NCBI RefSeq assembly: GCF_009734185.1
Contig: NZ_CP046393.1
Coordinates: forward strand, 1 to 64,000
DNA: 64,000 nt
Source of the DNA: Commensalibacter melissae
Lineage (GTDB): Bacteria; Pseudomonadota; Alphaproteobacteria; Acetobacterales; Acetobacteraceae
Direction of reading: 5' to 3'
The notes under the pieces are model-generated. The model saw nothing but the letters and a program-made list of their open reading frames with translations, was not told the origin of the DNA and searched no databases. Positions within the stretch are counted from its first letter, which is position 1. Each line of letters begins with the position of its first letter. A program made the translations under genes and the position numbers. Shown here piece after piece: positions 1 through 64,000 of this stretch.

Positions 1-618
1 ATGACAAAAGAAGAAAATTTACACGCCAATACAGAAAATAGCTCTGTTCCTGATCAGGAACAAGATTCACGGGGTCATGAAACTATTTTCCCACAAGAGG
101 AAAACGGCACGGAATCTTCAGATTCCTCTTCCAGCCAGAATAGTGAAGTTGACAAGTTGAAAAATGAACTGCAAGTCATGAAAGATCAGTGGATGCGTTC
201 AGAAGCCGAAAATCAGAATCTGCGCAATCGCCATAAAAAAGAGCTTGAAGATACACGCCTGTATACTGTACAGAAATTTGCTCGTGACATCGTAGAGGCA
301 GCCGAAAACCTGCGTCGCGGTATTGATAGCTTGCCAAAACCAGCTGAGAATGAAGATCCAATGATTACAAAAATGCGTGAAGGTTTTGAAAGTACTGAAC
401 GTTCATTTTTAAAAATTCTGGAAAAAAATGGTATCAAATGTGAAGATCCGACAGGCAGTCCATTTGATGCAAATAAACATCAAGCAATGGCAGAACAACC
501 ATCTGATGAACACCCTCAGGGAACCATTATTCAAAGCTGGACCCCAACATGGACCCTAAATGACCGTCTGTTAAAACCAGCCATGGTTGTCGTGGCCAAA
601 TCTCCTGAAAACACATAA
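1..618 (+). CDS. grpE: Nucleotide exchange factor GrpE
   Basis: GrpE releases ADP from DnaK and so resets the chaperone cycle in the cytoplasm. The 205-residue protein has an acidic, Ser/Glu-rich disordered head (about 1-50), a charged helical coiled coil (about 50-110, including QWMRSEAENQNLRNRHKKEL), and the usual beta-domain end with TIIQSWTPTW and PAMVVVAKS. Length is typical of the family. The window opens exactly on the ATG, so upstream sequence cannot be judged. It lies 234 bp ahead of dnaK on the same strand, as in many alphaproteobacteria. Confidence 0.95.
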   Translation: MTKEENLHANTENSSVPDQEQDSRGHETIFPQEENGTESSDSSSSQNSEVDKLKNELQVMKDQWMRSEAENQNLRNRHKKELEDTRLYTVQKFARDIVEAAENLRRGIDSLPKPAENEDPMITKMREGFESTERSFLKILEKNGIKCEDPTGSPFDANKHQAMAEQPSDEHPQGTIIQSWTPTWTLNDRLLKPAMVVVAKSPENT

Positions 619-647
619 TGCAGATATTAAATAACTAAATTAATTAG

Positions 648-676
648 CTGACTTCCATTAATTAAATGTGTATAAT
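648..676 (+). promoter_or_regulatory. Candidate sigma-70-like promoter for dnaK
   Basis: The grpE-dnaK gap holds CTGACT (648-653), 17 bases, then a perfect TATAAT (671-676). A second TATAAT follows at 722-727, with TTGAAG at 697-702 but a long 19-base spacer. Either would leave a leader of over 100 nt before dnaK. No sigma-32 style CCCCAT -10 element was seen. The match is by eye only. Confidence 0.4.
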
Positions 677-852
677 GGAGCTGTTCAAAAGGTTTCTTGA
701 AGATTTCACTAAAGAAACTTATATAATGGTAACAAGTCATAACTGTAACCTCGCCATTATTGGGGGTTAATGTTTAATGACCATGATTTTTAAAAAAGGA
801 CTTTTAGAAGGCGCTTCGGGTCTTGTGAAAGTTGCTATTAGGAGATGAATTA

Positions 853-2790
<1,938 letters not shown>

Positions 2791-2849
2791 TGGGTCAATG
2801 CCTATTAAATAAGATATATTAACCAATTTGATATGTCGTAAGAAGTCAA

Positions 2850-2884
2850 GCCCGTCCTTTCAACAAAGGCGGGCTGCTTTTTGT
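2850..2884 (+). terminator. Rho-independent terminator after dnaK
   Basis: A GC-rich hairpin with arms GCCCGTCCTTT (2850-2860) and AAAGGCGGGC (2865-2874) around a CAAC loop, with one unpaired base in the longer arm, is followed by TGCTTTTTG. It would end or attenuate the dnaK transcript before dnaJ, 45 bp further on. Confidence 0.8.
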
Positions 2885-2919
2885 TACGATATCTATTTGA
2901 AGATAATTTGAGGACATCA

Positions 2920-4056
2920 ATGTCTAAACGAGATTATTATGAAATTCTAGAGATTAGTCGCACGTCAAGTAGCGAAGAAATTAAAAAAGCCTATCGCAAG
3001 AAAGCAATGCAATATCATCCTGATCGCAATCCTGGCGATCAGGAGGCGGAAGCCAAATTTAAAGAAATAAATGAGGCCTATGATGTTCTAAAAGATGAAC
3101 AGAAAAAAGCCGCTTATGACCGTTTTGGTCACGATGCTTTCCAAAATGGCGGGGCCGGTAATGGTTTCGGCGGTGGTTTTGGAGCTGGTGGCTTCAGCGA
3201 TATCTTTGACATGTTCGGCGATATGATGGGTATGAATCGTGGCGGTAACAGTCGCAAACGTTCTGGTGCTGATATCCAAATTCAAACCGAAATCCAGTTA
3301 ACTGAAGCTTTTACAGGCATTAAGAAAAAGGTAAAATATAAAACAAAAAAACCTTGCCAAAGCTGTGATGGATCAGGATCAACAGACAAAACCAATGGAA
3401 ATAAGACCTGTCCGACCTGTCATGGTTCTGGAAAAATCCGTGCTCAACAGGGATTTTTTCTGGTAGAACGCCCTTGTAATACCTGTCATGGAACAGGCCA
3501 GGTCATCAGTAACCCATGTAAAAAATGTCATGGAACCGGGCTTGAAAATCAAGATAAAGAGTTGGAAATCGATATACCTGCCGGAATTGAAGATGGAACC
3601 CGTATAAGGATTTCGGGGGAAGGGGAGGCCGGCAGCAATGGAAATCCACCTGGGGATTTATACGTATATGTTTCTGTTTTACCCCATGATCTATTTCACA
3701 GAGAAGGGGCAAATATATTCTGTCGTATCCCCATTCGAATCACGCAAGCTGCTTTAGGAACAGAACTTGAAGTACCTATCATAGATGGTGGCAGATCAAA
3801 AGTGAAAATTCCTGCCGGTACCCAAACAGGTAAACAATTCCGTTTACGGGGTAAGGGTTTTTCTGTTCTACGCTCTTCATCACGTGGTGATATGTATATT
3901 GAAGTCAAAGTCGAGATTCCTCAACATTTGACAAAACGCCAGAAAGAGCTGCTTGAAGAATTCGAGGCAGAAGCACAAAATAAAGAAAATGAGGGAAATC
4001 CGGAAACAACAAGTTTTTTTAAGAAAGTTAAAGATTTCTTTGAAGGAAAATCCTGA
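2920..4056 (+). CDS. dnaJ: Chaperone DnaJ (Hsp40, type I)
   Basis: Co-chaperone that stimulates DnaK ATPase and delivers substrates. The 378-residue protein has a J-domain with HPD at 33-35, a Gly/Phe-rich linker (about 75-110), four zinc-binding repeats [24 protein letters not shown] and CKKCHGTG (about 145-220), and a C-terminal peptide-binding domain. The ATG at 2920 is chosen because GAGGA (2910-2914) precedes it and [10 protein letters not shown] is the family start. The upstream TTG at 2881 lies in the terminator tail. Confidence 0.97.
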
Positions 4057-4075
4057 TTAATCTATTCTTTGATAA

Positions 4076-4888
4076 ATGAAAGTGTTTAGAATGAATACAT
4101 CTGTTTTACGTATTGGTATTGCTGGCATAACCGGACGTGTTGGACGTCTTTTAATGGAAGAAATTACCTCTAGAGATAATGCTGTTTTATCTGGGGGTAC
4201 ATCACTTTCAAAAGACATTCATGATATACCAGATTCTGTTCAAATCTTCTCTGACATTGCAAGTCTGGTCGAAAAAAGTGATGTAATTATCGATTTTACA
4301 AATGCTACAGCAACGGAAACACATGCAAAAGCATTAAACAATAGTAAAACAGCATGGATTTTAGGAACAACAGGCATATCTGAATCCGTCCAAAAACTTA
4401 TCAAAGAAACCGCAAAAACCATTCCCATTGTTCAGGCGGCTAATTTTTCACCTGGTGTAACCTTGATAACCCGACTGGCTTTTGAACTGGCGAAAGCTTT
4501 GCCCGCCGATCAGTATGATGCTGAAATTGTGGAAACACACCATCGTCAAAAAGTTGACGCTCCATCTGGAACAGCCCTGGCAATCGGGGAATCCATTGCA
4601 AAAGCAAGAAAGGTGGATTTAGGATCTGTTGCAGAAATTGGCAGAAAAGGATTTACAGGGGCGCGGAAAAAAGATGCCATCGGATTTTCTTCCTTAAGGG
4701 GCGGGCAAATTGTTGGTGAACATAGTGCCATATTTCTCTCCGATGTCGAGGAAATTGTTCTTACACATAAAGCTTTTGATCGTCGCATTTTTGCAAAAGG
4801 TGCCGTTCGATCAGCTTTTTGGTGTATCAATAAACCCGCAGGTTTATATGACATGAACCATGTTTTGGGACTGGATCCGGTCAAATAA
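4076..4888 (+). CDS. dapB: 4-hydroxy-tetrahydrodipicolinate reductase
   Basis: Reduces 4-hydroxy-tetrahydrodipicolinate with NAD(P)H in the diaminopimelate/lysine pathway, which also feeds peptidoglycan. Visible are the N-terminal nucleotide-binding loop GIAGITGRVGR, the hallmark EIVETHHRQKVDAPSGTA with catalytic His pair and Lys, and a C-terminal KAFDRRIFAKGAVRSAFW. Length (270 aa) is normal. An alternative start at 4091 (MNTSVLRIGIAG) fits the family slightly better; neither has a strong ribosome site. It lies 19 bp after dnaJ. Confidence 0.94.
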   Translation: MKVFRMNTSVLRIGIAGITGRVGRLLMEEITSRDNAVLSGGTSLSKDIHDIPDSVQIFSDIASLVEKSDVIIDFTNATATETHAKALNNSKTAWILGTTGISESVQKLIKETAKTIPIVQAANFSPGVTLITRLAFELAKALPADQYDAEIVETHHRQKVDAPSGTALAIGESIAKARKVDLGSVAEIGRKGFTGARKKDAIGFSSLRGGQIVGEHSAIFLSDVEEIVLTHKAFDRRIFAKGAVRSAFWCINKPAGLYDMNHVLGLDPVK

Positions 4889-4910
4889 TAATTTTTTTTT
4901 AAATTAATAC

Positions 4911-4950
4911 TTGACGGATAGACCACAAAAGGGTCTGTTTACAATACTTA
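4911..4950 (+). promoter_or_regulatory. metK leader with small hairpin
   Basis: The 98-bp gap before metK has TTGACG at 4911-4916, resembling a -35 box, and a 5-bp hairpin AGACC (4920-4924) / GGTCT (4932-4936). A TACAAT at 4940-4945 is too far from TTGACG (23 bp) for a standard promoter. No known SAM-riboswitch architecture could be recognised by eye. Confidence 0.25.
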
Positions 4951-4986
4951 TGTTTTTTTATTTATTAGTGAGATAGCAGAAAAATT

Positions 4987-6174
4987 ATGCGAAACAATAG
5001 CGATTTTCTGTTCGCTTCGGAATCGGTATCAGAGGGTCATCCAGATAAAGTTGCCGATCGTATCAGCGACACCATTTTGGATACCTACCTTGCCGCAGAT
5101 CCAGAAGCGCGCGTAGCTTGTGAGACTCTTGTTACAACCAATCAGGTAATTTTGGCTGGAGAACTGCGTGGCCCGAAAAGCATTACCAAAGAAATGCTCA
5201 ATGAAAAAGCCCGTGAAACCATACGTGAAATTGGATACGACCAGGACGGTTTTTCTTGGAAAACCGCAAATATATTAAACCTGTTACATGCACAGTCTCC
5301 CCATATCGCAGTCGGGGTTGACAGTAATGAAAGTAAAGATGAAGGCGCTGGCGATCAGGGAATCATGTTCGGTTTTGCAACGTCTGAAACCGAAACCTTA
5401 ATGCCTGCCCCAATTTATTATGCTCATAAGATCCTAAAAAATCTCAATGACCTACGTAAATCAAGTGATCATAAGGGTAAAGGATTTCTTCCGGACGCAA
5501 AAAGTCAGGTAACCTTGCGTTATGTTCACGGTAAACCTGTTGGCGCAACATCTGTTGTTTTATCAACCCAACATGAGGAATCCATGCCACAGGAAAACAT
5601 TCGTGACGTTTTAAAAGAACTGATTACGAATACATTGCCAGAAGGCTGGATGTGTCCAGACAAAGAATTTTATGTCAATCCTACAGGAATTTTTGTTATT
5701 GGAGGTCCTGATGGCGATTGTGGCCTGACAGGTCGTAAAATCATCGTCGATACTTATGGTGGGGCTGCCCCTCATGGTGGGGGAGCTTTCTCGGGTAAGG
5801 ATCCAACCAAAGTTGATCGCTCAGCAGCATATGCCTGTCGTTATCTTGCCAAAAATATTGTAGCTTCCGGTCTTGCTGATCTTTGTACCCTGCAAATTTC
5901 ATATGCGATTGGAATTTCCCATCCTCTCTCTGTTTATGTTGATTTACATGGAACAGGCAAAGACATTGATGAAACAAAACTTGAAAAAGTTTTACGTGAA
6001 TTAATGGATCTTTCTCCAAGAGGCATCCGTAAACATTTACGATTAAATCGTCCCATATACAAACAAACTTCAGCCTACGGTCATTTTGGACGCCATCCAG
6101 ACCCGGTAAAAGATGATTTTACATGGGAAAAAACTGATCTTGTTGATGCTTTGCAAAATGCTTTTAATCGTTAA
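4987..6174 (+). CDS. metK: S-adenosylmethionine synthetase
   Basis: Makes SAM from methionine and ATP. The 395-residue protein shows all family signatures: [20 protein letters not shown] at the N-terminus, [12 protein letters not shown] in the middle, and [19 protein letters not shown] in the third domain. The C-terminal YGHFGR is also typical. The ATG follows AGATAGCAGAAAAATT, a weak ribosome site. It lies between dapB and trmB on one strand. It links to metX, metW and metZ at the other end of the window, which supply methionine. Confidence 0.97.
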
Positions 6175-6185
6175 AACTTAAGTAT

Positions 6186-6938
6186 ATGACCATAATTCAA
6201 AAAGGTTCTTGTGGAGAAAGTGCTCAAGAGCCTTTTTCCAAAACAGATTCATCCCTACCCAAAGACCGTTTGTACGGGCGTCGTCGTGGTCATCCTTTAC
6301 GCGACAGACAAAAACGGCTTCTTTCAGACTATCTTCCCCGAATCAAATTCCCAACCAGAAATATCAAACACCCCTTTGAGGCTTTTGCAAGTCAGCCTAG
6401 GGCATTATGGTTGGAAATTGGGTTTGGGGGAGGTGAGCACAGTCTTGCCCAGCACCAAATACATTCTGATATTGGTTATATTGCATGTGAGGTATTCGAA
6501 AACGGAATTTGTTCCCTATTATCCAATCTTGTTCAGGAAGATGTTAAGGAAACAGAAGCAACTGTTCCAAATATGCTTCGGATATGGAATGAAGATGCAC
6601 GTATCTTGATCCGTGCATTACCGGAAAATTCAATTGAAAAGGTTTTTCTGCTTTTTCCTGACCCTTGGCCAAAAACGAGACATGCAAAAAGACGGTTTGT
6701 CCATCCAGAACGTCTGCCTTTGCTTCATCGTATTCTAACCCCCAAAGGACAATGGCATATTGCAAGTGATGATCCAACCTATCAGGCATGGGTTGAAGAA
6801 ACCATGGAGAATCAACCCTATTTCAAGAAAATCATGCAAACGAACAAACGTCCTGAAAGCTGGCCATCAACCCGTTACGAACAAAAAGCCTACAAGGCTG
6901 GAAGATCACCAATTTTCTGGATATTTGAAAAATCATGA
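6186..6938 (+). CDS. trmB: tRNA (guanine-N7-)-methyltransferase
   Basis: Methylates G46 of tRNA variable loops using SAM. The 250-residue protein has an N-terminal basic stretch (YGRRRGHPLRDRQKRLLSDY), the SAM-binding motif LWLEIGFGGGEHSLAQ, and the TrmB hallmark LLFPDPWPKTRHAKRRFV. It ends with the conserved TRYEQKAYKAGRSPIFW. It follows metK by 11 bp and is probably co-transcribed. Its last 6 bases overlap the convergent dedA gene. Confidence 0.95.
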   Translation: MTIIQKGSCGESAQEPFSKTDSSLPKDRLYGRRRGHPLRDRQKRLLSDYLPRIKFPTRNIKHPFEAFASQPRALWLEIGFGGGEHSLAQHQIHSDIGYIACEVFENGICSLLSNLVQEDVKETEATVPNMLRIWNEDARILIRALPENSIEKVFLLFPDPWPKTRHAKRRFVHPERLPLLHRILTPKGQWHIASDDPTYQAWVEETMENQPYFKKIMQTNKRPESWPSTRYEQKAYKAGRSPIFWIFEKS

Positions 6939-7511
6939 TTTTTTATTATTATCAACTTTTAGTTCCTGTTCTGCACGTTTGACAAGCCTATGCTCGTTAT
7001 TACGTAAAAATATAAACACCAGAACAGCAACTACAACAAAGATAATCCCTATAACAAGGCCTATAGTCCCTTTTAGTCTAAGAAATTCCTGACCCAGGAA
7101 ATATGCGGTATATGTAAAGGTACCTGCCCAACACATACCCCCCAAAGCGTTATAGATTAAAAAATCCTTCCAATGCATATGTGTTGCACCCGCCAATAAA
7201 GCCGTAAAAAACCTTAAAATGGCAACAAAACGTCCAAAAAAAACAGCTTTACCCCCATGATGCTTAAACAAATATTGTCCTAATAATAGACGATCTGGGG
7301 TCAATTTGAATTTAGGACCATATTTTTTCAATACTGGATATCCAACAATACGACCAATAAGATATCCAAAATTATCCCCCATAATCGCACCGACAATCGC
7401 GGATAAGGCAATATAATTAATATTGAGGCTACTGTAATGAGAGGCACAGTAAATGGATATGGTAATCAGCAAGCTTTCAGCTGGTAGGATTAATCCCATA
7501 CTTTCCAACAT
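6933..7511 (-). CDS. DedA-family membrane protein (5' end apparently frameshifted)
   Basis: DedA/SNARE-associated integral membrane protein; bacterial relatives support membrane homeostasis and lipid flipping. Seen here are the motif MLESMGLILPAESLL, GAIMGDNFGYLIGRIVG, and GRFVAILRFFTALLAGATHM, plus a final hydrophobic helix. The first ATG (7511) lies inside the first conserved segment. Upstream codons in the same frame read LLDYILQFVHHYESHAYYIV as far as a TAA at 7589-7587, with no ATG, GTG or TTG. An ATG at 7597 (MDFK) would join this frame if one base were added near 7585-7591. Either a sequencing or real indel, or a non-standard start. Confidence 0.85.
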   Translation of the reverse strand: MLESMGLILPAESLLITISIYCASHYSSLNINYIALSAIVGAIMGDNFGYLIGRIVGYPVLKKYGPKFKLTPDRLLLGQYLFKHHGGKAVFFGRFVAILRFFTALLAGATHMHWKDFLIYNALGGMCWAGTFTYTAYFLGQEFLRLKGTIGLVIGIIFVVVAVLVFIFLRNNEHRLVKRAEQELKVDNNKKS

Positions 7512-7679
7512 AATGATAAGACCAACAATATAATAGGCATGGGATTCATAATGATGAACAAATTGTAAAATATAATCTAACAGTGTTTAAAATCCATATT
7601 GTTTCATTTCTAAAAATCTTACTATCTTTATGACCGATTCTAACCAATTAAGAAAGATTTAATTTTTATCGAGTTTGTT

Positions 7680-9611
7680 ATGAATATGTTCAAAAAAAAT
7701 GGCCCTTGTGGAAGTTGGCCCTCCCCTTTCACAACGGAAACTGTTGCAGGAAAGAACGTTATTTTTTCCGAATTACAAATAGATGAGGAAAACATATATT
7801 GGCTTGAAAGACGTCCACAGGAACAAAACAGAACCGTTCTTGTCCAATGGAATGAAAACAAGGGTATAAAGGATATAACCACACCATCATTTTCTGTTGG
7901 AAATAAGGTACATGAATATGGTGGAGGATCCTATAGCGTTCATAAAAACAGTATTGTTTTTAGCGATCTTTATACAGGTGGGATTTGGACTGTTTCACAA
8001 AATCGGCAGGCTACTTGTCTGTATCAGGACAAAGCCTTGCGTTTTGCCAGCTTTAACTTGATTGATAAACATGTTTTCTGTGTTTGTGAAGATCATTCAA
8101 CAAATAATGTTAAAAACAGTCTTGTTCTATTTTCATTGGATAATCCAAATATAATGATAACACTGGATGAAAAGGCTGATTTTTATAGCACACCAACATT
8201 ATCAAAGGATCAAGCGAAGCTCGCCTGGATTGAATGGTATCATCCTTTCATGCCATGGGAATCAACGTATTTATGCTGTGCCGATTTTGATATTAATGAT
8301 AAAGCGATTAAAAATAAAAGGATCTTGGCTGGTAATAAACAAATTGAATCTCTGATTGAACCAGGCTGGACAGAAAATAATCAGCTCTATGTTTGCAGTG
8401 ACCGTGAAAATTGGTGGAATCTTTACCATGTAAATTTACACACTAACGAAGCTGATAACTTAAGAGCCATTACCCAGATGAATGCCGAAATTGGTAAACC
8501 ACATTGGATTTTTGGCCAAAAAAACTGGTATCCGGTTTCAAATAATAATTTTGTTGTCCAGGCTATTCATCAGGGATTTCCTGAAACATTTGTCATAAGT
8601 CATAATAAAATCAAAAAAATCTCCCTAGATCAACCTGAATATTGTCCTGTTCCCATAAAAAATAATGAATTTGCCTGGATAAATTGCTCAACTTCCCGAC
8701 CAACGGAAATCATTTACCAGGATAATCATCACAATAGACAGGTTATTCAAATATCAAGTCTAGTTCATATACACAAGGAAGACATTTCCATTGGACATAC
8801 TATATGTTTCCCAACACATGACCATCAACATGCTTATGGTTTTTTCTATCCACCAACCAATCGGCATTTTCAACCAAATAAAAATGAATTACCTCCCTTG
8901 ATGGTCATTGCTCATGGTGGACCAACAGGTCAAACTGTTAACAGTTACAACCCAAAGATACAATTCTGGACCAGTCGAGGTTTCGCGGTTGTTGATGTTA
9001 ATTATCGAGGATCTACGGGTTTTGGAAAAACCTACCGGAATGCATTACAAAAAAAATGGGGAATCCTGGATGTCCAGGATTGTATTGATGCCTGTAACTA
9101 TCTGATCAAGCAACAAAAGGTTGACCCAAAAAAAATCGTCATAAAAGGCAGTAGCGCAGGAGGCTTTACCGTATTATCAGCCCTAGTCAAGTCCAAGATT
9201 TTTGCTGCAGGATCATGTTTATATGGTGTGGGGGATTTAACAGCCCTGGCTGAGGAAACACATAAATTTGAATCCAACTATTTAAATGGTCTTATCGGAT
9301 CTTATCCAGAAGAAAAAGAGCTTTATCATGAACGCTCCCCTTTGACCCATATTCATCAAATTGCATGTCCCCTTATTCTTTTTCAAGGCCTTAAAGATAT
9401 GGTGGTCCCTCCATCACAGGCAGAAAATATTATTAAAGTTTTAAAAAACAACCATATTCCCCATGCATATTATACATTTAAAGAAGAAGGACATGGATTT
9501 AAACAGGAGACAACCGTAAAAAAAGTTCTTGAGCTGGAGCTAGCTTTTTTTGGTAAAATACTTGGGTTTAAACCGGATAGTGTTTCTGAAAAGGTAACAT
9601 TACACACTTAG
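7680..9611 (+). CDS. S9-family prolyl oligopeptidase-like peptidase
   Basis: Predicted cytoplasmic serine peptidase of the acylaminoacyl-/dipeptidyl-peptidase S9 type. The N-terminal 370 residues resemble a beta-propeller. The C-terminal alpha/beta hydrolase has an oxyanion-side HGGPTGQ, nucleophile motif GSSAGG with Ser492, Asp573 in GLKDMVVPP and His605 in EEGHGF, so the triad is complete. No signal peptide is visible. An alternative start two codons later (7686) is possible. It is divergent from dedA and convergent with pirin. Substrate is unknown. Confidence 0.88.
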   Translation: MNMFKKNGPCGSWPSPFTTETVAGKNVIFSELQIDEENIYWLERRPQEQNRTVLVQWNENKGIKDITTPSFSVGNKVHEYGGGSYSVHKNSIVFSDLYTGGIWTVSQNRQATCLYQDKALRFASFNLIDKHVFCVCEDHSTNNVKNSLVLFSLDNPNIMITLDEKADFYSTPTLSKDQAKLAWIEWYHPFMPWESTYLCCADFDINDKAIKNKRILAGNKQIESLIEPGWTENNQLYVCSDRENWWNLYHVNLHTNEADNLRAITQMNAEIGKPHWIFGQKNWYPVSNNNFVVQAIHQGFPETFVISHNKIKKISLDQPEYCPVPIKNNEFAWINCSTSRPTEIIYQDNHHNRQVIQISSLVHIHKEDISIGHTICFPTHDHQHAYGFFYPPTNRHFQPNKNELPPLMVIAHGGPTGQTVNSYNPKIQFWTSRGFAVVDVNYRGSTGFGKTYRNALQKKWGILDVQDCIDACNYLIKQQKVDPKKIVIKGSSAGGFTVLSALVKSKIFAAGSCLYGVGDLTALAEETHKFESNYLNGLIGSYPEEKELYHERSPLTHIHQIACPLILFQGLKDMVVPPSQAENIIKVLKNNHIPHAYYTFKEEGHGFKQETTVKKVLELELAFFGKILGFKPDSVSEKVTLHT

Positions 9612-9614
9612 ATA

Positions 9615-9645
9615 AAAAAGCAAATCCTTTTTTGGATTTGTTCTA
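9615..9645. terminator. Bidirectional terminator between S9 peptidase and pirin
   Basis: Perfect 7-bp stem CAAATCC (9621-9627) / GGATTTG (9634-9640) with a T6 loop. Read on the minus strand it is followed by CTTTTTTATC, a good T-tract for the pirin gene. On the plus strand it is followed by TTCT, weaker for the peptidase gene. Confidence 0.65.
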
Positions 9646-9660
9646 ATGGGTTACAAACAT

Positions 9661-10368
9661 TTACAATAATTCAAAAAGCAATATTTCAGCAGCTTTAACT
9701 GTTGTGATCTGAATATTTTCCTCATCAAAAACAGCAACGCCATCACTTGTTTGAATCAATTGTCCATTTACTCTCAATTCACCAGTAACAACTTGAATCC
9801 ATACATTTCCGTATCTTTTTAAAATTGTATATTCATGATCTTCTTGTGCCTTAAATCGCCAACGCCAAAGATTCATGTCTTGGTAAATCTTTAGGGAATT
9901 TTCACGTGCGTCTGATGATAAAATGAGTTGCATACCCTCAACCTCAGGAAAATATCTTGTTTCATACCGTGGCTTAATATTTATTTCATTTGGTTTAATC
10001 CATATCTGATAAAAATGTAACGTTTCCTGATCAGAGGGATTATATTCTGAATGATGAATTCCGGTACCGGCACTCATGATCTGAAACTCGCCGGCTTTTA
10101 CCCGTTCCCTAAAACCCATACTATCTTGATGTTCAATGGTTCCTTCCAATACATAGGAAAGAATTTCCATATTCTTGTGTGGGTGCTGACCAAACCCTTT
10201 ACCCACCTGTACCCGATCTTCATTAATTACCCTTAAATCTGAAAACCCCATAAAATCCGGATCATAGTAATTTGCAAACGAAAAACTGTGATAGGTTTCA
10301 AGCCAGCCATGGTTGGCATGCCCTCTTGCATTTGCCTTACGTACATAAATCATTCTATAGACTTTCAA
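9661..10368 (-). CDS. Pirin-family protein (YhhW/quercetinase-like)
   Basis: Bicupin metalloprotein of the pirin family; some bacterial members have quercetin 2,3-dioxygenase activity, others act as redox-linked regulators. The N-terminal signature RGHANHGWLETYHSFSFANY, then GFGQHPHKNMEILSYVLEG with the metal-binding His pair, and GTGIHHSEYN with the third His are all present. Length 235 is normal. The start may be the ATG five codons in (10353), giving MIYVRKANARGHA, as in relatives. A lone gene; true substrate unknown. Confidence 0.9.
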   Translation of the reverse strand: MKVYRMIYVRKANARGHANHGWLETYHSFSFANYYDPDFMGFSDLRVINEDRVQVGKGFGQHPHKNMEILSYVLEGTIEHQDSMGFRERVKAGEFQIMSAGTGIHHSEYNPSDQETLHFYQIWIKPNEINIKPRYETRYFPEVEGMQLILSSDARENSLKIYQDMNLWRWRFKAQEDHEYTILKRYGNVWIQVVTGELRVNGQLIQTSDGVAVFDEENIQITTVKAAEILLFELL

Positions 10369-10427
10369 ATATTCAAGATAATGGAACCGATATTAATCAA
10401 GAATGTTTCATAAATACCATTGGTTTC

Positions 10428-10697
10428 CTAATTCTTAACGGAATGGTCTCTGCGAAATAATGTCCATTCCTCAATAACCTGTCCACCAGGTAAAAGACAA
10501 TCATTATATTCTCCAAGATCATTTTGTCTTTTGATCAGCTTTCCCTTCAACTCTAGACAATAAACAGAGGCAGGATTGGGCATCCCTATTTTTTTGGAGG
10601 AAAATGAGGTTTTATGATTACTTTTATTGGCCGCCTGGCAATTGGACAGGGTAAAAACCGATAATAATATTCCAATATTAACAAAATATTTATTCAA
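10428..10697 (-). CDS. Small DUF333-domain putative lipoprotein
   Basis: An 89-residue secreted protein. The N-terminus has a hydrophobic signal followed by TLSNC at 16-20, a possible lipobox with an unusual Asn before Cys. The mature part matches the DUF333 pattern: PNPASVYCLELKGKL, then a second Cys in YNDCLLPGGQVIEEW and the FRRDH end. Proteins of this type (for example E. coli YoaF) are small outer-membrane lipoproteins of unknown role. It stands alone between pirin and the nag operon. Confidence 0.75.
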   Translation of the reverse strand: MNKYFVNIGILLSVFTLSNCQAANKSNHKTSFSSKKIGMPNPASVYCLELKGKLIKRQNDLGEYNDCLLPGGQVIEEWTLFRRDHSVKN

Positions 10698-10797
10698 GTT
10701 TTACCCCTTTTGAATGTATTTACTATATTTATAATACTATGTTTCAGATAATTTCAGAACAAATTATTTACCTCCATTCTCTCATCAAATATCAAAT

Positions 10798-10826
10798 AAA
10801 AAAACCTAACCTCAAACAAGGTTAGG
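10798..10826 (-). terminator. Terminator of the nag operon
   Basis: Perfect 7-bp stem CCTAACC (10805-10811) / GGTTAGG (10820-10826). On the minus strand it is followed by seven T (complement of the A-run 10798-10804). It sits 32 bp past the nagA stop codon. Confidence 0.85.
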
Positions 10827-10857
10827 CTCCATATCAGAATTTAAACCCAATTTGTAG

Positions 10858-11973
10858 CTAGACTCTTCTTTTGCCTGCAATCCAAACCTGTTCAACCTGC
10901 ATATTGGCATTCATCACAACAAAATCTGCCCTTTTTCCAAGTGTGATCTCACCACGATCAGTCAATCCCTGATATTGGGCTGCATTTGTACTTACCAAAC
11001 GTGTCGCTTCCGGTAGTGTTGCCCCATGAACCAAAGCGTTACGAAAGGCTTGATCAAGCGTTAGGACACTTCCTGCAAGATGTCCATTCATTCCCATCAC
11101 ACAACCATTTTTAATGATCACTTTCTGTCCACCCAATTCACTTTCACCCTCAGGCATTCCAGCTCCACGCATCGCATCTGTCACAAACAGTAAATGATCG
11201 GGTTTTTGACGATGTGCCAATCGAAAATTGACAGGATGAACATGATGGGTATCAAAAATCATCTCAGCGTATGCCTTATCATCATCTAATATGGCCCCGG
11301 CAAGACCTGGAGCGCGTCCTTCAATCCCACCCATTGCATTAAATAAATGGGTTCCCCCCACAACACCATGATGTGTATGAGTTATTTGCAAAGCATGTTG
11401 GGCTTGGCTATAGCTGCATGCCGTATGTCCCAAACTGACACGAATTCCAGCCTTGGTTAATAAAGGAACAGCCTGTTCAATATATTCAACTTCAGGGGCA
11501 ATGGTAATGACTCTGACAATATCCAGATCTATCATTTCCTGAAGCACTTCTGCCTTTGGCATGATATTAAATGGAGGCTGGGCACCCAGTTTTTTACTAC
11601 TGATAAAAGGACCTTCCAAATGGGCACCTCGAATATCGGGATGATCCGCCAATCCCTTTTGTCGCACCTCTTTAACTGCCCGAAGTGAATCAAGAATTTC
11701 TTTCCATGGCCGTGTTATGGTTGTTGGTAGAATGGTTGTCGTGCCATGATGCATATGAAATCTTGAAAGCTTTTCAATTGCCTCCGCACCATCCATTGTA
11801 TCCGCGCCATCTCCACCATGAACATGACCATCAATAAAACCCGGCAGAATATAGTATTGTGGATCTTTATTGGATAAATTTCCAGCCTCGATATCAGAAA
11901 TTATTTCACCAAAAGATATGTTACCTGTAACAACCCGATCACGTAATACAATACGTCCTTGTAAATTGGTCAT
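10858..11973 (-). CDS. nagA: N-acetylglucosamine-6-phosphate deacetylase
   Basis: Hydrolyses GlcNAc-6-P to GlcN-6-P and acetate, the step before NagB. A 371-residue amidohydrolase fold. Metal and catalytic residues are in order: HVH at 50-52 in IDGHVHGGDGADTMDG, Glu120 in HLEGPF, His183 in SLGHTAC, His209 in GTHLFNAMG, and the catalytic Asp266 in FVTDAM. The C-terminal GEITLGKRADFVVMN is typical of the small beta domain. It is the last gene of nagK-nagB-nagP-nagA, only 2 bp after nagP. Confidence 0.95.
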   Translation of the reverse strand: MTNLQGRIVLRDRVVTGNISFGEIISDIEAGNLSNKDPQYYILPGFIDGHVHGGDGADTMDGAEAIEKLSRFHMHHGTTTILPTTITRPWKEILDSLRAVKEVRQKGLADHPDIRGAHLEGPFISSKKLGAQPPFNIMPKAEVLQEMIDLDIVRVITIAPEVEYIEQAVPLLTKAGIRVSLGHTACSYSQAQHALQITHTHHGVVGGTHLFNAMGGIEGRAPGLAGAILDDDKAYAEMIFDTHHVHPVNFRLAHRQKPDHLLFVTDAMRGAGMPEGESELGGQKVIIKNGCVMGMNGHLAGSVLTLDQAFRNALVHGATLPEATRLVSTNAAQYQGLTDRGEITLGKRADFVVMNANMQVEQVWIAGKRRV

Positions 11974-11975
11974 CC

Positions 11976-13277
11976 CTATGCACCCTCATTAATAATGACA
12001 GGTCGAGACGCTTTGCTTCTTTTCAGGTCAAAATAACCATAAATGCCATATAAACCCATAATCGTATAACAAATAATGGCTATACTTGCAAAAACCGTTT
12101 GAAAATCAATAAATTTCGTATAATAACTGTAAATTTGTGGAATAACAGCACCTCCACAAATCCCCATTACCATTAAAGCTGCACCACTAGCTGTTCGTTC
12201 ACCCAAACCACGTATTGCAATTGGAAAAATAGCGGGCCACATCATTGAATTGGCAAATCCCAATAGAGCGATAAAAGTAATTGAAATATATCCGGTGGTC
12301 AACCATGCACCAATAGCAAAAATAATGCCTAAAACATTGGATACAACCAGATAACTTTCTTGAGAAAGAATTTTAGGGGTAATAATAATACCTGCAAAAT
12401 AACCGGCCAACATTGCAGAAAGGGTAAAAGAAGAAAAGAACTTGGTAATATCGAGAGAAATATGAAAATCTGATCCATAAGTACCGATGGCACTTCCAGC
12501 CAAAACTTCCATACCTACATAGGTAAAGATACACAAAACACCAAACCATAAACGAGGAGAGGTAGGAATTCCTCCACTATTTCCTTTTTGCTGGCCATCA
12601 TCTTCATTGTTGATTTCTGGTAAAGTCGAACGATAAATTCCAAAAGCAACCAAAAGCAAAATCAATGCCATTCCCATATATGGATAATAAACTTTATCAG
12701 CAAAAACAGATACAATTTGCGTTTTCTCACTAATGGATCTGGCGGCATCAATACGTTCCTGGATACCACTGATATTTGTAACAAACATTCCAAAGATTAC
12801 AGGGGCAAGAATACCAGCACCCTTATTGCAAATACCCATTATTGCCTGTCTTTGGGCACCTTTTTCAATAGGCCCCAAAATACTAACATAAGGATTTACA
12901 GCGGTTTGTAGACACGACAATCCAACCCCAATAATAAATAAACCTATTAAAACCCCAGTATACCAATGAGATTTTATAAACTGGCCAAAAATTAATGCAC
13001 CTATTGCCATGACAACCAATGCAATACACAAGCCATTTTTCATGCCTGTCTTTTTTAACACCCATGAGGCGGGAAGTGAAAAAACAAAAAAGGATATGTA
13101 AAAAGCAGATAAAACAAAAAAAGCATTGAAATCATCAAGCGAAAAAGCAACTTTTACAAAAGGGATTAGAGGGCTATTAATCCAAGTAAAAAATCCAATA
13201 ACAAAAAAAAGAACACCTACAATAATAAGAGGTTTTGTCATATTCTGAGGAGCATTAGGCGATATCTGATTAGACAT
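11976..13277 (-). CDS. nagP: Sugar MFS permease, FucP/GluP family, likely N-acetylglucosamine importer
   Basis: A 433-residue membrane protein with about 12 hydrophobic helices. It resembles the FucP-type glucose/galactose/fucose proton symporters: FFTWINSPLIPFVKVAFSL near the N-terminus, GLSCLQTAVNPYVSILGP in helix 4-5, and FANSMMWPAIFPIAIRGLG in the second half. Its place between nagB and nagA argues for GlcNAc as substrate, as for NagP in Shewanella. Substrate is an inference from context. A ribosome site AAGGAAAA precedes the ATG. There is no PTS component nearby. Confidence 0.85.
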   Translation of the reverse strand: MSNQISPNAPQNMTKPLIIVGVLFFVIGFFTWINSPLIPFVKVAFSLDDFNAFFVLSAFYISFFVFSLPASWVLKKTGMKNGLCIALVVMAIGALIFGQFIKSHWYTGVLIGLFIIGVGLSCLQTAVNPYVSILGPIEKGAQRQAIMGICNKGAGILAPVIFGMFVTNISGIQERIDAARSISEKTQIVSVFADKVYYPYMGMALILLLVAFGIYRSTLPEINNEDDGQQKGNSGGIPTSPRLWFGVLCIFTYVGMEVLAGSAIGTYGSDFHISLDITKFFSSFTLSAMLAGYFAGIIITPKILSQESYLVVSNVLGIIFAIGAWLTTGYISITFIALLGFANSMMWPAIFPIAIRGLGERTASGAALMVMGICGGAVIPQIYSYYTKFIDFQTVFASIAIICYTIMGLYGIYGYFDLKRSKASRPVIINEGA

Positions 13278-13313
13278 ATATTTTCCTTTTATCCACGCCT
13301 TGAATTGTTATTT

Positions 13314-14102
13314 TTAACGATATTGGGCATATTCAGGTTCGTTTTGGAAAACCCAATCATAATATTGGCGACCTGACAATTGAGAGGCTGCCGCTTCATC
13401 AACCAGAATCCTACATGCAGAATGAAGCTGTAGTGCAGACGCACTAATCATCGAAGTGATAGGTCCCTCAACTGCCTTTGCCAAAATTGATGCTTTGCTT
13501 TCTCCTAAGGCAACCAATAGGATTGACCGCGCTTCCAAAATCGTACCAACACCCATGGTCATTGCACGACTGGGAACCTTTTCCGGATCTCCTCCAAACA
13601 TTTCTGCATTTTGTCGACGTGTATGAGGGGTTAAGCTTTTATCCCTGGTTCGTGACATTAACGCGGACAAGGGTTCATTAAAACCAATATGACCGGTTTC
13701 ACCAATACCTAACAATTGAAGATCTATTCCGCCCACTTTACGAATTTCTTCTTCATAGCGTTTACCTTCAGAATGCACATCCTGTGCCATACCGTTTGGA
13801 ACATGTGTATTTTTCAAATCAATATTCACATGCCTGAATAAATGATAATCCATATAGCTACGATAAGAATTGGGATCTTCTGCGGACAAACCAATATATT
13901 CATCTAGATTGAAAGAATGACATCCGGAAAAGTCCAGCCCTTCATTTTTATGCATCTGGACCAAAATTGCATAAATCCGTTCCATGGTTCGACCCGTTGC
14001 CAGTCCTAAAACAATCTTTTGTTTTTCTTTGATTTTCCGGGCAATAAAAGTTGCCGCCAACTGTGCTGTTTTCTCTGCATCTGGGCGAATAATGACTTCC
14101 AT
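13314..14102 (-). CDS. nagB: Glucosamine-6-phosphate deaminase
   Basis: Converts GlcN-6-P to fructose-6-P and ammonia. The 262-residue protein has the phosphate-binding GLATGRTMERIY, catalytic Asp67 in FNLDEYIGL and GIGETGHIGFNEP. In the last motif the site that is Asp in E. coli NagB is Thr137, while His139 and Glu143 are kept. I recall similar Thr/Asn forms in other bacterial NagB, so activity is still expected. Its ATG overlaps the nagK stop by one base (TAATG), implying translational coupling. Confidence 0.93.
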   Translation of the reverse strand: MEVIIRPDAEKTAQLAATFIARKIKEKQKIVLGLATGRTMERIYAILVQMHKNEGLDFSGCHSFNLDEYIGLSAEDPNSYRSYMDYHLFRHVNIDLKNTHVPNGMAQDVHSEGKRYEEEIRKVGGIDLQLLGIGETGHIGFNEPLSALMSRTRDKSLTPHTRRQNAEMFGGDPEKVPSRAMTMGVGTILEARSILLVALGESKASILAKAVEGPITSMISASALQLHSACRILVDEAAASQLSGRQYYDWVFQNEPEYAQYR

Positions 14103-15001
14103 TAATGTACTTCCTTATTTTTATATGCTTGAAGCGCCAGGTAATAGGCACCATCTAAAGATTGACCTTGAGCAGGAATAATATATTCACGCACTTTTGG
14201 AGATAATCGAGATAAGAAAATATTCGCCAGTCCCCCTAATAAACACAAAGGAAGATCCGCATATTCATCTTTTAGTAATGCCAAAGCCAAATCAGATATA
14301 ATTTCCGCTGCTTTATCCAAGAATAAACTTGCGTCAGAACATCCTGTTTCCGCTTGCTCAATCAGCCATGGAACCAAAGAACCAAATTTTTGTGGTTGCG
14401 CTCTTACTGCCCACAACATTGGATCCTCTCCCTGCCGCTTTAAATGGTTATATAATTTTCTGCTTAAATCGGTTTCCGGCTTACGTCCCTCTATACGTTG
14501 CAACATGTCAGATATCAATTGCAATCCCAGCCAGGCTCCACCTCCTTGATCATCCTGCGGAAAACCCCAGCCGCTTAATTTTTTATGTTTATCATTGAAA
14601 ATGGCATAGGCCACTGTCCCTGTTCCAATGGCAATAACCGCGCCATTTTTACCTTTATGCGCACCTAGACATGATGTATGAGCATCTGTTTCAAAAATAA
14701 ATTTTTCAAAACCTGTGCATAATTTCCTAAAATTTTCACGGGCAACAGGAACCTCTGCACCGGCCAGACCAGCACCTCCATATAAATTAACATCCTCTGG
14801 TGTAATATCCAATTGTTTTAAACTGTTATCCAGAGTTTCTTTAATAGAAAACCAGCTTTCTTGCGTGTTACTCGCAATATTCGCTGGCCCCCCTTTATTT
14901 TCTAATAAAAATTTTCCATCAGCTGTAAAAATTTGTATGATGGATTTAGTGGCTCCACCATCAATACTGATTAATAAATCTTGTTTTTTTTTCATAGTCA
15001 C
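14102..15001 (-). CDS. nagK: N-acetylglucosamine kinase, BadF/BadG ATPase family
   Basis: A 299-residue ASKHA-fold kinase. The N-terminal phosphate-1 loop is LISIDGGATKSIIQIF, followed by GGAGLAGAEVP, the phosphate-2 loop IAIGTGTVAYAIF and GGGAWLGLQLI. This family includes eukaryotic-type GlcNAc kinases and bacterial NagK-II. As first gene of the cluster it would phosphorylate GlcNAc imported by the MFS permease, replacing the PTS step. The 136-bp AT-rich gap upstream must hold the operon promoter, but no clear -35/-10 pair was found. Confidence 0.85.
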   Translation of the reverse strand: MTMKKKQDLLISIDGGATKSIIQIFTADGKFLLENKGGPANIASNTQESWFSIKETLDNSLKQLDITPEDVNLYGGAGLAGAEVPVARENFRKLCTGFEKFIFETDAHTSCLGAHKGKNGAVIAIGTGTVAYAIFNDKHKKLSGWGFPQDDQGGGAWLGLQLISDMLQRIEGRKPETDLSRKLYNHLKRQGEDPMLWAVRAQPQKFGSLVPWLIEQAETGCSDASLFLDKAAEIISDLALALLKDEYADLPLCLLGGLANIFLSRLSPKVREYIIPAQGQSLDGAYYLALQAYKNKEVH

Positions 15002-15137
15002 CCAATCTAGATTATTCGTCGATTAAGCAAATAAAAAATTTAACAAATAAAAAAAATTTATTTACTTTATAAGCCCCTCATTTATTAATTAATTATTAAC
15101 TTTTAAAATTCCAATAGAAGATAATAAATACGTTTCA

Positions 15138-16040
15138 TTATTCTGGTTTAATTTTCCGATTTTCTTTACATCCATAAAGAATATAATGCTGAACAGGGTT
15201 AATACCTGCCGCTTTTACATCAGGATAGGTTTCCAGATAAAAATCCTGATCAAATTCACGAATAATGTCCCATTCTTTTAAATGAACTATTTGACTTTTA
15301 TCTTTTAAATCATTCAGGAATTCCTGTTTTTGATTTCGTGAAAACCAGGGGTACCGGAAAAGCGGCTCCTCTTTTAGGTCATTTAGCGTTTTTTCATTAT
15401 TTCTTGCTTCTTCTGGGGAACCTGTTGAGGGAATGGGCATCAATTTTAATCCACTATCCATAACCGCATAAACGATGGAATTATCTTCCCTGACAATTCC
15501 CCCAAATCCAGATTTAACATATCTTGTTGAATAATCCGTATGTTCATGTCCATAACGCCCAAAACGGTTATCCATATAACCAACTAGGGGAAAAGCCTCC
15601 CTGCTGACCGTGATACATGAACCCGCAATTAGTGGGGATATGCCCGGATTCTGCGCATTACAATCACCATAAAGCAATTTATCCTTCCATTCTGGAACGA
15701 CAAAGGTGACATGTCCATGAATTTGGGCTGCCTTTGCCCATTCCACATCCCATCCATACATTGTTGGGAAAATATCATCATCCAGTAAAATAAACATATC
15801 GGCTTGCGTATAGTTGGCCAAGTAGTAAATCCCCCTGTTTTTATTCCAGGCGATACCCTTGTTTTTTCCCGTAATGTAATTTATTTTTTCCCTGTTTAAA
15901 ACATCAACCGTTTCATCTGTTGAACCATCGTCACATACAATCAGTTCATATTCATTCAAGGAAAATTTTTGGATCAGGCGTATTTGTTCTATTAAATATT
16001 CAATCCGGTTAAATGTAGTTATTGCAATACCAATTTTCAT
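15138..16040 (-). CDS. Family 2 glycosyltransferase
   Basis: A 300-residue GT-A enzyme of unknown acceptor. The N-terminus is MKIGIAITTFNRIEYLIEQI, with nucleotide-sugar-binding VCDDGSTDE and a DDD metal motif at 87-89 (ILLDDDIFP). The last 40 residues (about 257-297) carry the short module FDQDFYLETYPDVKAAG...PVQHYILYG often appended to polysaccharide glycosyltransferases. No neighbouring polysaccharide genes are present, so its pathway is not clear. It is on the same strand as nagK, 136 bp upstream of it. Confidence 0.85.
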   Translation of the reverse strand: MKIGIAITTFNRIEYLIEQIRLIQKFSLNEYELIVCDDGSTDETVDVLNREKINYITGKNKGIAWNKNRGIYYLANYTQADMFILLDDDIFPTMYGWDVEWAKAAQIHGHVTFVVPEWKDKLLYGDCNAQNPGISPLIAGSCITVSREAFPLVGYMDNRFGRYGHEHTDYSTRYVKSGFGGIVREDNSIVYAVMDSGLKLMPIPSTGSPEEARNNEKTLNDLKEEPLFRYPWFSRNQKQEFLNDLKDKSQIVHLKEWDIIREFDQDFYLETYPDVKAAGINPVQHYILYGCKENRKIKPE

Positions 16041-16139
16041 AAAATTATCAACTTCACAAAATTAAATTCATTAAAATAACCCTCAATTCTGGTGTAATTG
16101 ACACTCAACAGGCTTTAATGCTGGTTAAGGGTTTCATAA

Positions 16140-17516
16140 CTAATTATTAACTTTTTTCTGCCAATCTCTCAAATAATTAATTTTGTTGTGTAATAATTTT
16201 ACAAATTCTGGTTTGCCTGCCAATTTCCCGAACAGCATTTTGTCTCCCGCATATTCCGCAACGGGGTCCCCTGCCTTGAACATTTCGTGAACAGCTTGCT
16301 GATCCATAATACCATCCTGATATTGATAGGGAATTAGATCCTTTACATAATTTTCCAGGAAAACAAAAAATAATGCCGGTAAAACGGCAGTTGCATCAGG
16401 TGTTTTACCCCGATCGTAACATTCGGTTAAGGTGGGCGTAATAAACCCCGGGATTTTGGAAAAACTGTCTGCAGCCACGCGTTGATTCGTATCTTTTATA
16501 TACGGATTACTAAAACGATCCAATACAACATCCCTGTATCTGGCCAAATCAAGGGGACTTGGTGTCAGACAAGGGATAACGTCCTCTGTAACATAATTCC
16601 ATGCCATTTTCCTGATCTCAGCATTGGCCACATCCTCATGGATAAAGGAGAGCCCTGCCAAGGTTCCCGCCCAAGCGACACAACTGTGACTTGAATTCAG
16701 GATACGAATTTTTGCCTCTTCCCATGGATCAACCGATTTTACCATTTCAACCCCGACTTTCTCAAGTTCGGGGCGACCATCGATAAAATGATCCTCGATA
16801 ACCCATTGAATGAATGATTCCGCCATAACGGGGGCGGCATCCCTGAAATGCGTGGCCCTATATACCCGTTCCGGTAAATCGGCTGAGGGACGGGGGGTGA
16901 TACGATCCACCATAGTATTTGGAGAGAAAGTGTTTTTCCTTACCCATTCCAGCAACTGGTCTTCCCGAGACAGTTTCAGGAATTCGATAAACCCGTTTCT
17001 GAAACGTTCCCCATTGTGACGTAAATTATCACAACTTAACAGGGTGACAGGTTGGCCACCCTTTCTAATTCTTTCCTTTAGAATTGCCTTTAAGGCACCA
17101 TAAATCGTGCAGATTTCACCCTTGAGTTCAGACTGGATATCCCTGCTGCTCTTATCAAGCTGATGATTGGTATCCAGGTAATATCCGCCTTCTGTAACGG
17201 TAAAAGCGATAATTTTTGTTTCAGGCCTGATCCCCTGTTCAACAAGGCCTTGCATTTTATCATCATAGGGCAGGATTTTTTGAATAGATGTGATTTTTTC
17301 ATAATCCCGTTCACCTTTTGGGGTGACGGTTTCCAATATATACTGACCATCCTGTTTTGACAGGGCGTCCAACAACGAAGCCGTATCCTTGCGTATCCCC
17401 CCAGCCGCCACAATCCATTTTTCCCTGGTATTTTCCTGTAACAAACGATGAAGATACCATGCCTGATGGGCACGCTGAAAAGAACCAATACCAATATGCA
17501 TCCATATATTTGTCAT
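16140..17516 (-). CDS. dalD: Polyol dehydrogenase, D-arabinitol 4-dehydrogenase / mannitol dehydrogenase family
   Basis: A 458-residue NAD-dependent long-chain polyol dehydrogenase, expected to oxidise D-arabinitol to D-xylulose or mannitol to fructose. The N-terminal [19 protein letters not shown] is close to DalD as I remember it. The catalytic set of the mannitol dehydrogenase family is present: Lys269, Asn274 and His277 in [10 protein letters not shown]. The sequence is visibly more GC-rich than the nag genes. DalD is favoured over mannitol dehydrogenase by the N-terminus only. It could work with the RbtT/DalT-type permease at 28.4 kb. Confidence 0.8.
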
Positions 17517-17794
17517 GACTGAACCCCTTGAGATAATTGTACCTATATTGCAGGATCATTGTGAATGAGATTATGTTCTGTATTAAAACATATTATATAA
17601 CCAATTGAAATAATTAATAAATATTTTAAACAATGCGAATCATAATCAATTGACCGATTATTAATAAATTAATGATTTATCAAAATAATTTGATGGAGTG
17701 GAACGATATTTAGCAACAATGTCACTTCAAAAAGATAAGCAAATTTAATAATTTGAATTATTTGTTAATTTCTTTTTAGTATTCATCATTTAAA

Positions 17795-20700
17795 ATGACC
17801 TCGGCATTACAGAGTTTACTGGAACAATTCCGTCATGCAACGCAAACGGAACGGGATAAGGGAACCAGTTTTGAAAACCTGATGATCAAGTATTTCAAAA
17901 CTGAACCGGCTTATAAAAATAAATACAAGGATATTTTACCCTATTCTGACTGGGTGTCCTGTTATGGAAAGATCCTGAACATCACGGATAAAAAGGACAC
18001 GGGTATTGATTTGGTCGGGGTCACTTTGAATAATGAACTTCATGCCTTTCAATGCAAAAACTATGATCCGGACAGGACAATCAGCAAAAATGACATAGAC
18101 AGCTTCTTTACCGCTTCGGGCAAGAAATATTTTACCTATCGCTATATCATATCCACGACTGACAAATGGACAGAAAATGCCGAAAATGCCCTGGAAAACC
18201 AGAATCCCCCGGTCAGCAAGATCGATCTGCATCACTTGGAACAGAGTGTTATTGACTGGTCAAAATACTTGCATGAAGAAAAACCGGTTTTAAAACCCAA
18301 GAAAAAGCTGCTTGATCATCAGGCGTCCGCCCTGGAAGCCGTGCAACACGGCCTGAAAACCGCGGATCGCGGCAAACTGATCATGGCATGTGGTACAGGA
18401 AAAACATTTACCTCGCTAAAAATTGCCGAAACCATGGCGGGTAAGGGGAAAACCGTATTATTTCTGGTTCCAAGCCTTTCCCTGCTCAGTCAGAGCCTTA
18501 CAGAATGGACGCAAGAGAGTGCCATTGAAATAAACAGTTTCGCGGTATGTTCAGACAGTGATGTAGGCAAGAAACATGCCAGGGAGGATGACCGTGTCAT
18601 TGCGGGAATCAGTGATTTGCAATATCCGGCAACAACCCATGCCGAAAGTTTGAAAAAAGCGTTTCACGTGGCCCTTGATAATAATCCCGAAGCCATGACG
18701 GTCATTTTTTCAACCTATCATTCCATCGAGGTTCTTAACCAGGCGCAACAGGATGAAAACGCCATTCCGGCATTCGATCTGGTCATCTGTGATGAAGCGC
18801 ACCGTACGACGGGTGCAACCTATGAGGGGGATGATGAATCCGCATTTGTCAGAATTCATGACAATGAATATATTCTTGGAAAAAAACGTTTATACATGAC
18901 CGCAACCCCCCGGATTTATGCCGAAGCCAGCAAGAAAAAGGCCAGGGATGAATCTATTGTCGTCTATTCAATGGATGATCCGGCTATCTATGGTGAGGAT
19001 TTATATGTCATCACATTTTCCCAGGCCGTATCACGAAACTTGCTGGTTGATTACAAAGTCATCGTTCTGGCCGTGGAGGAAAGCCACATCAACAGACGCC
19101 TGCAAGAATTGCTGAAGGATCAGGATAATGCATTGAAGGTTGATGATGCGGCAAAAATCGTTGGTTGCTGGAAAGCCCTGTCTAAACAGGGGCTGTATGA
19201 AAATCCCGATAATTCGGCGGATCCCATGCAACGCGCCGTTGCCTTTTGCCAGGTCATTGAGGCAACCTATAAAGGCAGGACACACAAAGTCAGTTCCAAA
19301 CTAATCGCCGAGATGTTTGGCAAGGTTGTTGAACAATATCAACATCACGAAACCGAAGAACGTTCAAAAGAAAATCTTGACGCACTTCCGGACAGGGCCT
19401 TGAGCATGACTTGCGAGGCAGAACATATTGATGGAGGAATGAACGCGGGGGAAAAGGAAACGAAACTGGAATGGCTGAAATCCGAAATACCAGAAAATAC
19501 CTGTCGCATACTGTCAAATGTCCGGTGCCTGTCCGAAGGGGTAGATGTTCCGGCACTGGATGCCGTTCTTTTCCTGACAGCCCGTTCATCCCAGGTGGAC
19601 GTGGTTCAATCCGTTGGCCGGGTTATGCGCAAGGCACCCGGAAAAAAGTTGGGATATGTCATATTGCCCATTGTCATACCGGCAGGCATTGAGCCTGAAA
19701 AGGCACTGGATGACAATCAGACCTATCGTGTTGTATGGCAGGTTCTAAATGCCCTCCGTTCCCATGATGACCGTTTTGACGCAACCATCAACAAGCTGGA
19801 ATTCAATGGAAAGGCCCCCTCAAGAATAGAGGTGATCGCTGTTGCCGACAAGATCGGCCCCAAAAGACAAAAGCAAACCAGATCTCAGGAATTAGTGGCA
19901 AGGGCGAGGAAAAGCCATATTATTGGCCAGGCTTCCCCACCCTCATCGAACCGGCAGGGAGACCTGGTATTCGAGGTTGGAGAAATTGAACGGGCCCTCT
20001 ATGCCAAAATCGTTAAAAAATGTGGAAACCGGCATCACTGGGAGGACTGGGCAAATGATGTCGCCAAAATTGCCCAAACCCATATCGATCGCATCCAGCA
20101 CATTCTGGACAACCCGAAAAATCATCAGGCCATTCATCTTTTCAACGAATTTGCCAAAGAGTTGCGGAATGATATCAACCAAAATCTCGATGATCATGAA
20201 ATCATTGAAATGCTGGCCCAGCATATGGTTACAAAACCTGTATTTGACGCCCTGTTCGGACATTACCGGTTTACCGAGCACAATCCCATCTCAAAGGGAA
20301 TGCAGAAAATCCTTGAACAGCTGGACAGGGAAAAACTGGACAAGGAACGTGCAACCCTGCAGTCCTTTTACGAATCCGTAAAAATGCGTGCCACGGGCAT
20401 TGACAGCGTACAGGGCAGACAGCGCATCATCATCGAGCTATATGACAAATTCTTTCGCAATGCCTTTCCACGCATGACCGAAAGGTTGGGAATTGTCTAC
20501 ACACCGGTTGAGGTGGTGGATTTCATCATCCACAGCATCGAGCATGTCCTGAAAACCGAATTTGGCAGCAGTCTCGCCGAACCCAATGTCCATATTCTTG
20601 ACCCATTCACAGGTACCGGAACCTTCATCACAAGGATGCTGCAAAGCGGCATTATCACAAAGGACAAACTACCCCACAAATATAAACGTGAAATCCATGC

Positions 20701-22771
20701 CAATGAGATTGTCCTGCTGGCCTATTATATCGCCACGATCAATATTGAATCAACCTATCACAGTATAATGACGCAACAAAACGATGCTGGCAAAACAGAA
20801 AAGAAAGAAGGGGAATATACATCCTTTGCCGGAATCTGTCTGACCGACACGTTCGAAATGGCGAAAGGCAGGCAAAAGGATATCGGAAAGGATATCCTGC
20901 TAAGGGAAAACAATGAACGGGTTTCCCGTCAGCAGGCCCTTGACATTCAAGTTATCATGAGCAATCCGCCCTATTCCGCGGGGCAGGAATCCGCCAATGA
21001 CAATAATGCCAATCTTTCCTATCCAGACCTGGATGAAAGAATTCGTGAAACCTATGCCAAATATTCAACGGCAACCAATAAAAACGCGTTGTATGACAGT
21101 TACATAAGGGCCATCCGCTGGGCATCGGATCGAATCAGGGAATGCGGTGTTCTCGGTTTTGTCAGCAATGCCAGCTTTATCGACAGCAACACTTGTGATG
21201 GCTTGAGAAAATGTCTGGCTGAAGAATTCACCAGCCTTTATATTTTTCATTTACGCGGTAATGCAAGAACTTCCGGAGAGCAAAGACGTAAAGAAAAAGA
21301 TAATATATTTAATATAGGAAGTCGTGCCCCCATTGCCATTTCAATTCTGGTTAAAAACCCCAATCAAAACCAGAGGGGACAAATATATTTTCACGATATT
21401 GGCGATTACCTCATCCGTCAGCAAAAACTGGAAACAATACGGAAATTCGGCAATATCGATGGAATCACCCGACACAACGGCTGGATCAATATTGTTCCTG
21501 ACCGGTTCAATGACTGGATCAATCAGCGCGATCCAGATTTCAATGCCTATATTCCCATGGGTGATAAAAAGGATAGGCAAACAATAAGCATTTTTGAAAA
21601 TTATTCTAACGGTATCAAAACAAATAGAGATGCCTGGGTTTATAATGCCTCATCCAAAAAATTGATTGCCAATATCCAAAAATCCATTCAGTTCTACAAT
21701 GGCGAGGTTGATCGCTATCTTGCCCAACCCCAATCCACCAAAATTATAAAGGCTGAAGATTTCGTCATTTTTGATTCAACCAGGTTTTCATGGGATTTTG
21801 CCAATAAACAAGATTTAACTAAAGGAAAAAAATATCAGTTTGATTCTTCCTCCCTATATAAATCCCTATATCGTCCCTTCACGAAATCTTACTTGTATTT
21901 TAACAAAGATTTAAATAATCGACGTTATCAAATGCCACAGATTTTTCCAACTGCACAGACTGATAATCAAATATTATGTTTATCTGTAACTGGAACAAAA
22001 AAATTTAGTATTTTAATTTGTAATTTAGTTCCAGATTTACATTTAATTGGCGATGCACAATGTTTTCCCCTATATCTCTATGACATTTCTCCCCGTGAAA
22101 ATGATTTGTTGGAAAAGGAAACACCCAAAAGACGGGACGCCATCTCCAATGATGCCCTAAAACATTTTCAGGCCGCCTATCCCGATCAGGCCATCACCAG
22201 GGAGGATATTTTCTATTACATTTACGGCCTGCTTCACAGTGAAGATTACCGCAGCCGTTATGAGGACAATCTGACCAAGGATCTTCCCCGTATTCCCCGT
22301 GTCAAGTCGTTTGATGATTTTACCGCCTTCACACAGGCGGGACGCATGCTTGCCGACCTGCACCTGAATTATGAAACTGTTGACTGTTACACCGGGGTTG
22401 AAATTGATGGGTTAACCCTTACCCCATCAGGAATTGTCGGGGGGAAAGACCATGAATTTCACGTTACCAAAATGAGGTTTCCCCAAAGGAATCAGAAAAC
22501 GGAAGTCATTTACAATGACTGTTTCACCATCAGAAACATACCTGAGGAGGCCTATGACTATATCGTAAATGGAAAATCGGCCCTGGAATGGGTTATGGAA
22601 CGCCAATCCGTTACAACAGACAAAAAAACAGGCATTACCAATGATGCCAACGACTGGGCCATTGAAACCATGCATGATCCAAAATATCCGCTTGAACTAT
22701 TTCTTCGTGTCATAACTGTCAGTCTGGCAACAAGTAAAATTGTCAATGCCTTGCCTAAACTGAAACTGTAA
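17795..22771 (+). CDS. Type ISP restriction-modification enzyme (nuclease-helicase-methyltransferase single chain)
   Basis: A 1658-residue single polypeptide combining all restriction-modification functions. It starts with an Mrr-like nuclease (Asp72 in TGIDLVGV, Gln86-Cys-Lys88 in FQCKNY). An SF2 translocase follows: GTGKT 200-204, DEAH 333-336 and SVGRVMRKAPGKK. Next comes an N6-adenine methyltransferase with DPFTGTGTF (936-944) and NPPY (1057-1060). A target-recognition C-terminal part follows. This order and size match LlaGI/LlaBIII-type enzymes, which cut after translocation and methylate one strand. Most of the gene is about 45-50% GC, but the target-recognition part is far more AT-rich. 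A solitary gene with no separate specificity or helper gene nearby. Start codon ATG lacks a strong ribosome site. Confidence 0.92.
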   Translation: MTSALQSLLEQFRHATQTERDKGTSFENLMIKYFKTEPAYKNKYKDILPYSDWVSCYGKILNITDKKDTGIDLVGVTLNNELHAFQCKNYDPDRTISKNDIDSFFTASGKKYFTYRYIISTTDKWTENAENALENQNPPVSKIDLHHLEQSVIDWSKYLHEEKPVLKPKKKLLDHQASALEAVQHGLKTADRGKLIMACGTGKTFTSLKIAETMAGKGKTVLFLVPSLSLLSQSLTEWTQESAIEINSFAVCSDSDVGKKHAREDDRVIAGISDLQYPATTHAESLKKAFHVALDNNPEAMTVIFSTYHSIEVLNQAQQDENAIPAFDLVICDEAHRTTGATYEGDDESAFVRIHDNEYILGKKRLYMTATPRIYAEASKKKARDESIVVYSMDDPAIYGEDLYVITFSQAVSRNLLVDYKVIVLAVEESHINRRLQELLKDQDNALKVDDAAKIVGCWKALSKQGLYENPDNSADPMQRAVAFCQVIEATYKGRTHKVSSKLIAEMFGKVVEQYQHHETEERSKENLDALPDRALSMTCEAEHIDGGMNAGEKETKLEWLKSEIPENTCRILSNVRCLSEGVDVPALDAVLFLTARSSQVDVVQSVGRVMRKAPGKKLGYVILPIVIPAGIEPEKALDDNQTYRVVWQVLNALRSHDDRFDATINKLEFNGKAPSRIEVIAVADKIGPKRQKQTRSQELVARARKSHIIGQASPPSSNRQGDLVFEVGEIERALYAKIVKKCGNRHHWEDWANDVAKIAQTHIDRIQHILDNPKNHQAIHLFNEFAKELRNDINQNLDDHEIIEMLAQHMVTKPVFDALFGHYRFTEHNPISKGMQKILEQLDREKLDKERATLQSFYESVKMRATGIDSVQGRQRIIIELYDKFFRNAFPRMTERLGIVYTPVEVVDFIIHSIEHVLKTEFGSSLAEPNVHILDPFTGTGTFITRMLQSGIITKDKLPHKYKREIHANEIVLLAYYIATINIESTYHSIMTQQNDAGKTEKKEGEYTSFAGICLTDTFEMAKGRQKDIGKDILLRENNERVSRQQALDIQVIMSNPPYSAGQESANDNNANLSYPDLDERIRETYAKYSTATNKNALYDSYIRAIRWASDRIRECGVLGFVSNASFIDSNTCDGLRKCLAEEFTSLYIFHLRGNARTSGEQRRKEKDNIFNIGSRAPIAISILVKNPNQNQRGQIYFHDIGDYLIRQQKLETIRKFGNIDGITRHNGWINIVPDRFNDWINQRDPDFNAYIPMGDKKDRQTISIFENYSNGIKTNRDAWVYNASSKKLIANIQKSIQFYNGEVDRYLAQPQSTKIIKAEDFVIFDSTRFSWDFANKQDLTKGKKYQFDSSSLYKSLYRPFTKSYLYFNKDLNNRRYQMPQIFPTAQTDNQILCLSVTGTKKFSILICNLVPDLHLIGDAQCFPLYLYDISPRENDLLEKETPKRRDAISNDALKHFQAAYPDQAITREDIFYYIYGLLHSEDYRSRYEDNLTKDLPRIPRVKSFDDFTAFTQAGRMLADLHLNYETVDCYTGVEIDGLTLTPSGIVGGKDHEFHVTKMRFPQRNQKTEVIYNDCFTIRNIPEEAYDYIVNGKSALEWVMERQSVTTDKKTGITNDANDWAIETMHDPKYPLELFLRVITVSLATSKIVNALPKLKL

Positions 22772-23008
22772 CAGTCAACAGAAATGATATTCAAGGAACA
22801 ATCCTCATATAAACCAATTGTTATAAAGACAGAATGTTATCGTTGAAACTTGTCTCTTAAGAACGCGAATTTAATAATTCAAAATATTGTACCCACTTTT
22901 TATCGCATAATCTGTCATGAACTGACAAGAACATGATAGGAAAAAAAATGATTTTTTTGGGAAAAACAAGGTATCTGTCAGGAATTGGCAATATCCAACC
23001 CGTTTAAA

Positions 23009-23084
<76 letters not shown>

Positions 23085-23300
23085 TTTTGAAAAAAATATA
23101 TAACGGTTAAACCTGTAGATGGCAAGTTAAAAATGGTAACTTTTAATTTTTATCAAATGATGAAAAATTCAGACAATATTCCGGCTTTCTTTGATCAATA
23201 TCCACTTCAGGAAAGATATTCAAAACAAAATCCGAACATATCTATCATCCGAACAGCAATTATTGATTGAACCAACAACAAACATCCCGGATTTCATCAA

Positions 23301-23741
23301 TTATTCAGGTTTGGTCGCAAAAGCGATCGCAAAACGGTTCCAGGCATTGATAACATTAATGGTAACCGTCAACTCGACAATTTCCTGATCATCAAAATGT
23401 TTTCTGACCTGACTGTAAATTTCATCAGGGGCATGTTTTTCCGATACAAGCGTCAGTGTTTCCGTCCATAATAAGGCTGCCTGTTCCCGTTCATTGAAAT
23501 AGGATGTCTCCCGCCAGGCACTGAGGGTCAAGATCCGTTTCAAATCCTCGCCTGCAGCCAGGGCATCCCTGGTATGCATATCAATGCAGAAAGCGCAGCC
23601 ATTAATCTGGGAAGCCCTTATCTTTACCAATTCCCTCAATGAAACGGGAAGGATTGACTTTTTTGAAGCCTCTTCCAAATTCCACATGGCCTTCATCATT
23701 TCAGGAGCGGCCTTAAAATAATTCAGTCGTTTTTCTACCAT
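23301..23741 (-). CDS. AhpD-like carboxymuconolactone decarboxylase-family protein
   Basis: A 146-residue all-helical protein with the AhpD-type redox motif INGCAFCIDMHTRDA, that is Cys-x-x-Cys followed by His, preceded by a conserved Glu in LRELVKIRASQ. Such proteins are thiol-dependent peroxidase partners, though many have no assigned role. A start at 23741 is preceded by AAAGGGAA, a good ribosome site. It is divergent from hemE across the putative origin region. Confidence 0.88.
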   Translation of the reverse strand: MVEKRLNYFKAAPEMMKAMWNLEEASKKSILPVSLRELVKIRASQINGCAFCIDMHTRDALAAGEDLKRILTLSAWRETSYFNEREQAALLWTETLTLVSEKHAPDEIYSQVRKHFDDQEIVELTVTINVINAWNRFAIAFATKPE

Positions 23742-24210
23742 CTCAAATTCCCTTTCTAAAATAAATTTTGGTTTCCCATAATAAAGAATATCTATTATAA
23801 GATGTATTTACAATGAATTTTATTTTCGGTTTTTCCAAATCGATTCCGACAATTTTTCATCTGATTTTATGATTGGGGTACAATGAGGTACATGGGGATT
23901 AAATTTCAAGAAAAATAGTCAGGTACTGAGTACCGGGGATTGTACCCTTTTTTTATTTTTCAGTGAGTTGTACACAGGTTTGGTTTAACAATATCTGGAT
24001 AACCTAAATTTATTGAATGAATTCAACCTGTTAAAATCTGTACACTCTGTTGGAAAAATGGGGTACATTTTTTAAATAACGGGTACCACAGTACTAACAG
24101 GATTTATAAACAAACATCAAAAAATTTAAATTTTCTTTTTATTTTAAAGGACATGAAAAAGAAAAAAAAATTTGATACTGTTTTATCAAGACGAATAAGA
24201 AAGAATATGA
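23742..24210. other. Gene-free hemE upstream region, candidate replication origin
   Basis: 469 bp with no convincing ORF. It contains ten GTAC tetranucleotides between 23878 and 24094, several as GGGTACA or its complement. It also has TCTGGATAA at 23994-24002, one mismatch from the DnaA box TGTGGATAA, and TTGTACACA at 23968-23976. AT-rich tracts border both ends. In Caulobacter and Rickettsia the chromosomal origin lies directly upstream of hemE, as here. Origin function is an inference; the region must also contain the hemE and ahpD-like promoters. Confidence 0.45.
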
Positions 24211-25275
24211 ATGTTAAAATCTGAAAAAAAATTGATGAAAGTTCTGAAAGGGGAAAAAATATGGCCACCCCCTTTATGGATGATGCGACAGGCAGGAAGA
24301 TTTTTACCTGAATTTCGAAAATTAAGGGAACAGGCTGATTTTCTTACACGTTGTCTGACACCTGATCTTGCCGCTGAAATAACATTGCAACCCATAAGAC
24401 GTTTTGCTTTTGACACCGCCATCCTTTTTTCAGATATTTTAATCCTGCCATGGGCGATGGGACAAAAATTACAGTTTGTTGAAGGAAAAGGCCCCATTTT
24501 ACACCCTATTCATTCGGAGGAGGATCTGAAAAAACTCCATCCGAAACAGATTGATGAAAAAATTGAACCGGTCCTGATCACCCTGCAAAATCTTAATAAA
24601 TTGCTTAATAATGGTGAATCGATTGGAAAAGCCTCACCTGGATCGGTAACCCTGATGGGATTTACAGGATCGCCTTTTACAGTTGCCTGCTACATGGTTG
24701 AAGGTAAATCCTCGAAAGATTTTTCAACTGTGTTTAAAATGATTTATCAAAATCCTGACTTGTTTGATAAGATCATTGATCTTCTTGCAGAAACAACAGC
24801 AACCTATCTTTGTCATCAAGTAAGGGCCGGTGCCGAAGCCATTATGCTTTTTGACAGTTGGGCGGGTCTGCTCCCTTCAACCCTGTTTCAGCGTTATGTC
24901 ATTGATCCCACCCGACAAATCATTGACAGAATCAGACAGGTCTATCCTCTGGTCCCGATTATCGGTTTCCCGAGGTTGGCCGGGACACAACTGCTAACCT
25001 ATATTGAACGGACAGGTTTAAATACGGTTGGAGTGGATCAATATAACGATATATCCTTCTTAAACCGTCAGGTATCCCCCACAGTTGGATTTCAGGGTAA
25101 TCTTGATCCCTTGTGTCTGTTATATGGCGGGAACATGCTTCAGAAGGAAATTCATCGCTTATGTCATGAATTGAAAAACAGGCCGCATATTTTTAATCTA
25201 GGTCATGGAATATTACCTGCAACCCCTATTGAACATGTCGAAGAATTGGTTAACACTGTACATAATTTAAAATAA
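24211..25275 (+). CDS. hemE: Uroporphyrinogen decarboxylase
   Basis: Decarboxylates uroporphyrinogen III to coproporphyrinogen III in haem synthesis. The 354-residue protein has the family start PPLWMMRQAGRFLPEFR and FSDILILPWAMG. It also has FTGSPFTVACYMVEG, FDSWAGLLP and the late NLGHGILPATPIEHVE. An upstream overlapping ATG at 24205 runs into a stop after five codons, so 24211 is the start. It heads a plus-strand group with a HAD phosphatase and hemJ, leading away from the candidate origin. Confidence 0.96.
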   Translation: MLKSEKKLMKVLKGEKIWPPPLWMMRQAGRFLPEFRKLREQADFLTRCLTPDLAAEITLQPIRRFAFDTAILFSDILILPWAMGQKLQFVEGKGPILHPIHSEEDLKKLHPKQIDEKIEPVLITLQNLNKLLNNGESIGKASPGSVTLMGFTGSPFTVACYMVEGKSSKDFSTVFKMIYQNPDLFDKIIDLLAETTATYLCHQVRAGAEAIMLFDSWAGLLPSTLFQRYVIDPTRQIIDRIRQVYPLVPIIGFPRLAGTQLLTYIERTGLNTVGVDQYNDISFLNRQVSPTVGFQGNLDPLCLLYGGNMLQKEIHRLCHELKNRPHIFNLGHGILPATPIEHVEELVNTVHNLK

Positions 25276-25289
25276 TTGGGAGATTGGGA

Positions 25290-26024
25290 ATGGACGATAG
25301 AATAAAACAGGTCATTCAACAGGCACCGCAGGCTGTTCATACTAATGGATCTTTAAAACTGGTTATTTTTGATTGCGATGGTGTTCTGGTTGAAAGTGAG
25401 CATATTGTGGCAGAAATTATGGGAAAAGAAGCTCGTCAATATGGATGGAACATAACCGATAAACAGGCCCGTGAAGAATTTACCGGAGTGCAAATGGTGG
25501 ATATCGGAAAAAAGATAGCCAAGCATGCAAAAAGGAATTTACCGGATAACTGGGCTGAGGAAGCACATAAAAAGGTTGTCGAGGGCATGTTCGGCAATGT
25601 GGAAAAAATTCCTGGCGTTGAATCAATTCTGCAAACCCTACATGATTTGAAAATACCTTATCGTGTCGGTTCGAATTCCTCACAGGAGGAAATGAAAACA
25701 AAATTTGAGAAAACCGGATTGATGAAGTGGTTTCCCAAGGATCGTATTCATTCTGCTTATGAGGTTAGAAATTCAAAGCCTTTTCCTGACCTTTATTTGT
25801 ATGCTGCTGAAGAAGAGGGGGTTAACCCTGATGAATGTCTGGTTATCGAGGATTCTGATACAGGTTTAAAAGCTGCCTATGATGCGGGGATGGCCTGTAT
25901 GTTATTGAGGGATTTAAATAAAGCAGCACCAAATTATAAAGGGGTCATCCGTGTTGATTCTCTTCAGAAAGCTATCGATATCATAAAGGAAATTGTTCAA
26001 TCTCAGCATAACAGGGAACATTAG
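25290..26024 (+). CDS. HAD-superfamily phosphatase
   Basis: A 244-residue haloacid dehalogenase-type hydrolase. Motif I is IFDCDGVLVESE with nucleophile Asp28 and acid Asp30. Motif II is VGSNSSQEE, the Lys of motif III is in NSKPFPDLYL, and motif IV is VIEDSDTGLKAA. It resembles phosphoglycolate/beta-phosphoglucomutase-like members, but the substrate cannot be told. The ATG at 25290 with upstream GGGAG is preferred to the TTG at 25284. Lies 14 bp after hemE and 2 bp before hemJ. Confidence 0.88.
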   Translation: MDDRIKQVIQQAPQAVHTNGSLKLVIFDCDGVLVESEHIVAEIMGKEARQYGWNITDKQAREEFTGVQMVDIGKKIAKHAKRNLPDNWAEEAHKKVVEGMFGNVEKIPGVESILQTLHDLKIPYRVGSNSSQEEMKTKFEKTGLMKWFPKDRIHSAYEVRNSKPFPDLYLYAAEEEGVNPDECLVIEDSDTGLKAAYDAGMACMLLRDLNKAAPNYKGVIRVDSLQKAIDIIKEIVQSQHNREH

Positions 26025-26026
26025 TA

Positions 26027-26476
26027 ATGATGTCCTCTCTATTGCCTTATGTCCTGTGGATAAAAGCTTTGCATGTCATTTCAGTTATTGCCTGGATGGC
26101 AGGTCAGTTTTACTTGCCCCGGTTATTTGTCTATCATTGTCAGGTAAACAAAGAAACAGATGAAAATGAAAGATTTAAAATAATGGAGTATAAATTGCTT
26201 CGTTATATTATTAATCCTGCAATGATGGCGGCTTTTTTATTTGGAATTTTATTGGCCTTGACTCCTGGGATCATTGATTGGCATGCAAAATGGTGGGTGG
26301 TTAAGCTGGTGGCTTTATTGATCTTAACAGGATATCATGGGTTTTGTTCACGTTGGCGTCGGCAATTTGCTGCAAATAACAATCATCATTCTGAAAAATT
26401 TTATCGCTGGATGAATGAGATCCCTACAATATTAATGATTATTATTGTTATCATGGTTATTGTGCAGCCTTTTTAA
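26027..26476 (+). CDS. hemJ: Protoporphyrinogen IX oxidase HemJ (UPF0093)
   Basis: Small membrane protein oxidising protoporphyrinogen IX to protoporphyrin IX, the penultimate haem step. The 149-residue sequence has four hydrophobic helices. Conserved His of helix 1 is in LWIKALHVISVIAWMAG, followed by FYLPRLFVYH, which is the HemJ signature. WHAKWWVVKL is in the third helix. Two base pairs after the HAD gene; co-location with hemE supports the assignment. Confidence 0.92.
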   Translation: MMSSLLPYVLWIKALHVISVIAWMAGQFYLPRLFVYHCQVNKETDENERFKIMEYKLLRYIINPAMMAAFLFGILLALTPGIIDWHAKWWVVKLVALLILTGYHGFCSRWRRQFAANNNHHSEKFYRWMNEIPTILMIIIVIMVIVQPF

Positions 26477-26498
26477 TATTTTAAAAATATTTTTAATT

Positions 26499-26537
26499 AC
26501 AGCAATTGTTACAAATATAAATTGTAACAATTGCTGT
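26499..26537. terminator. Long perfect inverted repeat between hemJ and a convergent gene
   Basis: Two perfect 16-base arms, ACAGCAATTGTTACAA (26499-26514) and TTGTAACAATTGCTGT (26522-26537), flank a 7-base loop. It lies between converging genes. The T-tract is poor on both sides, so a bidirectional terminator is likely but not certain; it could also serve as an mRNA 3'-end stabiliser. Confidence 0.6.
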
Positions 26538-26554
26538 TCATACAGGATCAGTCC

Positions 26555-27334
26555 TTAATCATTATATTTCTGGGAAGCGTTACAACTGACCCATTGATAG
26601 GATTTTGGAGAGGATTTGTTATAGGATAACATGAACTGATTTTTTTCTTTTTGACAGATATTGTTTTGTTTTAGCAAACCAAGAACAGTTGAATATTCTT
26701 TCTCGCAGGTTTCCCTATCATTTTTTTCCTCTTTGCATTTTCTAGCCAGTGCAGCCTGTTGTCTGAATAAGGGATATAGATCTGGAGGAACGATATTGGG
26801 TATATCCATTGTCGTGAATTCATCAATTTTTGAGGAAAATGGAGGGGGAAGAATAATGTAATGATCTTTGGCGAAATTCTCCATTTCATTTATTGCCTTA
26901 TTGATTCCAGCTAGGGGAATAGTGTATTTTTTTTGTTCATCAACAATTAATGTGAATATTTTTTGTTGTTTCAGATTATTGATAAATTGAACGGTACTAA
27001 TAGGTTCCAGGACAGTTTTGTAAGTGTCTGTTTCCTCTTTCTTTAATTCACAGGTAAAATCACCAACATCTAGTTCAATAACGGGTTGATTGCTCCGTAA
27101 TTTGTTAAGGGTAATGGAAATTCTTAATGAATAGCTGTAAGGATGCAATTTTATTGTAAGATCATTATTCTGCCCGGTGGAAGTTAACCAGGTTCGAGTG
27201 TAATTTTTGGTTAGCGACCAGTTTTCATAATGATCTTCTTGAATAAAAAAAGGATCCTTTGCATTGGTTTTTGCAATGAAGCTATTGCAAATAATCATAA
27301 GAAATATAAAAATGTATAAAAATTTTTTTAACAT
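26555..27334 (-). CDS. Secreted protein of unknown function
   Basis: About 259 residues. The start at 27334 is favoured over 27358 because AAAGGAA precedes it and MLKKFLYIFIFLMIICNSFI gives a clean signal peptide, cleaved around KTNA-KD. The mature protein is Lys/Asn-rich with five Cys (one near 80, four in the last 60 residues), suggesting periplasmic disulfides. The N-terminal WSLTKNYTRTWL resembles the style of IalB-like proteins, but I cannot assign a family. Very AT-rich, isolated gene. Confidence 0.7.
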   Translation of the reverse strand: MLKKFLYIFIFLMIICNSFIAKTNAKDPFFIQEDHYENWSLTKNYTRTWLTSTGQNNDLTIKLHPYSYSLRISITLNKLRSNQPVIELDVGDFTCELKKEETDTYKTVLEPISTVQFINNLKQQKIFTLIVDEQKKYTIPLAGINKAINEMENFAKDHYIILPPPFSSKIDEFTTMDIPNIVPPDLYPLFRQQAALARKCKEEKNDRETCEKEYSTVLGLLKQNNICQKEKNQFMLSYNKSSPKSYQWVSCNASQKYND

Positions 27335-27559
27335 AGAATTTCCTTTAAAAAATAACAAAAAGAATGAAATATATCAGGATTTTAATAATATTAAAAAAAA
27401 TATAGAGTAATTAATCTTTATATTTTAAAAAATATTTGTTAATTAAAGTTATTATTGTAATATAAATTAATGTTATTAATTGTTTTTTCTTTCCTTCGTA
27501 AATATATAAAGGTGAATACTACGATACAATTCTAAACTTATTATTAAGAAAGTTGCAAA

Positions 27560-27832
27560 ATGACCAATACACGAATTCCCACATATTTACATATTGTAAG
27601 CACAATCGGAATTCTTACGGCATGTTTTATGTATGTATCTTATATTCCTCAAATTATCAATAATCTTAATGGTCATCCAACTCCACCTTATCAGCCCGCT
27701 GTGGCTGCCGTAAACTGTATACTGTGGGTATGGTATGCTGTACGTGTCAAAAACTGGCCCGTAGCGATCGCGAATGCTCCTGGAATTTTATTTGGAATTA
27801 TCGCTGCGATTACTGCATTGTTTTATCAATAA
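27560..27832 (+). CDS. SemiSWEET sugar transporter, copy 1
   Basis: A 90-residue protein with three transmembrane helices, the half-unit of SWEET/MtN3 transporters that dimerises to pass mono- or disaccharides down their gradient. The PQ motif is in YVSYIPQIINNL, the conserved Trp-Tyr is in LWVWYAVRVKNWPVAIANAP, and the Asn-Ala-Pro-Gly of helix 3 follows. It has a near copy 64 bp downstream, so a tandem duplication. The 200-bp AT-rich gap upstream probably holds its promoter. Confidence 0.88.
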   Translation: MTNTRIPTYLHIVSTIGILTACFMYVSYIPQIINNLNGHPTPPYQPAVAAVNCILWVWYAVRVKNWPVAIANAPGILFGIIAAITALFYQ

Positions 27833-27896
27833 AATAATTTTTCGAACTAATTTTCGTAATAGAAAACTTGCAATAATTCTAAGGTAAAGAACAAAA

Positions 27897-28169
27897 ATGT
27901 TAGAAAAAGATCAAATTCCCAAATACATTCATATTGTGGGTTGGATAGCCACCATAACGGCATGTTGTATGTATGTTTCATATGTTTTTCAGATTATTGA
28001 TAATCTTCATGGTCAAATTACACCTCCCTATCAACCGGCTGTGGCTGCTGTAAATGGTGCATTATGGGTTTGGTACGCTGTTAAAATCAAAGACTGGCCC
28101 GTGGCAATCTCAAACGCTCCAGGTATTGTTTTTGGTGCGATAGCTTGTATAACCGCAATACAATTCTGA
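27897..28169 (+). CDS. SemiSWEET sugar transporter, copy 2 (PQ motif altered)
   Basis: A 90-residue paralogue of the preceding gene. TPPYQPAVAAVN and LWVWYAV are identical blocks in both. In helix 1 the Pro-Gln pair reads Phe-Gln (YVSYVFQIIDNL), so the helix-breaking Pro thought to act as a hinge is missing. The termini also differ, so this is not a recent exact duplication. It may form heterodimers with copy 1 or have a changed role. The start ATG has an upstream AAGG at a reasonable distance. Confidence 0.86.
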   Translation: MLEKDQIPKYIHIVGWIATITACCMYVSYVFQIIDNLHGQITPPYQPAVAAVNGALWVWYAVKIKDWPVAISNAPGIVFGAIACITAIQF

Positions 28170-28189
28170 TTATCATATGAATTCTTGAT

Positions 28190-28229
28190 TATATTGCTTT
28201 GTATATCTAATAAATAGCAAAGCAATATA
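28190..28229. repeat. Perfect 12-bp inverted repeat after the SemiSWEET pair
   Basis: TATATTGCTTTG (28190-28201) and CAAAGCAATATA (28218-28229) enclose a 16-base AT-rich loop. No T-run follows, so terminator function is uncertain. Position just past the second SemiSWEET stop fits a transcript 3' end. Confidence 0.45.
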
Positions 28230-28382
28230 ACGTTTAAATATTTAAATTATTATAAAAAAGTATTGGCAAATATATGTGGAAAATAAGGAAAGTAAATCTA
28301 TAATAACAATAAATTGAATTGATAATAATTATAAATATTAAAGATAATAATTCTTTAACCTTATGGATAAAGGATTATTTTT

Positions 28383-29702
28383 ATGAATACAGAAAAGCCT
28401 TTATTTGGTTTTATGACGGTTCCTTTGATTTGGGGATATATTGCAATCGCGATATTTATGGCCGGTGATGGATTTGAGGCCGCTTTTTTATCAAAATATA
28501 TAACTGATATAGGATTTTCTGAAGCACAATCAGGTTTTGTCTTTACTGTCTATGGGTTAATGGTTGCCTTGTCCGCATGGTGTTCTGGGGTTGTTGCGGA
28601 AATTATTACTCCACAAAAAGCGATGTTTGCAGGATTTGCCATTTGGGTAGCCATGCATATATTCTTCATGATATTTGGTCTCACCTATCACAATTATTGG
28701 ATGATGGTGATTTTTTATGGCATTCGAGGACTTGGCTATCCTTTGTTTTTATATTCTTTTGTTGTACTTGTTATTTACAATGTTGATAAATTGCAAATTT
28801 CTAATGCAATGGGATGGTTTTGGGCGGCATATTCTGTTGGATTTGGTGTTATAGGTGGTTTTTTGCCAGGATTTATAAATCCGGTGATTGGGGAATACAA
28901 TACTTTATGGATGTCTTTGGGTTGGGTTATTGTCGGTGGACTGATTGCATTAATTACGTTGCATAATGCAAGGACCAACAGGGAAAAAGCCAATCTGACT
29001 TTTAAAGAGAAAACAGCTGAATTAGGTCAGGCAATTACCATCTTATTCAGAAACAAGAATATATCTATGGCTGCGCTGGTTCGTATCATTAATACGACAC
29101 CTTTATTTGGATTTGCTGTTGTAATGCCTTGGTTTTTAGTTGGAAAAACATCCCAGGATCATGGATTGGGATTTTCTAAAACTGAATGGCAAAATATCTG
29201 GACACTATTTTTGTTTGTTACGATTTTTACAAATATTTTATGGGGTATTTTGGCAGATTATATTGGTTGGTTACGGCAAGTACGCTGGGTTGGTTGCATT
29301 GGTGGTGTTTTTGCCTGTTTCAGTTTTTATTACATTCCAATAACATATGGTCATAATATTTGGATGGCAATGATACCGGCAATTTTATTTGGGATTACGG
29401 TTGCTTCTTTTATGCCTATGACTGCTATTTTTACAACTTTGGAACCGCATCATAAAGGGGCGGCAGTTTCAATATATAATTTGTCAGCCGGATTGAGCAA
29501 TTTTCTTGGACCGGCTATTGCCACTACAGCGGTACCTTTCTTGGGGGTTGGGGGAGCAATCGGAATTTATATGGGACTATATGTTTTTGCCGCCTTATTA
29601 ACGTTATTGATTAAAGTGAAACAGCCTTCAAAAGAGGACAGGATCAAATTTCGAGAAAATGGAACTGAATCAGAATATGATCAGATTATTTTGGAAAATT
29701 AG
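28383..29702 (+). CDS. MFS permease, RbtT/DalT/CsbX polyol-transporter-like
   Basis: A 439-residue, 12-helix major facilitator. The N-terminus (PLIWGYIAIAIFMAGDGFEA) and the block IFYGIRGLGYPLFLYSFVV, then AMGWFWAAYSVGFG, resemble the ribitol/D-arabinitol permeases RbtT and DalT and the Bacillus CsbX group. Polyol/proton symport is therefore likely; exact substrate is not. It follows the SemiSWEET pair by 213 bp and ends at a clear terminator. The arabinitol-type dehydrogenase at 16-17.5 kb is a plausible metabolic partner. Confidence 0.83.
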   Translation: MNTEKPLFGFMTVPLIWGYIAIAIFMAGDGFEAAFLSKYITDIGFSEAQSGFVFTVYGLMVALSAWCSGVVAEIITPQKAMFAGFAIWVAMHIFFMIFGLTYHNYWMMVIFYGIRGLGYPLFLYSFVVLVIYNVDKLQISNAMGWFWAAYSVGFGVIGGFLPGFINPVIGEYNTLWMSLGWVIVGGLIALITLHNARTNREKANLTFKEKTAELGQAITILFRNKNISMAALVRIINTTPLFGFAVVMPWFLVGKTSQDHGLGFSKTEWQNIWTLFLFVTIFTNILWGILADYIGWLRQVRWVGCIGGVFACFSFYYIPITYGHNIWMAMIPAILFGITVASFMPMTAIFTTLEPHHKGAAVSIYNLSAGLSNFLGPAIATTAVPFLGVGGAIGIYMGLYVFAALLTLLIKVKQPSKEDRIKFRENGTESEYDQIILEN

Positions 29703-29716
29703 ATTATGATAAAACA

Positions 29717-29752
29717 AAACTGTCAGTAATATTTATTCTGACAGTTTTTTTG
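29717..29752 (+). terminator. Rho-independent terminator after the MFS permease
   Basis: Stem AAACTGTCAG (29717-29726) / CTGACAGTTT (29738-29747) with an 11-base loop, running into a stretch of seven T. A strong classical terminator 15 bp after the stop codon. Confidence 0.9.
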
Positions 29753-29755
29753 TAA

Positions 29756-29875
29756 TTAATTTATACAATTCTCGTTATCAATATTTAATGTCTGGCCAGA
29801 TATATAATTTGAGTCAGAAAACGCTAGAAACAAGGCCGCTCCCGTAACAATAGCCGTTTTGCCTTTGAGTTTCGT
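29756..29875 (-). pseudogene. Short-chain dehydrogenase remnant with its middle deleted
   Basis: Minus-strand translation gives TKLKGKTAIVTGAA, the start of an SDR protein, joined directly to LFLAFSDSNYISGQTLNIDN, the standard SDR C-terminus. The roughly 200 residues between, including the catalytic Tyr-x3-Lys, are gone. No start codon precedes the fragment. This is a deletion relic, distinct from the SDR pseudogene just upstream. Confidence 0.8.
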
Positions 29876-29982
29876 AAAATTACTTTTTTTTGAAATAGAT
29901 ATTTTATTTACAGGCAATAAAATAGTGTTTTAAATTTTTTTTATTTAATTTTATAAATAAGGATTTACAAAATCAATTATAT

Positions 29983-30763
29983 TTAATTGATACCAATAGT
30001 CTGACCACCATCCACAATCATGGCATAACCAGTAGTAAAGGTTGCTTCTTTGGAATCAAGCCATAATACAGCAGCAGCGATTTCCTCAGGTCTACCAAGA
30101 CGGCCAATAGGTTCTTAAGCAATTACACGAGCTTTTCCTTCAGGCGTACCACCACTGAATCGCTCAATCATTGGCGTGTCAATAATACCAAAACAAATGG
30201 CATTGATCCGAATGTTTGATTTTGCATAATCAAGTGCGGCACATTTGGTAAGACCCATAATACCAAATTTAGTCGCGGCATAAGCAGCTTGCCCTTTAAT
30301 ACCAATAATGCCTGCACTGGAAGAAGTATTAACGATTGATCCACCACCGTTCCTAAGCTTAACAGGAATAAGATATTTCATATATAAGAAAACATCATTT
30401 AGGTTTATATTAATATAATGGTACCAATTGTCTTCTATAACCTCACCAATCGGTTCAACAGGTTGTTCAACATCAGCATTATTAAATGCTAGATCAATAT
30501 GGCCAAACGTGGCAACTGCACGTTCGACAGTATTTTTTATCTGTTGGCTATTTCTTACATCAGCAGTAATAGCCAAGGCATGTTGCCCAATTTTTTCAAT
30601 AAGGTTTACGGTTTTCTACAACCTAATTTCGTCCAGATCCACTAAAATTATATTTGCTCCTTCTCTTGCAAAAGCTAGGGCTGTGGCCTTAACCAATACC
30701 TTCTGTGGCACCTGTAATAAAGGTAACTTTATCAGTAAAACGTTTATTTTGATTTATAGTCAT
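29983..30763 (-). pseudogene. Short-chain dehydrogenase pseudogene with three lesions
   Basis: A full-length SDR (about 260 codons) broken at three places. It starts ATG at 30763 (KVTFITGATEGIG), then an extra base near 30691 shifts the frame into KATALAFAREGANIILVDLD. A TAG stop occurs at 30618-30616, and a TAA at 30117-30115 interrupts VIA[20 protein letters not shown]. The catalytic YAATK and SSSAG parts survive in the central open stretch. The C-terminus ends [12 protein letters not shown]. Three independent lesions argue against sequencing error. Confidence 0.9.
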
Positions 30764-30818
30764 TTTTTAATTTCTTTTTTAGTAGTAATTTAATGAAAAT
30801 TATTATTTATTCTTTTGT

Positions 30819-31598
30819 TTAGGGAATCATTACAGTGTCTTTTGTGAGCTTGCGTGATTCAAGTTTCTGATGGGCTTCAGTAGCGTGTTCCAAAGATAAC
30901 TGAAGAGGTGATTGAATTTTTATAATATTATTCGAAATAATATCAAAAAACTCTTTACTCATGGAAAGCACGTCGGAACGTTTGGAAAGATATGTTGTTA
31001 AGCCAGGCCAAGTTGCATAAAGCGATCCTTTTTCTAATAAAGTTAGAATATCAAAAGGCGGAATAAGTCCTGAAGAAAAACCAAAACTAACAAAACAACC
31101 AAAAGGACGCAGGCAATCCAGTGAACCAGGAAAGGTCATTTTACCAATACTATCATAAACAACATGGCATCTCTGACCATGAGTGATGGCTTTAACTTGA
31201 AAGGTTTGTCGGATTAAAAACCGGGCTGTTAATCCTTTGAGTAAGGATGCGGCTGCGATTTCATAAGAGATGTTATCAGGCAAGGGTATAAGAAAATGTA
31301 CAGGAACAATTGTTTGTTCTGCATAAGCACCCAAGGTTTCGATATAAGCTACTCGATCCCCAACGGAAAAATCTTTTACTCCCTCACCAATGGCAATAAT
31401 ATCGCCAGCCCCCTCTTTACCTGGAATAAATGGAAGTGGTGTATTAAAAATCCCTTTTCTTAAATAAATATCGACAAAATTGACTCCAATTGCTCGATTA
31501 TGGATAAGAACCTCTCCAGCTTTGGGATGAACAATAGGTATCTCTTCATAATTTAAAACATTTGGGTTACCATAATTATGAATTTGTATGGCTTTCAT
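30819..31598 (-). pseudogene. Quinone oxidoreductase with in-frame loss of the NADPH-binding segment
   Basis: An open frame of 259 codons, against about 325 in the zinc-free quinone oxidoreductase (QOR/MDR) family. The N-terminal GroES-like domain is normal (GVNFVDIYLRKGIF, PFIPGKEGAGDIIAIG). At about residue 136, IRQTFQVK passes straight to AITHGQRCHVVYDSIGK. The part that normally has the Gly-rich AxxGGVG loop and first Rossmann strands, about 65 residues, is missing. C-terminal blocks TFPGSLDCLRPFG and the end TVMIP are intact. Probably non-functional although the frame is open. Confidence 0.8.
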
Positions 31599-31853
31599 TA
31601 TCTGTATTCCTAGATTTGTAAATGTATTTTCAATTCGTGTTGTATATTTTTTAATAAAATCAACAGAATGGATGATTTAAAAATTGCGGATGGATTTAAT
31701 TACAAAGGGAATAGATTAACGTGATTAGATTTAATAAGTTTTATGTGGTTATGAGAAAAAATCACAAATAAAAATATTGAATTTCAAGATCATCTGTATG
31801 AATTTCTTGATATTGATTCAAATTTTTCAAGTAAACTGTTAATAGAAATTGAT

Positions 31854-32743
31854 TTAATCTCTATATCGAATAGCTTGAATAAAATTAGAAAAGGCTAACG
31901 ACATATTTCTACGATTGGGATAATATAGGTGAAATCCTTGGAAAACAGGGCACCAATCATTCAATGTCTCTTGTAATTAACCATTGTGTAAATAAGGTGC
32001 AGCAAGTAGTTGGGGAATAAAGGCCAAACCTATTCCATCAAGGGCACTATTTAACATTTGTAAACTGCTATTTAAAATGAGAGGCCCATTAACTTTGACC
32101 GTGAATTTTTCATTATGTTTTCTGAATTCCCAGGCATAAATGTTTCCGGAATTATTATGTCGAATATTGATGCATTTATGATGGATCAATTCATATGGGG
32201 TTGTTGGAAATGAATTTTGTTGAAAATAATCAGGAGACCCGACTACAGCCATGCGCCGGTTCCTATACGAACAGCAATCATATCTTTGTCTATGGAATTT
32301 ACAAGACGAATACCGGCATCAAATTTATGTTCTATAATATTTATAAATTCATAATTGATATGTAATTCTAAGATAATATCAGGGTATTGTATAAAAAAAT
32401 CTTTTAAAAGAGGTCTTAGACACATTTCAATAGAATCATCAGTACAAGTTATTCTTATAGTACCTACTGGTTTACCACGTAATTCATTGAGCTTTTCAAG
32501 TTCCAAATTTATTTGATTTAAATGAAATCCAACCGATGTTATTAATTGTTCACCAATTTTGGTTGGAGAAACATTGCGTGTCGTTCTGGCAAGTAATCGT
32601 AAACCAAGTTGTTCTTCAAGATCTTTGATTATATGGCTTAAAGCTGATGGAGTTATTCCTAATTCAGCTGCAGCTTTTGTAAAGCTTTTATTTCGTGCTA
32701 CGGCCAAAAATGATTGCAATGCATTAAGTGTCGTTTTTTTCAT
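31854..32743 (-). pseudogene. LysR-family regulator pseudogene
   Basis: The N-terminal part is a typical LysR helix-turn-helix (LQSFLAVARNKSFTKAAAEL) and runs to IAVRIGTG, where the frame is lost near 32250. The adjacent frame resumes with RMAVVGSPDYFQQ and continues to PYLHNG. There an in-frame TAA (31979-31977) precedes LQETLNDWCPVFQGFHLYYP and the normal end at 31854. One frameshift plus one nonsense codon. It is divergent from queE and next to the decayed oxidoreductases it may once have controlled. Confidence 0.9.
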
Positions 32744-32841
32744 TTTATTGTCAGAGGTTTGAAAAAAATAAGAATATTAAATTGAAGAATAAATTTTAAA
32801 GTTTGGTTAGAAATTAAAGAATTATTTCATATATATAGTGT

Positions 32842-32921
32842 ATTCGAATTTCCATTCGAAACAATTTCAAATTTTGTATACAAGGAAAACCTGTAATAAA
32901 TTTTATCTTTAAAAGATAAAA
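32842..32921. promoter_or_regulatory. Repeats in the lysR-queE intergenic region
   Basis: Two copies of ATTCGAA (32842-32848 and 32854-32860) lie 5 bases apart, the first within a perfect 8-bp palindrome. A 10-bp inverted repeat TTTTATCTTT/AAAGATAAAA (32901-32921) follows. They may be operator remnants for the decayed LysR protein or promoter elements for queE; no test is possible by eye. Confidence 0.3.
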
Positions 32922-32978
32922 AATTATATGGTACTAGAATACTTCATTGATTGTTTGAACAGTTTTGAAATTAAGATA

Positions 32979-33614
32979 ATGAGCTATGCAGTAAAAGAAA
33001 TTTTTCTTACCTTGCAGGGAGAAGGCTATTTTGCAGGCAGGACAGCGGTTTTTTGCCGTTTCTCCGGTTGTAACTTGTGGTCCGGACAGGAAAAAGACCG
33101 AGCTACTGCGATTTGTCAGTTTTGTGATACAGATTTTGTCGGAATGGATGGTTCTGGTGGTGGACGATTTGAAGATGCAAATTCGTTGGCCATAGCTATT
33201 GAAAAACATTGGGGAGAAAGGGATACTTCCTATCGTTTTGTTGTTTTTACCGGAGGGGAACCTTTGTTGCAGCTAGATAAATCCTTGATTGATGTTCTGA
33301 AGAAAAAAGGTTTTTTTATTGCTGTTGAGACAAATGGAACGATGCTTGTACCAAAAGGGGTGGATTGGATTTGTGTAAGTCCCAAACAAGGGGCTGCCCT
33401 AATGCAAATGCATGGGGATGAATTGAAATTAGTGTATCCACAAGAAGCGATGAATCCCCAGAAATTTGAATCATTATCTTTTAAGAGTTTTCGTTTGCAG
33501 CCTAGGGATGATGAGCAGAGAGATAAACATTTGCGTCAGGCAATCCAATACTGTCAGGATCACCCAAAATGGTATCTTTCATTGCAAACACATAAATTAA
33601 TAGGAATTCCATAA
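32979..33614 (+). CDS. queE: 7-carboxy-7-deazaguanine synthase
   Basis: Radical-SAM enzyme turning 6-carboxytetrahydropterin into 7-carboxy-7-deazaguanine for queuosine. Starting at ATG 32979 ([20 protein letters not shown]), the product is 211 aa. The cluster Cys are spaced CX14CX2C (first Cys in FSGCNLW, last two in CQFCDTD), a variant known in some QueE rather than the classic CX3CX2[13 protein letters not shown] is the SAM-binding GGEP motif. Its stop overlaps the queC start (TAATG). Confidence 0.93.
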
Positions 33615-34345
33615 TGAAAAAAACAGCAGATTTTTCAGAAGGGGCCCTGGTTTTATTTTCGGGAGGCCAGGATTCAACAACCTGTTTGGCCTGGGCTTTG
33701 ACACATTTCTCAATTGTCGAGACGCTAGGATTTGATTATGGACAACGTCATTTTGTAGAAATGGAATGCCGTTCGGTAATTCGCGAAAAGATCTTGAATA
33801 TTCAACCGGAATGGAAAGAGCGTCTTGGAGAGGATCATATTTTGAAATTATCAGATTTGGGAGCGATTTCTGATACATCCTTAACGCGGGAAACCGAAAT
33901 TGAATGGAATAGGCAGGGATTACCTTCGACCTTTGTTCCTGGAAGGAATTTACTTTTTTTAACTTATGCCGCGATTATTGCAAACAGAAGAAATTTGCGG
34001 CATTTGGTTGGTGGTATGTGTGAAACAGATTTTTCAGGATATCCTGATTGTCGGGACGATACGTTAAAAGCTTTGCAGGTTGCGCTTAATCTGGGAATGA
34101 ATACGCGATTTGTTTTGCATACACCATTAATGTGGCTTGACAAGGCTGCAGAATGGAAATTGGCTGCAATTTTGGGAAATGATTCACTTATTGAATTAAT
34201 CAATAAGGAAACGCATAGTTGTTATTTGGGCGATCGTACCCATTATCATGAATGGGGATATGGTTGTGGTCATTGTCCTGCCTGCGAATTACGTCAGGCT
34301 GGATGGGAGACCTATTTGCGGCAAAAGGAAATGTTTGGTGTTTGA
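33614..34345 (+). CDS. queC: 7-cyano-7-deazaguanine synthase
   Basis: ATP-dependent conversion of carboxy-deazaguanine to preQ0. The 243-residue protein has the PP-loop [18 protein letters not shown], then [18 protein letters not shown]. Zinc-binding Cys sit in the C-terminal HSCYLG and [17 protein letters not shown]. It is translationally coupled to queE by a one-base overlap and its end overlaps queD. Confidence 0.95.
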
Positions 34346-34871
34346 TTTGGTTTTTACTCGTCGTTATTCTATGGGGCATCGTTTGATTCACGGGGCTGGA
34401 GATATTTGTGCCACACCGCATGGGCATAATGAAGAGGTGAGCGTTTATTTAAAGGCTCATGAAGCGGAAAGACTGGATGGTTCTGCAAATATGGTCCTTC
34501 CTTTCTATTATGCAAAAAAGAAATGGCATCAATTTGTGGATGGTTCCATAGATCATTCTTTTCAGCTTTCAGAAGATGATCCCCTTTTGCCTTGGTTTAT
34601 CAAAAATGAACCAAAACGTGTAAGGCATTTAGTCGTGACACCAGGTGATCCAACAACTGAATTAATGGCTTGTTTATTAATGATCAAGGTCAATACAATT
34701 TTGGATGCAGAAAAAACCGGCTTATATTGTTTTAAAATCGATATCAAGGAAACCCCGACAAATACGGTCAGTTTTTCGGGCAATCCTTTTGATTTTGTTC
34801 CCCAATCGAAAAATGGACAAGGTCATTGGTGGGAACGGCCGGATATGTCAATTTCTGATTTGGAAATCTAG
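34338..34871 (+). CDS. queD: 6-carboxytetrahydropterin synthase (QueD/PTPS family)
   Basis: Converts dihydroneopterin triphosphate to 6-carboxytetrahydropterin, the QueE substrate. Zinc His ligands lie in [12 protein letters not shown] and [11 protein letters not shown]; the catalytic DHSF is in [14 protein letters not shown]. The start is set at GTG 34338, with AAGGAA at 34324-34329 as ribosome site, overlapping queC by 8 bases. A TTG one codon earlier is possible, and the longer frame upstream lies wholly inside queC. The stop overlaps the convergent methyltransferase by 4 bases. Confidence 0.88.
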
Positions 34872-35518
34872 AGGGTGAGTTGATATAATATCGTGTGACG
34901 ACTGGTACAATCTTCCAGTTCCATTGTTGTCGGAATATTATATTCATGAATAGGGAAAAGTTCTTCTTTGGGTAAATAATTACGTCCAGGATCTGCAATA
35001 ATGACCTGTGCACCGGTGGCGGCACATTTTTTTAGCCAGGGCCAGATATGCCTAGTCATTGGGGCTTCATAACAAACGTCACCACAAAGAATCAGATCCC
35101 ATTGACAGGGTAGTCCAACAATATTTTTGGAATTTTTATCTAGAAGAATATGATTGGCCTTTGCATTTGATGCACACGCTTGCTGTGCCAGAGGGTCAAT
35201 ATCTGCGACTTCAATAAATTGCGCGTTGTTTTTGCCCGCTGCAATGGCGGCAATTCCACATCCTGCTGCAAAATCCAGGACTTTTTTCTGTTTAACAAAT
35301 TGAGGATGATCTATAATATACCGTGCGAGAGCTTTTCCCCCAGGCCAAGCAAAAGCCCAGAAAGGCGGTTCAATATTTTGCTCGGCAAGCCAGTTTTCAG
35401 TCGCTTGCCAAATAGGTGTAATATCACTGGCTTGATAAAGTGAAATTTCCGGAACAAAATCAACTTCTTTTAAAATGGTATAATCGGAAATAAATTTTTG
35501 GAATAGTGCCGGATTCAT
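34868..35518 (-). CDS. METTL20-like protein lysine methyltransferase (ETFB type)
   Basis: A 216-residue seven-beta-strand SAM methyltransferase. The characteristic PPFWAFAWPGGKALARYIID, SAM loop VLDFAAGCGIAAIAA, and late IADPGRNYLP point to the METTL20/Nnt1 group, whose bacterial member in Agrobacterium methylates the beta subunit of electron transfer flavoprotein. Databases often mislabel these as ribosomal L11 methyltransferase. The start ATG overlaps the ubiA stop (ATGA), so it is coupled to ubiA. Confidence 0.82.
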   Translation of the reverse strand: MNPALFQKFISDYTILKEVDFVPEISLYQASDITPIWQATENWLAEQNIEPPFWAFAWPGGKALARYIIDHPQFVKQKKVLDFAAGCGIAAIAAGKNNAQFIEVADIDPLAQQACASNAKANHILLDKNSKNIVGLPCQWDLILCGDVCYEAPMTRHIWPWLKKCAATGAQVIIADPGRNYLPKEELFPIHEYNIPTTMELEDCTSRHTILYQLTL

Positions 35519-36444
35519 TGAAAAATATTTCCCATTAATAAAGCCAGGGCGATCAATATACCGGCATCACGATTGGATTTGAACAATATTAGGCAACAGG
35601 TTGGGTTGCATAAGTCAAAGTTTTTAAGCTGCCATATAAAATGGCTCAAGGGTAAGAGAAGGGCACAGAAAGAAACCCAGCTATTCTGATTTAAAATCAT
35701 GGCAATCAATAACATTATGATACAAAAGCCATAATTTGTACTCACGAAAATCTTTCCTGCCTCCCCGGCCCATCGGGCGGTTGATTTGACACCAATTCGT
35801 TGATCATCTTCTATATCTTGATATCCGTAAATAGTATCAAAACCGATTTGCCAAAAAATAGTTGCGGCATATAATGCAAATTGGGACCAGGATAAACAGC
35901 CTGTAGCGGCGGTATATCCAAGGGGGGCACCAAATCCAAATGTAAATCCCAGAACAAGTTGTGGCCAGGCAAAAATTCTTTTTGCACCAGGATAGAGAGC
36001 AACAAGAATTAGGGAGGAAGCGCCCAAAAGCCATGAAAGCGGATTTAGCTGTAATAGAATGAGAAAACCAAGAGTCAAGAGAACAAGTAAAAAACAAACT
36101 GCTTTTTTTAGGGAAATTGTATTATTTGCAAGGGGTCTTTGTTGTGTTCTGGCAACCTGACGGTCAAAATCACGATCCCATATATCATTTACAACACAAC
36201 CGGCGCTGCGCATGATGATACTGCCCAGCGCAAAAAGAAATATGAGTTTTAAGCGTATTGCCCAATTGATTTGATGGGGTAATAGGATTCCCCATAACCC
36301 CGGGATAAAGAGAAGCCAGTTTCCAATCGGGCGATCCAGTCTGGATAAGATGACATAAGGTTTTAAGGAAGACGGTAAAAAATTAATCCAACTTGATAAA
36401 TTGATATCAGAATATGATGATTTTTGATTCACAGTTAATTCCAA
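35515..36444 (-). CDS. ubiA: 4-hydroxybenzoate polyprenyltransferase
   Basis: Membrane enzyme attaching the isoprenoid tail to 4-hydroxybenzoate in ubiquinone synthesis. The 309-residue protein has two Asp-rich motifs: NDIWDRDFDRQVARTQQRPL (first Mg/diphosphate site) and YQDIEDDQRIGVKSTA (second). About eight or nine hydrophobic helices. Its N-terminal DRPIGNWLLFIPGLWGILL is typical. It is the first gene of a two-gene unit with the METTL20-like methyltransferase. Confidence 0.94.
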   Translation of the reverse strand: MELTVNQKSSYSDINLSSWINFLPSSLKPYVILSRLDRPIGNWLLFIPGLWGILLPHQINWAIRLKLIFLFALGSIIMRSAGCVVNDIWDRDFDRQVARTQQRPLANNTISLKKAVCFLLVLLTLGFLILLQLNPLSWLLGASSLILVALYPGAKRIFAWPQLVLGFTFGFGAPLGYTAATGCLSWSQFALYAATIFWQIGFDTIYGYQDIEDDQRIGVKSTARWAGEAGKIFVSTNYGFCIIMLLIAMILNQNSWVSFCALLLPLSHFIWQLKNFDLCNPTCCLILFKSNRDAGILIALALLMGNIFQ

Positions 36445-36565
36445 AAGGTAAATTTGTGCCTGAATATCGAGGATGGCGTAAAAGCTTTATGGATTTTATA
36501 GTATAAAACTGTTTTTTTACTAGAAAAAGATTGTTTGAATATTTTGTTACAGAACGGTGGAATGA

Positions 36566-37300
36566 ATGTCTTTTGTACCGCGTATCTATATTGATTTAGA
36601 TCAATCTATAACATTGGTTGCAAATGAACCTTGTTATTTATCTGCTACGATTGCTCATTATCTAGGAAATGTTTTACGGTTGAAAAAAGGTGGCAGGGTT
36701 ATTTTGTTTAATAACCGAGATGGAGAGTGGATTGGTGAAATAGAGCATATATCCAAAAACAAAGGGGTTGTTCATCTGTTGGAGCAGGTAAGGTTACCCA
36801 TTCTTGCTCATGGACCAACCTTGCTTTTTGCACCCTTGAAACGAGATGCAACAGATTTGGCTGTTCGTATGGCGACTGAATTGGGGGTCAGAATTATTCA
36901 GCCTGTTCAGACATTGCGAACAAACAGTCAAAGAATTAAAGATAAAAGGTTACTGGCTATCGCCAAAGAGGCTGCAGAACAAAGTAACCGTTTGACCATT
37001 CCCGAAATAAGGTCACTTTGTTCCCTATTCGAAATTTGTGATGTTTGGCCACAGGACAAGCCTTTGCTGATAGCGCTAGAGCGTGGAAATGAAAGAAAGA
37101 TTGATGCAACTTTTCAACCATTATATAATGGAAACGAAGGGCTCCTTATTGGTCCCGAAGGAGGGTTTGATGAATGTGAAATCGAAAAATTACTTTCCTA
37201 TAAATTTATACTTCCTATATCCTTGGGAAATCTTGTTTTAAAAGCGGAAACAGCTATTGCTGCAGGACTTGCAAAATTATTTCCTTATGTAAAAGCTTAA
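36566..37300 (+). CDS. rsmE: 16S rRNA (uracil1498-N3)-methyltransferase
   Basis: SPOUT-family enzyme methylating U1498 of 16S rRNA. The 244-residue protein has an N-terminal PUA-like part (HYLGNVLRLKKGGRVILFNN), then KRDATDLAVRMATELGV, and the knot-forming LLIGPEGGFDECEIEKL with the end LGNLVLKAETAIAAGLA. An ATG four bases upstream is out of frame. Divergent from ubiA and followed by gshA. Confidence 0.94.
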   Translation: MSFVPRIYIDLDQSITLVANEPCYLSATIAHYLGNVLRLKKGGRVILFNNRDGEWIGEIEHISKNKGVVHLLEQVRLPILAHGPTLLFAPLKRDATDLAVRMATELGVRIIQPVQTLRTNSQRIKDKRLLAIAKEAAEQSNRLTIPEIRSLCSLFEICDVWPQDKPLLIALERGNERKIDATFQPLYNGNEGLLIGPEGGFDECEIEKLLSYKFILPISLGNLVLKAETAIAAGLAKLFPYVKA

Positions 37301-37353
37301 TATAGTATAATAATTACTTCTTTTTTAAAAATGTAAATGTAGATAGATTGTAT

Positions 37354-38739
37354 ATGTCCAGTTTAATTGATCATGATCAGACTCTAGTAACTTCCGTAAA
37401 ACAATTGGCTGATTATTTGGCCGGTGGATGTAAACCTGTTCAAAATTGGCGTATTGGTACTGAGCATGAAAAATTTGGATTCATTAATTCTCAGAATGAT
37501 CGTGATTATTTATTCCCTCCCGCTTATAAACCGGATGGAATAGAGGATGTTTTAAAAAATATTCAAGATCAGCATGAAAGCTGGCAGCCGCTTTACGATA
37601 TGAATAACCTTATCGGATTTAATGGTGACAGGGGTGCGATTTCCCTTGAACCGGCTGGACAATTTGAGCTATCTGGGGCGCCTGTTGAAACTTTGCATGA
37701 AACGCGCCGGGAAATGGATTTGCATTTTCAGGATATGCATCGTGCTGCTGACTCTTTGGCATTGGGATTTTCTCCTTTGGGATTTCATCCGTTTGCACGA
37801 CGTGACCAAATGCCCTGGATGCCCAAAAAGCGATATGAAATTATGAAAGCCTATATGCCAAAGGTTGGAAAACTTGGCCTGGATATGATGACAAGAACTT
37901 GTACAGTTCAGGTCAACCTGGATTTTTCTTCAGAAAAAGACATGGCACGTAAAATGCGTGTATCTTTGGCTTTACAGCCCATATTTACCGCTCTATTTGC
38001 AAATTCACCCTTTTATGAAGGAAAACCGAGCGGGTTGCAGTCAATGCGTGCATATATCTGGACAGATACGGATAATCAGCGTGCAGGTATGCCCGATGTT
38101 TTTTTTGACGATCATTTTGGTTTCGAACACTATATCGAGTGGCTGTTGGATGTGCCGATGTATTTTGTCATTCGTCATGGTAAGATGATTGATGTTTCTG
38201 GGGCATCTTTTCGGGCATGGATACAGGGTAGAACACCTGCGGGTTTGGAGCATGAGAAACTGACCATGGGAGATTTTAAAAACCATATAACAGTCGCTTT
38301 TCCCGATGTCCGTTTGAAACAATATCTTGAAATGCGGGGTGCGGATGCAGGATCAAGGGAAATGATGATTGCAATGTCGGCTTTCTGGACGGGATTATTG
38401 TATGATTCTTCAACGTTGCTGGCTGTGGAAAAACTGGTCAGGGAACAGGAATGGTCTGTCTATAAAGCTTTAAGAAATAAAGTGATCGGACAGGGATTGT
38501 CAGCATCAATCGGTAGAGAAAACCTTAGGGAATTTATGAAGCGTCTTCTTCAGTTGGCTCAACAAGGATTGAAAAATCGCAATTTTAAGGATGAGAATGA
38601 TGATGATGAAACCAAGTATCTGATTCCCCTATTTGAAATTGCTGAGGGAGGTCCAACCCAGTCTGAATATTGGTTACACCGTTATGAAACGGTTTGGGGG
38701 GGAGATGTAAGGCGAATTATGAAAGAGTCTATGATTTAG
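37354..38739 (+). CDS. gshA: Glutamate-cysteine ligase (alphaproteobacterial/plant type)
   Basis: First step of glutathione synthesis. The 461-residue protein belongs to the GCS2-like class shared by plants and alphaproteobacteria: NWRIGTEHEKFGF at the N-terminus, GDRGAISLEPAGQFELSG, and MTRTCTVQVNLDFSSE with the substrate-site residues. The ATG at 37354 (MSSLIDHD) is preferred over TTG at 37348. The ribosome site is weak. The gene pairs with rsmE upstream in order. Confidence 0.93.
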   Translation: MSSLIDHDQTLVTSVKQLADYLAGGCKPVQNWRIGTEHEKFGFINSQNDRDYLFPPAYKPDGIEDVLKNIQDQHESWQPLYDMNNLIGFNGDRGAISLEPAGQFELSGAPVETLHETRREMDLHFQDMHRAADSLALGFSPLGFHPFARRDQMPWMPKKRYEIMKAYMPKVGKLGLDMMTRTCTVQVNLDFSSEKDMARKMRVSLALQPIFTALFANSPFYEGKPSGLQSMRAYIWTDTDNQRAGMPDVFFDDHFGFEHYIEWLLDVPMYFVIRHGKMIDVSGASFRAWIQGRTPAGLEHEKLTMGDFKNHITVAFPDVRLKQYLEMRGADAGSREMMIAMSAFWTGLLYDSSTLLAVEKLVREQEWSVYKALRNKVIGQGLSASIGRENLREFMKRLLQLAQQGLKNRNFKDENDDDETKYLIPLFEIAEGGPTQSEYWLHRYETVWGGDVRRIMKESMI

Positions 38740-38829
38740 GGAAGATAAAAAATTAATTTTATTGTTCTTTGAGTCATTAAGGTTGAATATTGTAAATTAA
38801 TAAATTGATTTTATAAAAGGAATTTAGTC

Positions 38830-39993
38830 ATGTCGATTCAAAATTTTGAATTTTATAATCCAACACGTATCGTTTTCGGACAAAATACAATTGAAAAATT
38901 GAACAGCTTAATTCCTAAAAATGCAAAAGTACTAATTACTATAGGAGGGGGCAGTGTTCGCAAAAATGGAACCCTTGCTGAGGTACAAAAGGCATTGGAT
39001 GGTCGTCATGTCGAGATTTTTGAAGGAATAGAAGCCAATCCTATTTTTGAAACTCTCATGAAAGCTGTTGAGAAAATTCGTCAGGAAAATTTTGATTTTA
39101 TATTGGGCGTTGGCGGAGGATCTGTCATGGACGGGACCAAATTTATCGCCGGGGCAGTACATTGCAAGGATGATCCTTGGAAATTGGTACTTGATGGTGG
39201 AAAAGATATTCAGCAGATTGTTCCTTTCGGATTTGTTTTGACCTTACCGGCAACAGGTTCGGAAATGAACAGTAATGCTGTTATCTCACGGAAGACAACA
39301 GAAGATAAATTGCCGATTAAAAACGAGCTTTTATATCCTGTATTTTCTATTCTGGATCCAACGAAAACATTCAGTTTACCGAAAAAGCAAGTTGCAAACG
39401 GAATTATTGATGCTTTTGTCCATACTACAGAACAATATTTGACTTATCCAGTTAATGGATCCATTCAAGATCGTTTTGCTGAAGGGATTTTGTTAACTTT
39501 AATTGAAGAGGGTCCAAAGACCTATAATAATCCAGAGGATTATGAATCTCGCGCAAATTTTGTATGGGCAGCAACAATGGCCCTAAATGGCTTGATTGCC
39601 GCAGGGGTTCCGGAAGATTGGTCCACTCATATGATTGGACATGAATTGACAATTTTGTATGGTCTTGATCATGGGCAGACTTTGGCGATTGTACTCCCAT
39701 CCTTATTAGAGGAAATGCGTCAAGATAAACGTGAAAAACTTCTTCAATATGGTAAGAGGGTATGGGGATTAACAGGATATAGTGATGAAAAGATTATTGA
39801 TGAAGCAATCAGCAAAACAAGGGAATTTTTTGAAAGTTTTGGTGTAAAAACCTATTTACACGAATATGATATTGATAATAATGCTGCGGAAAAGGTAATT
39901 GAGCAATTAAAGAGACATCATATGACCGCATTGGGGGAAAGAAAAAATATTACACCTGATGTAAGTTATCGTATTGTGCAGGCAAGTCTTTAA
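38830..39993 (+). CDS. yqhD: NADPH-dependent aldehyde reductase/alcohol dehydrogenase YqhD
   Basis: Group III iron-type alcohol dehydrogenase that reduces a wide range of aldehydes. It is 387 residues, the same length as E. coli YqhD, and the metal ligands fall at the same positions: Asp194, His198, His267 and His281. The NADPH loop GVGGGSVMDGTKF and GSEMNSNAV are typical. The ATG has AAAGGAA at 38817-38823 upstream. The enzyme probably detoxifies aldehydes from lipid peroxidation or alcohol oxidation, an inference for this organism. Confidence 0.93.
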   Translation: MSIQNFEFYNPTRIVFGQNTIEKLNSLIPKNAKVLITIGGGSVRKNGTLAEVQKALDGRHVEIFEGIEANPIFETLMKAVEKIRQENFDFILGVGGGSVMDGTKFIAGAVHCKDDPWKLVLDGGKDIQQIVPFGFVLTLPATGSEMNSNAVISRKTTEDKLPIKNELLYPVFSILDPTKTFSLPKKQVANGIIDAFVHTTEQYLTYPVNGSIQDRFAEGILLTLIEEGPKTYNNPEDYESRANFVWAATMALNGLIAAGVPEDWSTHMIGHELTILYGLDHGQTLAIVLPSLLEEMRQDKREKLLQYGKRVWGLTGYSDEKIIDEAISKTREFFESFGVKTYLHEYDIDNNAAEKVIEQLKRHHMTALGERKNITPDVSYRIVQASL

Positions 39994-40026
39994 CAATAAT
40001 TACATTTCTGCTGAAAGGGTTTGGCC

Positions 40027-40680
40027 ATGCGATTGTTGAAAGTTGTTTCCATTTGCTGTTTTATTGCCGTTTTGGAAATGGTGGGTTTAAGAAATCTTGC
40101 TCTTGCTCAGGATAAGACAGGGAATGCAATGACGGGTGTGACACTGACGTCCAAGCAGCTAAATAACATTCAGCAGTTGGAAAATTGGATCAACAATCTG
40201 ACAATAATGAAAGCCAATTTTCAGCAGATTGCCCCGAATGGTCAACGAAGCACTGGACAGGTTTGGATCAAGCGTCCAGGGCGGATCAGGTTTGAATATG
40301 ATAAACCCAGTCAATTATTGTTGGTAGCGAATGAAGGAAAAATGGTTTTTCATGATGGAGCTGTTGGTCAAACAACAACCATTCCAATTGATCAAAATCC
40401 ATTAGGACTGTTATTAAAGCCGGATCTTCATTTTTCCGGAGATGTCACGATTGTTAAATATGAAAAGGAAAATGGTTTAATTCAGGTCAAGGTTGTCAGG
40501 ACGGCCTCTCCTTCAGAGGGAAGCTTAACGTTGATATTCAATCAAAATTATATGGTTTTAAGAGGATGGGAGGTCGTTGATGCGCAGGGTCAGGTTACCA
40601 AAGTTGACCTGTATGACCTTCATCCTAAAAAATCTGTTTCTGATGAGTTATTTAACATTCATTTTAAGGATGATGAATAA
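40027..40680 (+). CDS. lolA: LolA-like outer-membrane lipoprotein carrier
   Basis: Periplasmic chaperone that takes lipoproteins from the inner to the outer membrane. The 217-residue precursor has a signal peptide ending near NLALAQ. The mature part has the LolA pattern: MKANFQQIAPNGQRSTGQVW, KRPGRIRFEYDKP, and DQNPLGLLL. The ATG at 40027 is chosen; the frame opens at TTG 40021, and GAAAGGG lies at ribosome distance. Ends 3 bp from the convergent rsmI. Confidence 0.88.
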   Translation: MRLLKVVSICCFIAVLEMVGLRNLALAQDKTGNAMTGVTLTSKQLNNIQQLENWINNLTIMKANFQQIAPNGQRSTGQVWIKRPGRIRFEYDKPSQLLLVANEGKMVFHDGAVGQTTTIPIDQNPLGLLLKPDLHFSGDVTIVKYEKENGLIQVKVVRTASPSEGSLTLIFNQNYMVLRGWEVVDAQGQVTKVDLYDLHPKKSVSDELFNIHFKDDE

Positions 40681-40683
40681 GGA

Positions 40684-41607
40684 TTATATTTTTTGCAGTT
40701 CAAGCGCACGTTTATAAACAATTTTTTTGGGCAAGTGAAGAGCGGTGGACACAACTTGGGCAGCGTCTTTAATGGACATTGTTTTTAAGGCCTCAATAAG
40801 ATTTGCATCAAGATCTATCATATCATGGTTATTTTTTTCTGAAGATGGAGGGGCCAATAATACAATCATTTCACCTTTTGGTGAGATTTGGGAAAATTGA
40901 TCAAGCAAAGATTTTAAATTACCACGTTGAATTTCTTCGAATTTTTTTGTCAATTCTCTAGCTACGGCTGCCTCACGATTTTCGCCAAAAACCTCTTTCA
41001 AATCTTTTAGCATATCGACCAATCGATGAGGTGCTTCATGCCAGATATAGGTTGGGGTCAATCCTATATTTTCTACTGCCTTTAAGATAGCAAAAGAATT
41101 TTGCCGAGCTGTTGATTTTGGTGGCGGAAAACCAATAAATAAATAGGGATGTGGTGGAAGTCCTGATAAAGTTAATGCCATTAAAGCTGCATTTGCGCCT
41201 GGAATGGCCGTAATTTTAATATTTTCTTTTATGACAGCATGTGTTAGTTGATATCCTGGATCAGATACCAAAGGGGTGCCAGCATCAGAAATCAATGCAA
41301 TTTTTTTACCCTGGTGAAGTAAATTTAAAACATGATGGATACGATGGGTTTCATTATGTTGATGCAGGCATTCGGTTGGGGTTGTAATACCATAGGTTGA
41401 TAGAAGTTTTGCACTAACCCGTGTATCTTCACACAAAATCAAATCGCACTCCTGTAAAATCATTTTGGCACGAAAACTTAGGTCACCAAGATTGCCAATA
41501 GGTGTCGAAACCAGAAAAAATCGAGCATTATTTTCAATGCCACGATTATGTAAAAGCCTGTTTGATTGAATTGTGTTAATATTTGATTGAATATTTTGTT
41601 TTTGCAT
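40684..41607 (-). CDS. rsmI: 16S rRNA (cytidine1402-2'-O)-methyltransferase
   Basis: Methylates the ribose of C1402 in the ribosomal decoding centre. The 307-residue tetrapyrrole-methylase-fold protein has LVSTPIGNLGDLSFRAKMI, CEDTRVSAKLLSTYGI, LISDAGTPLVSDPGY and IPGANAALMALTLSGLP, all RsmI signatures. It is divergent from the LpoA-like lipoprotein gene across 50 bp, an arrangement common in proteobacteria. Confidence 0.95.
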   Translation of the reverse strand: MQKQNIQSNINTIQSNRLLHNRGIENNARFFLVSTPIGNLGDLSFRAKMILQECDLILCEDTRVSAKLLSTYGITTPTECLHQHNETHRIHHVLNLLHQGKKIALISDAGTPLVSDPGYQLTHAVIKENIKITAIPGANAALMALTLSGLPPHPYLFIGFPPPKSTARQNSFAILKAVENIGLTPTYIWHEAPHRLVDMLKDLKEVFGENREAAVARELTKKFEEIQRGNLKSLLDQFSQISPKGEMIVLLAPPSSEKNNHDMIDLDANLIEALKTMSIKDAAQVVSTALHLPKKIVYKRALELQKI

Positions 41608-41657
41608 TTTAATAATAACTGATAATCAGATTTTGATTAAATCAAAGGAGAATACTA

Positions 41658-42995
41658 TTGATAGAGCAGAAAAAACCTTTTAAACAAAATTGTTTGGAAT
41701 TGAATTCTTTTATGGCAAATTTGTTAAAGGTCACTATCCCTGTATGCTTGCTGGCAGCTTGTTCTTCTAGTCATAGTGATAATAATACTCCTATTACGAC
41801 ACCTACTCAAAATTTGCAACAACCTTCCAAAAAACAAATTGGGCTTCTTCTTCCCTTGACGGGGAGAAATGGCGGATTGGGAAATAATATGTTAAAAGCC
41901 GCCCGGCTCGCCATTGATGAACCCTCTGCACTTGACGTTCATGATACGGCAGAAACGGGTGGGGCTTCTGCAGCAGCCCATAAAGCTATTGAGGCAGGTG
42001 ATGGCATTATTCTTGGTCCCTTGACAGCTAAGGATACAACAGAGGTTGCAGCAGTGACTGGTGCGGTCAATATTCCGGTTCTTTCCTATAGCAGTAATGC
42101 TTCAATTGCATCTTCAAATGTGTGGATTTTTGGAATTACGCAAAATCAGCAAATTGAAACTTTGGTAAAAGCAGCCAAAAATGAAGGGCGAATGAAATTT
42201 GCAGCTTTTTTACCTGATAACAGTTTTGGTCGGGCAATGGCAGATGGATTAATTAAAAGCTGCTCTGATCAGGGATTGATGCAACCCACAATCGTGTATC
42301 ATGCGGCTGATCTGTCTGACATCACACAAAAATTGAAATCAATGTCAAATTTTGATGAAAGAACGGAAGCGGCTAAAATAAACTCTCAAAACCAGAATTT
42401 AACTGATACCACTGCAGCGAATGGACCCAAGGAAGATGGAGATAGTTTACAAAATGAACTTATTCCTTCAAAACCTGAAAAAAAGGTCGAGACAAAAAAA
42501 CTGAAACTGGATAAACCTCCGTTTGACGCCTTGCTTTTGGCTGATACAGGATTACAGTTGCAGTCTGTTATCAATGCGATGAATGAAGTGCAGGTTTCTA
42601 CAAGCCAGGTCAGGATTATGGGACCTACTTTATGGTCATCTTTTGCCGGTAAATTGGGAAAATTAAAAGGGGCCTGGTATGTCGCGCCCAATCCGGTCAA
42701 ACGTCAGGAATTTATCCGGCAATATATGGCAAGATATGGACAAACTCCAAAACCCCTAGCGGACTTCACCTATGATTCAGCTGCATTGGCAAACAGTTTG
42801 AGAAAACGTCCAGGTGGTTTCTCAATAGAAAATCTAACGCGACCGGATGGATTTAATGGTATTGATGGCTTTTTTGCCCTGCATCCCGATGGAACAGTAA
42901 AACGTGATTTACAGATTTTTGAAATTCAGTCCTTTGGTGGAGGAAAAATGATTTCAACTCCAAAAGATAATACATCGGGCAGTATGACACATTAG
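41658..42995 (+). CDS. LpoA-like penicillin-binding protein activator (lipoprotein)
   Basis: Predicted outer-membrane lipoprotein with a periplasmic-binding-protein type I domain, resembling LpoA/LppC. Lipobox LLAAC with Cys35. The mature part has KKQIGLLLPLTGRNGGLGNN, then the ligand-type GIILGPLTAKDT. About residues 230-290 hold a Lys/Asp/Asn-rich insert that looks unstructured. Start TTG 41658 is chosen because GGAG (41646-41649) precedes it; an ATG at 41712 would give a shorter signal but lacks a ribosome site. LpoA orthologues lie next to rsmI in E. coli too. Confidence 0.82.
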   Translation: MIEQKKPFKQNCLELNSFMANLLKVTIPVCLLAACSSSHSDNNTPITTPTQNLQQPSKKQIGLLLPLTGRNGGLGNNMLKAARLAIDEPSALDVHDTAETGGASAAAHKAIEAGDGIILGPLTAKDTTEVAAVTGAVNIPVLSYSSNASIASSNVWIFGITQNQQIETLVKAAKNEGRMKFAAFLPDNSFGRAMADGLIKSCSDQGLMQPTIVYHAADLSDITQKLKSMSNFDERTEAAKINSQNQNLTDTTAANGPKEDGDSLQNELIPSKPEKKVETKKLKLDKPPFDALLLADTGLQLQSVINAMNEVQVSTSQVRIMGPTLWSSFAGKLGKLKGAWYVAPNPVKRQEFIRQYMARYGQTPKPLADFTYDSAALANSLRKRPGGFSIENLTRPDGFNGIDGFFALHPDGTVKRDLQIFEIQSFGGGKMISTPKDNTSGSMTH

Positions 42996-43936
42996 GGTTT
43001 ATAGTATTCTTTTGGCCATCTTTTATGCAGCCAGAGCCATTGCTCTGGTTGTTTCCTTATCCATTCTTCAATTTTGTCATTTATGCGTTGGGTTAATATT
43101 CGAACATTTTCTATATTGTTTTCGACCAGATCCGAATAATCAATGGGTGTTTCGACAATAATGCGCAGTCTTGCAGGTCCAAGTCGTTTTACATAACCGG
43201 GAATGATGGGACAACGTAATTTCAGGGCCAGGTTTGCAACAGCGGAAGAGGTCATTGCAGGTTTTCCAAAAAAATTAACCCGAATGCCATCATTCATCTT
43301 CTGATCACTTAGAACACCAAGTCTTTTTCCTTGTAAAAGGTGTCTTAATGCTTGTTTTGCCCCTTTTGCTCCCTTTGCAAACATGGGAATTTTTTGTTGC
43401 ATGGCTTGATATCGTAATTGAAGGATAAGCTCATTTACATAGGGATTGCTAGCTGCACGGAAAAAAGAAGAAAAAGGAACCCCATATTGTGCAACCCCCG
43501 GTGGCAACATTTCCCAGTTTCCAAGATGACCTGATACAAATAAAACCGGTCCTTTACGCTTTGCCTGTCCAATTAAATAATTTTCCCCAATGATTTCCCA
43601 GCCCGCACCTTGTTTGGTATTTTGTTCAAGATTAGCAAGATGTGGAAATTCTCCAACCGTTCTTCCAAGATTTTCCCATACGCCTGCTATAATTTTTTGT
43701 CTTTCCTGCAAGGAGAGATCAGGCATGACAAATTTTATATTTCTATCAGCTATTTTGGAAACGGGAAGTTTCGTGCCAATTTTTTGACAAATCCATCCAC
43801 CTAGATTGGAGGCTTGTTCTGGAGAAAGTTTTTGTAAGAGGTTAATACAAATTTCAGCGATCAGATATTCACCGTAATATAAACATTGTTTCAACCAATT
43901 GGAAATAATCTGACGGGATGGTAAGGGCAAGGACAT
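42992..43936 (-). CDS. lpxL: Lipid A biosynthesis acyltransferase (LpxL/HtrB family)
   Basis: Adds a secondary acyl chain to Kdo-lipid A. The 314-residue protein has one N-terminal membrane segment and the catalytic HX4E-type motif in VSGHLGNWEMLPPG, then SFFRAASNPYVNELILQLR and GVLSDQKMND. Ends EQWLWLHKRWP, a strong family mark. Last gene of the DUF374-waaA-lpxK-lpxL group, 100 bp after lpxK; its stop overlaps the convergent LpoA-like gene by 4 bases. Confidence 0.9.
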   Translation of the reverse strand: MSLPLPSRQIISNWLKQCLYYGEYLIAEICINLLQKLSPEQASNLGGWICQKIGTKLPVSKIADRNIKFVMPDLSLQERQKIIAGVWENLGRTVGEFPHLANLEQNTKQGAGWEIIGENYLIGQAKRKGPVLFVSGHLGNWEMLPPGVAQYGVPFSSFFRAASNPYVNELILQLRYQAMQQKIPMFAKGAKGAKQALRHLLQGKRLGVLSDQKMNDGIRVNFFGKPAMTSSAVANLALKLRCPIIPGYVKRLGPARLRIIVETPIDYSDLVENNIENVRILTQRINDKIEEWIRKQPEQWLWLHKRWPKEYYKP

Positions 43937-44036
43937 GAAGGAAATTTTTATTGAATGGATTTTACTAAAACGGAATGGATGACAGTCTAAAAGATTACAT
44001 AGAAAAGATATAGAGAAATCTTGAAAAATAAATTGG

Positions 44037-45017
44037 TTAGAAATGAATCATATGGAATATCTTTTGTAAAGATGCAGGATCGTGCCATGTCAAACAAACC
44101 TCTAGTGGAGTGGCCAAAGGTCTGAATTGATCTGGTAACCTAACATAGTCCTTGGGTGTTGTTACCAGGGGCAATTGATAATGGCGATGAAGTGATAAAA
44201 GCTTGTTTAGGTCTTTGTTTGTGTAATGATGATGATCTGGAAATGAAATTGTTTTTGAAAGGATAAGTTGGTTATCTTTTAAGGTTTGAAAAAATTTTTC
44301 AGGTCGTCCAATGCCTGCAAAGGCGATAACAGATTGATTAGAAAACTGTCGAATGGCAGGATTCATTGTTAGATTTGCCCTGAAAACGGGTACATGGGAT
44401 GAAATCGTGGGTAAAAGCCCTGTTTTATCTTTGCCAATAAAAATACAGGTTTTGACTGTTTTAAGCCCTTGTATAACAGGTTGTCGTAAAGGGCCGGCAG
44501 GCAAAAGTCTTTGATTTCCAAAACCTGTTACACCATCAACAACTAGGATGGATAGATCTTTATACAGGGTAGGGTTTTGCAAACCATCATCCATGATTAG
44601 TAATTTTACAGGACTTTTCTTTATTGCTGCTTTGGCCGATGCGGCTCGATTGCCACCAATCCACGTTGGTGCAAGTCGGGCCAATAAAAGGGCTTCATCA
44701 CCAACATCTTTGGCATTATGCTGATTGAGATCAACCATAAATGGTTCTGCAATTCTGCTTTTTCTTTTATAGCCACGTGTCAAAAAGGCGAAAGGAATTG
44801 ATTGTTGTTGGCAATAATGACCCATTTCCAGCGCTACGGTAGTTTTTCCTGTGCCACCAATAGTCAAATTTCCACAACAGAGAACAGGAATAGGGGCATG
44901 CCATCCTGGTTTGTTTATTTGATAACGGGTGATAAGTGAGGTTATGAACGAAAAGGGGGTTAAAATTTTTGCTGTTGGTGTGGGAGGATATTGTTGCCAG
45001 AAAAAGGGAGCCTTCAT
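44037..45017 (-). CDS. lpxK: Tetraacyldisaccharide 4'-kinase
   Basis: Phosphorylates the 4' position of the lipid A disaccharide at the inner membrane. The 326-residue protein has the P-loop LTIGGTGKTTVALEM, preceded by VPVLCCGN-like IPVLCCGN, then LLIMDDGLQNPTL with the DDG(L/F)Q signature and VVDGVTGFGNQRLLPAGPLR. Overlaps waaA by 4 bases, so it is translationally coupled. Confidence 0.94.
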   Translation of the reverse strand: MKAPFFWQQYPPTPTAKILTPFSFITSLITRYQINKPGWHAPIPVLCCGNLTIGGTGKTTVALEMGHYCQQQSIPFAFLTRGYKRKSRIAEPFMVDLNQHNAKDVGDEALLLARLAPTWIGGNRAASAKAAIKKSPVKLLIMDDGLQNPTLYKDLSILVVDGVTGFGNQRLLPAGPLRQPVIQGLKTVKTCIFIGKDKTGLLPTISSHVPVFRANLTMNPAIRQFSNQSVIAFAGIGRPEKFFQTLKDNQLILSKTISFPDHHHYTNKDLNKLLSLHRHYQLPLVTTPKDYVRLPDQFRPLATPLEVCLTWHDPASLQKIFHMIHF

Positions 45018-46309
45018 ATGGATTGCCTTGCTAATTTTAGAAGATGAGTGCCAATATCCGTAGCAAGATTGCTTTTTTGTTCCATGATTTCCAAGGCCAG
45101 GCAGGCTTGTTTTTTTCTCAATTGTGGGTTGGACAGCATTTTATCAACCCAGTTTGTCAGATCGTCTATGGTGTGAATTATTGTAACCGCTTTCTGCAAA
45201 TGATAATAAGCCTGTCTGAAATTATGTATTTTGGGTCCAGTTGCAATGGTACAATTTAATCGCGCAGCTTCAAATGGATTATGTCCACCCCCTTTATGAA
45301 CAACATCAAGACTGTTGCCTATGAATACAATGTCAGCCAATCTGTAAAATAGTCCAAGCTCTCCTAAAGTGTCACAGAGCCATAAACCGTTTTCAAAAGG
45401 AAGCTCATGTTTACTGCGTTGGGCAACCATTCCTATCTCATTAATGATTTCCTGTCCTCGTTCAGGATGGCGTGGTACAATGATTGTAATAAGGTTGGGC
45501 CATTTTTTTCTTAATACAGCATGCGTTTTGGCAATAAGGGTTTCTTCGTTAGGATGGGTTGATGCTGCCAGCCAGATTGGAGAATTATTAAAATAGTTTT
45601 CTAACTCGACCAATTCTTGAGAATTAAAGTGGAGTTTTTGTGCTGTTTGTTTTAAATTGCCCAAATAATCGGTTGTAATCTGTAGATGTGCAAAATTATT
45701 TTGGTCATGTTCAGATTGGGAAATGATCCATTGAAAACGTGATAGAATGTTTTGGATAAGGGATGGACAAACTTTCCAGTTTTTTAATGAGCGATCGGAA
45801 AGGCGTCCGTTGATTAAAGCAAGCGGTATTTTTTTTTGGCAGGCCTCTTTGATAAGATTGGGCCAGATTTCACTTTCTGCCAGAACAATAAGGGATGGAT
45901 GCCAATAAGTTAAAAAACGATTGATCCATTGTGGAATATCGAGGGGTATAAATTGATGAATAATATGTCTGGCTAATATTGGATGATGCGATATGAAATT
46001 TTCTAAGATACGAAAGGAGGTAACTGTTCCTGTTGTAATTAAAAAACTCTGGCTGGAATCCTGAATATGAATGGCTTGAATGACCGAAAAAATGGAAACA
46101 AGTTCTCCAACACTTGCGGCATGAAACTGTATGATTGAACCGGCAGGTCTGGATAGGGTAGGATAACCTTGCCTTTCTTTAAGGCGGTTGGGAATTTCTT
46201 TACCCTTTTTGCAACGGTTTTGAAGATAAAATGGTAAAAAGGGAGACAAACAATTCGTTAATGCAGTCCAGGTTGATAAAAGAAAATGATCCTCAATTAT
46301 GTTTTTCAT
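45014..46309 (-). CDS. waaA: 3-deoxy-D-manno-octulosonic acid transferase
   Basis: Transfers Kdo to lipid IVA. The 431-residue GT-B enzyme shows FHAASVGELVSIFSV, then TTGTVTSFRILE, AESEIWPNLIKEA, LAASTHPNEETLIAKTH and VFIGNSLDVVHKGGGHNPFE, the full set of KdtA motifs. It overlaps the DUF374 gene upstream and lpxK downstream by 4 bases each, making a tight operon. Confidence 0.95.
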   Translation of the reverse strand: MKNIIEDHFLLSTWTALTNCLSPFLPFYLQNRCKKGKEIPNRLKERQGYPTLSRPAGSIIQFHAASVGELVSIFSVIQAIHIQDSSQSFLITTGTVTSFRILENFISHHPILARHIIHQFIPLDIPQWINRFLTYWHPSLIVLAESEIWPNLIKEACQKKIPLALINGRLSDRSLKNWKVCPSLIQNILSRFQWIISQSEHDQNNFAHLQITTDYLGNLKQTAQKLHFNSQELVELENYFNNSPIWLAASTHPNEETLIAKTHAVLRKKWPNLITIIVPRHPERGQEIINEIGMVAQRSKHELPFENGLWLCDTLGELGLFYRLADIVFIGNSLDVVHKGGGHNPFEAARLNCTIATGPKIHNFRQAYYHLQKAVTIIHTIDDLTNWVDKMLSNPQLRKKQACLALEIMEQKSNLATDIGTHLLKLARQSI

Positions 46310-46980
46310 GATTGTGCCAGCTGGTTGGCTTGATGTAATTGGTTAATGATTTCTGTTTCAATTGTATCATAATTTTTCTTTGTGACCTCGATAGGTGTGC
46401 GACAAACCATTTTTCCTTTACCGAACGGTAAGGGGACGATCAATTTATCCCAGTTGTTTAGGCGTATTGAGCTGCAATAAGCTCCGACAGGTACGATTTT
46501 GGTTTTGGCAAGTAAGGCAAGCTTGATCAATCCTGGATGTAAATGATGGCGTGGGCCTCTTGGCCCATCGGGCATGATAGCGATTAGATGACCTGCTTTG
46601 GATAATTTTAGAAGTTTGCGGAAAGCGGTCGCCCCACCTTTATCTTGTCCATTTTTATTGGCAGATCCTTGTACTGTCCATATTCGCCACGGATTAACAA
46701 TTTTGCTGATGAGGCGACCATCATTATTTTTACTAATAAGTACATATAGGGTAAGATAAGGGTTTTGAGGTAAGGCCCACCACCACAAACGTGGTGAAAG
46801 GATCAGGGTTTCATGCCAAAAAATGACAAGGGCGGGTTGACCATCCCTACAAGTAAGTAAAGAGCGTGCTTGCGGGTCAATATCAAATTGCCAACATGTT
46901 GTTTGTAAGGCCAGTTTTAAATAACCTCTTAAAATAAAGATTAAACTATTTTGAATTATTTTTTTTATGGAGGCAAACAT
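46306..46980 (-). CDS. DUF374 lysophospholipid acyltransferase-family protein
   Basis: A 224-residue PlsC-like acyltransferase with an N-terminal hydrophobic stretch. The DUF374 motifs are VIFWHETLILSPRLWWW, SKNNDGRLISKIVNPW and IAIMPDGPRGPRHHLHPGLI. In several Gram-negatives, DUF374 members lie with kdtA and act on lipid A or a related lipid; the precise substrate is unknown. First gene of the four-gene envelope operon. Confidence 0.87.
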   Translation of the reverse strand: MFASIKKIIQNSLIFILRGYLKLALQTTCWQFDIDPQARSLLTCRDGQPALVIFWHETLILSPRLWWWALPQNPYLTLYVLISKNNDGRLISKIVNPWRIWTVQGSANKNGQDKGGATAFRKLLKLSKAGHLIAIMPDGPRGPRHHLHPGLIKLALLAKTKIVPVGAYCSSIRLNNWDKLIVPLPFGKGKMVCRTPIEVTKKNYDTIETEIINQLHQANQLAQS

Positions 46981-47092
46981 TTGAAAATGGATAAAATGCT
47001 GTTTGAAACTGATGGTGATAAAGATTTACATATGATTGATATAGGAAGTTATTGTACAATTTGAACAAGATTTTATTTTATTAGTTAGATAA

Positions 47093-47114
47093 CAGTATAT
47101 TTTAAAATATACTG
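47093..47114. repeat. 22-bp perfect palindrome after DUF934
   Basis: CAGTATATTTTAAAATATACTG reads the same on both strands. It sits 16 bp past the DUF934 stop and on the far side of the envelope operon start. An AT-only core makes it a weak terminator; it might also be a binding site. Confidence 0.45.
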
Positions 47115-47129
47115 CTACTTGTAAGAGAC

Positions 47130-47621
47130 CTAAAGCTTTCTTACCAAACCCTGTTTGGGCTCTTTTAAAACGGAAGACTGAAAACCGATTGTAAAATGTT
47201 GTCTATTATCTTTCCAACTTGCTATATTGGCATTATCTGGGATCAAGATGGTTGTAAAACCAACCCTGGTTAAAAATTGATATTGATCGGGAAGAATATG
47301 CCCAATTGCCCGTAATTCTCCTGTAAATTTTAGATGCTCTCTGATTTGGCGAGCTTGTGAAAAAGCTCTGCCATCTTTAAAAGAGGGAAATTCTAGGACA
47401 ATAAGGGAGAGCTTTTCAAGATAAGGTCTTAAGTGTTCAATATCTTGATCGCATGGCAATAAAACACCAAGTGGTTGATGAATTTTATCGATATTGTCAA
47501 GAGTGGATAAAAGCGTTTGCGACAGGATCGGATAATCAGGTAACGATGTTGGTAAATTATTTTCAATTACAATCCAGGGGTTATCAATAATTTCACCATC
47601 TTTAAGCAGTAGCATAGACAA
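47130..47621 (-). CDS. DUF934 protein linked to sulfite reduction
   Basis: A 163-residue protein of the DUF934 family, typically found directly after cysI in alpha- and betaproteobacteria and presumed to assist sulfite reduction. Motifs seen are FPSFKDGRAFSQARQIREHL and GELRAIGHILPDQYQFLTRVGF, the standard core. It overlaps cysI by 20 bases. A second ATG two codons in (47615) is equally possible. In many relatives cysH follows; here the group ends. Confidence 0.85.
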   Translation of the reverse strand: MSMLLLKDGEIIDNPWIVIENNLPTSLPDYPILSQTLLSTLDNIDKIHQPLGVLLPCDQDIEHLRPYLEKLSLIVLEFPSFKDGRAFSQARQIREHLKFTGELRAIGHILPDQYQFLTRVGFTTILIPDNANIASWKDNRQHFTIGFQSSVLKEPKQGLVRKL

Positions 47622-49314
47622 TTTCCTTGAATGGGCTGATACCTAGGCGGTTGTAAGTATCAATAAAATATTCATTTTCATGACGTTGCTCAAGATAAAA
47701 ATCAATTAGCCTGCGAACGGCATCAACCGCTTCCTCCGCAGTAAGTGCCGCTCCTAGTATGGCACCTATTGCGGCTCTGCCTTTATAGGAAGATCCGCCA
47801 AGTTTTATTTGATAGAATTCCTCCCCCTTTTTATTGACCCCCAAAACACCAATATTCATGATATGATGATGGGCACAGGAATTGATACATCCATCGACTC
47901 CAATATGTATGGGACCTATTTTTTCCTGTAAACGGATATCCTGAAATAGAGACATTATTTCCTTGGCGACAGAGATTGACCGCGCATTTGCCAAGGAGCA
48001 GTAATCAAGTCCGGGACAGCAGACGATATCTGTAATTAATCCCTGATTTGGCATTGCCAGCCGATATTTTTGCAAAGCCTGCCATAGAAAAAATAATTGG
48101 TCTTTTCTGACATGCCCCAAGACAAGATTTTGTAAATGAGTCACACGAATTTCCCCGAAGGAATATTCCTCCGCCAGATTGGCCAGAGCATTCATTTGAT
48201 CTGCTGTCATGTCACCAGGTGTTTCCCCGATGTTTTTAAGGGAAATGACGGTTGCTATATAATCTTTATGAAAATGAGGGTGGCTGTTATGTTTTACCCA
48301 TCGGTCAAATTCCGGATTGTTTTGCTGATGTTTTTTCATGGTTTCAGAAGCGTTTGGGATATCGGCAAGATTGGGATGACCAAAACGTTTGTGAATCGAA
48401 TTTATGATATCGTCAGACAAACGGTATTGTTCTAAATCCATGGTATCAAATTCTTTATTAACCTGTTTGCGATAAGCATCTATACCAAGATTCTCTACAA
48501 GAATTTTGATTCTCGATTTATATAAATTATTTCGACTTCCATGCAGATTATAAACACGGATAATGGCTTCAAGATAAGCAAGCAAATGTTCAGGGGGCAA
48601 GTCATCACGGATGATTTTACCTTTAACCGGAATGCGGCCCAGGCCACCACCAACCCAGATTTCAAAAACGGGTTTATTCTGTTCATTGCGACGGGTTAAT
48701 ATGCCAATATCATAAAAACAAGCAGCGATACGATCATTTGAAGAGCCACTTATAGCAATCTTGAACTTTCGGGGCAAAAATGAAAATTCAGGGTGAAGCG
48801 TTGACCATTGACGCATAATTTCTGCATAAATACGGGGATCCAAGATCTCATCTTGCGCCACACCAGCAAACTCATCACTGGTGATATTACGGATACAATT
48901 TCCACTGGTTTGGATGGTATGGATTTCAACAGATGCCAGATACGTTAGAATATCGGGGACCTCCTCTAGTTTTGTCCAATGAAATTGTATGTTCTGACGG
49001 GTAGTGAAATGACCATATCCACGATCGTAGTAACGGGCAATATATGCCAAACCACGCAACATTCTTGATGATAAAATACCATATGGGATGGCGACACGAA
49101 GCATATAGGAATGTAATTGAAGGTATACACCATTCATTAATCGTAAAGGTTTAAATTCATCTTCAGAAAGTTCACCATTCAGCCGTCTTTCAATCTGTGA
49201 CCTGAATTGATTGATTCTTTCTTTTAAAAAATCAAAATCAATTTCGTCATAGTTATAACGACCAATGACCTTCATGGTGCTTGAATCGGTATCATGGGAT
49301 GGAAACTGTTTCAT
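47602..49314 (-). CDS. cysI: Sulfite reductase hemoprotein (CysI-like nitrite/sulfite reductase)
   Basis: Siroheme/4Fe-4S enzyme reducing sulfite to sulfide. The 570-residue protein has the siroheme-facing repeats and the four cluster Cys in DIVCCPGLDYCSLANARS and VDGCINSCAHHH, spaced as in assimilatory sulfite/nitrite reductases. The sulfite assignment rests on its DUF2849 and DUF934 neighbours. No flavoprotein CysJ is present, so electrons likely come from ferredoxin or another carrier (inference). Confidence 0.9.
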   Translation of the reverse strand: MKQFPSHDTDSSTMKVIGRYNYDEIDFDFLKERINQFRSQIERRLNGELSEDEFKPLRLMNGVYLQLHSYMLRVAIPYGILSSRMLRGLAYIARYYDRGYGHFTTRQNIQFHWTKLEEVPDILTYLASVEIHTIQTSGNCIRNITSDEFAGVAQDEILDPRIYAEIMRQWSTLHPEFSFLPRKFKIAISGSSNDRIAACFYDIGILTRRNEQNKPVFEIWVGGGLGRIPVKGKIIRDDLPPEHLLAYLEAIIRVYNLHGSRNNLYKSRIKILVENLGIDAYRKQVNKEFDTMDLEQYRLSDDIINSIHKRFGHPNLADIPNASETMKKHQQNNPEFDRWVKHNSHPHFHKDYIATVISLKNIGETPGDMTADQMNALANLAEEYSFGEIRVTHLQNLVLGHVRKDQLFFLWQALQKYRLAMPNQGLITDIVCCPGLDYCSLANARSISVAKEIMSLFQDIRLQEKIGPIHIGVDGCINSCAHHHIMNIGVLGVNKKGEEFYQIKLGGSSYKGRAAIGAILGAALTAEEAVDAVRRLIDFYLEQRHENEYFIDTYNRLGISPFKEIVYATA

Positions 49315-49320
49315 TGATAA

Positions 49321-49641
49321 TCATCTTATTATAGAGCGTGGATTAAATTCAGGATGTGTACTGGGACCAAACGCTCTAATTTTTTCACGTGCTGATGCTG
49401 GATGGAAAGGGTTTATTAATTCTACATAATGTAAATCAATTAAAAAATGGGCAATATCTGACTGGATGATTTTCTGCAATTTTTTTTCGGCATTTTCCTT
49501 ATTGGAAAAAAGTTGGGCGTCTTCCAGCATTATCCCCCAATGTTCTTGCGGGGTGAACCACACAACCCGCCCATCCAGAAGACGATTTGCGGTTAAAACA
49601 TAATAATCAGATTGATCGGCCTGCCTGTCTTGAGAAACCAC
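49321..49641 (-). CDS. DUF2849 protein, sulfite-reductase neighbour
   Basis: A short protein of the DUF2849 family: YYVLTANRLLDGRVVWFTP at the N-terminus and a C-terminus with LHYVELINPFHPASAREKIR. In alphaproteobacteria it commonly stands between a siroheme synthase gene and cysI, and its role is unknown. The GTG at 49641, after AAGGAA, is chosen; a TTG at 49671 would add 10 residues. Six bp before cysI, so co-transcribed. No cysG-like gene is upstream here. Confidence 0.8.
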   Translation of the reverse strand: MVSQDRQADQSDYYVLTANRLLDGRVVWFTPQEHWGIMLEDAQLFSNKENAEKKLQKIIQSDIAHFLIDLHYVELINPFHPASAREKIRAFGPSTHPEFNPRSIIR

Positions 49642-49705
49642 AACAGATAATTCCTTTTTATAACTATACAAGTATGTATATATAACATTATTTTTTATAA
49701 TTACA

Positions 49706-49744
49706 CAAAAAAAATAGTAAAAGGAAAAAATATCCTTTTACTAT
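49706..49744 (-). terminator. Rho-independent terminator of the universal stress gene
   Basis: Perfect 12-bp arms ATAGTAAAAGGA (49714-49725) and TCCTTTTACTAT (49733-49744). Read on the minus strand they are followed by a run of eight T. Located 22 bp past the uspA-like stop and upstream of the DUF2849 operon. Confidence 0.88.
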
Positions 49745-49766
49745 AAGGATAAATGAAGATGATGTT

Positions 49767-50642
49767 TTATCGATTCATCAAGACAGATATATTGGCGTTT
49801 TCAAGCATGTAACGTGTGACCCCTCCCAGAATCAGCTGCTGCCAACGTGGGTGGGAATAGGCACCCATGCATAACATGTCCGCTCCTATCTCATTACAGG
49901 TTGAAAGGATTGTATTTCCAACATCCCTGTCATTGCCCAATTGATGGGGAGTTGCTTGAATGTTATGGAATTTGAGATAGTTAACAACATCTTGAATTTT
50001 CTTACCATGATTTTCATAATCATTCGTATATAGGATATAGACCTGTTCAGCATAATGAAGCCATCTCAAACTTGCATGCAGGGCGGCGGCTGATTCTGCG
50101 CTGCCATTCCAGCAGATACAGATTTTTTTGCCGGTTGTAAGGGGTTTTTGTTTGGGGGCGATAATGATGGGGCGGCCACTATCGAATAATAGGGTATGAA
50201 GTGCTTCGGAAGAGGAAATTTCACTGTCTGAATCGGGGTGAGAAATCACCGTTATGTCGGACAAGCGTGCCCAGTAAGTAATTAATTCATTTTCCCGTCC
50301 AACCATATTGGTGAAACTGGCCGTAATTTTTTCCTTAGCAGGTTCAGTAAGGTCTGGGTCGGTTAATTCGATATTGTATTTATCGATAAAATTATCGAAT
50401 ATTTCTCGGGCAAGTTTTAACCGTTTTTGATTTTCTGAGGCGGCAACATTCATGACCTCTTCAATCATGGATCCGGACAATCCCTCACTAGTAAGCGGAA
50501 TGAGGTCTTTTCTATCGGGTTGAATATGGATAACGGCAAGATGAGCATTATAGTTTTTTGAGAGGTAATAGGCAGTGGTTAGAGTAGATTCAGATAAAGG
50601 GGTGCCTTGAATAGGAATGAGTATTTTCTTGACGCTAAGCAT
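49767..50642 (-). CDS. Tandem-domain universal stress protein
   Basis: A 291-residue UspA-family protein with two Usp domains, one beginning VKKILIPIQGTPLSESTL and the second KKICICWNGSAESAAALHAS. The second domain ends with the ATP-type loop GAYSHPRWQQLILGGVTRYM, near the consensus G2XG9XGS/T. Stress role presumed. It is monocistronic, has its own terminator and is divergent from fabI across a 333-bp gap. Confidence 0.88.
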   Translation of the reverse strand: MLSVKKILIPIQGTPLSESTLTTAYYLSKNYNAHLAVIHIQPDRKDLIPLTSEGLSGSMIEEVMNVAASENQKRLKLAREIFDNFIDKYNIELTDPDLTEPAKEKITASFTNMVGRENELITYWARLSDITVISHPDSDSEISSSEALHTLLFDSGRPIIIAPKQKPLTTGKKICICWNGSAESAAALHASLRWLHYAEQVYILYTNDYENHGKKIQDVVNYLKFHNIQATPHQLGNDRDVGNTILSTCNEIGADMLCMGAYSHPRWQQLILGGVTRYMLENANISVLMNR

Positions 50643-50975
50643 TGTTTATTCCCTTTCCTTAAAATAAACGGGGTATAATCTTGGATATTAATCGCTTATT
50701 TGATTTTTTAATAGATAAAATGAATTCTAGGCTGAAATAGAGCGCTGAAAAGAATCACATTTTTGTGACAGGAATGCTGGAGCTTAATTAAAACAAAAAG
50801 TTGAGGGGTATTATTTGATAATGTTTGGGTTTAATCTCTAAAGATTGTATCCATAATGAAAATGATTTCTTTTCTTTTTTTTTTGTTTTAAAATGAACGC
50901 CAATTTAGGAATTGTTCTGGCTACTTTTTAATTGTCAAAAGACATACAAAAACAAAAAATCTATTAAGGGGTGTT
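50643..50975. other. Gap between usp and fabI
   Basis: AT-rich 333 bp that must hold the divergent promoters of usp and fabI. A TATAAT occurs at 50675-50680 on the plus strand without a matching -35. A long T-run is at 50870-50885. I see no convincing ORF, RNA gene or repeat. Confidence 0.4.
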
Positions 50976-51815
50976 ATGATAACGAAAAATGATGTTTTGC
51001 CTGTAAAGGGAAATTTAATGCAAGGAAAACGCGGTTTGATTATGGGTTTGGCCAATAATCATTCGATAGCATGGGGAATATCGCGTGCTTGTGCGTTACA
51101 AGGGGCAGAGCTTGTTTTTACTTATCAGGGAGATGCCTTGAAAAAAAGGGTCGCCCCTTTGGCCGAAAGTTTGGGATCAACCTATCTTTTGCCTTGTGAT
51201 GTCAGTAAAGATGAGGATATCAGCAACGTATTTGAAGATATTGCCCAAAAATGGGGAAAACTAGACTTTGTTGTTCATGCGATTGGATGGGCTGATAAAC
51301 AATATTTGCGTGGACGTTATGTTGATACTCCTAGAGAGGCATTTTTAACAGCCATGGATATCTCATGCTATTCTTTTACTGCTGTTGCAAAAGAGGCCGC
51401 AAGATTAATGCCAGATGGTGGATCACTTCTTACCTTGACATATCTGGGATCTGAACGTGTGATGCCTCATTATAACGTTATGGGTGTAGCCAAGGCGGCT
51501 TTGGAGGCTTCCGTGCAGTATATGGCAGCAGATCTTGGACCTGATAATATTCGTGTCAATGCGGTTTCCGCCGGTCCTATCAAAACATTGGCGGCAAGTG
51601 GAATAGGCGATTTCCGTTATATCCTGAAATGGAATCAGCTTAATTCTCCTTTACAACGTAATGTTACTATTGATGAAGTTGGCGGGGCGGGTTTGTATTT
51701 CCTTTCTGATTTATCTAGAGGGGTCACAGGTGAAATACATCATGTTGATTGTGGTTATCATCTGGTTGGAATGAAAAATCCCGATGCACCTGATATTGCC
51801 TTGTCAGATAATTAA
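50976..51815 (+). CDS. fabI: Enoyl-[acyl-carrier-protein] reductase (NADH)
   Basis: Final reduction in fatty-acid elongation. The 279-residue SDR has LIMGLANNHSIAWGIS at the cofactor site and the FabI active site Tyr156, Tyr166 and Lys173 in TYLGSERVMPHYNVMGVAKA, each ten residues later than in E. coli FabI because of a longer N-terminus. AAGGGG precedes the ATG. Only 15 bp before aroC. Confidence 0.95.
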   Translation: MITKNDVLPVKGNLMQGKRGLIMGLANNHSIAWGISRACALQGAELVFTYQGDALKKRVAPLAESLGSTYLLPCDVSKDEDISNVFEDIAQKWGKLDFVVHAIGWADKQYLRGRYVDTPREAFLTAMDISCYSFTAVAKEAARLMPDGGSLLTLTYLGSERVMPHYNVMGVAKAALEASVQYMAADLGPDNIRVNAVSAGPIKTLAASGIGDFRYILKWNQLNSPLQRNVTIDEVGGAGLYFLSDLSRGVTGEIHHVDCGYHLVGMKNPDAPDIALSDN

Positions 51816-51830
51816 TCAATTTTACAGTGA

Positions 51831-52937
51831 GTGAACAGTAACGTGTCGTGTAATAGTTTTGGAAGCTTGTTCAGGGTTACGACATGGGGGGAAAGTCATG
51901 GGCCTGCAATCGGTTGTGTTGTTGACGGGTGTCCTCCCTTGATTCCGCTTTCTGAGAAATTGATTCAACCTTGGCTGGATTTACGCAGACCTGGACAATC
52001 CTCATTTACAACCACGCGTAATGAGCCCGATCAGGTGAAGATATTATCAGGTGTATTTGAAGGTAAAACGACAGGCACTCCTATATCATTATTGATTGAA
52101 AACACCAATCAGCGTTCCAAGGATTATTCCAATATCGCTCAGTCATACCGTCCAGGTCATGCAGATATTACCTATGATTTAAAATATGGTATACGAGATT
52201 ATCGAGGGGGAGGAAGATCTTCAGCCAGGGAAACAGCCATGCGTGTTGCTGCTGGAGCGATTGCCCGTTTGATTTTGGGAAATTCAATTTTTATTCGTGG
52301 GGCCCTAATTCAGATTGGGGATAAAAAAATCAATCGTGACCGATGGTCATGGGACGAGGTTAAAAAAAATGAATTTTTTTGTCCCGATGCACAAATGGTC
52401 GAGATCTGGAGGAATGAATTATCCATAATCCGTAAGGCTGGGTCATCCATCGGTGCGGTGATTGAAGTGGTGGCCGAAGGGGTTCCCGCAGGATTGGGGG
52501 CGCCAATTTATGGAAAACTGGACGCTGATATTGCCCAGGCCATGATGAGTATCAATGCCGTAAAAGCTGTTGAAATCGGTGAAGGCTTTGCCGCTGCAAC
52601 CCTACGGGGTGAAGAGAATGCTGATCCTATATATCTTGAAAATGGTAAGCTTTCATTTGCCTCTAATCATGCGGGCGGTATTCTGGGCGGTATTTCCAGC
52701 GGTCAACCAATTGTGGTTCGTTTTGCAGTTAAACCGACAAGCTCAATTCTTGTCCCTCAACCCTCAATTAATTCAGAAGGTGAATCTGTTGAAGTAATTA
52801 CCAAAGGTCGACATGATCCTTGTGTCGGTATACGGGCTGTTCCAGTTGGAGAGGCCATGCTTGCCTGTGTCTTGGCAGATCATTGGTTAAGGCATCGCGG
52901 TCAAATCGGAAAATTTGGGGAGATAATTCATAAATAA
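51831..52937 (+). CDS. aroC: Chorismate synthase
   Basis: Forms chorismate from EPSP using reduced FMN, the end of the shikimate pathway. The protein shows [36 protein letters not shown], the FMN-region [18 protein letters not shown] and [20 protein letters not shown]. The start may be GTG 51831 or GTG 51843; the latter gives [12 protein letters not shown], nearer to family starts. Near-universal length (364-368 aa). Coupled with fabI. Confidence 0.95.
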
Positions 52938-53063
52938 TAGAACATTATATTGATGAACTGTATTTTATAAATAATCAGCTATTTTGATTTCAAGTTTAAT
53001 GAAAATGTGGTTATACTTTTAAAAATAAATTTTGGTTTCAAAGTTTATTGGGACTGCCAGACT

Positions 53064-53237
53064 ATGGATGATAATAAAAAACAGAATACTGATTTTGAAA
53101 AAGAATTTGTAAGGGATCAATTAATTAAGGTGGCAAGAAACTCTGCTGCAAAAGGCATTCCAGCAGATGTGTTTGAGGCGTTGTTGATTACTTTATCCGA
53201 TGAAATCGATTTCAAAGCCATAATGATAGAAAATTAA
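53064..53237 (+). CDS. Small conserved-looking protein upstream of cbpA
   Basis: A 57-residue acidic protein (MDDNKKQNTDFEKEFVRDQL start) with a predicted helical core and no signal peptide or membrane segment. It ends 12 bp before the DnaJ-like gene, so co-transcription is likely. I cannot name a family. An in-frame start at 53007 would add a hydrophobic segment and seems less likely. The ribosome site is weak. Confidence 0.5.
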   Translation: MDDNKKQNTDFEKEFVRDQLIKVARNSAAKGIPADVFEALLITLSDEIDFKAIMIEN

Positions 53238-53249
53238 GAGAAAAGTGCA

Positions 53250-54188
53250 GTGAGTTTAGATCCTTATACCATTTTGGGAATATCGAAAACAGCCAGTCAG
53301 GATGAGATACGTAAAGCGTATCGAAAATTGGCCAAAAAATATCATCCTGACCTAAATCCCGGAAATAAAGAGGCTGAGGATAAATTTAAAGCGATTAGCG
53401 TTGCGAATGAATTGCTTTCAGATCCAGAGAAGAGGGCCCGTTTTGATCGTGGTGAGATTGACATTCATGGTCAGGAACAGGGCTTTCCGGGGGGAGGTGC
53501 CGGATATCGTCATTATGCTGATGGAGCGCAAGGGTTTCGGTACAGTCAGGATGAAGGAATGCACGGTAATCAATTTTCCGAGGATGATTTGCAGGATATA
53601 TTGAACCGGTTTGGCGGCGGTGGCTGGGGTGGTTTCTCTGGTCGAGGTTTTTCTCAAGGAAGATCCAATAGAGGTCCACAGAAAGGGCAGGATCGACGCT
53701 ATAGTCTGAAAATTAGTTTTCTGGATGCAGTTAATGGTACAACATCGAGAATTACCTTATCTGAAGGGGGAACACTTGATGTTAAAATCCCCCCTGGAAT
53801 TGATGATGGTCAGACCTTAAGGTTGCGCGGAAAAGGGGACCCAGGTTTTCAAAATGGTCCTGCCGGGGATGCCTTGATTACCATTCAGGTAATGCCTCAT
53901 GCCTATTTTAAAAGAGATGGTCAGGATATAAGAATGACGTGGCCTGTTGATCTAAAGACAGCGGTTTTGGGCGGTAAGCTGACTGTTCCAACCCCTACCG
54001 GCGAGGTTGCGTTAAACGTGCCGGCTCATTCAGATAGCGGAACTGTACTAAGGTTACGTGGACGGGGTATTCCACCCCGTAAAAATCTTGAGGCTGGGAA
54101 TCTGTATGTAACTTTACAAATTACGATTGGTAAAGTCGATCCCGCTTTGGAAGAGTTTTTACGTAAATCCATTGATCAATCCAATTAA
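53250..54188 (+). CDS. cbpA: CbpA-like DnaJ-class co-chaperone
   Basis: A 312-residue Hsp40 with J-domain (HPD at 32-34 in KKYHPDLNPG), a Gly-rich region and two C-terminal peptide-binding domains (VKIPPGIDDGQTLRLRGKG, VPAHSDSGTVLRLRGRG). It lacks the zinc-finger repeats of the true DnaJ at 2.9 kb, which sets it apart as CbpA type. The GTG start at 53250 is preceded by AGAGAAAA. Followed at 27 bp by the modulator cbpM. Confidence 0.9.
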   Translation: MSLDPYTILGISKTASQDEIRKAYRKLAKKYHPDLNPGNKEAEDKFKAISVANELLSDPEKRARFDRGEIDIHGQEQGFPGGGAGYRHYADGAQGFRYSQDEGMHGNQFSEDDLQDILNRFGGGGWGGFSGRGFSQGRSNRGPQKGQDRRYSLKISFLDAVNGTTSRITLSEGGTLDVKIPPGIDDGQTLRLRGKGDPGFQNGPAGDALITIQVMPHAYFKRDGQDIRMTWPVDLKTAVLGGKLTVPTPTGEVALNVPAHSDSGTVLRLRGRGIPPRKNLEAGNLYVTLQITIGKVDPALEEFLRKSIDQSN

Positions 54189-54215
54189 ATCTAAAAAATG
54201 TAAAAGGGAAAGAAA

Positions 54216-54557
54216 ATGATAACCCTTGAAATGTTATGCTATAATTTACCTGAAATAACAGCCAATGATGTCTATCACTGGATAAACAATCAATGGTTGA
54301 GGCCAGAAAAGAAAGAGGGAAATTATTTATTTAAGGAGATTGATGAGGCAAGGGCCAAATTAATTCTTGAATTAAGGGATCATTTAGGAGTGGCAGAAGA
54401 TTCAATGTCTCTGGTTCTGCAACTTTTGGATCAGCTTTATACGACGCGACGACAAATGCGTTATTTATGTGAAGTGATTTCCACAGAAAAATATCCTGAT
54501 GTTCAACAAATTTTACGTCGTATTCTAGATGATCATTCAACGATTGAGATCAATTAG
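54216..54557 (+). CDS. cbpM: Chaperone modulator CbpM
   Basis: A 113-residue MerR-fold-like protein that binds the CbpA J-domain and inhibits it in E. coli. The predicted N-terminal winged-helix (NLPEITANDVYHWINNQWLR) and long helical tail with RRQMRYLCEVI fit. AAAGGG lies at ribosome distance before the ATG. Gene order cbpA-cbpM supports the call. Confidence 0.82.
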   Translation: MITLEMLCYNLPEITANDVYHWINNQWLRPEKKEGNYLFKEIDEARAKLILELRDHLGVAEDSMSLVLQLLDQLYTTRRQMRYLCEVISTEKYPDVQQILRRILDDHSTIEIN

Positions 54558-55157
54558 TTATATAAATGAAACTGAACGATTTAATAAGGCTGAAAGTTCT
54601 GCTCTTGCATTTTGATCCTGTTGGAAAACACCAAGCAATTTTGATGTAACCATAGATACACCGGGGTTATGCACACCTCTGGTTGTCATGCATTGATGAG
54701 TGGCCTCAATGATTACAGCGACCCCTCTAGGTTGTAATACCTCTTGCATTATATTGGCGATTTCCGCTGTCATTCTTTCTTGAATTTGTAATCTTTTGGC
54801 AAAAACCTCTACAATCCTGGCCAGTTTGGAAATGCCGACGACATAGTTATTGGGTAAATAGGCAACATGAGCCTTTCCAATAATTGGAACCATATGGTGT
54901 TCGCAATGACTTTCAAAGCGAATGTCACGTAAAAGGACAATTTCCTTATATCCACCGACCTCTTCAAATGTTCGGCCAAGGATTTCTTTCGGGTTTTCCT
55001 TATAGCCAGAAAAAAATTCGGCATAGGCATTTATAACACGGCTTGGCGTATCTATTAACCCCTCACGATCCGGATCATCACCAGCCCAGCGAATAAGGGT
55101 ACGCACCGCTTCTTCAGCTTCTGAACGAGAGGGGGCGGAAGTTTTTTTATCAGTCAT
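54558..55157 (-). CDS. folE: GTP cyclohydrolase I
   Basis: Opens GTP to dihydroneopterin triphosphate, the precursor for folate and for queD. The 199-residue protein has the zinc-site [39 protein letters not shown], and [12 protein letters not shown] with the remaining Cys. Immediately convergent to cbpM with no gap. Confidence 0.95.
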
Positions 55158-55369
55158 ATTCTATAAATCTTTTAAACCAGTAAAACTGTTCAATGTTTCT
55201 GTTTGGTATGAAGTAATTTTGGACAATATAAAAAGATATATATTAATTTTGTAAAGGGAAAATTTAACGGTTTTGTTTAAAATGAAACTACACGATTTTA
55301 TTATATTTTCCTTCAGTTTAAAATATATGGAAAAAAATTAATATATTTTCAATTTAAAAGATTACTTAT

Positions 55370-56578
55370 TTATTGTTTGTTTTTGCAAAAAATTGTTAAT
55401 TCATCAAATCCTTTTTGCAGATCCTCAAGTAAATCCTGTGGATCCTCCATTCCTACTGAAAAGCGGATAATGCCATCAGTAATTCCGAGTTTTAAACGAT
55501 CCTCTGGACTGACCTTCATATGTGTTGTTGTTGCCGGGTGCGTTACAATACTCCGACTATCACCAAGATTATTACAAATTAATATGAGCTGTAAGGCATT
55601 CATGAATGTAAATGCACCTTTTTTCCCTCCCTTGACTTCAAAGGCGATCATGGCACCTGGCGCATCCATTTGTTTGCAGGCAAGGCAATATTGAGGATGT
55701 GAATGTAATCCGGGATATCGAATAAGATTAACAACATCAGATTTTTCAATAAATTCTGCACAGATTTTCGCATTTTCGGTCATTTTTTCCATACGAAGTG
55801 GAAAAGTTTCCAGACCTTTCAGCAATATCCACGCATCAAAAGCTGAAATTGTAAGTCCTGTATTATGAACAAAAGGTATAATATCGGCTTCAAGCAAGTC
55901 TTTACTACCTAGAATAGCACCTCCTAGGACACGCCCCTGTCCATCCATATGTTTTGTACAAGAATAGACAACAAGATCAGCCCCTACTTTCAAAGGTTTT
56001 TGATATAATGGAGTGGCAAAAACATTGTCAATAATCAATATTCCTCCTGCCTGATGGGTCAAGTCAGCAATTTGCCGAATATCCAGAATGTCTAGCATTG
56101 GATTGGAAGGGCTTTCAATCAAAACAGCTGCTGCAGGTTTGGATAATGCTTTTTTCCATTCCTGAATATTCGTGCCTTCAACAAAAGCGGTTTCGATTCC
56201 TAATTTTGGTAAAAAATTTTCAACAATCCAGTAACTTGACCCAAAAAGCGCCTTAGATGCGATAACACGATCCCCATGTTTCAAATTGGAAAATAAGGCA
56301 GCAAAAATTGCGCTCATTCCTGTTGAGGTGGCAACACAACATTCAGCCTCTTCCAAATGAATAAGTCGATTTTCAAGGTTGGTAATGGTAGGGTTATTAA
56401 CACGGCTATATTGATAATGCCTTTCTTTTTTTTGGAAAGTGCGTTCTGCTTGTTCTGCACTTTCATAAATGAACCCAGATGTTAAAAAAAGAGCTTCACA
56501 TGTTTCAGCAAAGGAAGAACGTTCAATATTATCATGAAGTAAACGGGTGGCTAGACGATGGGAAGAGGTTTTGTTCAT
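55370..56578 (-). CDS. metZ: O-succinylhomoserine sulfhydrylase
   Basis: PLP enzyme forming homocysteine from activated homoserine and sulfide. The 402-residue Cys/Met-metabolism enzyme carries ESPSNPMLDILDI, IIDNVFATPLYQKPL, and the PLP-Lys in VVYSCTKHMDGQGRVLGG. The N-terminal TRLLHDN and overall pattern fit MetZ rather than MetB. With MetX the real substrate could be O-acetyl- or O-succinyl-homoserine. CysI provides the sulfide. No SAM-riboswitch was recognised in the leader. Confidence 0.88.
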   Translation of the reverse strand: MNKTSSHRLATRLLHDNIERSSFAETCEALFLTSGFIYESAEQAERTFQKKERHYQYSRVNNPTITNLENRLIHLEEAECCVATSTGMSAIFAALFSNLKHGDRVIASKALFGSSYWIVENFLPKLGIETAFVEGTNIQEWKKALSKPAAAVLIESPSNPMLDILDIRQIADLTHQAGGILIIDNVFATPLYQKPLKVGADLVVYSCTKHMDGQGRVLGGAILGSKDLLEADIIPFVHNTGLTISAFDAWILLKGLETFPLRMEKMTENAKICAEFIEKSDVVNLIRYPGLHSHPQYCLACKQMDAPGAMIAFEVKGGKKGAFTFMNALQLILICNNLGDSRSIVTHPATTTHMKVSPEDRLKLGITDGIIRFSVGMEDPQDLLEDLQKGFDELTIFCKNKQ

Positions 56579-56733
56579 AATATTTCTCTTTGATAACCAT
56601 AAGGAGCGTTCATGATAGAGGAATGCAAGAAAAGTGGTTAGTAATTTCTTTATTTTTTAAAAATTATCAAAAAAGATATATTTTTCTATCCAATTTGGTT
56701 ATTTTAATGTGAAATATTATTTTTCATATTTTT

Positions 56734-56807
56734 GCGGGTGTAATTCAATGGTAGAATGACAGCTTCCCAAGCTGTTCATGAGGGTTCGATTCCCTTCATC
56801 CGCTCCA
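56734..56807 (+). tRNA. tRNA-Gly (anticodon CCC)
   Basis: A 74-nt cloverleaf: acceptor GCGGGTG/CATCCGC with one G-T pair, D-arm with TTCAATGGTAGAA, anticodon stem ACAGC/GCTGT with loop TTCCCAA (anticodon CCC), T-arm GAGGGTTCGATTCCCTTC. CCA is encoded. Confidence 0.95.
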
Positions 56808-56943
56808 AGAAATATTATTTATTTTAAACTATATAATATCTATAAAATTGATTATTTAGATATTCAACTTAATTTAGTAATATTGTTTTATTTTAATCAT
56901 AAATAAAATAATTAATTACTTTAATATTAAATTGAGGGATATA

Positions 56944-58539
56944 GTGAAAAATTATGATGTGGTTATAATTGGGGGTGGACTTGCCGGATTGACATTGGCC
57001 AGTCAATTGCTGCGTGATATACCTGATATTTCCATTTGTCTTATTCATGATGCAAAATTTCCCAATGAAGAGACAGCTTTCAAAGTTGGAGAAGCAACAA
57101 TTGATTTGGGTGGGTATTATCTTAGGGAATTGCTGGGAGATGAATATCTAAGTCGGGAACATTTTATAAAAATGGGAATGCGGTTTATTTATACAAATGA
57201 TAAACTCTATAAAGAAATGGGAATTAGAAATTTTCCTCAAAAAAATTCCTATCAATTTGAACGTGGCAAACTGGAAAATCATTTTTTTTCATTATTACAA
57301 GATAAAATTGATATTTTACAAAATACGCGTTTTCTTGATGTTGAAGATGAGGGGCATTTTAAAAAAATCCACGTAGTTGAATTGAGCAAAGTCCAGAAAA
57401 TCATTAATTCTCGTTGGATTGTTGATGCATCCGGACGGAAAAAAGTTATTTCCAGGAAGTATAATTTATCAAGCAAAGGTAATTTACCCAATTCTTCAGT
57501 CTGGTTTAGAGTCAAGGGGGCTGTTCTGGTAGATGAAATCTATCCGGCAGAAGAAGATAACCCTTTTTATGGCATGGATAGAAGCTACAGTTCCTTACAT
57601 ATTGATGGAAAGGGATATTGGATCTGGGTGCTTCGGCTTTCTGATCATACGACCAGTGTGGGAATATGTTTTAGTGAGAATATTCATCAATTTGACAGTT
57701 TATCGGATTTGGAAAAAACCTTTGAATGGTTAAAAACGCATGAAAGGGTTTTTTATGATTATTTGCTGAAGAAACAATTTTCCATTCTTGATTTTAAATA
57801 TTTGAGAAAATACGCATCTATTGCGCAGCCCTGTATCTCTGAAAATCATTGGGCATTAACAGGGGATGCATGCATTTTTTTGGATCCAGTTTATTCAAGT
57901 GGTATAGATTTGATGTGCATTGAAAACACGTTTATAGTTGATGTCCTTGCACAGGAAAAAAATGGTCAAGACATAAAAGAACGTATGGCATTTTATAATT
58001 CGGTCATATCAGATCTGGTAATTGCTTATAGTAACGTATTTGATAAAATGTACGAACAAAAAGATAATTGGTATTATATTTTTGTTAAATATGTTGTTGA
58101 TTCCGTATTTTATTTTGGATCAATTTGCCCCTGTTTCATGAATAAGGGAATGAGAGATTTTAAAAACGCAAAGATTATATGGGATAAAATTCATAAAATT
58201 TATATGGAATATGATAAGGTGAATTCCATACTCAAAACCAAGAAATTTTCTGAAAACAATAGGCAGAATAATTTGGACTTACCAAGATTTATCAATCTTT
58301 CTGAAAGTCTATTTGCCAAAATAAACAGTTATTTGACGGAACCTGATAATGACCTGGAGAAATTGATTAACCTGTTACAGGATAATTACCAGGTCATGTG
58401 TAAAATATGTGAATATATTTCTTCCGATAGGAATTTATATGATTTGTATATTAGAAGGGATGGACCACCAGAAATCTTTCATACTTCATGGCGTTATGGT
58501 GAATTTTTTCCCAATCCAGAAATGGTGAATAGAAATTAA
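56944..58539 (+). CDS. FAD-dependent halogenase-like monooxygenase of unknown substrate
   Basis: A 531-residue flavoprotein resembling tryptophan-halogenase-type enzymes. It has the FAD loop VVIIGGGLAGLTLASQL, VGEATI at 48-53, and a Lys76 in FIKMGMRFIY, aligning with the catalytic Lys of RebH-type halogenases (GYKLGIRF). The second flavin motif is LTGDACIFLDPVYSSGIDL. The halogenase WxWxIP motif is altered: WIWVLR. The start is GTG 56944 with GAGGG upstream. Low GC, no partner genes and AT-rich gaps on both sides suggest an accessory gene. Halogenation is possible but unproven. Confidence 0.72.
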   Translation: MKNYDVVIIGGGLAGLTLASQLLRDIPDISICLIHDAKFPNEETAFKVGEATIDLGGYYLRELLGDEYLSREHFIKMGMRFIYTNDKLYKEMGIRNFPQKNSYQFERGKLENHFFSLLQDKIDILQNTRFLDVEDEGHFKKIHVVELSKVQKIINSRWIVDASGRKKVISRKYNLSSKGNLPNSSVWFRVKGAVLVDEIYPAEEDNPFYGMDRSYSSLHIDGKGYWIWVLRLSDHTTSVGICFSENIHQFDSLSDLEKTFEWLKTHERVFYDYLLKKQFSILDFKYLRKYASIAQPCISENHWALTGDACIFLDPVYSSGIDLMCIENTFIVDVLAQEKNGQDIKERMAFYNSVISDLVIAYSNVFDKMYEQKDNWYYIFVKYVVDSVFYFGSICPCFMNKGMRDFKNAKIIWDKIHKIYMEYDKVNSILKTKKFSENNRQNNLDLPRFINLSESLFAKINSYLTEPDNDLEKLINLLQDNYQVMCKICEYISSDRNLYDLYIRRDGPPEIFHTSWRYGEFFPNPEMVNRN

Positions 58540-58850
58540 TTATTTTCTGATATAGATATTTATATTTTATTATTCTGAAAGTGGCATTTTTATAGAAAAA
58601 GCGTTTACGTATTGATTCTGTGAATATTTTTAATTATAAATTATTAGTTTTTGTTACTAGATTGATTGATTTTAAAACTAAATTCTTATTGTTTTGTTGA
58701 ATCGGAATGTTTGTTTTAACGCCGCCCTAAGTTAGCACTGTGTAACTAATTTTATTATTTCTGTTTTTTTAAAAAAACAGGAACAGGATTGATGCGATCA
58801 GTCTGTTATTGATTAATTTTTCAATTTAAAAATATTTATAGGATTATAAT
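58540..58850. other. Gap between flavoprotein and SulP gene, with AT palindrome
   Basis: 311 bp, AT-rich. It contains a perfect 20-bp palindrome CTGTTTTTTTAAAAAAACAG at 58761-58780, possibly a weak terminator, and the only GC-rich spot TTAACGCCGCCCTAAGTTAG near 58718. No ORF or RNA gene was seen. Confidence 0.5.
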
Positions 58851-60329
58851 ATGTTGCTGTCTTGTAATCGACAAGAATGGCTTGGAAATATTCGTGCGGA
58901 TATTCTATCTGGTATTGTGGTTGCATTGGCCCTGATACCAGAGTCAATTGCTTTTTCCATTATTGCTGGGGTTGATCCGAGTGTAGGACTTTATTCGGCT
59001 TTTGCCATTCCTTGTGTCATTTCGTTATTTGGCGGACGTCCTGGAATGATATCCTCATCGACGGGTTCAATGGCTTTACTGATGGGGCCTTTGGTAAAGA
59101 CTCATGGATTAAGTTATTTACTCGTTGCATCAATTCTTGCAGGTATTTTTCAGATCATTGCCGGATATTTGAAACTTGGTGAATTAATGCGTTTTGTTTC
59201 CCATTCTGTCGTGACTGGTTTTGTAAATGCGTTGGCAATTTTGATTTTTATGGCACAGCTTCCGCAATTAGTGCATGTGACATGGCATGTTTACGTGATT
59301 GTTGGTGGTGGATTGGCAATTATTTACCTTTTCCCTTATTTAACGAAATTAATACCGTCTCCCTTGATATGTATTATTATAATGACCGCCATTTCAATAG
59401 GTTATGGTTTAAATATTCCAACGGTGGGTGATATGGGTAAATTGCCAGGTTCTTTACCAATTTTGGCTATTCCAGATATTCCTTTGGACTTTCATACCCT
59501 CATGATCATTTTACCATATTCTGCTGGACTGGCAGCGGTAGGATTACTTGAAACCATGATGACAGCAACGATCGTTGATGAATTCACGGATACTTCAAGT
59601 GATAAAAATCGTGAGTGTAAGGGGCAGGGAATTGCCAATATCTGTACTGCTTTTCTGGGCGGTATGGCTGGATGTGCCATGATTGGTCAATCGGTTATTA
59701 ATATCAAGTCCGGGGGAAGGGGACGATTATCTACCTTGGTGGCTGGTATTTTCTTGCTCATTCTTGTTGTTTTTTTAAAGGAATGGGTGGCCCGGATTCC
59801 TATGGCCGCCTTGGTGGCTGTGATGATCATGGTTTCTATTAGTACTTTTTCCTGGCGTTCAATTCTTGATTTAAAAAAATATCCGCTTTCTACCAATATT
59901 GTCATGATTCTAACGGTCTGTGTTGTGGTTGGAACAAATAATCTGGCCTATGGAGTATTAACAGGCGTGCTGGTTGCCTCTCTTGTTTTCGCAAGCAAGG
60001 TTTCACATTTCATGCTGATTAAATCAGAAAAAAAAGATCAGTCCCGTATTTATAAAGTGAATGGTCATATATTCTTTGTAACGGTTGATCGTTTTATAAA
60101 TAATTTTGATCTCAAGGAAGAGATTAAGAATGTTACAGTCGATCTAACCCATGCGCATTTTTGGGATGTAAGTTCAGTGATGGCATTGGATAAGGTTGTC
60201 ATTCATTTTCGCCAACGTGGTATAAAAGTGGAGGTTCAGGGAATGAATGATGCCACGGCGACTATCATTGACCGTTTTGGCATCCATGATAAACCAGAGG
60301 AAATTGAAAAGGTTATCGGGAGTTATTAA
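58851..60329 (+). CDS. SulP-family anion permease with STAS domain
   Basis: A 492-residue transporter. The SulP core starts [20 protein letters not shown], followed by [35 protein letters not shown] and [20 protein letters not shown]. The C-terminal cytoplasmic STAS domain (about 395-492) includes [19 protein letters not shown]. The anion may be sulfate, bicarbonate or other; the DLxHAHFWD pattern alone does not decide. AGGA precedes the ATG. No sulfur gene is adjacent. Confidence 0.88.
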
Positions 60330-60375
60330 TCAGGATCATTCTTGGCGATATATATAGTTAATGTGTTTATATCGC

Positions 60376-60930
60376 TTATTTAGGTCTATTTTTTTGATAT
60401 TTATGAATGGATTTTTTTAATTCATTTAGATTGGGTCCCTGTTGGGTTTCAACATAAGTTGTTTTATTCCATATCCAGATATCTGAACCTTCAACTATCA
60501 AATCATGCATCCCCTTGTGGGATGTTTTTTTTATTTCAATATTGCCAGTAACAGAATCGAGTATTTTTACCCAATGATTGTTACGGTTAAGATAGGCTGT
60601 GGTGGTACAGCCTCCAGACCCACAAAGACTGGCGGATTGTAACTGGGTAAATAGAACAGTTTGCGGTTTTTTTGTGCTGGAGAGGTTTGCATTGCCAATA
60701 AGGATAAGCGGTTTCTCACCATGTTGAACAGCAAAATTAATATCGGTTTTATTCAAGTTATATGCAATTGTTGAAAAATTGTTCGCAGGTTGGGGGGTTA
60801 AAACGACTCTTCCTGATTTTGGATTTTGATAATTTCTGTTTTTTTTCGTATGATGGGAAACTGCGTAAGAGGATTGGACAGTAAAAGCAAAGGCACTGAT
60901 TATACAAAATACAACAAGTTTTTTATTCAT
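60376..60930 (-). CDS. Exported protein of unknown function
   Basis: A 184-residue protein with a signal peptide (KLVVFCIISAFAFTVQSSYA), then a basic linker and a globular part with one Cys pair in SLCGSGGCTTTAYL. Trp-rich end SDIWIWNKTTY. Likely periplasmic; the disulfide loop CGSGGC is the best landmark. I recognise no named family. Isolated gene between sulP and metX. Confidence 0.65.
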   Translation of the reverse strand: MNKKLVVFCIISAFAFTVQSSYAVSHHTKKNRNYQNPKSGRVVLTPQPANNFSTIAYNLNKTDINFAVQHGEKPLILIGNANLSSTKKPQTVLFTQLQSASLCGSGGCTTTAYLNRNNHWVKILDSVTGNIEIKKTSHKGMHDLIVEGSDIWIWNKTTYVETQQGPNLNELKKSIHKYQKNRPK

Positions 60931-61119
60931 AATTATTAAGGCCTTTTTCTAAACAAGAATATTTGATATTAATAGATGAACTTTTAAAAAAACCTAACTT
61001 ATACAGAGATAACATTTTTAATTTCAAATGATTATATAAGATAGTGCAGTTTATGGCAAAGAGATGATTTTTGGGATGGATTTTCATATTTTATAGTAAA
61101 AAGGATACCTGTATTATTT

Positions 61120-62307
61120 ATGGTAACTTCAGGGATTAAACAGGTTGCAGCTGACGAAACACAAAATGAATCTATTCAGAAATTACTTTTTGCTGAAGGA
61201 CTTGTTTTGGAAAATGGTCAAAAACTAAACCACTTGGAAATTGCATATCAGACTTATGGAAAGTTGTCATCAGCCAAGGATAATGCAATTTTGATTTGTC
61301 ATGCTTTAACTGGCGATCAGTATGTTACAGGTATTAATCCAATCAGTAAGAAACCTGGTTGGTGGAGCAGAATGGTTGGTCCTGGGCTACCTATTGATAC
61401 AGACAAATATTTTATAATTTGTAGTAATGTTTTAGGAAGCTGCATGGGAACGACAGGACCACGTTCCATACGAACAGATCATCAGAAAATAGGCTATTGG
61501 GGAATAGACTTTCCTGCAATTACCATTGGGGATATGGTCAATGCCCAAAAACTTCTAATCGATCATTTCAAAATTGATCAGTTATTTGCCGTTATCGGTG
61601 GTTCAATGGGAGGAATGCAGGCATTGCAATGGGCGGTAAGCTATCCAGATCAAGTTTATGCAGCTATACCAATTGCCACCTCGTCTTTTCATTCGGCACA
61701 GAATATTGCATTTAATGAAGTGGGAAGACAGGCCATATTTTCAGACCCCGATTGGCAAAATGGAGATTATTGGCGATATGGTGTTATTCCATCCAGAGGG
61801 TTGGCTGTAGCACGTATGATGGCACATATTACCTATTTGTCAGAAGATGCATTAAACCGAAAATTTGGACGGAGATTGCAAGAAACAATGATAGATTCTT
61901 CGTCACCAATTTTCGGGGAAATGTTTCAGGTAGAAAGCTATTTGCATTATCAGGGATCGAATTTTGTAAGACGTTTTGATGCAAATTCTTATGTGACAAT
62001 CTCCCGGGCAATGGATTGGTTTGATTTGTCCCAAGCTTATGATGGGGATCTGGTCAATGCATTTTCACAGGTTAAATCCAGATTTTGTGTTATCAGTTTT
62101 TCTTCTGACTGGCTTTTTCCCACTTCACGGTCAAGAGTGATAGTCAAGGCATTAAATCGTGTTGGAGCCAAGGTTTCTTTTGTTGAAATTGTAAGTGATA
62201 AAGGGCATGATGCCTTCTTGTTGGATGAACCGGATCTTGATCATGTAATCAGCGGTTTTCTGGCAGGAATTAAAAGACAGAGGCAATTGGAAAATAATGC
62301 GTCTTGA
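61120..62307 (+). CDS. metX: Homoserine O-acetyltransferase
   Basis: Activates homoserine by acylation in methionine synthesis. The 395-residue alpha/beta hydrolase has nucleophile Ser162 in [12 protein letters not shown], Asp330 in SSDWLFPT and His363 in KGHDAFLLD, a complete triad. CHALTGDQY and [12 protein letters not shown] are MetX marks. Acetyl or succinyl use cannot be settled by eye. A ribosome site AAGGA lies rather far (about 13 nt) from the ATG. Its end overlaps metW by 11 bases. Confidence 0.92.
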
Positions 62308-62899
62308 TCAATGTTGTATTGTTGACATGATTCAGCAAAATTCAACAATACTGGATATTGGATGTGGTGATGGTACATTAATTGATTATCTGTGCTGTAA
62401 TCATCAATGTGATGCACGAGGAATAGAGTTGGATATGTCCTGTGTTACCAAGGCGGTAAGTAAAGGCTTATCTGTAATTCAGGGAAACGCAGATTTTGAC
62501 TTGCAGAATTATCCCACGGATGGTTTTGATTATGTCGTATTATCGAGGACTCTACAGGCGGTTAATCGCCCACGTGAAGTTTTGCAACAAATGTTGCGAA
62601 TAGGACGGTATGCTATTGTTTCATTTCCAAATTTTGGCCATTGGATTGTAAGAATGCAACTGCTTCTTAAAGGACATATGCCCATGACAAAAGTATGGGG
62701 AACCCATTGGTTTGAGACGCCGAATATTCATCCCTGTACCTTAACAGATTTTGTATCACTATGTAAACAAGAGGGATATCATATTAGTCAGTGGATGGCT
62801 ATTGATGATCATGGCGAGGGGGAAAAGGCCCCCTGGCGACGTTCAATACGTTTGGCCAATTTTTTTGGGGAACAGGCCTTATTTTTGCTGACACGTTGA
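62297..62899 (+). CDS. metW: MetW methyltransferase-fold protein
   Basis: Partner of MetX in methionine synthesis; in several proteobacteria MetW raises MetX activity. The 200-residue protein has the SAM-type motif [15 protein letters not shown], then [17 protein letters not shown] and [18 protein letters not shown], the MetW signatures. It overlaps metX and is translationally coupled. Confidence 0.93.
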
Positions 62900-63164
62900 T
62901 TAAATGAGACAATCAATGCAACTGTTACATATCTGATATTATATTGATTATATATAAACAAAATTGATATTCATTGGATTAGTTAACAGAGTATTTTAGA
63001 TTTCTATTTTTATGTCATGAATTGGTTAATAGAATTGACGGGGTTGGATAATATTACTCTATCATTTACATTACATCATGGTTTTGTAGAGTCATATTTC
63101 TTATGAGTACGAATAAAATTTTTAGAATAATTTTTTAATATTTGATTGAGGTTTAAAAGAAGTA

Positions 63165-64000
63165 ATGCGAGACTTGGATCGGTCTTCTGAAAGTCATATT
63201 TTTGTTGAAAAACATCATTCCCCTTTAAAGATATCATTTCATGGATGGATAAAAATTATAATGGCGACCATTCATACACTAATTGATGGTCCATATATGC
63301 TGGTTGCAGCTGGTTGCGCATTTTTTTCTACCTTGTCGCTATTTCCTTCTATAAGTAGCTTGATTTCCATTTATGGGCTGGTTTTTGATCCACAAACGGT
63401 TGAGCCACAACTGGAATTTCTACAACATTTTTTCCCCCCGAATGTTTATGTTTTTTTACAGGAAATGATTAACAGTATTGTCGAGCAAACCCATTCCACT
63501 TTAACAATACAATTGGTTGTTTCCATTTTGTTCGCTCTTTGGTCTGCATCCATTGGGACAAAGGGTTTGGTTACGGGGCTAAACGTTGCCTATAATACGC
63601 ATGAGACACGGAGTTTCTTGAAATTTCAGGTTCTATCTGTTGTTTTGACATTCTGCGCTATTTTGGGAACGATTATGACCCTTGCGGTTATTGTTGCTTT
63701 ACCGGCAATTTTGAATATTTTGCCATATCAATTTCTAAATATTCTTACAGATTACTTTCCTGCTTACAATATGGTGAGAATAAGTAGTAACATTATTGTT
63801 TTTCTTTTTGCAACGTGGACTTTTGCTTTATTTTACCGTTTTGGGCCCTGCCGTTCCAACGTGCATTGGCGTTGGACATGTCCAGGCGCTTTTATCGCCA
63901 CAATTTTATGGTTGTTGGCTGCCTTTTCTTTTTCTTATTACGTTGCCCATTTTGCAAATTTTACAAGTACTTACGGCCCATTGGGAACCGTGGTTGCTGT
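63165..64000 (+). CDS. YihY/BrkB-family membrane protein, 3' end cut by window
   Basis: An open frame from ATG 63165 that runs off the window (278 codons seen). The start MRDLDRSSES is followed by hydrophobic helices with family motifs FFSTLSLFPSISSLISIYGL, LFALWSASIGTKGLVTGLNV, and RWTCPGAFIATILWLLAAF. UPF0761/BrkB proteins have six helices; function is not known despite the old RNase BN name. AAAAGAAG lies near ribosome distance. Upstream 265 bp has no gene. Confidence 0.88.
   Translation, partial: MRDLDRSSESHIFVEKHHSPLKISFHGWIKIIMATIHTLIDGPYMLVAAGCAFFSTLSLFPSISSLISIYGLVFDPQTVEPQLEFLQHFFPPNVYVFLQEMINSIVEQTHSTLTIQLVVSILFALWSASIGTKGLVTGLNVAYNTHETRSFLKFQVLSVVLTFCAILGTIMTLAVIVALPAILNILPYQFLNILTDYFPAYNMVRISSNIIVFLFATWTFALFYRFGPCRSNVHWRWTCPGAFIATILWLLAAFSFSYYVAHFANFTSTYGPLGTVVA

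Follow-up and report, generated by a model that had tools for sequence, protein, structure and literature searches.

A conserved GTAC array at a predicted hemE-linked replication origin of Commensalibacter melissae and its co-occurrence with an orphan methyltransferase gene in the Acetobacteraceae

The chromosomal origin of Escherichia coli, oriC, holds 11 GATC sites. SeqA acts on such sites in their hemimethylated state, according to the available part of the source (PMC6471742). The hemE origins of Caulobacter (Cori) and Rickettsia are AT-rich gaps of 383–620 bp, as given in table rows of Ioannidis 2007 (PMC1914354). In Archaea, persistent orphan methyltransferases of the groups HG10 and HG18 have been assigned to GTAC, and the available text of that paper describes the archaeal orphan GTAC enzymes as being of the N4-cytosine type (PMC10609329).

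The locus analysed here, an intergenic gap on the chromosome of the bee-gut bacterium Commensalibacter melissae, resembles the origins of Caulobacter and Rickettsia, judged by those table rows, in lying beside hemE and in being an AT-rich gap of similar size. It differs from them in having no CtrA sites, no exact IHF site and ten GTAC sites, in carrying an AhpD-like ORF in the place of COG1806, and in that dnaA is located near the terminus. With E. coli oriC and its Dam/SeqA system it shares a dense cluster of a palindromic tetramer next to DnaA-type boxes, as well as a genomic orphan methyltransferase. However, the tetramer is GTAC and not GATC, the enzyme belongs to PF01555 and is not Dam, and methylation of GTAC is here putative. 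HG10 and HG18 are precedents for persistent orphan methyltransferases assigned to GTAC, but they are archaeal and are described in the available part of the paper with no link to an origin (PMC10609329).

The chromosome is a single contig of 1,960,656 bp, and the window, i.e. the whole stretch of DNA analysed (64,000 nucleotides), represents its bases 1–64 kb. The gap of 469 bp (23,742–24,210, 72% AT) had been noted in a preliminary description as a gene-free stretch beside hemE, which is borne out by the ORF list and by the TIGR01464 match of hemE. It is flanked on one side by hemE itself (uroporphyrinogen decarboxylase, 24,211–25,275, plus strand, 375 bits) and on the other by the AhpD-like ORF (23,301–23,741, minus strand, TIGR00778), both of them transcribed away from the predicted origin. 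The nearest HemE in a named record, that of C. melissae AMU001, is 99% identical. An 82% AT stretch (24,104–24,210, plus strand) between the conserved element described below and hemE is a candidate unwinding region, and GC-rich relatives have an AT- or T-rich patch at the matching position. An Rfam search of the whole window at gathering thresholds returned two tRNAs and nothing else, and a plasmid search using hemE DNA gave no match.

The preliminary description had proposed a scan for DnaA, CtrA and IHF motifs. The near-DnaA box TCTGGATAA that it reported at 23,994–24,002 is present (minus strand, reading TTATCCAGA), and its GGATA core is at least 90% conserved across 32 aligned sequences. 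Canonical DnaA boxes are few in the gap: there is one TTATCCACA at ≤1 mismatch, a count within chance (63/300 shuffles reach as many), along with three TTATNCACA sites at one mismatch (reached by 14/300 shuffles). No CtrA site (TTAA-N7-TTAA) occurs in the gap at ≤1 mismatch (shuffle mean 4.67), and the IHF site is found there zero times exactly and three times at one mismatch (shuffle mean 2.12). The single GANTC is at chance level, with 1429/2000 shuffles reaching it. The suggested likeness to Caulobacter and Rickettsia is thus one of position, next to hemE, and does not extend to the CtrA sites, and control of the gap through CtrA and GANTC was rejected as a candidate. Granulibacter is a member of the same family (Acetobacteraceae). 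It has no ctrA ortholog, and the CtrA phosphorelay is reported to be partly missing in cluster D of the Rhodospirillales, according to the available part of the source (PMC2877005). As a separate observation, the stretch upstream of hemE in one family genome (G059, locus L257) carries a dense run of TTATCCACA-type boxes instead of GTAC, and the methyltransferase discussed below was not found in that genome.

The preliminary description had also quoted nine hand counts of single 60-base lines in suggesting a skew switch, two of them as exceptions. Eight are exact and one is slightly off (line 35701 holds C13/G7, not C12/G7), and although the quoted lines were selected ones, the trend of C exceeding G on the left and G exceeding C on the right is real: C>G in 217/396 and G>C in 156/396 lines left of the gap, versus 174/664 and 452/664, respectively, to its right. 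Over 104 kb (the window plus 20 kb on each side, with the contig handled as a circle), cumulative GC skew reaches its minimum within the gap, at 23,861, and a step function fits best at 23,863; in a 500-bp block bootstrap the central 95% of minima lay from −2.5 to +0.5 kb of this point. In the same 104 kb, T–A skew turns at 25,718 and keto-amino skew at 24,600, while purine skew shows no turn at the gap (minimum at −26).

Sampling was extended to 542,771 of the 1,960,656 bases of the chromosome (27.7%). All sampled 20-kb stretches between 20 and 973 kb have positive GC skew, and all those between 1.05 and 1.96 Mb have negative skew. The preliminary description had proposed a cumulative plot of the whole chromosome as a check, and had named a minimum elsewhere, for example near dnaA or parAB, as a refutation; in the part sampled, the minimum is inside the gap. 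The opposite turn, a cumulative GC-skew maximum at 987,740 (contiguous stretch 953–1,072 kb), is adjoined by a dif-like 28-mer starting at 987,750, with 19/28 matches to E. coli dif and a palindromic core, which was picked post hoc from the eight best windows (19–20/28 matches) of a looser scan of the sampled 27.7%. A 23-base dif pattern allowing ≤3 mismatches had no match in the genome, and KOPS-like octamers were too few for use. An origin at parAB was rejected on the sampled skew: parB lies at 1,905 kb and perfect parS sites at 1,907,345 and 1,909,629, ~77 kb from the gap and its skew minimum. The layout is that of two balanced replichores; the gap holds the predicted origin, and dnaA is beside the terminus. 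We are highly confident in predicting that the gap is a hemE-type chromosomal origin, because of the skew, the conservation of the element within it, and the fact that in some relatives this element moves together with the skew minimum.

Ten GTAC sites are crowded into 217 bp of the gap (23,878–24,094), whereas dinucleotide shuffles average 0.77 and never exceed 4, so that 0/2000 reach ten; elsewhere in the 542,771 sampled bases there are never more than four GTAC per 250 bp. This cluster, far beyond chance, went unremarked in the preliminary description. It lies inside a conserved element of 234 bp (23,870–24,103, plus strand), which is the only match in the genome to a sequence model of the element, R1 (150.5 bits; the C. 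melissae sequence is itself among those from which the model was built). Conservation was assessed in an alignment (A3) anchored on TTGTACACA. Of an initial set of 36 loci upstream of hemE it comprises 32; the remaining four (L133, L134, L138, and L139) are the displaced cases discussed below. Six of the 36 loci are from genus members outside the draw of 120 family genomes (G001, G002, and G005–G008), and are included in the alignment but not in the methyltransferase count.

The left-hand sites are variably retained, with GTAC present at site 1 (23,878–23,881) in 9/32 aligned sequences, at site 2 (23,888–23,891) in 31/32, at site 3 (23,923–23,926) in 28/32, at site 4 (23,930–23,933) in 27/32, and at site 5 (23,942–23,945) in 12/32. 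Four right-hand sites are kept in 32/32 sequences, one of them being the alignment anchor: site 6 (23,970–23,973, within the TTGTACACA at 23,968–23,976), site 7 (24,040–24,043), site 8 (24,063–24,066), and site 9 (24,083–24,086). They are separated by 70 (71 in three loci), 23, and 20 bp in 32/36 loci. Among relatives outside the genus, many have a DnaA-type box such as TCATCCACA following site 9, a place taken in Commensalibacter by another GTAC (site 10, 24,091–24,094, 10/32).

In order to see how widely the element occurs, R1 was run against genomes of the class (n=385) and a draw of the family (n=120), under stricter filters at which some weak matches are lost. Six of the 385 class genomes gave a match. 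Four of these were strong, all in Acetobacteraceae, and two weak ones (E 0.002 and 0.007) were taken as chance; no strong match occurred in the non-family genomes among the 385 drawn, and the family genome G059, listed in this search, had no match at all. In the family draw, 50/120 genomes matched at E ≤0.01 and 36/120 at E ≤1.4e-29, with a single strong match each, to which G031 and G083 add a second, weak one. In 32/36 genomes the strong match is immediately upstream of hemE, as is the match in 13/14 of the weak genomes.

Two PF01555 methyltransferases are encoded in the genome of C. melissae. One of them matches the NCBIfam CcrM model at 611 bits, below the model cut-off of 830. The other, an orphan of 283 aa (1,269,719–1,270,564), reaches no NCBIfam cut-off. 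Here and in two relatives its gene has mltA and a cytochrome c peroxidase-like ORF as its two neighbours (names assigned by reading the ORFs), and no restriction gene was seen beside it in these three neighbourhoods. The gene is present in 59/120 family genomes, once in each, at 49–100% identity.

We defined an array as at least four GTAC in the 250 bp upstream of hemE, and counted co-occurrence in 119 genomes, G030 being dropped as it has no hemE match. Arrays were found in 35/59 genomes with the methyltransferase gene versus 0/60 without it, or 39/59 versus 0/60 if four displaced arrays are added, such that 39/39 array genomes carry the gene; counted by genus, the figures are 25/42 versus 0/34. 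The 30 hemE-upstream stretches known at the outset were all from gene-positive genomes, and the prediction that GTAC arrays occur only where the gene occurs was set before the 89 further stretches were obtained. Among these 89, arrays were present in 9/29 with the gene and 0/60 without it (p 1.6e-5), six of the nine being already strong R1 matches. When 16 palindromic tetramers were compared, GTAC was an outlier (p 1.6e-15), followed by ATAT (6e-3). These p-values ignore the relatedness of the genomes, and the co-occurrence of gene and array may stem from shared ancestry. The gene can occur without an array, as it does in 20/59 gene-positive genomes, but 20/20 of these keep one or more GTAC within 450 bp, versus 26/60 genomes lacking the gene. 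In five of the 59 genomes (G060, G114, G057, G089, and G014), all without a dense array, the methyltransferase gene is located ≤10 kb from hemE on the same contig, perhaps reflecting an old linkage to the origin.

The restriction endonuclease RsaI cuts GTAC. A cyanophage methyltransferase is 46% identical to the 283-aa enzyme, and its gene overlaps an ORF labelled R.RsaI endonuclease; this label is the annotator's, and searches of that ORF against Pfam, NCBIfam, and PDB gave nothing. Further phage relatives, about equally close, carry the label DNA adenine methylase, and no restriction gene is named with these matches; nor is one listed beside a relative on a Paracoccus plasmid (48% identity). 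From the one R.RsaI-labelled neighbour, the array, and the distribution above, GTAC is the putative target of the 283-aa enzyme. Its two best matches in PDB bear the label cytosine-N4 methyltransferase, and adenine enzymes rank lower; because of this, and because the archaeal orphan GTAC enzymes are of the N4-cytosine type, our weak guess for its product is N4-methylcytosine.

We propose that the gap would function as a single bidirectional chromosomal origin, where binding of DnaA to the DnaA-like boxes would unwind the 82% AT stretch beside hemE, with the forks then running to the terminus near 988 kb. The GTAC array, placed between and over the DnaA-like boxes, would be the regulatory part. 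The 283-aa orphan methyltransferase would methylate GTAC on both strands, so that origins would be hemimethylated just after copying, and a step sensitive to methylation, either DnaA binding or sequestration by a protein, could then block immediate re-firing, as Dam/SeqA do at E. coli oriC. That GTAC serves as a methylation site timing initiation is suggested by the array, the distribution of the gene, and the one phage neighbour, and we see the chances of it as about even. The whole statement, a hemE-type origin at which probably methylated GTAC replaces CtrA control, appears to us evenly balanced, reasoning as we do from genome sequences.

The main rival accepts the origin but sees in GTAC the core of a binding site for an origin-binding protein that has replaced CtrA, the methyltransferase being incidental. 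Several sites do have conserved flanks (TTGTACACA, GGGGTACA, and GGGTACC) and the spacing of the sites is nearly fixed, both of which are features of protein sites, and the 20 methyltransferase-positive genomes lacking an array also agree with it. Against it, the four letters GTAC are the only bases common to all ten sites, and an array was never seen without the methyltransferase gene in the 119 genomes. We consider this explanation possible but rather doubtful.

Acetic acid bacteria may have independently evolved a counterpart of Dam/SeqA, in which a GTAC array methylated by an orphan enzyme at a hemE-linked, CtrA-site-free origin would act as an epigenetic once-per-cycle licence, with dnaA often near the terminus and copied last; we put forward this analogy tentatively, at somewhat less than even likelihood. 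Among the relatives examined, the restriction of the array to genomes with the lone methyltransferase hints at an undescribed control of replication start. It suggests how a group with a CtrA phosphorelay reported, in the available part of the source, to be partly missing (PMC2877005) could time initiation, and it names a candidate gene. Among the matches listed in literature searches on acetic acid bacteria, oriC, hemE, RsaI, and GTAC methylation, with subscription journals mostly outside the scope, we found no description of the conserved hemE-side element with its GTAC array. An origin element with such clear limits would allow origins in acetic acid bacteria and related groups to be annotated correctly, growth to be estimated from peak-to-trough ratios, and minichromosome vectors to be built. 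Bee-gut metagenomes are reported to have raised coverage close to the origin (PMC6347622).

The origin has been placed elsewhere in two published Acetobacter genomes. The available parts of these sources describe the oriC of A. pasteurianus 386B as lying near dnaA and opposite dif (PMC3751514), and that of Acetobacter cerevisiae KSO5 as likewise lying near dnaA (PMC13209655). In C. melissae, dnaA (994,840–996,282) starts ~7.1 kb further along the chromosome than the dif-like site, close to the skew maximum and to the point opposite the predicted origin, and an origin at dnaA is contradicted in this genome by the skew. Distances were determined in 15 of 19 genomes, those in which both loci are on one chromosome-sized contig (four assemblies of 5–7 contigs were left out): dnaA is at 0.37–0.50 of the circumference from the element or hemE in 12/15, our own genome included, and at 0.18, 0.07, and 0.07 in the other three. 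No clear minus-to-plus skew switch was seen at dnaA in the five relatives sampled there, that of G108 being weak. Furthermore, the published oriC of KSO5 coincides with the skew maximum and is only 51 kb from the claimed dif, so far as the available text gives these positions (PMC13209655), which fits the terminus better. The oriC of 386B near dnaA with dif opposite, as reported in the part of the paper available (PMC3751514), does not fit a layout with dnaA near the terminus. We consider an origin at dnaA very unlikely in C. melissae. Since dnaA is near the terminus, origin finders keyed to dnaA can misplace the origin by about half a chromosome.

In four family genomes the element is displaced, namely in G031 and G095 (one genus) and in G083 and G125 (another), where it lies 20–26 kb from hemE and has 10–12 GTAC in each case. 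At first impression these arrays had been taken for losses of the element, an idea rejected when R1 located the elements elsewhere in the genome. In all four, the cumulative GC-skew minimum over 100 kb is 5–733 bp from the element and 20–27 kb from hemE; for keto-amino skew the distance between minimum and element is at most 4 kb. Since the skew minimum has shifted along with it, it is the element, not hemE, that accompanies the skew switch. The idea that the element serves hemE as a regulatory leader or promoter, and is near the skew minimum by chance, has in its favour the usual position directly upstream of hemE (32/36), but is extremely improbable and was rejected given these four genomes, in which the element is separate from hemE and takes the skew minimum along, and given that Rfam found just two tRNAs in the window. 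A weak remnant R1 match at hemE is seen among the displaced cases in G083 only (E 3.4e-4). Similar genes flank the displaced elements of G095 and G125, which may thus represent one rearrangement found in two genera.

A clear minus-to-plus skew switch at the element or hemE was observed in 9/15 genomes (G000, G031, G083, G095, G125, G015, G062, G082, and G028), including G028, which has no methyltransferase gene. The switch is weak in G059, and skew is nearly flat in G040 and G041. G108 shows positive skew on both sides over 20 kb, weakly so on the left, and for G117 the sampling covered a single side. Both flanks of the G025 element (1.874 Mb) have positive skew, and the switch in that genome occurs at ~1.808–1.850 Mb, about 24–66 kb away.

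Two further features of the C. melissae chromosome were seen in passing. A 42-bp stretch at 64,865–64,906 is 81% identical to an AT-rich portion of the gap, probably by chance. Within the window, an ORF of 1658 aa (17,795–22,771), ending ~1 kb left of the gap, resembles a helicase in one part and an Alw26-type methyltransferase in another (no NCBIfam match reaches its cut-off), has a GC content of up to 0.48 in 2-kb windows, and is probably an acquired restriction-modification enzyme.
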